This document shows, in pieces, positions 1-35,289 of a stretch of 35,289 nt of DNA. The stretch is taken from the IMG/VR virus record IMGVR_UViG_3300029319_000197, positions 1 to 35,289 of that record, one strand, 5' to 3'. The first letter of the stretch is position 1; each line of letters begins with the position of its first letter. The translations under genes and the position numbers were made by a program. This DNA is from a virus. The notes beneath the pieces are model-generated. The model was not told the DNA's origin. It saw nothing but the letters and a program-made list of their open reading frames with translations, and did no database searches.

Positions 1-23
1 TTGGATTAAGGGAGGACTAGACT

Positions 24-446
24 ATGGCTACATATACTGTAACTGGTGCTGTTGCTGGCGTTCCGCTCGGCATCAAGCCACAAATTGTTGAAGTCGTTCT
101 TGACTTCTCCAGCACCAACCTTACTACTTCAGACTCAGTTGAAGTTTTCGAAATGAAAGCTAACACTCTGGTTCTGATGGCTGGTGTTGAAATTCTAACT
201 GCAACATCTAACTCTGGTTGTGTTATCGACTTAGGCGATGACTCTGATGATGATTTGTATGTTGCTGCTCTGGATGCTACGGCAACTGGACACGAGATTA
301 ATAATGCAGCAGGTACAGCAAAACTGTATACTTCTGCTGATACCATCGATATGATTGTTAATTCAGCAACATTCGACGGTAAAGCACGTGTCTTTGCTGT
401 GATCGCAGAACTCGGCACTGCCGAAACTGCGGCATCGTTCGCGTAA
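24..446 (+). CDS. Putative capsid-associated (decoration-like) virion protein
   Basis: A 140-residue acidic, beta-rich protein that starts after a good ribosome binding site (GGGAGG, about 10 bases upstream). It has many Thr, Val, Ala and Asp residues, no transmembrane segment and no enzymatic motif, as is usual for head decoration or minor capsid proteins. It is the first complete gene of a rightward late module and is followed by a stable hairpin, which often follows highly expressed capsid genes. A capsid role is inferred from composition and position. I do not recognise the family, and a tail or fibre-base protein is also possible. Confidence 0.75.
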   Translation: MATYTVTGAVAGVPLGIKPQIVEVVLDFSSTNLTTSDSVEVFEMKANTLVLMAGVEILTATSNSGCVIDLGDDSDDDLYVAALDATATGHEINNAAGTAKLYTSADTIDMIVNSATFDGKARVFAVIAELGTAETAASFA

Positions 447-453
447 GTGAACT

Positions 454-475
454 GGGGGGGTCTTCGGGCTCCCCC
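454..475 (+). terminator. Stable hairpin with UUCG tetraloop, no U-tract
   Basis: Seven G (454-460) plus TC pair with GGGCT plus five C (467-475), with two G-U pairs. This gives a 9-bp stem closed by the very stable C(UUCG)G tetraloop (loop 463-466). The bases after the stem are not T-rich, so it is not a classical intrinsic terminator. It may be a leaky terminator, a pause site or an mRNA-stabilising 3' end for the upstream capsid-type gene. Confidence 0.55.
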
Positions 476-492
476 GACTCACTGGAGTTATT

Positions 493-789
493 ATGGCAGA
501 AAAAAAACCACGTAAAAGAGACAAGATGCCTAAGCGCAACAAGAAGAACTTTCGTCCTACGAAAGCTGGTGCGGGCATGACAAAGGCGGGCGTAGCTGCC
601 TACCGCCGTAAGAATCCGGGCAGCAAGCTGAAGACAGCAGTTACTGAGGACAAACCTCGTAGCAAAGCCCGTGCTGCACGTCGCAAGTCATACTGTGCAC
701 GTTCTGCTGGGCAAATGAAGAAGTTTCCAAAAGCAGCCAAAAATCCAAATAGTCGTCTGAGACAAGCCCGTCGCAGATGGAAATGTTAA
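493..789 (+). CDS. Small basic phage protein (SxCARSxGQM / ARRRWxC type)
   Basis: A 98-residue, strongly basic protein with about one third Lys/Arg and only four acidic residues. The C-terminal part carries a conserved-looking block with Cys68 (SYCARSAGQM) and the end ARRRWKC (Cys98). Proteins with this C-terminal block are common in marine phage virion modules; I recall them being labelled DUF6321 but cannot confirm the number. It has an RBS (GGAG), and lies between the capsid-type gene and another very basic gene. A DNA-binding or packaged role is inference from charge. Confidence 0.8.
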   Translation: MAEKKPRKRDKMPKRNKKNFRPTKAGAGMTKAGVAAYRRKNPGSKLKTAVTEDKPRSKARAARRKSYCARSAGQMKKFPKAAKNPNSRLRQARRRWKC

Positions 790-810
790 CTTGACACGGA
801 GATATCCAAA

Positions 811-1032
811 ATGGTAATGAAGAAAAAAAGCAAAGGTATGCGTAACGGTGGTCGCACTATGAAAAGCAAAGGTATGCGTAAAGGTGGTCGTTCCATGAAA
901 AGCAAAGGTTACGCTGCAGGTGGTCGCATGAAGAGTAAGGGTATGCGTAAAGGCGGTAAGGCTAAAACGATGACTCTTGCACAGATCCGTGCCGCTGCTA
1001 AGAAAAAAGGTTACAAGCTCGTTAAATCTTAA
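811..1032 (+). CDS. Lys/Arg/Gly repeat protein, no acidic residues
   Basis: A 73-residue protein built mainly of about four tandem copies of MKSKGMRKGGR (residues 3-50), followed by a short helix-like tail ending KKKGYKLVKS. I count no Asp or Glu and about 26 Lys/Arg. GGAG lies 9 bases before the ATG at 811; ATG codons at residue 3 are also possible. It overlaps the next gene by one base (TAATG). The repeats are visible as DNA repeats of 33-36 bases. Its role is unknown; protamine-like DNA or RNA binding is only an inference from composition. Confidence 0.75.
   Translation: MVMKKKSKGMRNGGRTMKSKGMRKGGRSMKSKGYAAGGRMKSKGMRKGGKAKTMTLAQIRAAAKKKGYKLVKS
814..963 (+). repeat. Tandem 33-36 bp repeats encoding MKSKGMRKGGR
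   Basis: About four in-frame direct repeats, each beginning ATGAAR and containing an AGCAAAGGTATGCGT-like core and a GGTGGTCG-like end. They code for the repeated basic peptide of the surrounding gene. The third copy has GYAAGGR in place of GMRKGGR. The copies differ at several third positions. Confidence 0.7.
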
Positions 1033-1709
1033 TGGCATATTTGCAAAGCAATATTCCGCACTTTAAGTGCTGGGTGCGTAGAGAGTACACGCACAATCAC
1101 GAAAAATATCATGGGGAGTTCCTTCATGCTATGGCTGTAGCAGTCACAACGATGCCCTGCCGTAGTTTGAGCTTTCAGGTTATATTTACAGGTATTGCTG
1201 CAGAGGGTGAAGAAGAAGACACAGTGCACGGTGGAGCGATGTGGGCACGTATGCCAATCACTGCGCTCATGGCAGATGTCCCTGTAGAAGACTGGCCCAA
1301 GCCAATGGACGTACATGATGCCCAGCCGTGGGACTGTTCTTCGCACCATCACGCTGTATACGTGTTGGACAGAGCGACACCCTGCCCGTGGTACGCTAAG
1401 ATAGACGGAGAGATGTTTCCTGCAAAGTATCTCTTTACTGTGGATTACACAGAGAGTGAGATAGCAGACGATCCAGCCCAACATAAACAAAGCCATGTGT
1501 TACACTTGTTGGATGCCGGAGAGTGGACAGGCAACATTGTTGCACTGCCAAACAACAGAGTAAGAGTAACACATCCTGCTTGGTTCGAGACAGGCACTGG
1601 CGCACCAGACTTCAAACCATCAGCACACATACACTATTCTAAAAGCGATCTAGATTACACGCTAGATGTAAACAGAATATTTGACAACTTATACGCAGAG
1701 GAAGAATAA
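1032..1709 (+). CDS. Hypothetical virion-module protein
   Basis: A 225-residue soluble protein, translationally coupled to the preceding basic protein by a one-base stop/start overlap. Near the N terminus it has a His-rich stretch (YTHNHEKYHGEFLH, residues 19-32), and SSHHH lies near residue 105. The C-terminal part is beta-rich and ends in an acidic EEE tail. I do not recognise an enzyme motif. Its position among capsid, basic and lysis genes suggests a minor structural protein, a weak inference. Confidence 0.75.
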   Translation: MAYLQSNIPHFKCWVRREYTHNHEKYHGEFLHAMAVAVTTMPCRSLSFQVIFTGIAAEGEEEDTVHGGAMWARMPITALMADVPVEDWPKPMDVHDAQPWDCSSHHHAVYVLDRATPCPWYAKIDGEMFPAKYLFTVDYTESEIADDPAQHKQSHVLHLLDAGEWTGNIVALPNNRVRVTHPAWFETGTGAPDFKPSAHIHYSKSDLDYTLDVNRIFDNLYAEEE

Positions 1710-1711
1710 CA

Positions 1712-1798
1712 ATGTTGATTTGTTTTAAATGTTCAGAAGCTCCTTGTAACAGGGACACCTGCAAATGCCCCTGCCACGAGGAGGATAAAAAATGCTGA
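1712..1798 (+). CDS. Cysteine-rich 28-residue mini-protein
   Basis: A short reading frame starting two bases after the preceding stop, with an AGGAAG-type RBS at the end of the preceding gene. It encodes 28 residues with seven Cys (4, 7, 12, 17, 19, 21 and 28) and His22, in a CxxC...C....CxCxCH...C pattern that suggests a metal-binding knuckle or disulfide miniprotein. Its last bases overlap the ATG of the holin gene, so it also carries the holin's GGAGG RBS. The order of stop, RBS, start and coupled next gene supports real translation, but the length makes this uncertain. Confidence 0.5.
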   Translation: MLICFKCSEAPCNRDTCKCPCHEEDKKC

Positions 1799-2160
1799 AC
1801 GCATTAATCGGGCCTGTGACCAATCTCGCCGGAACTTGGATGAAGAACCGCGCTGAGAAGGCACAAGCCAAACAAAAACTTGCCGTTGCCAAAATAGAGG
1901 CACAAACAAAAAAGGTAGAACAAGATGGAGCGTGGGAGTTAGAACAAGCTCGTGCCTCTGCAGACTCGTGGAAGGACGAGCTCTGGACAATTTTTTTCGT
2001 GGGCTTGCTGTCGGCTTGCTTCTATCCTCCAGCCCAGCCGTACATTGAGGATGGCTTTCGTTTCTTACGAGAAGACCTACCTGAGTGGTTGAGTTGGTCA
2101 ATCATGGCTAGTATTGCAGCTTCATTTGGCTTGAAGTCGATTGGCAAAATACGAGGCTAG
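1792..2160 (+). CDS. Phage holin, three-TM type
   Basis: A 122-residue membrane protein. An N-terminal hydrophobic segment (about 1-15) is followed by a charged Ala/Lys/Gln helix (17-60), the WKDE motif at 60-63, a hydrophobic segment (64-80) and a last one (97-115). This matches the holins first described in gene transfer agents (GTA_holin_3TM type), which open the inner membrane so that the endolysin can reach peptidoglycan. The GAGGAGG RBS lies just upstream. The next gene is an M15-type endolysin, as expected of a lysis cassette. Confidence 0.85.
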   Translation: MLNALIGPVTNLAGTWMKNRAEKAQAKQKLAVAKIEAQTKKVEQDGAWELEQARASADSWKDELWTIFFVGLLSACFYPPAQPYIEDGFRFLREDLPEWLSWSIMASIAASFGLKSIGKIRG

Positions 2161-2164
2161 AACA

Positions 2165-2608
2165 ATGCGGCTATCTAAAAACTTCACGTTATCTGAACTA
2201 ACTCGCAGTCAAACAGCAATCCGCAGGGGTATCGACAATACTCCGGGCGATGAACAAATCAAGAATCTTGAACGAGTATGCTCTGAGATATTACAGCCTG
2301 TGCGTGAACACTTTGGTGTTGCGTTCTCTCCTTCATCTGGATTTCGTAGTGTTGCTCTATGTGAGGCGATTGGGTCTAATTCCAAAAGTCAACACGCAAA
2401 GGGAGAGGCTGTAGACTTCGAGATCCCCGGACAGGACAACAAGTCTGTTGCAGAGTGGATACGAGATAATCTGAACTTTGACCAGTTGATACTGGAGTAT
2501 TACACTCCGGAAGATCCAACATCCGGCTGGATACACTGTTCTGTAAAAGAATATAGCAACCGTATGGAGTGTTTAGTGTACGACGGGAAAAGTTATTCTA
2601 GATTTTAG
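2165..2608 (+). CDS. Endolysin, peptidase M15 family (M15_3 type)
   Basis: A 147-residue zinc peptidase that should cut the peptide cross-links of host peptidoglycan at lysis. The zinc and active-site pattern is visible: SxHxxGxAxD at residues 75-84 (His77, Asp84) and GWIH at 121-124 (His124). The N-terminal KNFTLSEL and SGFRS segments are also typical of the family. I chose the ATG at 2165 because it follows a GAGG-type RBS placed after the holin stop; an upstream in-frame ATG at 2141 lies inside the holin gene. It has no signal peptide, consistent with holin-dependent release. Confidence 0.9.
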   Translation: MRLSKNFTLSELTRSQTAIRRGIDNTPGDEQIKNLERVCSEILQPVREHFGVAFSPSSGFRSVALCEAIGSNSKSQHAKGEAVDFEIPGQDNKSVAEWIRDNLNFDQLILEYYTPEDPTSGWIHCSVKEYSNRMECLVYDGKSYSRF

Positions 2609-2637
2609 TTGACTTTTTTGTTGTTCAGGTGTATCAT
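2609..2637 (+). promoter_or_regulatory. Sigma70-like promoter TTGACT-17-TATCAT
   Basis: The -35 box TTGACT (2609-2614) and -10 box TATCAT (2632-2637) are separated by 17 bases, directly after the endolysin stop codon. Transcription would start near 2644, about a dozen bases before the ATG at 2656. The fit is good but by sequence only. Confidence 0.5.
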
Positions 2638-2655
2638 AAAGGCAGGGAGTATTAC

Positions 2656-2916
2656 ATGAGCCAGCTAATTGTACAAGCACTTTCTCACAGATACCTGTCT
2701 AAAAAACGGGATGCGGAACAGATGTTCGACTTTTTTAACGGTGTGATTATTGCCGATACGGATGTTGAACAAGTTTATGAAAAATTAGAACAAGCACTAG
2801 AAGATTGGCTTGAAGCAGACCTGAAGCTAGGGGCACTTAGTCTTTTGTCTGGAGATGCCAATCATCCATTTGAGAGAGTAACAATAAATGACCAAGAAAC
2901 GATCTTCAAAATCTAA
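2656..2916 (+). CDS. Small acidic hypothetical protein
   Basis: An 86-residue acidic, helical protein with a DVEQVYEKLEQALEDWLEADL amphipathic stretch in its middle. The ATG at 2656 was chosen because AGGGAG precedes it; a longer form starting at 2629 would overlap the predicted promoter. It follows that promoter and overlaps the next gene by 29 bases. I do not recognise the family. Its placement between lysis and head-tail genes gives no clear role. Confidence 0.7.
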   Translation: MSQLIVQALSHRYLSKKRDAEQMFDFFNGVIIADTDVEQVYEKLEQALEDWLEADLKLGALSLLSGDANHPFERVTINDQETIFKI

Positions 2917-3064
2917 AAGCAAAAAAAGCCCGACACCCAAAAACAAGGCTCTTTACGCTCGTGTAAAAGCTGAAGCAAAACGAAAATTCAAAGTATATCC
3001 AAGTGCTTACGCAAACGCTTGGTTAGTTAGGACCTATAAGAAACGTGGTGGTACTTACGCATGA
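2888..3064 (+). CDS. Small basic protein, KFKVYPSAYANAW type
   Basis: A 58-residue gene (ATG at 2888, TGA at 3062-3064). The first 20 residues are Lys/Ser rich; then follow LYARVKAEAKRKF and the recognisable block KVYPSAYANAW with a YKKRGGTY end. Small proteins with this block recur in marine phage structural modules. It overlaps the upstream gene by 29 bases and the downstream gene by ATGA, which supports translational coupling. Function is unknown; a nucleic-acid-binding virion component is inferred from charge. Confidence 0.75.
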   Translation: MTKKRSSKSKSKKSPTPKNKALYARVKAEAKRKFKVYPSAYANAWLVRTYKKRGGTYA

Positions 3065-3390
3065 GCCTAACAGAATGGTTTGGAAAAGGACCAAAAGGCG
3101 ACTGGGTAGATATAAGCCGGAAGAACAGGGATGGAAGCCACCCTCCATGCGGGCGGAAAAAGGCTTCTACTGCCCGATCCGGCTATCCGAAATGTGTGCC
3201 TCGTGCAAAAGCGAACCGTATGAGTTCTGCACAGAAGAAGAGTGCAGTTCGTCGGAAACGCGCTAAAGCGCAGGGAGTGGGCGGTAAGCCCACGAATGTT
3301 GCCACAGACTCTCCTAGAAAGACAGCAAAGGCAGCATATGGAGGTAAGATATACTCCTGTGGTAGCACCTCAAGACGGGCAGTGTACTAA
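3061..3390 (+). CDS. Basic Cys-containing phage protein (GDWVDIS / CGR type)
   Basis: A 109-residue basic protein. It opens with WFGKGPKGDWVDISRK, then PPCGRK (Cys30), YPKCVP (Cys45), a long Arg/Lys helix (KKSAVRRKRAKAQ, 59-71), a GGKPTNV segment and Cys100 near the end. Proteins with these blocks are frequent neighbours of the KVYPSAYAN protein in marine phages. It starts by an ATGA overlap and ends by a TAATG overlap, inside a tightly coupled run. Function unknown; the Cys spacing does not match a known zinc finger that I can name. Confidence 0.8.
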   Translation: MSLTEWFGKGPKGDWVDISRKNRDGSHPPCGRKKASTARSGYPKCVPRAKANRMSSAQKKSAVRRKRAKAQGVGGKPTNVATDSPRKTAKAAYGGKIYSCGSTSRRAVY

Positions 3391-3755
3391 TGTTAAAAGA
3401 TGGCAGTAAGCATCAGACAGTAGGAGTTACTGTATCTTCCACCTCTGCTGACGGTAGTGCTACAGTTGTATACACCACTCCTAATAATTACAGCGGAGCC
3501 ATCAGATATCTTCATATATCAAACAATAACTCTGCTGCAAAAAAAGTATCCGTACAGTATTACGATGCGGCAAGCACAAACTATCATTTCATTGCTAAAG
3601 ATTTAAGCATGTCTGCAAACAGTGTTACGAACCTTGTGAACAACAGTTTTTTCTTCACAAACCCCGGAGACAAAATCGTAGCGTTTGGAGAAACTGCTGA
3701 CACGATGGAACTGTTTGTGTCTGTAGAAGAGTTTTTTGATCCGCACAGAGGTTAA
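3390..3755 (+). CDS. Beta-rich virion protein, decoration-like
   Basis: A 121-residue Ser/Thr/Val/Asn-rich protein with alternating hydrophobic residues, as in beta-sandwich virion proteins. The pattern VYTTPNNYSGAIRYLHISNNNSAAKKVSVQ resembles the gene at 7617 (LYTVPSSTTSVVLGLIIANRGASQVTIDV). The two may be distant paralogues of the same small structural fold. It is coupled to the upstream gene by TAATG and lies two bases before the adaptor gene. A connector or tail-decoration role is inferred from position. Confidence 0.7.
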   Translation: MLKDGSKHQTVGVTVSSTSADGSATVVYTTPNNYSGAIRYLHISNNNSAAKKVSVQYYDAASTNYHFIAKDLSMSANSVTNLVNNSFFFTNPGDKIVAFGETADTMELFVSVEEFFDPHRG

Positions 3756-3757
3756 TA

Positions 3758-4420
3758 ATGAATTACTTACAGCTTTGCAACGCAGTTCTTAGAGAGCTTA
3801 ACGAGGTAGAAATCACAAACGTGACTTCAACTCGCGGGCTGCAAACGGCTGTAGCTGACTTTATAAACAAAGCGCAACGCGATATCATCAACTCTGAAGT
3901 CGAGTGGCCCTTTACGGTAGCCAACGACTCAGATACGACGGTTGATGGTCAACGTCTCTACTCATTTGAGACTAACGCTAAGACTCTTAAATGGTCAACA
4001 TTTACTGTGCAAGAGTCCGCAAGTTTACCTGAACGGCGATTGGACTATATTAGTTACGATGAATATCTGGACAAGTACCACGAACGAGATACCAATCCAG
4101 ATGGTAGCTCAGAGGGGTTGCCGGAGTTTGTGTATCACACACCGGATGATAAGATTGGTCTGTCCCCAGTTCCCGACAAATCTACATATACAGTGCGATA
4201 CGCATACTATACCACAGTATCTGATTTAGCTACAAACACAGACACTCCGTCCATACCTGACCGATTTCACGATGTAATAGTCAACAGGGCAAAGTATTAC
4301 GCATATCTTTTGCGTTCTGACCCACAAGCCGCTCAATTCTCACAGAGGGATTACGAACAAGGGTTACGTCGGATGAGAGTGGAACTCATCAATCGTAAAG
4401 ACTACATGAGAGCAGTCTGA
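3758..4420 (+). CDS. Head-tail adaptor protein (SU10-adaptor-like)
   Basis: A 220-residue protein beginning MNYLQLCNAVLRELNEVEI, with the helical motif DFINKAQRDIINSEVEWPF (about 35-53). This arrangement is characteristic of the podovirus adaptor proteins that ring the portal and connect it to the tail nozzle, including the SU10-type adaptor. The C-terminal third (DTPSIPDRFHDVIVNRAKYYAYLL) is typical too. It overlaps the next, nozzle-like gene by one base (TGATG), matching the usual adaptor-nozzle order. Exact family assignment is by pattern only. Confidence 0.75.
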   Translation: MNYLQLCNAVLRELNEVEITNVTSTRGLQTAVADFINKAQRDIINSEVEWPFTVANDSDTTVDGQRLYSFETNAKTLKWSTFTVQESASLPERRLDYISYDEYLDKYHERDTNPDGSSEGLPEFVYHTPDDKIGLSPVPDKSTYTVRYAYYTTVSDLATNTDTPSIPDRFHDVIVNRAKYYAYLLRSDPQAAQFSQRDYEQGLRRMRVELINRKDYMRAV

Positions 4421-5949
4421 TGCCCGATACTTCAATTATCAGTCCATATGTGGTGAAGTTAAGTGGCGGTCTTATTCTCAACAGAGATTCGTTCTCTATG
4501 CCTCCCGGAGCCGCAACAGAGTTAATTAACTTTGAGCCAGACGTTTCAGGTGGCTACCGTCGCATCAATGGTTACGCCAAATACAATTCTAATATTGTGC
4601 CTCAGACAAGTGCTTCTACAGAAAAAATCTTAGGAGTTGCAATATACAAAGACAAGATTGTCGCTGCTAGAGGAACAAAAGTATTTTTTGGAGGTGCCAC
4701 AGGGTCTTGGACAGAAATAGATTCCGGTAGAACCAGTGCTGGTCGTTATGACTTTACAGTCTACAATTTCAACAACACAGAAAAAATAATATACGCTGAC
4801 GGTGTAAACAGAGCCTCTATTTTTGATGGCTCCAGCGTTACAGACGTAAATGCTACGGGTGCACCATCTGATCCTGAATCAGTCGCTGTCTTTAAAAACC
4901 ATATGTTTTTTGCAGGTATGTCAGCAAACCCACAAGAAATTGTGTTCTCTGCACCGTTTACTGAGACAAGTTTCTCTGCGGCAAACGGAGCCGGATCTAT
5001 TAAGATAGACAGTGCTGTTGTCAAGTTGGTTACTTTCAGGGATTCCCTGTTTATATTCTGCGAAGATCAGATACACCAGCTTCAAGGATCGTCCATCGCA
5101 GACTTTGTTTTAAAACCAGTAACTCGTAGGATTGGTTGCGTAGATAGATTTAGCGTTCAAGAACTTGGCGGTGACATTGTTTATCTTGCACCTGATGGTC
5201 TTCGTACATTGGCTGGTACAGCTAAGATTGGTGACGTAGAGCTTGGAACTGTATCAAAACAAATTCAGGACAGACTGCTTCTTCGTAACATCAGTCTGGA
5301 TAGAATCTCATCTGTCGTCATCCGTAACAAAAGTCAGTACAGAATATTTTTTGCACAAGACACTGCAGTCGAAGCATCCGCCCCCGGAGTTGCTGGAGTG
5401 CTGAAACAAACAGATCAAGGTGGCATCGGTTGGGAATACTCTGACATAAAAGGTATCAAACCAGCATGTTGCGATTCCGGATTTGTTAGTAACGTAGAAA
5501 CAATTGTGCATGGGGGCCATGACGGTTATATTTATCAACAAGAAACAGGGAACACTTTCGATAGCACAAACATTGTAGCTAGGTTCTCTTCTCCAGATCA
5601 CAACATGGGCGATGCAGGTATCCGCAAGAATATGCAACGCATCATCTGGAACTATGAGAATGAAGGGACTGTTAACTCTAAGTTCCGTATTCGGTATGAT
5701 TTCTTTTCAACCGACAGTCCGCAACCTTCGCAGTATTCTCTCCTGACAGGAGGTTCTGCTGCTATTTACGGAAATGCTGTTAGCACTTACGGAACAGCGG
5801 TGTACGGATCGTCAGGATCTCCTCTTGTTCGTCAGAGCGTTGAGGGTGGAGGATTTACCGTAGCGGTTCGTGTAGACGATAATGGAGGACTAGCCCCGTT
5901 CTCCCTAAAAGGATATCAACTAGAATTTACCCCCGGAGGAAGAAGGTAA
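4420..5949 (+). CDS. Tail nozzle / stabilisation-type structural protein
   Basis: A 509-residue protein of beta-propeller character. It opens with a GGLILNRDSFSMPPGAATELINFEP segment typical of phage nozzle or stabilisation proteins (compare P22 gp10 and SU10 nozzle). Repeated short strands with KIVAARGTKVFF, FTVYNF and HGGHDGYIYQ follow. These proteins form the distal tube that plugs the genome channel. The gene is coupled to the adaptor upstream and followed by tail fibres. No enzymatic motif is seen. The assignment rests on N-terminal pattern, size and synteny. Confidence 0.7.
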   Translation: MPDTSIISPYVVKLSGGLILNRDSFSMPPGAATELINFEPDVSGGYRRINGYAKYNSNIVPQTSASTEKILGVAIYKDKIVAARGTKVFFGGATGSWTEIDSGRTSAGRYDFTVYNFNNTEKIIYADGVNRASIFDGSSVTDVNATGAPSDPESVAVFKNHMFFAGMSANPQEIVFSAPFTETSFSAANGAGSIKIDSAVVKLVTFRDSLFIFCEDQIHQLQGSSIADFVLKPVTRRIGCVDRFSVQELGGDIVYLAPDGLRTLAGTAKIGDVELGTVSKQIQDRLLLRNISLDRISSVVIRNKSQYRIFFAQDTAVEASAPGVAGVLKQTDQGGIGWEYSDIKGIKPACCDSGFVSNVETIVHGGHDGYIYQQETGNTFDSTNIVARFSSPDHNMGDAGIRKNMQRIIWNYENEGTVNSKFRIRYDFFSTDSPQPSQYSLLTGGSAAIYGNAVSTYGTAVYGSSGSPLVRQSVEGGGFTVAVRVDDNGGLAPFSLKGYQLEFTPGGRR

Positions 5950-5952
5950 AAA

Positions 5953-7569
5953 ATGGTAGGATACGCAGCAAGACAATCAACTTATGTAGATGGTGACGTT
6001 ATTGATGCCGCCGATAGCAACGATGAATTTGATGCAATCTTAGCGGCATTTGGATCAGCCAGCGGACACAATCACGATGGCACAGGTGGCGAAGGAGCCC
6101 GCATCACTGTCGTTGGAACATCTGATGACAACGTTACGTTTGGATCAGCCCTGACACCTGACGCAAACAACACCATAGATATTGGTACAAGCGGTGCACA
6201 GTTCAAAGATATATACATAGACGGTACAGCTTATCTCGACGCAATTGATTTCAACGGCACAGCCATCAGTTCAACCGCTGCAGAACTGAATATTGTAGAC
6301 GGTAGCACTGCCGCCACCTCTACGACGCTTGCAGACGCTGACCGTGTGGTCGTCAATGACAATGGCACGATGGTGCAGGTTGCTCTAACTGACTTTGAGA
6401 CGTACTTTGAGTCGGCTCTGGATACCCTGTCTAACGTGACAACCGTTGGTGCTCTTAACGCAGGTTCGATCACTAGCGGGTTTGGTGCAATCGATAACGG
6501 TTCATCTGCTATCACCACTACAGGCACAGTTACTTACGGTAATCTGTCTGACGGAAGCATCACAATCACTGCGTTCGTTGACGAAGACGATATGAGCAGT
6601 AACAGCGCAACGCTGGTGCCAACACAACAATCTGTCAAAGCATATGTAGACACACAGATTACCGCTGAAGATTTAGACATTACAACAGACAGCGGCACTA
6701 TTGCTATCGATCTAGATAGTGAGACCTTGACTGTTGCGGGGGGCACAGGTCTTGACTCTAGTGCAACAAGTAACACAGTCACGTTGGCTATCGACAGCAC
6801 CGTTGCAACACTAACAGGTTCTCAGACGTTAACAAACAAAACGCTGACAAGTCCAGACATCAACGGTGGCACAGTGGACGGTGCCACTATCGCTACATCC
6901 GATATCACTGTGGGATCCGGAAAGACTCTGGATGTTTCAGCGGGCACTCTTACACTTGCAAATGACCAAATCTCTGGTGATAAAGTAGAAGGCGGAACCA
7001 TTGCTGCTACGACTATTACCACTTTAACTTTTGGTAGTATCACTGATGGTTCAATAACTGTAACTGCATTTGTAGATGAAGATGACATGTCTTCTAACAG
7101 TGCAACTCTTGTGCCTACTCAACAGTCTGTTAAAGCGTATGTGGATACGCAGCTTACTGCTGAAGACCTCGACATCACTACAGACAGCGGTACTATTGCT
7201 ATCGATCTAGATAGTGAGACCTTGACTGTTAGTGGCGGTACAGGCATCGACTCTAGCGCAACGGGCAACGCTGTAACGGTGGCTATCGACAGCACAGTAG
7301 CTACTCTGACTGGTTCCCAAACCCTGACTAACAAAACTCTTACAACCCCCACCCTAACAACCCCGGTTGTCAACGCCGGACTACAACTTAAAAACGGATC
7401 GACCAGTGCAGGTTTCTTGGAATTTTTTGAAGATTCTGACAACGGAACTAACAAAGCAACTCTTATCGGACCTGCCTCTACAGCAGATGTAACTTTGACA
7501 CTGCCAAGCACCACTGGAACCCTTGCAACTGACGCTGACATAACAGCTTTGGCTATCGCTCTGGGTTGA
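5953..7569 (+). CDS. Tail fibre protein with internal duplicated domain
   Basis: A 538-residue fibre. The N-terminal part (DGDVIDAADSNDEFDAI, then SGHNHDGTGGEG near residue 38) is a common phage fibre opening that probably anchors it to the tail. The shaft is Thr/Ser/Asp/Ala-rich and contains two copies of a unit of about 100 residues, spaced exactly 165 residues apart. Each copy carries AFVDEDDMSSNSATLVP (207 and 372), IAIDLDSETLTV (about 250 and 415) and ATLTGSQTLTNKTLT. The C terminus lacks a chaperone domain. RBS GGAGGAAGAAGG. Its role is host attachment; specificity cannot be read. Confidence 0.85.
   Translation: MVGYAARQSTYVDGDVIDAADSNDEFDAILAAFGSASGHNHDGTGGEGARITVVGTSDDNVTFGSALTPDANNTIDIGTSGAQFKDIYIDGTAYLDAIDFNGTAISSTAAELNIVDGSTAATSTTLADADRVVVNDNGTMVQVALTDFETYFESALDTLSNVTTVGALNAGSITSGFGAIDNGSSAITTTGTVTYGNLSDGSITITAFVDEDDMSSNSATLVPTQQSVKAYVDTQITAEDLDITTDSGTIAIDLDSETLTVAGGTGLDSSATSNTVTLAIDSTVATLTGSQTLTNKTLTSPDINGGTVDGATIATSDITVGSGKTLDVSAGTLTLANDQISGDKVEGGTIAATTITTLTFGSITDGSITVTAFVDEDDMSSNSATLVPTQQSVKAYVDTQLTAEDLDITTDSGTIAIDLDSETLTVSGGTGIDSSATGNAVTVAIDSTVATLTGSQTLTNKTLTTPTLTTPVVNAGLQLKNGSTSAGFLEFFEDSDNGTNKATLIGPASTADVTLTLPSTTGTLATDADITALAIALG
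6571..6735 (+). repeat. Fibre duplication, copy 1
   Basis: Core of the first copy of the fibre repeat. It pairs with 7066-7230 at an offset of 495 bases. The first 29 codons encode the same residues as copy 2 but differ at 19 codons; the last 13 codons (6697-6735) are identical at the DNA level. Confidence 0.8.
7066..7230 (+). repeat. Fibre duplication, copy 2
   Basis: Core of the second copy of the fibre repeat, in frame with copy 1 (495-base offset). It contains the synonymously diverged 29-codon block (7066-7152) and the DNA-identical 39-base block (7192-7230). Confidence 0.8.
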
Positions 7570-7594
7570 CAAATAGACATAAAAAATATATAAT
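7566..7594 (+). promoter_or_regulatory. Consensus sigma70 promoter TTGACA-17-TATAAT
   Basis: A perfect -35 TTGACA (7566-7571) and perfect -10 TATAAT (7589-7594) are separated by exactly 17 bases, in an AT-rich gap between two fibre-region genes. The predicted start is near 7601, giving a short leader with GGAG before the ATG at 7617. It overlaps the last bases of the upstream fibre gene. Confidence 0.8.
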
Positions 7595-7616
7595 ATAGAA
7601 GCTAATAGGAGTAATC

Positions 7617-7967
7617 ATGGCTAACACGTTTAAAGTGAAAACCAACGCTTCAATGCCATCATCCTCTGGTACACCAGACGACCTATATACAGTTCCCAGT
7701 TCCACGACTTCGGTGGTTCTGGGTTTAATTATTGCTAATCGTGGAGCATCTCAAGTCACTATCGACGTTAAACTTGTGTCAACTACTTCTGATACAGAGA
7801 CGAACGAGACGGTGTTCCTGATTAATGATGCTCCAGTCCCGGCAGGGTCATCCCTTGAACTGCTATCGGGCAATAAGGTTGTGGTGCAAACTGGTGATAA
7901 GATTCAGATTGATTGCAGTTCGAGCGCAGGTGTGGATGCAGCGTTGAGCATTATGGAGATTACCTGA
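7617..7967 (+). CDS. Small beta-rich tail/virion protein
   Basis: A 116-residue protein with the pattern LYTVPSSTTSVVLGLIIANRG...TIDVKL...LINDAPVPAGSSLELLSGNKVVVQTGDKIQI, a compact beta-sandwich-like sequence common in marine phage virion modules. It is the first gene after the consensus promoter at 7566-7594 and ends in a TGATG overlap with the next fibre gene. RBS AGGAG. It may be a fibre-base or decoration subunit and may be distantly related to the protein at 3390. Exact role unknown. Confidence 0.75.
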   Translation: MANTFKVKTNASMPSSSGTPDDLYTVPSSTTSVVLGLIIANRGASQVTIDVKLVSTTSDTETNETVFLINDAPVPAGSSLELLSGNKVVVQTGDKIQIDCSSSAGVDAALSIMEIT

Positions 7968-9202
7968 TGTCATATATTGGTAAAAAACCCGTAGACTTTA
8001 ATGACGTTACGGAAGCGCAGACGTTTGGGGTGACGGGTGATCTTACTGTTGACACCAGCACACTAAAGGTTGACAGCGCAAACAATCGGGTGGGAGTGGG
8101 GACTACCGCACCAGAAACTCCTGTTGAAATACGAACAACAAATACACTTGGTAGCACGTTTACAGGCACAGTAGATGGTGAAGGTTTACGAGTTACACAG
8201 ACAAACTATACTTCTGGTAACTTTGTTAGTCTTGTAGAAGCCCCTTTTGATGATGCCCAAACTGCCGCCAATGTTCGTATTGGTGCAATGTTTGATGGTA
8301 GTGGGTCTAATCTAGCTTTTGGAACATCGAACAGCTATGGCTCTGGTATTACAAACGAAGCCATGCGTATTGACAGTTCAGCCCGCTTGTTGGTGGGCAA
8401 AACAACCAACGCCATCGGCACAGCAGGTCATAATTTTAATTCTGATGGATTTGCTTCTCACACAAGGGATGGAAACTATCAGTTGGGCTTAAACCGATTA
8501 TCCGATGATGGCGCACTTGTAAATTTTTTTAAAGATGGTTCAAATGTCGGGCTAATTGCCGCCGATAATGGTGATTTAACTATTGGCACAGGCGACACAG
8601 GCTTTCGTTTTCTTGATGGTAGTGATGCGATAATTCCAAGAAACACCGATGGAACCCAGTCTGACAATTTGTTAGATTTAGGAACATCAGGCAATCGTTT
8701 CGACGACATCTTTGCAACCAACCAAACTATTCAACCTTCTGACCAAACAATGAAACAACAAATTGCAAGTTTGACAGATGCAGAAATTACAGCCGCCAAA
8801 GCAATCTCTAAACTGTTTAAAACATTTAAATGGAATGACAGCGTTGAGACTAAGGGCGATGCCGCCAGAACACACACTGGTCATATTGCCCAAGAAGTGC
8901 AGTCGGCAATGACCGATGCAGGGCTTGATGCAACTAAGTATGCTTTCTGGTGTTCAGATACTTTCTGGGAAAAAGACGTTGAAGTACCAGCAGTGGAAGC
9001 TGACGAAGAAAACGGCATTGAGGCAAAAGACGCATACACCCGCACAGACACCTACGAAACCGCAGATGTAGCACCAGAAGGCGCAACAGAGCGCACTCGT
9101 CTTGGTATTCGCTATCCTGAACTGCTGGCGTTTATCGGTGCAGCTACTGAGCAACGCTTGGTTGATATTGAAACACGTTTGACTGCACTGGAGGCTAAAT
9201 AA
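7967..9202 (+). CDS. Tail fibre with C-terminal S74 intramolecular chaperone
   Basis: A 411-residue fibre. The N terminus starts SYIGKKPVDF, a short motif shared with the next fibre and likely used for tail attachment. The shaft contains NRVGVGTTAPE and MRIDSSARLLVGKTT, typical of phage fibres. The C-terminal domain from Ser258 is a peptidase S74 intramolecular chaperone: SDQTMK gives the Ser258/Lys263 dyad that cleaves before Ser after trimer folding; HTGHIAQEV and RLGIRYPELLAFIGAATEQ follow, with a coiled-coil end. The start at 7967 overlaps the upstream stop (TGATG). The in-frame upstream extension lies inside the neighbouring gene. Confidence 0.85.
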   Translation: MSYIGKKPVDFNDVTEAQTFGVTGDLTVDTSTLKVDSANNRVGVGTTAPETPVEIRTTNTLGSTFTGTVDGEGLRVTQTNYTSGNFVSLVEAPFDDAQTAANVRIGAMFDGSGSNLAFGTSNSYGSGITNEAMRIDSSARLLVGKTTNAIGTAGHNFNSDGFASHTRDGNYQLGLNRLSDDGALVNFFKDGSNVGLIAADNGDLTIGTGDTGFRFLDGSDAIIPRNTDGTQSDNLLDLGTSGNRFDDIFATNQTIQPSDQTMKQQIASLTDAEITAAKAISKLFKTFKWNDSVETKGDAARTHTGHIAQEVQSAMTDAGLDATKYAFWCSDTFWEKDVEVPAVEADEENGIEAKDAYTRTDTYETADVAPEGATERTRLGIRYPELLAFIGAATEQRLVDIETRLTALEAK

Positions 9203-10632
9203 TGCCCTACATAGGAAAAGCCCCGTCATCAGGTATCCGTAGCCGCTTCATCTACACAGCGACTTCCGGACAGACAACATTCACTGGTTCAGACAGCAAC
9301 GGCAAGACTTTGGGTTACACTGACTCAGAGTACGTTGATGTGTACCTGAACGGGGTTCTGCTCGAACCTGCTGACTATACAGCCACGTCAAAAACGTCTG
9401 TGGTTCTTGACAGCGGTGCTACCGTCGGTGATACAATGGAGATCGTCGTCTATGATACGTTCAGCGTGTTCAACGGCACGTTCTCCGGGGACATAACTGT
9501 TGGTGGCAAAGTCGCTGGCGATCTTACTATTGAGGACGATTTAAAGTTAACGAGCGATTCTGCACAGATAGCTTTTGGTGCTGACAGCGACATCACACTT
9601 ACTCATGTTGCAGATAGCGGTTTAACATTTAAACACACGGCAACGGCTGACGACAAGCCAATTAATATAACGCTTGCAACGGGCGAAACCGACATCGCGG
9701 CTAATGACGTGATTGGTAAAATTAACTTTCAAGCACCCGATGAGGGCACTGGCACGGATGCGATACTGGTAGCGGCGGCAATCCAAGCTAGGTCAGAGGG
9801 AGACTTTAGCGCATCAAGCAATGCAACATCGCTCGATTTTATGACAGGTGCTTCTGAGGCGGCGGCAACAAAAATGACCATCAAATCAGATGGTAATATC
9901 GGCGTGGGCACGAGCAGTCCAGCATTTACTTATGGCGGTGGAATTGAAATTGAACGCGCTGACAGTGCAACTTTGCGGCTTCAGCGTACTGGCTCTACAG
10001 TCAGCGCATTGGAATTATCAGCCGATGATGGTCTTACCAGATTAGACACCAGAACATCTACGGCAATGGTGTTTATGACCAATAGCACAGAACGCATGAG
10101 AATTAACTCCGCTGGCACGATATTCATTGGACGAACCACTGGTGATGTTAGCACAAGTGAATTTGGTTTTAAAATTTTACAAGCAGGTCAACTGCAACTG
10201 TCAAGAGATGTAAACGGCACGGGTACTGTTTTAAGGTGTTTTGGAAATCTTGGAGAAGCTCGAATTGTAGGTAATGGCAATGTTGCAAACACCAACAATT
10301 CTTATAGTGCAATATCAGATGAAACTTTGAAAGAAAACATTTCAGACGCTAATAGCCAATGGGATGACATAAAAGCAATCAAGGTTAGAAAATTTAGTCT
10401 TAAAGCAGATAAAGAAAGTTCTGCTACGCATATTGGAGTAATCGCACAAGAGTTGATCGCTTCAAACATGAGTGGACTGGTAGAGGAGATGGAAGCAGAC
10501 TTCGACAGCACAGATATGATTAAAACTGTTAAATATTCAGTCTTATACATGAAAGCTGTCAAAGCCCTGCAAGAAGCGATGGAGCGCATCGAAACCCTTG
10601 AAACTAAAGTTGCGGCACTGGAGGCTGAATAA
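9202..10632 (+). CDS. Second tail fibre with S74 intramolecular chaperone
   Basis: A 476-residue fibre. It begins PYIGKAPSSG and then carries a widely seen adhesin N-terminal domain (FIYTATSGQTTFTG, YVDVYLNGVLLEPADY, residues 17-60). A Ser/Thr/Asp-rich shaft follows, with NIGVGTSSPAF and ERMRINSAGTIFIGRTT. The C-terminal S74 domain starts at Ser372 (SDETLK, dyad Ser372/Lys377), with HIGVIAQEL and an IETLETKVAALEAE coiled coil. The chaperone domain is about 105 residues, shorter than the neighbour's 154. It is coupled on both sides by TAATG overlaps. After folding, trimers should self-cleave before Ser372. Confidence 0.88.
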   Translation: MPYIGKAPSSGIRSRFIYTATSGQTTFTGSDSNGKTLGYTDSEYVDVYLNGVLLEPADYTATSKTSVVLDSGATVGDTMEIVVYDTFSVFNGTFSGDITVGGKVAGDLTIEDDLKLTSDSAQIAFGADSDITLTHVADSGLTFKHTATADDKPINITLATGETDIAANDVIGKINFQAPDEGTGTDAILVAAAIQARSEGDFSASSNATSLDFMTGASEAAATKMTIKSDGNIGVGTSSPAFTYGGGIEIERADSATLRLQRTGSTVSALELSADDGLTRLDTRTSTAMVFMTNSTERMRINSAGTIFIGRTTGDVSTSEFGFKILQAGQLQLSRDVNGTGTVLRCFGNLGEARIVGNGNVANTNNSYSAISDETLKENISDANSQWDDIKAIKVRKFSLKADKESSATHIGVIAQELIASNMSGLVEEMEADFDSTDMIKTVKYSVLYMKAVKALQEAMERIETLETKVAALEAE

Positions 10633-11753
10633 TGACTAGCAACGCAAGAGAACTCGCACAGATACCCAGCACTCCGTCAGGGCGGCGGAATATGTTGCAT
10701 CACAATGGTGCAATGCGGGTGGCGCAACGAGCAACATCAGCAACAGGTATTAATAGCTCTGGCTACTACACTGTCGATAGAGTTGACATGGCTATGTCAA
10801 CAACATCAGGAGAGTTCACGCAATCTCAGGTTACTGACGCACCAGATGGCTTTAGTCATGCTTTGAAATTTGATTGCACCACTGCTGATACTTCGGTTGC
10901 GGCTGGGGAAACTACGATTGTGATGTGGCAATTGGAGGGTCAAGATGTTCAGCAGATGGCAAAAGGTACGTCTGCGGCGAAAGAAGTAACAGTGTCTTTT
11001 TATGCAAAAGCAAACGCATCCAAAACCTATGTTTGTGAATTAAAAGATCATACCAACACAAGGACAGTTTCCAAAACATTTACTGTGGGCACATCTTACA
11101 CTAGGCACGAAATAACTTTCCCGGCTGACACAACAGGTGCAATTACCAGCGACACTGCAAAAGGATTTGCAATGAATATCTGGTTACATGCTGGTAGCAC
11201 ATATACAAGCGGCTCTTTGCAAACAACTTGGGGAGCGCAGACCGATGCCAATCGTGCTGTAGGAATAGACAGTTTTTACAGTAGTACAGACAACACGTTT
11301 TTTATTACTGGGGTGCAGATGGAAATTGGCTCAGTAGCCACTGAGTTTGAGCATCTTAGTTTTGCTGAGGAGTTAGCGGCGTGTCAACGATACTATAGGC
11401 GTATGGAGCGCACTGACAGCACAGATAGTGCAAACGTTGTTGGAAGGGGTGCAGCGACAATTCGAATAGGATTATGCGTTACTATCTCTACAACTCAGGC
11501 ACAATGTATCATTGATTTTCCTGTTACTATGAGGCAAACCCCTACGGTAGAGGTGTCTGATGTTGCAGACATTGATTATGCTGTTACCTCTACAACCCCA
11601 CCCCTTACAGCTTTAACAAGAGATACTGGTCAGTCTGTCAATAACGTAATGCTTAAAGCAACGCCTAGCGGTGGAGGTCTTACAGTTGGACACGCGGCAC
11701 GATTACAGTTCAATGCAAATGAAAAACACCTAGCATTTGACGCGGAGTTATAA
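10632..11753 (+). CDS. Tail adhesin-like protein with jelly-roll domain
   Basis: A 373-residue protein starting TSNARELAQIPSTPSGRRNMLHHNGAM. Its middle (about 95-230) looks like a carbohydrate-binding beta-sandwich (KEVTVSFYAKANASKTYVCEL ... FFITGVQMEIGSVATEFEH). The region ELAACQRYYRRME (about 245-257) is a linker often found before the C-terminal head of phage tail proteins. No S74 domain is present. It follows two fibres by a one-base overlap and is likely another receptor-binding or accessory tail protein. The function is inferred from fold-like patterns and neighbours. Confidence 0.75.
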   Translation: MTSNARELAQIPSTPSGRRNMLHHNGAMRVAQRATSATGINSSGYYTVDRVDMAMSTTSGEFTQSQVTDAPDGFSHALKFDCTTADTSVAAGETTIVMWQLEGQDVQQMAKGTSAAKEVTVSFYAKANASKTYVCELKDHTNTRTVSKTFTVGTSYTRHEITFPADTTGAITSDTAKGFAMNIWLHAGSTYTSGSLQTTWGAQTDANRAVGIDSFYSSTDNTFFITGVQMEIGSVATEFEHLSFAEELAACQRYYRRMERTDSTDSANVVGRGAATIRIGLCVTISTTQAQCIIDFPVTMRQTPTVEVSDVADIDYAVTSTTPPLTALTRDTGQSVNNVMLKATPSGGGLTVGHAARLQFNANEKHLAFDAEL

Positions 11754-11754
11754 G

Positions 11755-11940
11755 ATGAGCATGGATACAAGTTGGATTGCATCAGCGAAATATGTTGAAG
11801 ATGAGGACGGGGGAAAAACTATAACTGTCATACACACTGATGGTCGTTATTTTTCAATACCGATGACCGCTGGAAATAGGCACTATGACTCTGTTCTGGC
11901 TTGGGTTGCGGAAGGCAATAAAATTGCGGATGCTGATTGA
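11755..11940 (+). CDS. Small fibre-associated protein
   Basis: A 61-residue acidic protein containing SAKYVEDEDGGKTITVIHTDGRYFSIPMTAGNRHYDSVLAWVAEGNKIADAD. The pattern of a short beta segment, GNRHYxxVLxWVxEGNxI and a final AD is frequent in small proteins placed after tail fibre genes in tailed phages, sometimes thought to act as fibre assembly factors. The ATG at 11755 lies one base after the preceding stop; upstream in-frame starts would overlap that gene. The next gene starts by a TGATG-type overlap. Confidence 0.75.
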   Translation: MSMDTSWIASAKYVEDEDGGKTITVIHTDGRYFSIPMTAGNRHYDSVLAWVAEGNKIADAD

Positions 11941-12167
11941 TGGACACACCGCTTATCATTGATACCCTTCTTGGGATTGTTATCGTTGGAACAGGATACT
12001 TTTTAGTAAATCTGTCATCAGAGGTAAAACGCATAGACATCCTGTTGAACCGGACTCGTGAAGACTTTGCAACCAAAGCAGAACTGCGAGAGGACATGGA
12101 CAGGGTAATGGAAGCACTACACAGAGTAGAGGATAAGTTAGACAGAGCCTTAACACAACGCTCATAG
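11940..12167 (+). CDS. Small membrane protein with coiled-coil tail
   Basis: A 75-residue protein with one N-terminal transmembrane helix (IIDTLLGIVIVGTGYFLVNL, about 6-25) and a charged helical cytoplasmic or periplasmic tail (LNRTREDFATKAELREDMDRVMEALHRVEDKLDRAL). Single-TM plus coiled-coil proteins at this position could be spanin- or holin-like lysis helpers or membrane-docked virion proteins. No lipobox or second spanin partner is apparent. ATG at 11940 is preferred to TTG at 11937. Function unknown. Confidence 0.65.
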   Translation: MDTPLIIDTLLGIVIVGTGYFLVNLSSEVKRIDILLNRTREDFATKAELREDMDRVMEALHRVEDKLDRALTQRS

Positions 12168-12189
12168 ATCGGTTCTAAGGAGGGAAACA

Positions 12190-12660
12190 ATGGACCCGAT
12201 ATCAACTGGACTAGCCGGGATAACGCTAGTTCAAAAGTCAGTTGAGTTTATCAAATCAAACATCAACACGGCTAACGACATTAAGGATATTGCAGGTGCC
12301 ATTGACGGACTTTTTGCAGGAGAGAAACAAGTGCAGCAAGAGCGTTTCGGCAGCAAAAGTCTGATAGGGCAAACAAAGGATGTTGCCAGCAGTGTTATTG
12401 ATTCTAAACTAGCACAGGAACAGTTGGAAGAGATAAGTATTTTAATTGACAACCGCTTTGGATACGGCACGTGGAGACAGATCGTCAACGAACGTGCCAA
12501 ACGCTTACAAGAAGAGAAAGAGCGTATTCGAGAAGAGAAACGCGAGAAGCGAAGAAGAAAAGAAGAAATGGCTGAAATTTTCAAAATCGTCGGATTCACT
12601 GCTCTTGGTGTTACAGCGATTTTACTTATAGCAACTATTTGGTATTTAAGATATGTCTGA
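12190..12660 (+). CDS. Hypothetical protein with C-terminal TM helix
   Basis: A 156-residue protein with a very strong RBS (AAGGAGGG). It begins MDPISTGLAGITLVQKSVEFIKSNI. A mixed middle ends in a highly charged helix (RLQEEKERIREEKREKRRRKEE, about 105-126) that leads directly into one C-terminal transmembrane segment (about 132-153). Such tail-anchored proteins starting MDPxS recur next to ejection-protein genes in marine phages. It could link internal proteins to the membrane. The start of the next gene overlaps its end by 8 bases. Confidence 0.7.
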   Translation: MDPISTGLAGITLVQKSVEFIKSNINTANDIKDIAGAIDGLFAGEKQVQQERFGSKSLIGQTKDVASSVIDSKLAQEQLEEISILIDNRFGYGTWRQIVNERAKRLQEEKERIREEKREKRRRKEEMAEIFKIVGFTALGVTAILLIATIWYLRYV

Positions 12661-14032
12661 AAATAATGAAACAGAAACTCCAGTGGGTTCTCCGGGAGAA
12701 AACATTCCTATTAAAAAGGAATTTGAAAAACAGGCGGGTCTTACAGATGAAACTCCAGCCCTTCCTGAAGGTCAAAAATTTACACCAAAAAAAATTGAAA
12801 TCACAGAGGATAGTGATACTCTGATAACAGGACCTGAGGATATCGAAGAGCTCACTGCAGAAACAAAATTAGCAAGCGTAGAAGACGCAGATATAAAAGT
12901 AAGTAAACCAGCAAAAGAAGAAGCCTCTAAAATGGAGGTGTTTACTGATGAAGACACTCCAGAAGCTATTGCTGCAAAAGGGCAGTTATCTAAAAAAGCA
13001 ATCATTGGTGATATACAAGGAGAAGTTTCTGAACAAGCCATAGCAAAAGCAGCCACTGGAGAACTGGATGAAAAAGCCACTGTACGATATCAGCTAGGTG
13101 AATTGTACAAATCTTTAGAAAACGCTGAAGAGCTACCTGCTTGGGCAAGCCCAGCAGTCAGAGCAGTAGGGGCTCAAATGGCTGCACGAGGTTTGGGTTC
13201 ATCCTCAATGGCAGCGGCAGCTATAACACAAGCCATATATGAATCCGGTGTTCCTATCGCAAAAGCAGACGCTGATAAATATCAACAGATACAACTTGTA
13301 AATTTATCAAATGAACAACAGGCTGTGTTGCAAAATGCTGCTACATTTGCAGCTATGGATAAAGCAAATTTAGACGCTCGTATGACAGCGGCAGTGAATA
13401 ATGCTAAAGCATTTTTAAGTATTGATTTACAAAATTTAACCAACGAACAAAAAACAGCCGAAATAAATTATCAAGGTAAACTTCAAAAGTTGTTGGCAGA
13501 TTCAGCAGCAAAAAATGCAGCACGTCAGTTTAATGCAGAAACAGAGAATCAAGTAAATCAATTCTTTGCTCAATTGGATGCCTCTATTGATGCAGCAAAC
13601 GCAAACAGGCTGACTGCGGTTCAACAGTTTAACGCCAGTTCAACAAATGCAATGAATCAGTTTAATAAATCTCTAGAAAATGAACGAAATAAATTTAACG
13701 CAAACATGGCGTTACAAATTGAACAGTCCAATACTTTGTGGCGTAGACAAACAACAACGGCGAACACACAAGCGGATAATGAGGCAGAACGAATAAACGC
13801 TCAAAATCTTCTTAATATTACTCAACAGGCACAGGCACAACTTTGGCAAGAATACCGTGACAATGCTGCATGGGCTCAACAGTTTGCAGAATCAGAAACA
13901 GAGCGCAATCACCAGTATGGGTTGCTTGCCGCTGAAATTTCTGGCAATGAAGATTTATACAAAACAAAAGCAACATACAACGCTATAGCGGCATTGGGCG
14001 AGGGTCTGTTGTACAAATTTGTGTTTGGTTAA
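12653..14032 (+). CDS. Internal virion/ejection-type protein, Ala/Gln/Asn-rich
   Basis: A 459-residue protein. The first 120 residues are acidic and low-complexity (ETETPVGSPGEN, EVFTDEDTPEAIA). From about 130 the protein is an Ala/Gln/Asn-rich helical rod (GSSSMAAAAITQAIYESG, then many FNAxxxNxxNxF-like repeats between 285 and 360) ending GLLYKFVFG. Long helical, Gln/Ala-rich proteins next to very large proteins at the end of a podovirus late operon are typical of internal core or ejection proteins. No enzyme motif is seen. The role is inferred from composition and order. Confidence 0.7.
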   Translation: MSENNETETPVGSPGENIPIKKEFEKQAGLTDETPALPEGQKFTPKKIEITEDSDTLITGPEDIEELTAETKLASVEDADIKVSKPAKEEASKMEVFTDEDTPEAIAAKGQLSKKAIIGDIQGEVSEQAIAKAATGELDEKATVRYQLGELYKSLENAEELPAWASPAVRAVGAQMAARGLGSSSMAAAAITQAIYESGVPIAKADADKYQQIQLVNLSNEQQAVLQNAATFAAMDKANLDARMTAAVNNAKAFLSIDLQNLTNEQKTAEINYQGKLQKLLADSAAKNAARQFNAETENQVNQFFAQLDASIDAANANRLTAVQQFNASSTNAMNQFNKSLENERNKFNANMALQIEQSNTLWRRQTTTANTQADNEAERINAQNLLNITQQAQAQLWQEYRDNAAWAQQFAESETERNHQYGLLAAEISGNEDLYKTKATYNAIAALGEGLLYKFVFG

Positions 14033-14044
14033 TAGGAGATTGAT

Positions 14045-14530
14045 ATGATTAGACGGGCATACAATAGCTTACAAGGGTTTTTTCAAAGCATGTTTCCAAG
14101 ATATACAACTAATCCAACAACAGGAGCACAAGAAGAAACAGAATTGTTTAAAAGGATAAAAGCAAATGCGGCTAAATCTTTTTTAAATACTGCATCTACT
14201 GTTGCACCTCTTGAAATGGGAACATTAGGTGCATTTAAACAGGTTGACACAAGTCTAAAAGGACTGAGCCCCGTAACTCAATTAGTCAGAACTCAAAATT
14301 TAGCAGCTTTGAAAGCTGAAACCACACGCAACTCTATTTTAAACATTGTAGATAGAGACAACAGTTTTGTTAATCAGCAGTTTGCTTTAGCTATGAATTC
14401 CAGTGTGCCTAAAACACTATCACTCCCAACTGCAGGGTCTACAAAAGGAACCACCATAGCGGCCCCGACAAGCGGAAAAGCTGTTTCAAAAACGTATCGA
14501 CGTTTGTACAACCCATATCCAAAGGCGTAA
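14045..14530 (+). CDS. Hypothetical virion-module protein
   Basis: A 161-residue basic protein preceded by AGGAG. It has an N-terminal MIRRAYNSLQGFFQSMFPRYTTNPTTG segment, a helical middle and a Ser/Thr/Pro/Lys-rich C terminus (SLPTAGSTKGTTIAAPTSGKAVSKTYRRLYNPYPKA). No family recognised. It lies in a run of four proteins between two ejection-type genes, so an internal or tail-related structural role is likely but unproven. Confidence 0.65.
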   Translation: MIRRAYNSLQGFFQSMFPRYTTNPTTGAQEETELFKRIKANAAKSFLNTASTVAPLEMGTLGAFKQVDTSLKGLSPVTQLVRTQNLAALKAETTRNSILNIVDRDNSFVNQQFALAMNSSVPKTLSLPTAGSTKGTTIAAPTSGKAVSKTYRRLYNPYPKA

Positions 14531-14533
14531 AAC

Positions 14534-15145
14534 ATGGCAATTGATAATAAAGTTGACATCATGGCTGGAGGTTACGATCCTCGAATGAGACCTCCTCCCG
14601 GTCACAGCTTAACAACTCCTCCCGGAAATGCTAAATATGAGCAACCCCCAAAGTTTAGCACATCAGAACAATTCATTGAACACACAATGGAACGCTTAAG
14701 TATTCCTGATATTGAAGAGGAGCTTATGAGCTCTCTTGCTATGGGAGTTAGTATTGAAGAAGTCACTAACGGGATTGGAATTGCATCATTTTCTGAAGGT
14801 CTTGCAAATCCAGACGTAGTTGAAAACAGTAAACCCGAAATATTTATAAACATTCTATCAAAAGCTATGGACTTTTTTGATGTTGGTAAAGACGATCCTC
14901 TGCCGTTTAAGTTGTTTCCAACTGAAAGCGGCGGCATGGAGAAGCGTGAAAATCTTAGTGACATGGACAGACTAAGCACAGCAAAAGAATTAAACCCTGT
15001 GGCGGCTCAAGCGTATGATGACAGCAGAAAAATGCAAGATGAAGCAAGAGCCAGAGAAATGGTTGCAGAAATGTCTATGGAACTTAATGAGTATCGCTCT
15101 GCTAAAGATAAACAGAACAGCTTTCTAAACGTGGAAGAGGAATAA
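14534..15145 (+). CDS. Conserved marine-phage structural hypothetical (PPPGHSLT type)
   Basis: A 203-residue acidic protein. Near the N terminus it carries GYDPRMRPPPGHSLTTPPGNAKYEQPP (residues 13-39), a Pro-rich motif that I associate with a conserved protein of marine tailed phages found with large virion genes. A helical region (SMAMGVSIEE-like, about 60-110) and a charged helical tail ending NVEEE follow. No enzymatic residues are evident. It lies three bases after the preceding stop and before the 757-residue protein, inside the ejection-type cluster. Confidence 0.7.
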   Translation: MAIDNKVDIMAGGYDPRMRPPPGHSLTTPPGNAKYEQPPKFSTSEQFIEHTMERLSIPDIEEELMSSLAMGVSIEEVTNGIGIASFSEGLANPDVVENSKPEIFINILSKAMDFFDVGKDDPLPFKLFPTESGGMEKRENLSDMDRLSTAKELNPVAAQAYDDSRKMQDEARAREMVAEMSMELNEYRSAKDKQNSFLNVEEE

Positions 15146-15148
15146 ACA

Positions 15149-17422
15149 ATGTCTTTTTTACAGTTAGTTGCAATAGGGCTTGGTCAAGGTGTTGGGACTG
15201 GTCTTAAAGGTGCTTATTTGGCAAAGGCTAAAGCAGAATCAGATTTGGCAGTCGAACAAGAAAAAACAAAACAAGAACAGCTAAAACTTGATGCTGCGGC
15301 TGAAAAAGAACGACTGGACAGAGCTCGACAACTTGCAGACAAGGAGCGAGAGAGAATAGACGGTCTTACAACTGCTCATAATAATTTAGTTACAGACCCA
15401 TTGCACCTTTACAGGTATGATATGAACGCCTATAGAATTTTTGGACAAAACGCAGGGCTCTTCGATCAGACCGCAGAAACATCTTTTGGCAGTAGCTATG
15501 GACAATTACCGGAAGCTGTAGGGCTAACTAACATCCGCCATATGATTTTAGCGGACGGGGATGATGCTGGACGTGCTGAAAACAGATTTAAACTAGAACT
15601 TGCAGAACCATTTATTATTAATGGTAACACTCAAATAAAACAATGGGAGCTTGCGTATCTTTCACACGAAGGAATGAAAAAACGATTTGGTCCTAACCCC
15701 ACCCCAGAAGAGCAACAACAAATAAACCAAAGTGAAACGGAGTACAAACGTGTGCTTGCTGGTTTGTCTACTATGTATGCAGACATTATTGATAAACGAG
15801 GAAAATTTGCTTCAGAGATTCAATTGGGTGGAGAAGGAGGCCGGGGCGTAACTCCATACACTTACAACATACTACGCGCAGATTCGGGTGTAGCTGACAT
15901 ATTTAACAACTCTCCGATACCCAATGAAATTATCAATGAGTATGTTATCTTACCTGCTTTAAATACCAACTTAACAAAATTAAGAGATGCAAATAAGGAA
16001 GGTTATATTTTACAAGTAAATAAAAAAGGAGACGCGACTGGCTCCGTATTAGTTCCAAAACAAATCTCTAATAACACTATCCAGCAGACTATAGAAGATA
16101 AACGAGTTGCGGGAGCCACTGCAACCGAAGCCCATAATTCTACAGGGGATAGTATAGCTGCAGCCACAGAAATATCAAATTCTACTGGCGGTGAGTTGGC
16201 ACCTCAAGATGCTTTAAATGTCGTGCTTACTTTTGAAAAGACGATAAATTCTACTGATGAACGAACAGGACTTCCTTTAGTCCAGATCAACAAAAACAAA
16301 ACTACAGGTTTACTTAGATTTGAGGTAAATCCAGAATTAGGTCTTAAAAATCCTGACGCAGTAGAAAACTACCAAAAATCTTTAAGAAATATAACTGGTA
16401 ACGGGACTTTTGGAATGGAAGTTGGTTTGAAGCGTTACATAGGTGTACATCAAATTATAACAAATGTAATTAGACAAGAATTAAGAAAATCTGAAGATAC
16501 TGGCTCTGGCTTTTTTATGGATTTTCAAGATACAGAGGCTGCTGATTACTTGCCCACATTAGAGTCGTTAGACCGTAATCAACTGGAAAAACAAATAATA
16601 ACTACAGAAGAAAATCTGTCGATGTCACAAGAACTTCTTCTTATGACACAAGACTACTTAAAAGCAAAATCGGCTGGTGAAAGTGTTCCATTTTATTCAG
16701 GATTTGCTCAAAGACTATTCGCAGTAAAAGGTGGTGCTATTGAACAGGCCAGACAACTTGGTTTTCGAGTTGATGACGCAGGTAATTATGTGCGGTACGC
16801 TGACAAAGATGGTAACATGGGTACAGATGAAGAACTGTTTGATTATTTAAACGGTCTTGCTGAAGACGCAGGGTTTACAGTTGATACTTCAACTGGAGAA
16901 CTTATACCTCCCACAGACGCTAAATACGCAGGAGCTTATCGTAACTTTTTGGAAGTTCAATTTATATATATGTTGGCAAGGTCTCTAGAAAACCCAGAGG
17001 GAGGAGGAGCTCGTTTGTCCGTTGCAGACATTGAAAACATGAGACAGGCTTTTGGTTCGGGGGGACTTTTTAATGACCCCGGTTTGCAATTGTTGGCTCT
17101 TCAAAGAATGACTCAAAACTTTTCTTTAAGGTACTATCATTTAAAGGCGTTAGAAAGAAGCACCAGTCCTCTACAGTACGCTGCTGCCGTGCATATGGCT
17201 AATAACCAGCGATTTAAAGGCTTTCAAAAAAATCCTACAAGGAAACAACGAGTGGAAGCAATACAAGAGTTCTTTACAGGAATACTGCGTGACTCAGGAC
17301 CTATGATGGACGAGACACAAGGCGGAAATTTAGTTAATCCATATGAGGAAGGCAAACCTGCCGATGAATCTGGGGGAGCCGGAGAGTTTGACTTTTTGGG
17401 AATTGAGTCTGGAGCAAACTAA
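15149..17422 (+). CDS. Large internal virion protein (757 aa)
   Basis: A 757-residue protein. The first 25 residues are hydrophobic and Gly-rich (LQLVAIGLGQGVGTGLKGAYLA), followed by a charged coiled coil (about 27-75). A long mixed body contains several Asn/Thr-rich segments and an acidic Gly-rich end (GGAGEFDFLGIESGAN). I see no lytic transglycosylase, peptidase or nuclease motif. Its size, N-terminal amphipathic/hydrophobic region and coupling (TAATG) to the 1781-residue protein fit podovirus internal core proteins that enter the cell during DNA ejection. Confidence 0.7.
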   Translation: MSFLQLVAIGLGQGVGTGLKGAYLAKAKAESDLAVEQEKTKQEQLKLDAAAEKERLDRARQLADKERERIDGLTTAHNNLVTDPLHLYRYDMNAYRIFGQNAGLFDQTAETSFGSSYGQLPEAVGLTNIRHMILADGDDAGRAENRFKLELAEPFIINGNTQIKQWELAYLSHEGMKKRFGPNPTPEEQQQINQSETEYKRVLAGLSTMYADIIDKRGKFASEIQLGGEGGRGVTPYTYNILRADSGVADIFNNSPIPNEIINEYVILPALNTNLTKLRDANKEGYILQVNKKGDATGSVLVPKQISNNTIQQTIEDKRVAGATATEAHNSTGDSIAAATEISNSTGGELAPQDALNVVLTFEKTINSTDERTGLPLVQINKNKTTGLLRFEVNPELGLKNPDAVENYQKSLRNITGNGTFGMEVGLKRYIGVHQIITNVIRQELRKSEDTGSGFFMDFQDTEAADYLPTLESLDRNQLEKQIITTEENLSMSQELLLMTQDYLKAKSAGESVPFYSGFAQRLFAVKGGAIEQARQLGFRVDDAGNYVRYADKDGNMGTDEELFDYLNGLAEDAGFTVDTSTGELIPPTDAKYAGAYRNFLEVQFIYMLARSLENPEGGGARLSVADIENMRQAFGSGGLFNDPGLQLLALQRMTQNFSLRYYHLKALERSTSPLQYAAAVHMANNQRFKGFQKNPTRKQRVEAIQEFFTGILRDSGPMMDETQGGNLVNPYEEGKPADESGGAGEFDFLGIESGAN

Positions 17423-20400
17423 TGGTTGATTTGACACAACAGCAAGCTACTATTCTACCTCCGGGAGAGAACGTTAAAAAGGTGGAGGAACTAGAGACTA
17501 CACAGGCTCCTAGCCCTCAACCCGCACCTCCTCCTGCTTCTGACGAGAACATAGTGGACAATGTTAAAATGCCTCCTTCCGAAACTCTTGTTCCGGCCCG
17601 ATCAAAATTAGGGCCAATGACCGATGCTGAACGCACGGCCATGCTTGATAGAACTAGATTTCTACCTGCTGTTGATGCTACACCAGATGAGATGTCACGG
17701 TTCATGGGACTCGTGCCTGATAATAAACTAAAAGATGCGACAATCGATGAACTGTATGCGCCCTATGCTACTCCACTATATATATCTAGCATCGAGTCAA
17801 GATCAGACAAAAAATTTATTGGCCCTCCCTCTTCAACTGAAAAGGACGAGCTTCAAAAAATAGGCATGGCTAATGATGCAGGTATGTTTGTTCAGTATGA
17901 CATGAGACAACAAAATCCTAAACAGCATCCTCTTGATCCCACTAAATATATAAAACAAGACCCCACAACAGGTAAAAATTTTATTGACTATCAATACTTG
18001 CAAGAAAACGGAGGTTTTATAAGTTACATAAACGTGGGGACGAGAAAGAGCCCCAAACATATTCCTATAGCCTCTATGAGTCCCAGACAAAAAATGGCAA
18101 TTAGAAATAAGTATAGTGCGATAGCAGGTTTTCATTATGTTGATGAAACTTTAGCAAAAGAAGATTATGTTAAAATTGTTAAACCAGAAGACGCATCTAG
18201 CGGAAAAAGATTTCCGGGTCAAATAGTCACGTATAATTTATTGCGTAAAAATCAAGAAGCTATTGGTCAAACGCTAGATGCAAACATGATTCCAACTCAT
18301 ACTTATGACAAGCCAAGTTGGTTTGAAAGTAGCATTGCTTTACTTGGTGCTGAAGTGGGGTTGGATCCGGCTAAACATTACGACAAATTAATAGCTAAAT
18401 TTGAAGCAGATACTACAATATCTGAAGCTAGAAGAGCAGCAGAAATACAAGTATTGAGAAAAAACAAAGCACGAGTCATAAAAAGCAAAGGTCTTCGAAT
18501 CGAACAGGACGAGGATTTAGCAAGACTTCTTGATTCGTACAGAGCTTTAGGTTTTAACGAAGTGCAAATTAATGGGATTGTTTCTGGGTTACAGGACGGT
18601 AGTTACGAACGTTTAAGAAGTAAATTTGTCATGGGCGACATTTATGCTGATCTAGGCAATACGGTATTTTCACTGCCTTTTGTTTTTGGAACAGTGCCGT
18701 TTGGTGAAGGAAGTCTAGTGCAGCCTTTTGAATCTGGTAAAGAGCCAACTTCTGAAAGTGATGATCCTAATACCATAGGAGCTTTAGTCACGGCTGGTTG
18801 GGCTTTTCTTAAAGACATTAAAGAAGGTCGTAACCCTGTTTTTAGCGGGGAAGACAATTTAGTAGGCGATAAAATAGATGTAATAAAATTTGCAAAAGTG
18901 TCTGATGAATTTGCAAACGTTATGGGCGTAAGTCCGGAAACAGCTAGAAAAGCGTTAAGTTTACACACAGGATTCTGGGGTGCAGTAAAAGAAACTGGCG
19001 AAAAAGCTGCTCCTGCTGCTGTAGGATTTTACTTAGTCGTTAGGGGATTAGGGAAAACTTCTGTGGATAGAGGATTAATTCCTTTCCTGCAAACAAAAGA
19101 AAAGTATGCCAACAAGACCCGGCAAGAAATACTAAATGATTTAGCGTCTAGCCGGAAAAAATATGAATACGCTCAATCGCTGTATTTCGATAATAAATTT
19201 AAGACATCGTTTAGTTTTGGGCATAACATTAGAAGAAATGCAGTTTCGCTTGCTCAAGACGCTACAATTCAAGCAACACGTCAAGCTAAAAATATACGAA
19301 ATGTTGAAGTTATAAGAAGAGCAAACGGATTTTTTGATGAGGCAAAAGTTTTACGAGATAGAGCATCTCAAGCCGCTACAGCCTCCGAAAGAAACGCCTT
19401 AAATTTACAAGCTGCATCTAAGACAGCTAGAGCAATATGGACAAGCCTGACTGGATTTCCATCAATAAGCCCTATAGCTAAAGGAGAAATAGCTACGGAA
19501 GCCGCTTTTGCAATAGGCGGAGGCACAGGCATATATTTAGCTCAAAAGTATTTGCAATCAGGAGATTCCACTGCTTTTGAACTTGGAGGTGGCTTTTTAA
19601 GTGCTCTAACTCTTCCGACTATGAGCAGACTTCTCGTGGAAAAAGGCGTAGAGCCTATCGCTCGTCTCACAGGAGAGTTGATATTAGCCGGGACTCCAAC
19701 AGAATTCTCTAAAGTGTTGAGATCAGCATCCTCTGATTTTAATTTATCAGCAACAGAAACGCGACAACTTAAAGCGTTTTACAATAATATGACAAGCAGA
19801 ATGTCTCCAGCAGAACGTCGGGAACTTCTCAATGCAACTCAAAGTTACACTAAACTTGTAAAGGAACTGTCAGAACTTCCCGGATCTACAATAACATCGG
19901 AGGACGTTCCGGTACTAATAGGTGATCTTGTCTTTAGCACATACCTAAAAGGAATAGGTGACTACCTAAGTATTCAGGGTGGCAGAGTGCTCTCAGGTAA
20001 TGATCTTAAGCAACTATTAGACTTTAACAGCAGCCTATCAGATGCACGTGAAAGTTTACGAGCTAGAATGGCAGAAACTCTACAAAAAACAGAGCCGTTT
20101 AGGGGCAATCTGTCAGAAGAATCGGAAATAGTTTTGTCTAAAATATTTGAAGCTAGAGATGAAGCTCTTAATCTTTTGGATGAGTCAGTAGAAACTATAA
20201 ACGCAGTAAGCGGTGAATTTAGAAGTAACTTAAATGCTGTATTGAGAGACGGTGTAACTCATGCCGGGGGCACAATAACACAAGAAGTTAATAGGATATT
20301 TGACCAAACCATAGATTCCCTTGAAAGAAGTTTGGACCAGCTTGAAGCTAATAATGCTCCTGTTGAAAAGTTGAGAGAAATTCAGGCAAATATTACAGAG

Positions 20401-22767
20401 CTTAGAGCCAATAGAAATCAGGGCATTGAAAAGTATTTCGAAGATGTAGAAAAGGGAATACTCCCTATGGACGCTGAGTCAGTTGCACAAGCTCTGCAGA
20501 AAATGGTCAGAGACGAGTTTAAAGACGGGCAGAGAGACGTAAAAGATTTCTACAAAACAGTAGAAAAACAATATTCAACAACGTACGCTGATCAGACAGA
20601 CGTTCTCTTAGACTTATTTGAGAGACAAGCAGCGGACGCTGCCTTTTTCCCGGACTTATTCAGAGACCCTGTAAGAGTTGCAGCATCAAAAGTAGCAGCA
20701 AAAACTCCAAAACAAACGGAACTTTCAGGGGTTGCTCAAGAATCTGCTAGAAGGTTTTTTTCAAGTCAAGTTGGATTTAAGCCCAACGAAAAAATAAAAA
20801 CTCCGTCTGAACTTATCAATAAGTTTGTTAATCAGTTGCCAGATGAAATGAAAGAACGGTATGCCTTTTCTGGCAGAACAAACATGGATGCCTTCATATG
20901 GTATCGTAAATTTACTCAAGAGATAACTCCTGACGAGTTGCGTTTCTTTGGAGAGTTTGACGACGAAGCACCCGCTCTTTTAAAAACGCTGGGCATAGAT
21001 GGTATGGACGAAAGGTCTATTGAACAAGCGGCTAATTTAGCTACCTTAGACTTGAGTGCAGTCGAGATGGATTTGATTGTAAAAGGACTAAACCAAGTTC
21101 TTAAAAATCCTAACAATTCGGGATATAATGTAGCAAGCAACATTAAAAACAGACTGTTGCAAACGGAGGATGCTGACGGTAATCCAGTGCAGTTTATAAA
21201 AGACAAGTACGGATCTGATCCTCAAATAGATACGGAGTTTATAAAATTTTATAAAGACAAAATGACAACAGTTGTCCGTCCGCACTACGCAAAGTTTGAT
21301 GACAAACTGTTAAAAGAGATAGGCACAAGCGGTGAGTTAGACGGTAATTACTTTAAAAAAATAATAGATGCCCTTAACGATCCTAAGAAAACGAATCCAG
21401 CAAATCCCATAGATACGGCAGAGCACATAAACAACACCGTTTTGGAAACAGCTAGAAAAGCGTTCGGGACATATGATCCAAAGACAGGTAAGTTTTATCT
21501 AGTTGCTGGTAGTGATGGGGCTAAAAAGTTTCGAACCCTGTTGCTTAACCACTATCGTGAAAGGTTTTTTAACAGCCCTCAAGGTGAAAAAATAAGAAAT
21601 CTTCTTGGAGACGACGAACTCCCTCTTAACCTAGATTTAAAAGGTGACACTGAACTTCGTGGTCTTGAGGCTTTGAAAGACGCGAGATTTCATACCGTAA
21701 ATGAAAACGGAGATTTTATTTTAGACACAGAGGCTCCTATGATTACTGATGATGATATATTTGGCTTCGGTAGTCTAGATAATTTAATAAACACACCTTT
21801 TAGAACGCAAATGGAAGAAGCAGAGGCTGTGATAGATGCAGTTCTTAAGGACGTGCGAACAGAGGCAGGAAAGATTTCAACAGTAGCTAGAGATAGAGTT
21901 AGAAACAGACTTTATAGATATGTAAAAGCAGGATCAGATCCTTTAGAAAATCTTACCGACATGGAAGTTTTGTTTAAATATGTCACAACCCCCTCTGGTT
22001 TAGAGGAGATTAAGAAGGTTAGATCCAATATAACAGATCCGGATGAGCTTATGGCGTTTGACGATGAGTTAAAACTAGCACTGGTATCAGGCGTTGTTAA
22101 GGACACAACATCAAGACCAGAAAAAGGAGTTGAGGCCGGAAAGTTACTCTTTGACATTGGAGGAGCAACTAAAGTTTTAGAGGGACCAGAATATGTTGGT
22201 TTAAGAAATGCTTTAAATGAATTTCATCCTGATTTGACAAAAACCCTCTCGCTGTTTGACGAATTATCTGAAAGAGTTTTAAAAAGAGGAAGTCCGTTAT
22301 CCGTTCAAGCGGGGCCAAAATCTGTAGACACTCTTGCAGTTTTAAATAGAGGTCGTCAAATTCAACTACGTCAAGTCAGCCCCACCTATGTAGCTATGGA
22401 AATAGTAGCAAAAAATAGTTCGGCTCGTAAATTCAATGGTGTGGCTACCATACTTTCCAGTCCAGTTTTAACACGAGAATTCATTAAAATGATCGAGACA
22501 GGCAAACCTCTTGATCCTCAAATAGAAAGAAGAATATCGTCTCTATTTTTGAAGACAAGTATGAAAATTGCTGCAATGTCCTACTCAGATGATCCTGTTA
22601 CCGGAGACAACGGAAACATAAGTGGAAAAGAGTTAGTGGCTAAGTTTGAAGAGAGTGTAAAAAATGACGAAGAGAGATTTGTATCCCAGCAACCTGTGGA
22701 TTACGATGAATCAATTGAACGACTTAAAAAATACAACCCATATTTCAACGAAGGATTAACACAATGA
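17422..22767 (+). CDS. Giant internal/ejection virion protein (1781 aa)
   Basis: The largest gene of the window. The N terminus is Pro-rich and disordered-looking (residues 20-60). Hydrophobic Gly/Ala segments occur near 530-545 (AAPAAVGFYLVVRG) and 687-740 (AAFAIGGGTGIYLAQ, GGGFLSALTLP), which could insert in membranes. Long coiled-coil regions with Glu/Leu heptads fill about 800-1080, and the rest is helical and charged. I see no SLT-type EAD, no HxxGxAxD and no Walker motif, so no enzyme activity can be claimed. It lies at the end of the late operon after other ejection-type proteins, like T7 gp16 in place and size, and is probably delivered with the genome. Confidence 0.75.
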   Translation: MVDLTQQQATILPPGENVKKVEELETTQAPSPQPAPPPASDENIVDNVKMPPSETLVPARSKLGPMTDAERTAMLDRTRFLPAVDATPDEMSRFMGLVPDNKLKDATIDELYAPYATPLYISSIESRSDKKFIGPPSSTEKDELQKIGMANDAGMFVQYDMRQQNPKQHPLDPTKYIKQDPTTGKNFIDYQYLQENGGFISYINVGTRKSPKHIPIASMSPRQKMAIRNKYSAIAGFHYVDETLAKEDYVKIVKPEDASSGKRFPGQIVTYNLLRKNQEAIGQTLDANMIPTHTYDKPSWFESSIALLGAEVGLDPAKHYDKLIAKFEADTTISEARRAAEIQVLRKNKARVIKSKGLRIEQDEDLARLLDSYRALGFNEVQINGIVSGLQDGSYERLRSKFVMGDIYADLGNTVFSLPFVFGTVPFGEGSLVQPFESGKEPTSESDDPNTIGALVTAGWAFLKDIKEGRNPVFSGEDNLVGDKIDVIKFAKVSDEFANVMGVSPETARKALSLHTGFWGAVKETGEKAAPAAVGFYLVVRGLGKTSVDRGLIPFLQTKEKYANKTRQEILNDLASSRKKYEYAQSLYFDNKFKTSFSFGHNIRRNAVSLAQDATIQATRQAKNIRNVEVIRRANGFFDEAKVLRDRASQAATASERNALNLQAASKTARAIWTSLTGFPSISPIAKGEIATEAAFAIGGGTGIYLAQKYLQSGDSTAFELGGGFLSALTLPTMSRLLVEKGVEPIARLTGELILAGTPTEFSKVLRSASSDFNLSATETRQLKAFYNNMTSRMSPAERRELLNATQSYTKLVKELSELPGSTITSEDVPVLIGDLVFSTYLKGIGDYLSIQGGRVLSGNDLKQLLDFNSSLSDARESLRARMAETLQKTEPFRGNLSEESEIVLSKIFEARDEALNLLDESVETINAVSGEFRSNLNAVLRDGVTHAGGTITQEVNRIFDQTIDSLERSLDQLEANNAPVEKLREIQANITELRANRNQGIEKYFEDVEKGILPMDAESVAQALQKMVRDEFKDGQRDVKDFYKTVEKQYSTTYADQTDVLLDLFERQAADAAFFPDLFRDPVRVAASKVAAKTPKQTELSGVAQESARRFFSSQVGFKPNEKIKTPSELINKFVNQLPDEMKERYAFSGRTNMDAFIWYRKFTQEITPDELRFFGEFDDEAPALLKTLGIDGMDERSIEQAANLATLDLSAVEMDLIVKGLNQVLKNPNNSGYNVASNIKNRLLQTEDADGNPVQFIKDKYGSDPQIDTEFIKFYKDKMTTVVRPHYAKFDDKLLKEIGTSGELDGNYFKKIIDALNDPKKTNPANPIDTAEHINNTVLETARKAFGTYDPKTGKFYLVAGSDGAKKFRTLLLNHYRERFFNSPQGEKIRNLLGDDELPLNLDLKGDTELRGLEALKDARFHTVNENGDFILDTEAPMITDDDIFGFGSLDNLINTPFRTQMEEAEAVIDAVLKDVRTEAGKISTVARDRVRNRLYRYVKAGSDPLENLTDMEVLFKYVTTPSGLEEIKKVRSNITDPDELMAFDDELKLALVSGVVKDTTSRPEKGVEAGKLLFDIGGATKVLEGPEYVGLRNALNEFHPDLTKTLSLFDELSERVLKRGSPLSVQAGPKSVDTLAVLNRGRQIQLRQVSPTYVAMEIVAKNSSARKFNGVATILSSPVLTREFIKMIETGKPLDPQIERRISSLFLKTSMKIAAMSYSDDPVTGDNGNISGKELVAKFEESVKNDEERFVSQQPVDYDESIERLKKYNPYFNEGLTQ

Positions 22768-23063
22768 AGACCTATGGAAACGGACCCAGAGGGATGCGAT
22801 ACGGCGGAATGACTCGTAAGCCTATGATGTACGGCGGAGGTGTTAGTGCGGGTATCAAATCCTTTAAAAACAAAAAACCCAAGAAAAAACAGATGGGCGG
22901 CATGATCAACAACACCATGTCAACCGGAATGAACAAGATGCCCAACCCCATGATGGGAAAAACCATGATGGCAGGTGGCGGTAAGTTGCCCATGACCACA
23001 GTAAAAGGCAAGAAAGTTCCCTTTTTTGCTGCTGACGGAAAAGGTAAAAACGATTTAGCGTAA
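22764..23063 (+). CDS. Met/Gly/Lys-rich small basic protein
   Basis: A 99-residue basic, low-complexity protein, rich in Met and Gly (MRYGGMTRKPMMYGGG, MMGKTMMAGGGKLP) with a KNKKPKKKQ stretch near residue 36. It overlaps the giant ejection protein by ATGA and is the last gene before the terminators. Small Met/Gly/Lys proteins are common at this place in marine phages; their function is not known to me. A DNA- or membrane-associated packaged peptide is only a guess. Confidence 0.7.
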   Translation: MKTYGNGPRGMRYGGMTRKPMMYGGGVSAGIKSFKNKKPKKKQMGGMINNTMSTGMNKMPNPMMGKTMMAGGGKLPMTTVKGKKVPFFAADGKGKNDLA

Positions 23064-23089
23064 AAAAAAGAAGCGGGGATAAACCCCGC
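23062..23089 (-). terminator. Intrinsic terminator for the leftward module
   Basis: Read on the minus strand, GCGGGG (23089-23084) pairs with CCCCGC (23078-23073) around a five-base TTTAT loop. The stem is followed by TTCTTTTTTTT (down to 23062). It is placed after the last leftward gene, which ends at 23145. Confidence 0.75.
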
Positions 23090-23103
23090 CCTTTCAATAA
23101 CAG

Positions 23104-23136
23104 CCCCGGCAGGGAAACTTGCCGGGGTTATTTTTT
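23104..23136 (+). terminator. Intrinsic terminator for the rightward late module
   Basis: CCCCGGCA (23104-23111) pairs with TGCCGGGG (23120-23127) around an eight-base loop and is followed by TTATTTTTT (23128-23136). It is placed 41 bases after the last rightward gene. Flanking AATAAC/GTTATT can extend the stem past a two-base bulge. Confidence 0.8.
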
Positions 23137-23144
23137 ATGTAACT

Positions 23145-23342
23145 TTATTCAATGTTGATGCTTTGTTTGAGGACTGTCGTGAACGTCTGATGTGCAGCAT
23201 TTAGTTGTGCAATCTTAAACTCAAGGCGTGATCGCTCGTTGTGTATGTCAGACAGTTGCGAGACAAAATACTTTTGCTCGTCTGTAAAGTCATCCATAGA
23301 ATATTCTTTGTCGTCGATAACTAATTTCTGTGATTCACTCAT
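23145..23342 (-). CDS. Small hypothetical protein (DUF6447-like)
   Basis: A 65-residue protein beginning SESQKLVIDDKEYSMDDFTDEQKYFVSQL and continuing as a helix (NERSRLEFKIAQLNAAHQTF). A short beta hairpin with a D/N-G/D-KEY motif followed by one long helix is the pattern of a small phage family that I recall as DUF6447. The ATG at 23342 overlaps the stop of the upstream membrane protein (ATGA). It is the last gene of the leftward module. Function unknown. Confidence 0.75.
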   Translation of the reverse strand: MSESQKLVIDDKEYSMDDFTDEQKYFVSQLSDIHNERSRLEFKIAQLNAAHQTFTTVLKQSINIE

Positions 23343-23599
23343 ATGTATATTCCCGTTGTGTTTATGAACGCAATGATCAGCAACACACAGGCTACTGCAT
23401 TGAGAACGATTAGTGCTCTGTCGTGCCATAACCATCCTACAACCAACCAGCATACTGCTCCGTTGAAGGACAGAGCTATATCCAGAGCAGGGCTAATGTC
23501 TGATGCCCGTGTGATAAGAGCAGCCAAAAACATTACAGTCCCAGTCCATTTAATCCACCACGATACGTCATCTGTTGGTGTTACTTTATCTTTGTGCAT
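23339..23599 (-). CDS. Small three-TM membrane protein (DUF6552-like)
   Basis: An 86-residue inner-membrane protein with three hydrophobic helices (about 15-32, 37-58 and 61-80), including WIKWTGTVMFLAAL and VCWLVVGWLWHDRALIVLNAV. The arrangement resembles a small phage/cyanophage family that I recall as DUF6552. The lysis cassette lies elsewhere (1792-2608), so a second holin is not the most obvious choice but cannot be excluded. It is coupled by ATGA to the following gene. Confidence 0.75.
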   Translation of the reverse strand: MHKDKVTPTDDVSWWIKWTGTVMFLAALITRASDISPALDIALSFNGAVCWLVVGWLWHDRALIVLNAVACVLLIIAFINTTGIYI

Positions 23600-23602
23600 T
23601 AC

Positions 23603-23758
23603 TTACTCCGCTAGTTTGTCATTGTCTATGTAACGTTTAATTCCATTCCCATCGTAATACCAGTCTCTATCTGCTGGGTCAATAGGTAGTTCCATCTGTC
23701 GGGAATCTTTACGAGCTTGTTCTAGCTCTTTGTCCTTTGTATCAGGCGACATATCCAT
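23603..23758 (-). CDS. Small acidic hypothetical protein
   Basis: A 51-residue reading frame starting at ATG 23758 and ending TAA at 23603. It encodes a helix with many charged residues (SPDTKDKELEQARKDSRQMELP), then a conserved-looking DPADRDWYYDGNGIKRYIDND segment. It fills the only gap between two leftward genes, overlaps the upstream gene by 17 bases and stops four bases before the next ATG, all of which supports it. An alternative ATG at residue 3 exists. Function unknown. Confidence 0.65.
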   Translation of the reverse strand: MDMSPDTKDKELEQARKDSRQMELPIDPADRDWYYDGNGIKRYIDNDKLAE

Positions 23759-23975
23759 TAGACTTCTCCATTATCTCCTCGCCCTTTGTTTTTAGATACC
23801 GAAGAAGGGATGCAACCTTCCATGTGTCATCAAAGTCAGGGGCGTGTTCTTCCATAGTCTTGGTGAACACCTCTGCGTTTACGTAGTCCATCTCCATCTT
23901 GATATCCCCGGAACGGGTCATACCCATACGAAGAGAGAAAAGATCGTCTATCTTGGTTGTTGCCTTTTGTTTCAT
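23742..23975 (-). CDS. Small hypothetical protein
   Basis: A 77-residue helical, charged protein (TTKIDDLFSLRMGMTRSGDIKMEMDYVNAEVFTKTMEEH, then WKVASLLRYLKTKGEEIME). It starts by an ATGA overlap with the nuclease gene upstream and overlaps the small gene downstream by 17 bases. No family is recognised and no metal or nucleotide motif is seen. Position among DNA-metabolism genes suggests an accessory role but nothing more. Confidence 0.65.
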   Translation of the reverse strand: MKQKATTKIDDLFSLRMGMTRSGDIKMEMDYVNAEVFTKTMEEHAPDFDDTWKVASLLRYLKTKGEEIMEKSNGYVA

Positions 23976-24448
23976 CCTACGTCCTTTAGCTTACTGATTG
24001 GTATGTTATAGCAGTCAGCACGGAACGTGTAGTTGTTTGACGGGTCAACATCCCCTCGCTTGTAGCGAATAGCTTTATCGTAGAAATCAGACTTTGGTAT
24101 ACTGCCAAGTATCCAAGCCCGTTTCATATTATGTAACACACGAACAAATATGTAATCATCACAGTCTTGATCAGATCCGTGTGCGGCAACAGAACAATCG
24201 TAGTAGGGCAGAGGCTCAGAGTCACAACGCTTTGTCTTAACGTCAATGCGCCGCCCCTCGTGCACCAAGTCGTAGTCGAACGTGTTACTGGGGGAAGCAT
24301 TTAGATGTCGTTGAACGATGACCTCGCCAAGACTCCCCAGAACGTTGCTCGTTCCGTTGGTGATACTACCAGAAAGAAACTGCATCTGTGCAGCTTTCTT
24401 AGCAGCCTGTTTCATCATTTCTTCAGTTACGTCTATTGAAATTATCAT
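23972..24448 (-). CDS. PD-(D/E)XK-type nuclease
   Basis: A 158-residue protein with a compact nuclease signature: Glu42 in GSLGEVIVQRHL, Asp60 in FDYDLV and Asp69-x-Lys71 in RIDVKTK. This Glu...Asp...DxK layout is the PD-(D/E)XK core that binds metal and cuts DNA. The following part has several Cys and Asp residues of no clear motif. It lies directly after the ribonucleotide reductase gene (three-base gap). The target structure (branched, damaged or host DNA) cannot be read from sequence. Confidence 0.75.
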   Translation of the reverse strand: MIISIDVTEEMMKQAAKKAAQMQFLSGSITNGTSNVLGSLGEVIVQRHLNASPSNTFDYDLVHEGRRIDVKTKRCDSEPLPYYDCSVAAHGSDQDCDDYIFVRVLHNMKRAWILGSIPKSDFYDKAIRYKRGDVDPSNNYTFRADCYNIPISKLKDVG

Positions 24449-24451
24449 CGT

Positions 24452-26434
24452 TTACTCCGCTGCAACTATATCTACAACCTCACAGGCATCTGCAGAACAA
24501 GCTAGTTCCCGGTTGCCATTGGTTGAATCTTCTGTTTCGAACACTTCAAGCCCTGACCAATCTATGTCGTCAGGTGTCTTGAGGTTTATCTCAGACCATT
24601 CGACAATACCGTCATCGTTGACGTTAGATACCTTCTGGTAGTTGCCCTTGTACTCTTCCTCAGTAATGTCCTGATATGGGGCTTGCTTATAGGTGTGGTC
24701 AGTGAACGGCAGGAAAGATATGCCACTGCACAGATCAAAGTTGTCGTACACCCATGCACCCACCTTGACCCACTCGTCCTCTTTGACACTGATAGTAACA
24801 GAGGGTTTGTGCTCACACCAGTGCAAAGCATACAGCTTCCACAGTTCAAGCTGATCGATAGCTGACATGTCGTTGCGACAGGTAGCACCGTGCGGCGAAC
24901 GTGTGATGAAACTGAACACGGTTGTGTTGTCTGGCTTCATAACGTCTGGCTCGTTGGGCACACCCTGATTAATTAGAAACTGTGTCAATGGGTCTTTGTT
25001 ATCACCCCGCACAGTTCGAACATAATAGGGGTTGTGTCTTGCGTGAATACCGCTGGCGGCATCGACGAGTTGCGATACAGTGCCAGATGGTTTGACGCAG
25101 GTGATAGCTGTAGATTGTTCTATGCCTATTTGATTTGCCACATATGCGTTTTGATCGATTGCCACCTGACGCATTTCAGTCAGCCAACGTACGGAGTCCT
25201 CTGTCTTGGATAGCACAGGATGATCCATGATGCCTGTGAGTGATACGCCCAGCAGTCGCTCTTCTTTGGTGTTCTTCTCCCAGACTTTGCGTAAATACTT
25301 AAAGTTGGTGAGAGTGCTTTGAAACGTGCCCAGTGTGGTTGCAAGACGAACCTTATGCTTGAGATCATCTAGACCATCCGTAGGACGAACAACCACCTCT
25401 GACAGGTTGCAAAACTGATAAGGGCGCAAGATAATCTCACTGCACGGGTTGCAACCAAAGTCGTGTTCAGGGTCACGTCGTCCGTTCTCAGCAACTTTCA
25501 TCTTAGCTGCTTCACGATTGAAGATGCCACGTTCTCCGCTCTTGCTGTCGTACAAAGACAGCCACTCTTTTAGAAACGTTCCAATGTCGGGTTTCTTGGA
25601 GTACGATACAGAGTTGTTAGCCAATGCTCTGTGCCCGTCGTTCTCCCACCAGTTACCAGACTTGGCGTGGGACATCTCCCTGTCAGAGAGATCAGATAAA
25701 CTAATCAGTGCAGAACGACGAACGCCACCTACGACAACGATCTCACCAACCTTACACATGATGTCGTGGCACTCAATTGCTTTGAGACGACGACCAGCGG
25801 CTCGTTTGAAGATGTCGATGCAAAAGTTAAATAACTCAAGTAGGGGTTCCGGTCCAGAAGCACGACCTCCCATAGTCTTCAGACGAACCCCGGAAGGGCG
25901 AACGGACGATACATCTATTGATGGGATCTGCCCAGCGTACAGAAGAGACAGCAGTTCACGGAACGCCCTAGCCCACCCACTACGACTGTCAGCGACGTGC
26001 ACAACAGTTGGGGACTCCTCAAAGTGTTCGTTCACGATTGGTAGCTTGCTCACTTGAGACTCCTCAACAGAGAAGCCCACACCTGTACCACACATAAGGA
26101 TATACATACATTCATCAAACGCACGAGGACTATCTACAGGCAGGTACGAGCAGTTATATCCCACAACGTTGTCCCGCTCTAAAGCAGATCCAGAAGTCAT
26201 CATAGCCCGCATAGATGGCATGATTTTCAAATCGAGAATAGCTTCCTCCAATTCTTCAGCAAACAATTCGTTAACGTCATACCCGTGCTCATTCTTAAGA
26301 TGGTCACACATAAAGTTCATGTAACGGCGCACAGTCTCTTCCCAAGTCTCTCTACGATTATGTTCGGGGAGCCAACGGGCATAACGCGATTTATGAATAA
26401 ATTGCTGGTAAATGGTGGGTAGCTGATTCGACAT
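24452..26434 (-). CDS. nrdJ: Adenosylcobalamin-dependent ribonucleotide reductase, class II monomeric
   Basis: A 660-residue reductase converting ribonucleotides (probably triphosphates) to deoxynucleotides for phage DNA synthesis, using a B12 radical. Key residues are visible: Cys95 in YNCSY, the finger-loop Asn329-Pro-Cys331-Ser-Glu333 (radical Cys and Glu), Cys342 in FCNLSEVV as redox partner, and the C-terminal Cys646-x4-Cys651 pair that passes electrons from thioredoxin. The length fits single-chain class II enzymes such as the Lactobacillus RTPR (about 740), slightly short. No intein is seen. RBS AGGAGAAG. It lies two bases after a DUF3310 gene, within the DNA-metabolism operon. Confidence 0.93.
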   Translation of the reverse strand: MSNQLPTIYQQFIHKSRYARWLPEHNRRETWEETVRRYMNFMCDHLKNEHGYDVNELFAEELEEAILDLKIMPSMRAMMTSGSALERDNVVGYNCSYLPVDSPRAFDECMYILMCGTGVGFSVEESQVSKLPIVNEHFEESPTVVHVADSRSGWARAFRELLSLLYAGQIPSIDVSSVRPSGVRLKTMGGRASGPEPLLELFNFCIDIFKRAAGRRLKAIECHDIMCKVGEIVVVGGVRRSALISLSDLSDREMSHAKSGNWWENDGHRALANNSVSYSKKPDIGTFLKEWLSLYDSKSGERGIFNREAAKMKVAENGRRDPEHDFGCNPCSEIILRPYQFCNLSEVVVRPTDGLDDLKHKVRLATTLGTFQSTLTNFKYLRKVWEKNTKEERLLGVSLTGIMDHPVLSKTEDSVRWLTEMRQVAIDQNAYVANQIGIEQSTAITCVKPSGTVSQLVDAASGIHARHNPYYVRTVRGDNKDPLTQFLINQGVPNEPDVMKPDNTTVFSFITRSPHGATCRNDMSAIDQLELWKLYALHWCEHKPSVTISVKEDEWVKVGAWVYDNFDLCSGISFLPFTDHTYKQAPYQDITEEEYKGNYQKVSNVNDDGIVEWSEINLKTPDDIDWSGLEVFETEDSTNGNRELACSADACEVVDIVAAE

Positions 26435-26435
26435 C

Positions 26436-26657
26436 TTACTTCTCCTTTATTTCTATCAACTTGGTGAGATACCATTGAGCCTTCTTCAAGTCCTCTACGC
26501 CGTTCTTGTAGCGGTATCTCCATAGGTATTTAATGATATTACCCTGTAGGTAATACTCAAAGCCTTCGTCTGTTGCGGCTTCAATGGCAGAGATGCACTC
26601 CACACCTGCCTGATTATAATGTGGTGGGCTGTTTACCACATCTTTTTTACTGTTCAC
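26436..26657 (-). CDS. DUF3310 (SaV-like) protein
   Basis: A 73-residue protein containing VNSPPHYNQAGVECISAIEAA, then GNIIKYLWRYRYKNGVEDLKKAQWYLTKLIE. This is the signature of the DUF3310/SaV-like family, common in phages next to nucleotide-metabolism genes and often labelled nucleotide kinase without direct proof. The start is a GTG overlapping the upstream stop as GTGA. It sits before ribonucleotide reductase, consistent with nucleotide-pool control. Confidence 0.88.
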   Translation of the reverse strand: MNSKKDVVNSPPHYNQAGVECISAIEAATDEGFEYYLQGNIIKYLWRYRYKNGVEDLKKAQWYLTKLIEIKEK

Positions 26658-26980
26658 TGTTTGACCCCAAAGTCAACGCGAATGATGTTACCCTCTGTTT
26701 CATAGTCCGTACCGTCCTGCTCTGCAAAGTGCTCACGTGCTTTTATGGCAATCACACCGCTAGAAAATACTTGATCAATGTCTGCCTGTAGCAATGCAAG
26801 GATGCCCTCTACTGCCACCTCTCCGGGATGGGGGTTGCCATCATCATCAAGCAATCCACCTGTTGTGTCAAATACCTTTGCACTAAATCCTTCTTTGTTA
26901 GGTTTGAGTATAACGTAGTACCTGTCTGGTAACAAGAAATTTTTTTCTAACTCAATTTCGCTTTCAATGTCGTCGCTCAT
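26654..26980 (-). CDS. Acidic hypothetical protein
   Basis: A 108-residue acidic protein (SDDIESEIELEKNFLLPDRYYVILKPN, then DTTGGLLDDDGNPHPGEVAVEGILALLQADIDQVFSSG). The ATG at 26980 overlaps the endonuclease I stop (ATGA) and has GGAG eight bases upstream; a GTG three codons earlier is too close to that RBS. It overlaps DUF3310 by GTGA. No family recognised. Position suggests a DNA-metabolism accessory. Confidence 0.7.
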   Translation of the reverse strand: MSDDIESEIELEKNFLLPDRYYVILKPNKEGFSAKVFDTTGGLLDDDGNPHPGEVAVEGILALLQADIDQVFSSGVIAIKAREHFAEQDGTDYETEGNIIRVDFGVKQ

Positions 26981-27345
26981 TTGAACCACTCCTCTGGTAT
27001 GCTACCTTCTGCCCACAAGAAACCGTGTCTCTCACACCACATAGCGTAGCTGGTTTTACTGTTCTTTCTAATTTTGTTTCTTGCGCGTTGGAACACAAAG
27101 CGGATATCAACATCCGGATTCTGTTTCTTGATAAGTATGTGCTTGCTTCTATCTGCTACATCAAACTTGCCTTTTGCCTCAACATAGAACCCGTATTCAG
27201 GAAACCAAAAGTCCGGTGTGTAGTTTTTTATTTTAGGTTGAAACGGTATCTTCTTCGTTTCGTATTCAAAGTCTCTTCCGTTTTCAGCCAACTTACGTGC
27301 AACACGTAACTCGAAATCGGATCTAAACCTGTGTCGCCCTGCCAT
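26977..27345 (-). CDS. Endonuclease I, T7 gp3-type Holliday-junction resolvase
   Basis: A 122-residue junction-resolving nuclease. The catalytic set of the phage endonuclease I family is visible: Glu12 in DFELRVARKL, Asp45 in NYTPDFW and Glu56-Ala-Lys58 in YVEAKGK (T7 equivalents Glu20, Asp55, Glu65, Lys67). It should cut branched phage DNA before packaging and help degrade host DNA. It is slightly shorter than T7 gp3 (149). The start at 27345 overlaps the upstream stop (TAATG); a longer reading frame upstream lies inside the neighbour. Confidence 0.9.
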   Translation of the reverse strand: MAGRHRFRSDFELRVARKLAENGRDFEYETKKIPFQPKIKNYTPDFWFPEYGFYVEAKGKFDVADRSKHILIKKQNPDVDIRFVFQRARNKIRKNSKTSYAMWCERHGFLWAEGSIPEEWFK

Positions 27346-27758
27346 TACGGTAACTCTATGCTGGGAGGCGAGAAGTTCAACGTCAGATGTTCTAGTCTTT
27401 TCAGTGCGTACCCTGCCATCTTTGGGGATGATTTTTCTAAAGAGGTAATCTGTGTTTGAATTTCCCGTGTTGGAAGCCATACTACTCCACCACTCCTGAC
27501 TATAAAATTTATTTTTTGAAATTGTTCTTCAATAGTTCGCATATCACGTTCGCTGGTCTCTCCCTGTAGAGCACCGATAAGGTTGTCTTGCAAATACTGC
27601 TCGACCAATGTGATTGGTAGCCCTTGTCTGCTGTTGCGTAACTGAACAACAGAAGCGTTTCCTCCTCGTTTCTGTGCTGACTCAACATACACAAAGAACG
27701 TATTTGGATTCAGAAACTGCATTGAGGGAGTGAACTCTGTATAATATATAACGTACAC
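27345..27758 (-). CDS. Unknown protein between two nucleases
   Basis: A 137-residue protein of unknown family. It reads MYVIYYTEFTPSMQFLNPNTFFVYVESAQKR at the start, then a helical SERDMRTIEEQFQKINF, a beta turn RSGGVVWLP and a helical end. The proposed start is GTG at 27758, overlapping the upstream stop as TAGTG; ATG at 27722 is the alternative and lacks an RBS. It sits between a Cas4-like nuclease and endonuclease I with one-base overlaps on both sides, so it is probably co-translated and may help recombination or nuclease control (inference). Confidence 0.65.
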   Translation of the reverse strand: MYVIYYTEFTPSMQFLNPNTFFVYVESAQKRGGNASVVQLRNSRQGLPITLVEQYLQDNLIGALQGETSERDMRTIEEQFQKINFIVRSGGVVWLPTREIQTQITSLEKSSPKMAGYALKRLEHLTLNFSPPSIELP

Positions 27759-28639
27759 TACACGACACTTTCTTTAGCTAACTTAGTATACCACGTCCCC
27801 GGCCTACTTTGAGCCCGTGAGGTTGCTTTCGGTGCAAACTTAGCTTTAGGCCAACACTTGCTTTTGTGACCACAAAACGTACAAGTGCGAGGCATGAGCA
27901 TGTTACCTGTTGGTTTACCCTTGTGCATCTCCTTTTCAGGTTGGAACTCTTTACGAAAAGGTTTGTTCGACAGAAGATATTTGGCACGGGCTTTAGCATC
28001 AGCAATGTACTGCTTACGATCTTGTTCTTGATCGTCTGGCGCAGGGCACATAATCCACTCGCCATTGTTTTTGTTTACTACAATCCAACCGCCAAAAGGC
28101 AACCCAACAGCAGTAGAATAAAGATAACCCTGCATGATATACCCAAAGGTGTCATCCTGTTTGATTTTTTCATACCCTCCGAAAGAGCCGAATTTATGGT
28201 TAAAAGAGTAATCAGACGCTGATTTGATGTCCCAAACCTTTGGTCCCGATCCATCGTCAATGATGATATCAAGGGTCCCAGTAATTTTAATGTCATGGTC
28301 AAGCTCCAGTTCTACTTTCTTTTGCAAATCTACAATTTCAACTTCAGATAGTCTCATGGATAACACAGCGAGAGATTCGATCATGTCCCCAAATACGAAC
28401 CTCATAAACGTAGTGTAATCCATATCTTCCTTGTTGCCAGCTATCTCATGTTGTTGTTGGCACAAAGGTCTGCCTAAACCTGACATGCGTATGCCAGATT
28501 TTTCGGGCTTTCTGTTGAATTGTTTTTCGATAGAGGCGGCTACTGATTCAACAAACTCATTAGAAAATTCGGGCGGGAGATTGATTGTCCCCCGCCCTGC
28601 GCTTTCTAGAGCCGCCTGTATCTTAGGCAGCGTCAGCAT
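27758..28639 (-). CDS. Cas4/RecB-like nuclease with predicted Fe-S cluster
   Basis: A 293-residue exonuclease-type protein. Visible motifs in order are Cys60 (GRPLCQQQ), the GDMIES helix (85-90), Asp124 in GTLD, Asp137-x-Lys139 in WDIKSAS, a Gln170-centred IMQGYLYS helix, and Cys253-x2-Cys256-x5-Cys262. One Cys before and three after a PD-(D/E)XK core is the iron-sulfur nuclease arrangement of Cas4 and AddB. Such phage proteins probably process DNA ends for recombination. The ATG at 28639 overlaps the ssDNA-binding gene by 17 bases. No CRISPR genes are present nearby. Confidence 0.85.
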   Translation of the reverse strand: MLTLPKIQAALESAGRGTINLPPEFSNEFVESVAASIEKQFNRKPEKSGIRMSGLGRPLCQQQHEIAGNKEDMDYTTFMRFVFGDMIESLAVLSMRLSEVEIVDLQKKVELELDHDIKITGTLDIIIDDGSGPKVWDIKSASDYSFNHKFGSFGGYEKIKQDDTFGYIMQGYLYSTAVGLPFGGWIVVNKNNGEWIMCPAPDDQEQDRKQYIADAKARAKYLLSNKPFRKEFQPEKEMHKGKPTGNMLMPRTCTFCGHKSKCWPKAKFAPKATSRAQSRPGTWYTKLAKESVV

Positions 28640-29471
28640 CGGCAAGCTCTGCTTCTAACGAAACATCAATACTTTCCGTGCTGAGTTTTTGAGCTTCCCT
28701 GAACTTCTCAAGGATGCCCTCATTGTAAATTTTAATTGTCTCCAAGAATTTCTTGATAAGATCCAAGTCTTCTTGCACAAGATCTTTGAGGTAATCAGTT
28801 TGAGCAAATGTGGGCACCCAAAAAGTTACACTACCAGATTTCATTTTCTTTGTGCCAATCAGAAACACAGTTTTCTGCATGAGTTTCTTCTGGCGCGTAA
28901 TGAGGTCAAGTGCCTCCCGTACCGGACGAAAGCCTGATTTCTTGAAATATGCCACGACGGGTTGATTGTCGAGTTTGACATCATTGCCCTCTGCGTCTTT
29001 TGCAGTTCCTGATACCGTCGCATATACAACTTGGTTGCACACAACTTCTCTTGAAAGAAGAAGTCGTGGGTCTGTTGGACTCAACTCTTTCTCTTCATCC
29101 TTTGTCAGGCGACCACATTTCTCACCGCCAATGGAATCTGGAAACTTGTCACCCAGACTTCCGGTCTGAATTGATTGAGAAACAAAACCTTTCTCTTCAT
29201 CATCCCAGTGGCTGTAAGTGTACATTCTGCTAAACGGACGCAGTTTCAGCTTTTCAGCGTATACGAAACGTCCATCTACCATAAGTTTCCAATGTCCTTT
29301 TGGTAAAGAGTTACCGTCGTCGTCCTCGTCTGTGTAATTTATTGCCAAGCGAGGTAGACCGTTTCCAGAACCAGTGTTGGGGGCTCCACCCTGCCCGGTC
29401 AGAGCCATGAGTGCTGACTCGTCAAGATTATCTAAATTTATGTTTTCAAGTGTTGCTAAATCGTTCGTCAT
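28623..29471 (-). CDS. Putative ssDNA-binding protein
   Basis: A 282-residue protein placed directly after the DNA polymerase. The N terminus is acidic (LATLENINLDNLDESALMALTG), followed by a Gly/Ser linker and a beta-rich central part (GHWKLMVDGRFVYAEKLKLRPF, VVYATVSGTAKDAEGN, SGSVTFWVP). It ends in an acidic helix with ELADADAA, like the acidic tails of replication SSBs. No catalytic motif is seen. A good RBS (AGGAGAAG) and its own promoter (29530-29502) suggest a high protein level, as needed for an SSB. The role is inference; I cannot confirm the family. Confidence 0.65.
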   Translation of the reverse strand: MTNDLATLENINLDNLDESALMALTGQGGAPNTGSGNGLPRLAINYTDEDDDGNSLPKGHWKLMVDGRFVYAEKLKLRPFSRMYTYSHWDDEEKGFVSQSIQTGSLGDKFPDSIGGEKCGRLTKDEEKELSPTDPRLLLSREVVCNQVVYATVSGTAKDAEGNDVKLDNQPVVAYFKKSGFRPVREALDLITRQKKLMQKTVFLIGTKKMKSGSVTFWVPTFAQTDYLKDLVQEDLDLIKKFLETIKIYNEGILEKFREAQKLSTESIDVSLEAELADADAA

Positions 29472-29501
29472 TTTCTTCTCCTATGACTGTTTAACTTTTC
29501 T

Positions 29502-29530
29502 ATTGTAAAGTTATACAAGCTGGGTGTCAA
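29502..29530 (-). promoter_or_regulatory. Sigma70-like promoter TTGACA-17-TACAAT
   Basis: Minus-strand -35 TTGACA (29530-29525) and -10 TACAAT (29507-29502) with a 17-base spacer, located at the end of the polymerase gene. Predicted start near 29495, about 24 bases before the ATG of the putative ssDNA-binding gene. Confidence 0.65.
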
Positions 29531-31046
29531 GCCAATTATCACCTATTTTTAACTCAATATCAACAGGCATATCATAGTGTATGCCGTAACGTCTATGTGA
29601 TTCATCTTTGATAGATAACATAGCCTCCTCCATCATGTTGATTGCCTTACGTTCCTCGCCCGGATAGACATCCATGACTATGCTATCATGCACAGTATTA
29701 CATATAACACTGTTTATTTTGGACTGTCTTAGAAGTTGGCTCAAACGAATCAAAGCAAGGGGTAGCAAGTCTCCTGTAGCAAAACCCTGTACAGGATAGT
29801 TGCAGATGGCGGTGCGGTTTGTCGCAGTGCCCCACTTTGTCCACTTGGTTCCGGGAAAATGGTATTGCCTACCAGAGGGCAACGTTATGTATCCTTTATC
29901 TACGGCTTGGCGTTGCATGTCATCCTGCCACTCTGTCACAGCCGCATACTTATCTTTGAAGGCGTTGTAGTATCTTCTCTGGGAATCAGTGCCTGTTACA
30001 CCACCATACAGAGGCTTGAAGGTGTGTGCCTTTGCTTCCTGTCGGCTACAGCCTATGATCTCTGCAGTGTAGTTATGAACGTCAGTGCCAGACCTGACAT
30101 CGTTGTAGATGGCTTCGTCGCTTGATAAGAACCCTGCCACACGGAACTCTAGCTGACTATAGTCCCCCTCAAGTATCTTACCGCCTTCCCAGCGGCTTGT
30201 AACAACTTTGCGAATGACGAACGTAGAGCCTCGCGGCATGTTTTGAAAATTTGGGTTTCTCGAAGATAGTCTTCCAGTAGCAGTAACACACTGCATAAAC
30301 TCAGGATGAATAAAATCATCATCATCAAGATTGTTGAGCATACCGTCCACAAAATTAGAAAGATAAGTTCGAATAGCAGAGTATCGGATATACGCCTCCA
30401 CAAATTCTTTAGCCTCCCCGGACAACTCACTAAGACGTTGCTCAAGCGTTTCCTTGTCTGTTTTAAATCCACCTGCCGCAACGTCAGCGACTCCTCTAGG
30501 GCTGATTTTAAATCCTGCAGTCTTACCAGTATCGACATACGTTATTCCTTTTCCGTTACACGTTGAACAAACACGCTTGGCCTTACTTATGCTGCCATCT
30601 TTACGAACAAATGAAACTCGTCCCGTGCCCTCACATTGCATACACTGAGAGCCAATCGTACGTCGTATCACAGTTGTATTATCGCTAATAGCATGTTTGA
30701 ACTCGCTTTGCTTCATGCGAGTACGCATCTTCTGTTTCTTGGTAGCCCCTCGTTGCTCAGTGCCTAGATTGAAAAGCGTCTTCCATACCTGTTTGTTATT
30801 TACCTTACGAGAATAGAACAGGACAGAACGATCATCAGGGCTATCAAGGTTGAAAGGGGTATCACCCATTGCGGTTTGAGCCATGCTTCTGAGCTTGAGT
30901 CGTAGTTCCTCTTGTTCATTTTCAAAGTCCTCCTTCAATTGTATCAGTGCTTGTTTGTCTATCTTGATGCCAGCGCGTTCGATGTCACACAGAACGTCTG
31001 TCATCTCACAGGACATAAGTAGTGTGGACTGTAAACTAGAGCTCAT
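29511..31046 (-). CDS. DNA polymerase family A, polymerase domain with DnaJ-like zinc finger
   Basis: A 511-residue polymerase without its own proofreading domain. After a helical start (CDIERAGIKIDKQAL) it has a zinc finger of two CxxCxGxG motifs (Cys135/138 and Cys160/163), like half of the DnaJ central domain. The palm and fingers follow: motif A EGDYSQLEFR with Asp295; motif B Arg335-x3-Lys339-x3-Phe343-x3-Tyr347-Gly; motif C VHDS with Asp454. Phe343 aligns with E. coli Pol I Phe762. The start ATG (31046) overlaps the end of the exonuclease gene by 11 bases; the 28 residues in frame before it lie inside that gene. A polymerase with inserted partial DnaJ domain is known in HMO-2011-type phages. 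Confidence 0.92.
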   Translation of the reverse strand: MSSSLQSTLLMSCEMTDVLCDIERAGIKIDKQALIQLKEDFENEQEELRLKLRSMAQTAMGDTPFNLDSPDDRSVLFYSRKVNNKQVWKTLFNLGTEQRGATKKQKMRTRMKQSEFKHAISDNTTVIRRTIGSQCMQCEGTGRVSFVRKDGSISKAKRVCSTCNGKGITYVDTGKTAGFKISPRGVADVAAGGFKTDKETLEQRLSELSGEAKEFVEAYIRYSAIRTYLSNFVDGMLNNLDDDDFIHPEFMQCVTATGRLSSRNPNFQNMPRGSTFVIRKVVTSRWEGGKILEGDYSQLEFRVAGFLSSDEAIYNDVRSGTDVHNYTAEIIGCSRQEAKAHTFKPLYGGVTGTDSQRRYYNAFKDKYAAVTEWQDDMQRQAVDKGYITLPSGRQYHFPGTKWTKWGTATNRTAICNYPVQGFATGDLLPLALIRLSQLLRQSKINSVICNTVHDSIVMDVYPGEERKAINMMEEAMLSIKDESHRRYGIHYDMPVDIELKIGDNWLDTQLV

Positions 31047-31590
31047 GGTACATCCTCTCAAGCGTTGTGCCAAAGGCTTCTGCCTGTTTGATAGCGATAC
31101 GTTCCGTAACAAGAACGTCTTCCTTACCATACTCTTCTACAATGTCGTAGGGTATTTTGTCAAACGTAATACCGTCATCCAGATAAGGTTGAACGAGATC
31201 TTTCTTCTTGGTGCCCACGTCGTATTTCTCAGCGAGAGCGGCAAGACTCAGAGGCCAACGCCGGGAACCAGCTAGGATGTACTCTCCAACCATCGTGTCA
31301 TACAGCTTGCCCTCGTAAGACCAACCGCACTCACGCAACCACATCAGGTCAAACTTGATGTTGTGACCAATCAACAGATCGCACCACTCAAGAGCAGAAC
31401 GAACTTGTTCGAACCCGCCAGCAGTCGGTGTTTCCTTTTCGTGGTGAAAGCAGAGGTAGTCAACACCTACATCAGTTATGCGTTTGTAGCCGACACTAAC
31501 CAGAAGATTTTTGAAGAACGGAGAGGGTGTCCAAGAGCCGTTTGGCTTTTTGGTTGTGGTAGTTTCCACGTCAAGAGTCACTATGTTCAT
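31036..31590 (-). CDS. 3'-5' exonuclease (DnaQ-like) of the replicative polymerase, separate gene
   Basis: A 184-residue protein with all three exonuclease motifs: Exo I DVE (Asp7, Glu9), Exo II HNIKFD (Asn77, Asp81) and Exo III YGKED (Tyr154, Asp158). It corresponds to the N-terminal proofreading domain that T7-like polymerases carry in one chain. Here it ends with TAG just inside the start of the polymerase gene, in another frame. It has a strong RBS (GGAGGAG) and overlaps the upstream nuclease by 20 bases. The two proteins probably act together. A frameshift splitting one gene is the alternative. Confidence 0.9.
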   Translation of the reverse strand: MNIVTLDVETTTTKKPNGSWTPSPFFKNLLVSVGYKRITDVGVDYLCFHHEKETPTAGGFEQVRSALEWCDLLIGHNIKFDLMWLRECGWSYEGKLYDTMVGEYILAGSRRWPLSLAALAEKYDVGTKKKDLVQPYLDDGITFDKIPYDIVEEYGKEDVLVTERIAIKQAEAFGTTLERMYHEL

Positions 31591-31864
31591 TGAGCTCCTC
31601 CATGTTCACTCTGTCCACCATGTAGATTTCAACGCCTATCTTTTTCTGGCGAGGTTTGGCTATGCGATTTATCAGCGTACCATCCTTACGATACGATTTT
31701 GTTTTTACATCAAAGAAACGGGTCTCTCCGGTTTCAGGATTAACAGCCACGAGATCTATCAGGCCGTTACCACTCAAGTTGTGAAAGACATGCCAACCTT
31801 GTTTAATTAGTTGTGCGGCAGCAATCATCTCGCTAAGTGCACCCCTTGCATGTTTGATATCCAT
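31571..31864 (-). CDS. PD-(D/E)XK nuclease, small resolvase-like
   Basis: A 97-residue nuclease beginning MDIKHARGALSEMIAAAQLIKQGW. Glu12, Asp37 (GLIDLVAV) and Asp52-x-Lys54 (FFDVKTK) form the metal-binding core of the PD-(D/E)XK group, as in small resolvases and the PDDEXK_5 type. It lies between the helicase (TAATG overlap) and the exonuclease, so it is part of the replication set. Substrate unknown. Confidence 0.8.
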   Translation of the reverse strand: MDIKHARGALSEMIAAAQLIKQGWHVFHNLSGNGLIDLVAVNPETGETRFFDVKTKSYRKDGTLINRIAKPRQKKIGVEIYMVDRVNMEELNEHSDS

Positions 31865-33096
31865 TAGTAGTAGAACCCCCGTTGAACGTCTATGTTTGCG
31901 TTTATCATGCCGTGATATCCGTTGACCTTGTTTTTAGATACACAGAGATAACGCATGTAGTTGTCGTCATCAACATCTCCGGTTCTGCCTATGCCAATAA
32001 TGACATCAGCCTCACCTGCTTTACCTGTCCGACTATTGTCCATCATGGAATAATCGATGTTCATACGATTGTGTGCCTCATAGTTTGCCTGAGACACAGC
32101 CCAAAACAACAGTCCGTTACGTTTGGCTATCTCACGTGCCTTGATGTATATCTCTTTGAGGCGTTCATCACCACGCCCAAAGTCTCCGTTCACGCGAAAC
32201 TTATCAAGCTGGTCAGCAAACACGATGTCTGGATCAGACAGCTTACAGTATTGATCAAGCTCTTCGACAGACGAGCCAACTGAATCCACCACAGTGAGAT
32301 ACGGTTTTATATCCTGCACGTACTTTTCGTTGATCACAGACTTATCTTGCACCATCTCCTGTTTTGTCAGCTTGTAATAGCTTTGAATAATTCTCAGCTT
32401 TATCTTGGCGGCGGGCTCTTCGTTTGCCCAATACGCAACCCTGTTCTTGTTCTTGATGTAGGAAGCACAAAGATGTGCACAGAATGTTGTCTTGCCTGTT
32501 TCTGGTCGGGCAAAGATTATGCCCAGATTACCACGAGACATACCCGGAAGGTTGTCTTTGATTATGTTGAGGTCGAACGGGAAGTCCACACCTCTTTCTT
32601 CGCTCTCTATAAGTTGCATGAAATCATCCTCAAATATGGTGTAGGTCTCACTGCCTTTAATGCTGTGCTCCGACACTCTGTCTAGTATGCTTTTGATTGG
32701 TGTAAAGTCGGTGGAGTCGCCAGTGTATATGTCAATGGCTCGTTCACCAATAATACGTGCTTGGTCTCTTGCCCAGAACTCTTCTACAATCTTACGGTGT
32801 AAATCAACGTTCTGTTGCTCTGATGGGTCACGCATCAAATTGAACATGTCAGCCAAGTCCTCTCGACTTGACTTGGTTAGTGCAGGGTTGGATGTTAGCA
32901 ACATTGAATGAACTTCCCCTGCGGTAAGGTTCGTGGTTGCAACGTCGTGACAGTTTAGAATTGTTCTAAACACTGTCTTGGACAAACCTTCGAACATGTC
33001 TTCTGACAGTATGTGCTTCACACCAGAGTAGAAGTCGCGGTGCAAAATGAATTGCAGAATCTGTTGTTCAATCGGTTTTTCTTCTGATGAACTCAT
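31864..33096 (-). CDS. Replicative DNA helicase, DnaB/T7 gp4-helicase-like
   Basis: A 410-residue RecA-fold helicase that should unwind DNA ahead of the polymerase. The N-terminal about 150 residues are helical (DnaB N-domain-like). Walker A is ARPETGKT (196-203, Lys202 and Thr203); Walker B is near 291-295 (IVFAD); a Gln336 motif (WAVSQANYE) and a SKNKVNG segment (387-393) complete the core. Primase is a separate gene here. The ATG at 33096 overlaps the primase gene end by 29 bases, so both are likely co-translated. Confidence 0.9.
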   Translation of the reverse strand: MSSSEEKPIEQQILQFILHRDFYSGVKHILSEDMFEGLSKTVFRTILNCHDVATTNLTAGEVHSMLLTSNPALTKSSREDLADMFNLMRDPSEQQNVDLHRKIVEEFWARDQARIIGERAIDIYTGDSTDFTPIKSILDRVSEHSIKGSETYTIFEDDFMQLIESEERGVDFPFDLNIIKDNLPGMSRGNLGIIFARPETGKTTFCAHLCASYIKNKNRVAYWANEEPAAKIKLRIIQSYYKLTKQEMVQDKSVINEKYVQDIKPYLTVVDSVGSSVEELDQYCKLSDPDIVFADQLDKFRVNGDFGRGDERLKEIYIKAREIAKRNGLLFWAVSQANYEAHNRMNIDYSMMDNSRTGKAGEADVIIGIGRTGDVDDDNYMRYLCVSKNKVNGYHGMINANIDVQRGFYY

Positions 33097-33853
33097 TCAG
33101 TCTTTCCCTTTCCATGTTTTTCAAATCATCTTCAAGAATAAGCATCCGGACATTCAGGTGAGGTTTGAGTGTCTGGACAGTTTTCAAGCCTAGCTTGGTT
33201 GCGTCCTTATCTAACGCAACGTACACGGTGTCGAACTTTTTGAGTTGGACTATGTGTTCTTTTAACAAAGACGTACCCAGCATGGCAACACCAGTTATCA
33301 TGTGGCTTACACATGAGGCTGACGCACAGTCCTCAACCAGCACAGCATTACGAGCGTCTCCTGCAGTGAATAGCTGTTTTGATTTACCGTATCTGTACCA
33401 TTTGGGTTTGGCTTTTGCAAGGGTTCGCCCAACAGCATCTACGGTTTTCGCACCGTCTCGAATCAAAAACACCGCACGGTTCAATCTCTGGTCATACATG
33501 AGACGAACGGTACGGTGTGAATAAGCATCGAACACATTGACATCTTTCATGTAACGCATAGCTGCATCACTTCGGGATATGTCTACAAATGTGTCTGGAA
33601 TTTGAAATGAATTCAAAGTCTTATCTGGTTCTTCGTAACGGTTACGAGTACGCAGAGGCGGAGGGTCGGCAGAAAGCCGAACCCGGAGCCGACCCTTTAC
33701 ATTGCAATCAGCGTGAAAGCATTTGAACATGATATTCATCCCGTCATTGAAGGCGGCAAATGAATTCTTGTGTCCGCAAGATGGACAATCAGATCGATAT
33801 CGTGTACCACCCTGAATGTTCAAGGACTCAATGTAGTCGTGCATCATGCTCAT
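33068..33853 (-). CDS. DNA primase, zinc-finger plus TOPRIM
   Basis: A 261-residue T7-type primase. It has an N-terminal zinc-binding motif CPSC...CFHADC (Cys23, 26, 45 and 50), a linker rich in Pro and Arg, and a TOPRIM domain with Glu174 in VLVEDCASAS and Asp215/Asp217 in VALDKDATK. It should lay down primers for lagging-strand synthesis. In T7 it is fused to the helicase, here it is not. The start is uncertain: ATG 33853 (used), ATG 33847 or 33844, or upstream ATG 33865 or TTG 33889; none has a clear RBS. A promoter just upstream suggests that the mRNA starts near 33854. Confidence 0.88.
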   Translation of the reverse strand: MSMMHDYIESLNIQGGTRYRSDCPSCGHKNSFAAFNDGMNIMFKCFHADCNVKGRLRVRLSADPPPLRTRNRYEEPDKTLNSFQIPDTFVDISRSDAAMRYMKDVNVFDAYSHRTVRLMYDQRLNRAVFLIRDGAKTVDAVGRTLAKAKPKWYRYGKSKQLFTAGDARNAVLVEDCASASCVSHMITGVAMLGTSLLKEHIVQLKKFDTVYVALDKDATKLGLKTVQTLKPHLNVRMLILEDDLKNMERERLNEFIRRKTD

Positions 33854-33860
33854 GGTGACG

Positions 33861-33889
33861 AGCATATAGACAAACGAATTCTGTGTCAA
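33861..33889 (-). promoter_or_regulatory. Leftward promoter of the replication module, TTGACA-17-TATGCT
   Basis: On the minus strand a perfect -35 TTGACA (33889-33884) and a -10 TATGCT (33866-33861) are separated by 17 bases. The predicted start is near 33854, at or next to the primase ATG, implying a leaderless or very short leader mRNA unless transcription begins further upstream. The -35 box forms an inverted pair with that of the rightward promoter. Confidence 0.55.
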
Positions 33890-33901
33890 ATGAATTTTCT
33901 G

Positions 33902-33931
33902 TTGACAGCTTGTTCGAATCAGAATTATAAT
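33902..33931 (+). promoter_or_regulatory. Rightward early promoter TTGACA-18-TATAAT
   Basis: A perfect -35 TTGACA (33902-33907) and perfect -10 TATAAT (33926-33931) with an 18-base spacer. Predicted start near 33938, giving a leader of about 64 bases before the ATG at 34002. The -10 lies inside the palindrome ATTATAAT. Confidence 0.75.
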
Positions 33932-33935
33932 CCCG

Positions 33936-33999
33936 TAGGGTTCCCCATTGGGATTACCCTATCATGTAAAATAACCGTTAGCTTACCTATAGGGATACC
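33936..33999. promoter_or_regulatory. TAGGG repeat elements and hairpin, possible operator or leader structure
   Basis: Three related copies of a TAGGGT/A core: 33936-33945 on plus, 33961-33950 on minus (TAGGGTAATCCC) and 33990-33999 on plus (TAGGGATACC). The first two form an inverted repeat: TAGGGT with ACCCTA and TCCC with GGGA, that is 10 base pairs with a two-base bulge and a CATT loop. The hairpin starts at the predicted +1 of the rightward promoter. It could be an operator or a 5' mRNA-protecting stem. Confidence 0.5.
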
Positions 34000-34001
34000 G
34001 T

Positions 34002-34190
34002 ATGAAAGAAAGAGAGAAAAGAAAACTGTCAACATATCATGGTCGTTTGTTTGTTGATGAAGAACAGGCTAATCACTGGTTAGACAGGATGCGCTTAAAA
34101 ATGGGCACAGACTACACCTACGAATGTAAATGGCACAAGGGGTATGAACTTTGGCATGGGGTTCTGTACAAAGAACAGGATGTGAGATAA
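34002..34190 (+). CDS. Small early hypothetical protein
   Basis: A 62-residue basic protein (KEREKRKLSTYHGRLFVDEEQANHWLDRMRLKMGTDYTYECKWHKGYELWHGVLYKEQDVR), with an AGGGA RBS six bases before ATG. It is the first gene after the rightward promoter. No family recognised. First-position small basic proteins in phage early operons often act on host machinery, which is only an inference here. Confidence 0.7.
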   Translation: MKEREKRKLSTYHGRLFVDEEQANHWLDRMRLKMGTDYTYECKWHKGYELWHGVLYKEQDVR

Positions 34191-34194
34191 CAAA

Positions 34195-34446
34195 ATGAAA
34201 AAGCTGCCAAATGAATTCGACAGTGCAGTGCTTGGTGTTAGCCAAAGAATAGGCATGGAAGATTGTATTGTCTACGATGTAACTAAGATTCTACATATCC
34301 TGATGCAAGACATGTTGGCGGACGATGCGTTCGAACATTTTATGTACAACATAGCCGGGTCTTACGTAGGTGAAACTACCCCTATATTTCTGTGGGAAAA
34401 GACCATGAAAGAAATTGAGGAAGAGGCAAATGAACACGAAGAGTGA
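34195..34446 (+). CDS. Small acidic hypothetical protein
   Basis: An 83-residue protein with a helical middle (YDVTKILHILMQDMLADDAFEHFMYNI) and a highly acidic end (MKEIEEEANEHEE). It starts four bases after the preceding stop and overlaps the next gene by 17 bases. No family recognised; early-operon position. Confidence 0.7.
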   Translation: MKKLPNEFDSAVLGVSQRIGMEDCIVYDVTKILHILMQDMLADDAFEHFMYNIAGSYVGETTPIFLWEKTMKEIEEEANEHEE

Positions 34447-34684
34447 ATCCAGAATAAAACGAATCAAGGCGCGTGTGAAATATCTGTACAACCTGATTGA
34501 AGAAATGGAGAGTGAAATTGAACAAGAAAAAAAAGCAAATGAATCCCATAGCGAAGAGTCTGTCGGAGAAACAGAACAGACCGAAGACGATACCGGACAA
34601 GAGGCGGGAAAGTTACGACAGGTACATCGCTCGGAAGTTAAGAGAAAACTGGCGCAACTTAGACGCAAGAAAAAAAGATATTGA
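34430..34684 (+). CDS. Charged coiled-coil hypothetical protein
   Basis: An 84-residue protein. It is basic at first (SESRIKRIKARVKYL), then strongly acidic (EEMESEIEQEKKANESHSEE ... EQTEDDTG) and basic again (KRKLAQLRRKKKRY). The ATG at 34430 follows GAGG; an in-frame ATG at 34415 lies within the previous gene. It overlaps a second frame (34539-34691) over 146 bases; one or both may be real. Function unknown. Confidence 0.5.
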   Translation: MNTKSESRIKRIKARVKYLYNLIEEMESEIEQEKKANESHSEESVGETEQTEDDTGQEAGKLRQVHRSEVKRKLAQLRRKKKRY

Positions 34685-34691
34685 CGACTGA
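34539..34691 (+). CDS. Small basic protein in overlapping frame (MNPIAK type)
   Basis: A 50-residue basic protein (MNPIAKSLSEKQNRPKTIPDKRRE, then SYDRYIARKLRENWRNLDARKK). It resembles small phage proteins that start MNPxAK and contain RPKTxPDKR-like segments. The frame shares 146 bases with the gene starting at 34430. Only a weak RBS precedes its ATG. I consider this frame at least as likely as the other in the shared part. Confidence 0.45.
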   Translation: MNPIAKSLSEKQNRPKTIPDKRRESYDRYIARKLRENWRNLDARKKDIDD

Positions 34692-34744
34692 TCCCGACTC
34701 ATGCCATACCATTCTTGTCGTTGTTTTTAACACAGGAGTACACG

Positions 34745-35038
34745 ATGTATTACGCAGAAATAATCCCTACGGGTGAGAAACTGAGGGTGATGTCAGAAAC
34801 ACATGATCCGACACGTCTAGTTGTCCGGCGAATGTTCAAGACGATTACAGAGGCTAAAGAGTCCGTCACAAAAAGATTGCTTGAACACCCCCAAGACGTT
34901 CACGAAGTTGTGATCCTCAAATACCGTGAAACAAAAGCCAACAAGATTCACGGCTATTATGACTGGACGGGTGAGAAGCTAAAACTCAATAAGGGCATTG
35001 ACCCTTTCGTGCATAACGTTCTGTATGGGAGAATGTGA
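34745..35038 (+). CDS. Hypothetical early protein
   Basis: A 97-residue protein with a good RBS (ACAGGAG). It reads YYAEIIPTGEKLRVMSETHD, then a helical TEAKESVTKRLLEHPQDVHEVVILKYRET and a final GYYDWTGEKLKLNKG segment. No family is recognised. The ATG at 34745 is preferred over an upstream in-frame start (34715) that lacks an RBS. It ends in TGATG with the next gene. Confidence 0.75.
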   Translation: MYYAEIIPTGEKLRVMSETHDPTRLVVRRMFKTITEAKESVTKRLLEHPQDVHEVVILKYRETKANKIHGYYDWTGEKLKLNKGIDPFVHNVLYGRM

Positions 35039-35289
35039 TGTCTATATACTGGAATAAAGAGTTAAGCGACAAAGACAACTGCTTTGCTTTGGCACTTGCT
35101 CATTTTGTCTATGAAACACCTCCTATAGGTGTGCATACATGGGACGAGGACAAGGTTGAAAATTGGGCTGAGGAGCACGCTTGGCAACCTTTTGAGTATT
35201 GGAGTGGTAAAGACATCGTAGAACAGGTGCGTGTTTTAGCCAGAGATTTTCAAGCCGTTGCAGATTTAAGAAAGGTTCATAATGACCAA
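35038..35289 (+). CDS. Hypothetical protein, 3' end outside the window
   Basis: An open frame of 84 codons starting at ATG 35038 (TGATG overlap with the preceding gene), still open at the last base. It reads SIYWNKELSDKDNCFALALAHFVYETPP and HTWDEDKVENWAEEHAWQPFEYWSG, then a helical VRVLARDFQAVADLRKV. It is Trp-rich and acidic. Function unknown; partial only because of the window edge. Confidence 0.65.
   Translation, partial: MSIYWNKELSDKDNCFALALAHFVYETPPIGVHTWDEDKVENWAEEHAWQPFEYWSGKDIVEQVRVLARDFQAVADLRKVHNDQ

What the first reader, a model, noticed from the sequence alone, without database searches (positions are those of the whole stretch)
29511..31590. Replicative polymerase split into overlapping exonuclease and polymerase genes
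The 3'-5' exonuclease (184 aa, complete Exo I-III motifs) and the polymerase part (511 aa, motifs A-C) lie in different frames with an 11-base overlap. In T7 and, to my knowledge, in HMO-2011-type phages they are one chain. The exonuclease has its own strong RBS and the polymerase an ATG at the overlap. This may be a true gene fission with re-association of subunits, a programmed frameshift, or a sequence error.
Basis: partly seen in the sequence, partly recalled or inferred. Interest (0 to 1): 0.7.

Follow-up and report, generated by a model that had tools for sequence, protein, structure and literature searches.

The report
Phage DNA polymerase split in two
A large group of uncultured marine phages carries the proofreading part and the DNA-building part of its replication enzyme as two separate, slightly overlapping genes instead of one; the split is old, shared by the whole group and not a sequencing error, so these phages must either reassemble the enzyme from two proteins or proofread with a detached partner.

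Summary
A complete 3'-5' exonuclease (184 aa, 31036-31590, minus strand) and the rest of a family A DNA polymerase (511 aa, 29511-31046) lie in different frames with an 11-base overlap. Sequence error and programmed frameshifting are rejected. Among 294 distinct related polymerase genes from IMG/VR, 193 are split: 174 overlapping or abutting, 19 with 205-1532 bases between the genes. Trees put all of them in one clade, with no single-chain member in it and no split outside it. All 47 pol starts tested carry a Shine-Dalgarno core, against 14% of control ATGs. Both genes are under strong purifying selection; all 165 complete exonucleases keep Exo I-III and all 193 polymerases keep motifs A-C. 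Models of the two chains map onto Klenow 349-530 and 517-928: the cut is at the exo/pol domain boundary. HMO-2011, HTVC033P and CRP isolates have one chain. This is an ancient gene fission in an uncultured branch of HMO-2011-type phages. Re-association of the two proteins is likely but inferred. Split phage polymerases are known (T4-like gp43A/B, Fri1, ICP2/MEP401); I found no report of a clade-wide fission at this boundary without a mobile element.

The parts
31036..31590 (-). Stand-alone 3'-5' exonuclease gene (184 aa), the former N-terminal domain of the polymerase
   Evidence: Pfam DNA_pol_A_exo1 E 1.9e-8; Exo I-III invariant; model pLDDT 93.6 aligned to Klenow 349-530, Z 17.8
29511..31046 (-). 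Family A DNA polymerase gene without exonuclease domain (511 aa)
   Evidence: Pfam DNA_pol_A E 9.2e-54; motifs A-C; model pLDDT 88.3 aligned to Klenow 517-928, Z 29.1
31036..31046 (-). 11-base overlap ATGAGCTCTAG: polymerase start and exonuclease stop
   Evidence: the same 11-nt overlap in 18 distinct loci
31053..31057 (-). Shine-Dalgarno GAGGA of the polymerase gene, 6 nt before its ATG, inside exonuclease codons
   Evidence: SD core at 47 of 47 dereplicated split loci, 14% of control ATGs
31595..31601 (-). Shine-Dalgarno GGAGGAG of the exonuclease gene, 4 nt before its ATG
   Evidence: read directly
30558..30644 (-). DnaJ-type zinc finger insert of the polymerase (Cys135, 138, 160, 163), marker of HMO-2011-type polymerases
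   Evidence: Pfam DnaJ_CXXCXGXG E 2.3e-4, below the gathering score; four Cys invariant
31864..33096 (-). DnaB-like replicative helicase (neighbour in the same gene run)
33068..33889 (-). DNA primase (neighbour in the same gene run)
   Evidence: PHROG 47 E 1.3e-20

Best explanation
This is an ancient, stable gene fission. In the ancestor of one branch of HMO-2011-type phages the single family A polymerase gene was cut in the linker between the exonuclease and polymerase domains. The polymerase half has its own start codon and a Shine-Dalgarno site written inside the exonuclease C-terminal codons. Each half is now translated separately, the polymerase probably coupled to the exonuclease through the overlap. 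The exonuclease most likely docks on the polymerase in trans, in about the place the fused domain holds in Klenow or T7 polymerase, and supplies proofreading; one sub-branch then took small genes into the gap. Shown: the split, its clade-wide conservation, the start signals, purifying selection and the position of the cut. Inferred: translational coupling, docking (about 0.75) and proofreading in trans. The stated confidence is for the fission into two separately translated active proteins; docking is less certain.
For: 193 of 294 distinct polymerase genes are split, all in one clade with no single-chain member inside it. The clade is recovered in polymerase trees (support 0.98) and in an exonuclease tree (0.92). 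19 loci have 205-1532 nt between the genes. SD core at 47/47 polymerase starts against 14% of control ATGs. Median dN/dS 0.05 for exo and 0.04 for pol. Catalytic motifs intact in 165/165 exo and 193/193 pol. The two models map to Klenow 349-530 and 517-928, together the whole Klenow fold. Both genes keep the order helicase-exo-pol and stay neighbours. Precedent for re-association: split gp43A/gp43B of Aeromonas phage 25 co-purify with polymerase activity (PMC2988022).
Against: No protein data. Exo and pol distance matrices correlate no better than either does with the helicase in split loci, and the two trees show some well-supported conflicts, so co-evolution gives no positive sign of a partnership. 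Support for excluding the L116 group from the split clade is weak in the larger polymerase tree (0.43).
Confidence: 0.93

Rival explanations
1. The fission is real, but the exonuclease no longer works with this polymerase. It has become an independent nuclease for repair or nucleotide recycling, and the polymerase replicates without proofreading.
For: No direct evidence of contact; exo-pol distance correlation is no higher than exo-helicase. Pfam-A type polymerases whose exonuclease is inactive or absent are common (general knowledge: Taq, Bst).
Against: The two genes stay neighbours and in order in every split locus with both, also when small genes lie between; exo is under purifying selection about as strong as pol and keeps all catalytic residues.
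Confidence: 0.2
2. Programmed frameshift: ribosomes shift at the overlap and make a full-length fused polymerase as well as the short exonuclease.
For: The polymerase frame has the same relation to the exonuclease frame in all overlapping loci (all overlaps are 2 modulo 3).
Against: 19 loci have 205-1532 nt between the genes; no conserved slippery site; start codon with SD in all tested loci; the constant frame relation is expected from descent.
Confidence: 0.03
3. Sequencing or assembly error in one contig.
For: None beyond the general possibility.
Against: The same 11-nt overlap is in 18 distinct loci, and the split in 193, from many metagenomes.
Confidence: 0.005
4. The single-chain L116 group is a re-fusion inside the split clade, so fission is reversible.
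For: The group branches next to the split clade, and its exclusion has weak support in the larger polymerase tree (0.43).
Against: The smaller polymerase tree (0.98) and the exonuclease tree (0.92) keep single-chain genes outside the split clade, and all deeper outgroups are single-chain, so one fission suffices.
Confidence: 0.1

Closest known systems
Single-chain HMO-2011-type DNA polymerase (HMO-2011, HTVC033P, CRP phages)
   Same: Homologous along the whole length (pol 35-47% identity to isolates), same order helicase-polymerase, same DnaJ-type zinc finger insert
   Different: Exonuclease and polymerase are one protein there, two separately translated proteins here
Split PolA of Acinetobacter phage Fri1 (Friunavirus)
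   Same: Exonuclease-bearing and polymerase-bearing halves of a phage family A polymerase in separate genes
   Different: An HNH endonuclease gene lies between the halves; the first half (284 aa) runs about 100 residues past the exonuclease match; the record annotates it as a gene interrupted by an HNH endonuclease
Split polymerase of Zobellviridae phages ICP2 and MEP401/402
   Same: Phage family A polymerase encoded by two genes, conserved in relatives (PMC10580990)
   Different: Cut inside the palm, just after TGRLSSxxPNxQN, so neither half has a complete polymerase; no DnaJ insert reported; MEP401 has a small ORF between and an intron was suspected
Split gp43A/gp43B of Aeromonas phages 25 and 44RR (T4-like)
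   Same: Phage replicative polymerase in two genes; the two products of phage 25 co-purify and polymerise (PMC2988022)
   Different: Family B polymerase; associated with a seg homing endonuclease or an untranslated insert
PhiKZ-like jumbo phage family B polymerases
   Same: 3'-5' exonuclease encoded by a separate gene and proposed to associate as a stand-alone protein (PMC7824862)
   Different: Divergent family B enzyme; exonuclease encoded elsewhere in the genome; not a fission between neighbouring genes

Membership tests
HMO-2011-type phages | Family A polymerase with a DnaJ-type domain holding two CXXC-type zinc motifs | tested here: met
   Two CxxC pairs in 193/193 split polymerases; Pfam DnaJ_CXXCXGXG E 2.3e-4, below gathering score
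HMO-2011-type phages | That domain between exonuclease and polymerase domains of one protein (PMC9038755) | tested here: not met
   Exonuclease is a separate gene in the window and in 193 distinct loci
HMO-2011-type phages | HMO-2011-like terminase large subunit and capsid genes | tested here: inconclusive
   The window is partial and lacks them; split-clade contigs L004, L014, L040, L051, L076 have terminase at 53-55% and the head-tail adaptor at 49-50% identity, and four of the five a coat protein match
Family A DNA polymerase | Motifs A, B and C and the Pol I fold | tested here: met
   Pfam E 9.2e-54; Klenow Z 29.1; motif C is HDS, not HDE
DEDDy 3'-5' exonuclease of family A polymerases | Exo I DxE, Exo II NxxxD, Exo III YxxxD | tested here: met
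   165 of 165
DEDDy 3'-5' exonuclease of family A polymerases | Proofreads for the polymerase | not testable with these tools
   Needs biochemistry
Split phage polymerase made by a homing endonuclease or intron | Mobile element between or in the halves | tested here: not met
   Genes overlap in 173 loci; ten ORFs from the gaps of separated loci give no homing endonuclease match. An element lost long ago is not excluded
Programmed frameshift polymerase gene | Conserved slippery site with overlapping frames in all members | tested here: not met
   No conserved site; genes up to 1.5 kb apart

The most novel reading that the evidence does not exclude
A lineage of marine phages has turned its family A polymerase into a true two-subunit replicase with a detachable proofreading subunit, comparable in role to epsilon beside alpha in bacterial Pol III. 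Proofreading strength could then be set by subunit ratio or by separate evolution of the exonuclease.
Probability: 0.3. Interest if true: 0.72.

Novelty: new variant of a known kind. Interest (0 to 1): 0.52.

Why it matters
Exonuclease and polymerase domains of family A enzymes are normally one chain, and proofreading is thought to depend on moving the primer end between sites on that chain. A natural, ancient fission exactly at the domain boundary, kept in a large phage clade, gives a testable system for whether proofreading works in trans in family A enzymes and how a replicase becomes multi-subunit. It also has a practical side: surveys that use full-length DNA polymerase as the marker of HMO-2011-type phages, a dominant marine group, would probably miss this branch (inference from the length and coverage filters described in PMC9038755).

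Tried and rejected
Frameshift: no conserved slippery site and separated genes. Sequence error: many independent contigs. Homing endonuclease or intron between the genes: ten ORFs from the gaps of the separated group match only weak HTH/GcrA, sigma-70 region 4 or DNA-binding models, or nothing. Co-evolution of exo and pol as a sign of partnership: inconclusive. Cultured phage with this split: none in the phage collection; the best isolates are single-chain at 47% or less. Tips L118 and L122, labelled split in the first tree, are artefacts of genes running off the contig; they are single-chain. Promoter and terminator scans around the genes gave no more sites than shuffles. Literature searches for an exo|pol fission in HMO-2011-type phages found none; the library holds only open-licence papers, so absence there is weak evidence.

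Full report
Observation. The window is a whole 35,289-base virus record of IMG/VR. On the minus strand an exonuclease gene (31590 to 31036, 184 aa) and a polymerase gene (31046 to 29511, 511 aa) overlap by 11 bases, ATGAGCTCTAG, in different frames. The exonuclease carries DxE, NxxxD and YxxxD motifs; the polymerase carries motifs A, B and C and a DnaJ-type zinc finger. The gene order is primase, helicase, a small nuclease-like gene, exonuclease, polymerase.

Relatives. Cultured relatives HTVC033P, HMO-2011, CRP-1, CRP-3 and CRP-738 have one chain. Scans of IMG/VR with the polymerase, the exonuclease, a single-chain relative and three further polymerases of the clade gave several hundred loci. 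After removal of identical polymerase genes there are 294 distinct genes: 174 split with overlapping or abutting genes, 19 split with 205-1532 nt between the genes, 91 single-chain, and 10 with no exonuclease on the contig. In the polymerase tree no single-chain gene falls inside the split clade and no split gene outside it. The clade of split genes plus the three-member single-chain L116 group has support 0.98. The split clade alone has support 0.98 in the smaller polymerase tree, 0.43 in the larger and 0.92 in an exonuclease tree. The simplest history is one fission.

The junction. Overlaps are 41 (72 loci), 35 (51), 11 (18), 29 (15), 68 (14), 38 (2) and 23 (1) nt, measured from the codon aligned to polymerase residue 1; all are 2 modulo 3, the same frame relation, as expected from descent. 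In one locus (L343) the exonuclease stop and polymerase start meet as ATGA. The separated loci, with their closest partial relatives and L343, form a nested clade (support 0.954); in the eight loci examined small ORFs lie between the genes. Of ten such ORFs scanned, several give weak HTH/GcrA-like or DNA-binding matches and none a homing endonuclease. In 47 of 47 dereplicated split loci a Shine-Dalgarno core precedes the polymerase start, against 14% of 1476 other ATGs in these genes. In the window it is GAGGA at 31057-31053, written within exonuclease codons. No slippery site is conserved.

Selection and structure. Median pairwise dN/dS in the window's close group is 0.05 for the exonuclease and 0.04 for the polymerase; several pairs are saturated at synonymous sites, so these are rough. 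All 165 complete exonucleases keep Exo I-III, and all 193 polymerases keep motifs A-C and both CxxC pairs. Each protein is predicted to fold on its own (pLDDT 93.6 and 88.3). The exonuclease model aligns to Klenow 349-530 (1kfs, Z 17.8, rmsd 3.0, 167 residues) and the polymerase model to Klenow 517-928 (1kfs, Z 29.1, rmsd 2.8, 376 residues), so the cut is at the known exo/pol domain boundary.

Mechanism. Shown: separate genes, separate start signals, conservation and the position of the cut. Inferred: the two proteins are made in a coupled way and dock to form a proofreading replicase. The precedent is gp43A/gp43B of Aeromonas phage 25, which co-purify and polymerise (PMC2988022). The main rival is that the exonuclease now works independently and the polymerase does not proofread. 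Distance correlations do not decide this, and exo and pol trees show some conflict.

What is known. Split phage polymerases exist. Fri1 has an HNH gene between an exonuclease-bearing and a polymerase-bearing half. ICP2 and MEP401 are cut inside the palm (PMC10580990). HMO-2011-type phages are described as having exonuclease, DnaJ and polymerase domains in one protein (PMC9038755); that survey's filters (at least 80% alignment length for genome retrieval; over 540 aa for the polymerase tree) would probably remove a 511-aa split polymerase. Split-clade genomes carry HMO-2011-like terminase and adaptor and, in four of the five longest, a coat protein match, so this looks like a branch of that group. 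I found no description of this fission, within an open-licence library only.

Verdict. Real, not an artefact, and a new variant of a known kind. Interest is moderate: a specialist would find a clade-wide exo|pol fission notable, but split phage polymerases have precedents and the functional consequence is untested.

Noticed in passing
window 29511-31046, polymerase residues 452-455: Motif C reads VHDS in place of the usual VHDE, in 193 of 193 split polymerases and also in the single-chain relatives of the alignment. The usual catalytic-site Glu is replaced by Ser in the whole group.
   Followed up: partly
window 31571-31864: A 97-aa UPF0102/PD-(D/E)XK-like gene sits between helicase and exonuclease only in the window's own sub-branch (9 dereplicated loci), overlapping the exonuclease start by 20 nt.
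   Followed up: partly
L022, L031, L066, L081, between exo and pol: Small ORFs between the split genes include ~100-aa proteins with weak GcrA/HTH or D5-regulator-like matches; their role is unknown.
   Followed up: partly
L160 2176-4269 (ICP2_2013_A_Haiti) and L161 3501-5611 (MEP401): The two Zobellviridae polymerases are cut at nearly the same place in the palm, just after TGRLSSxxPNxQN, which suggests a shared, older split rather than a recent intron.
   Followed up: partly
G002 (contig of L014) 34520-36637: The head-tail adaptor gene of this split-clade contig shows one in-frame TGA; sequence error or a real interruption.
   Followed up: no
window 24452-26434: 660-aa ribonucleotide reductase gene (phrog_367) on the minus strand. 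The contig has no match to HMO-2011 terminase, adaptor or coat protein, so it is a partial genome.
   Followed up: no
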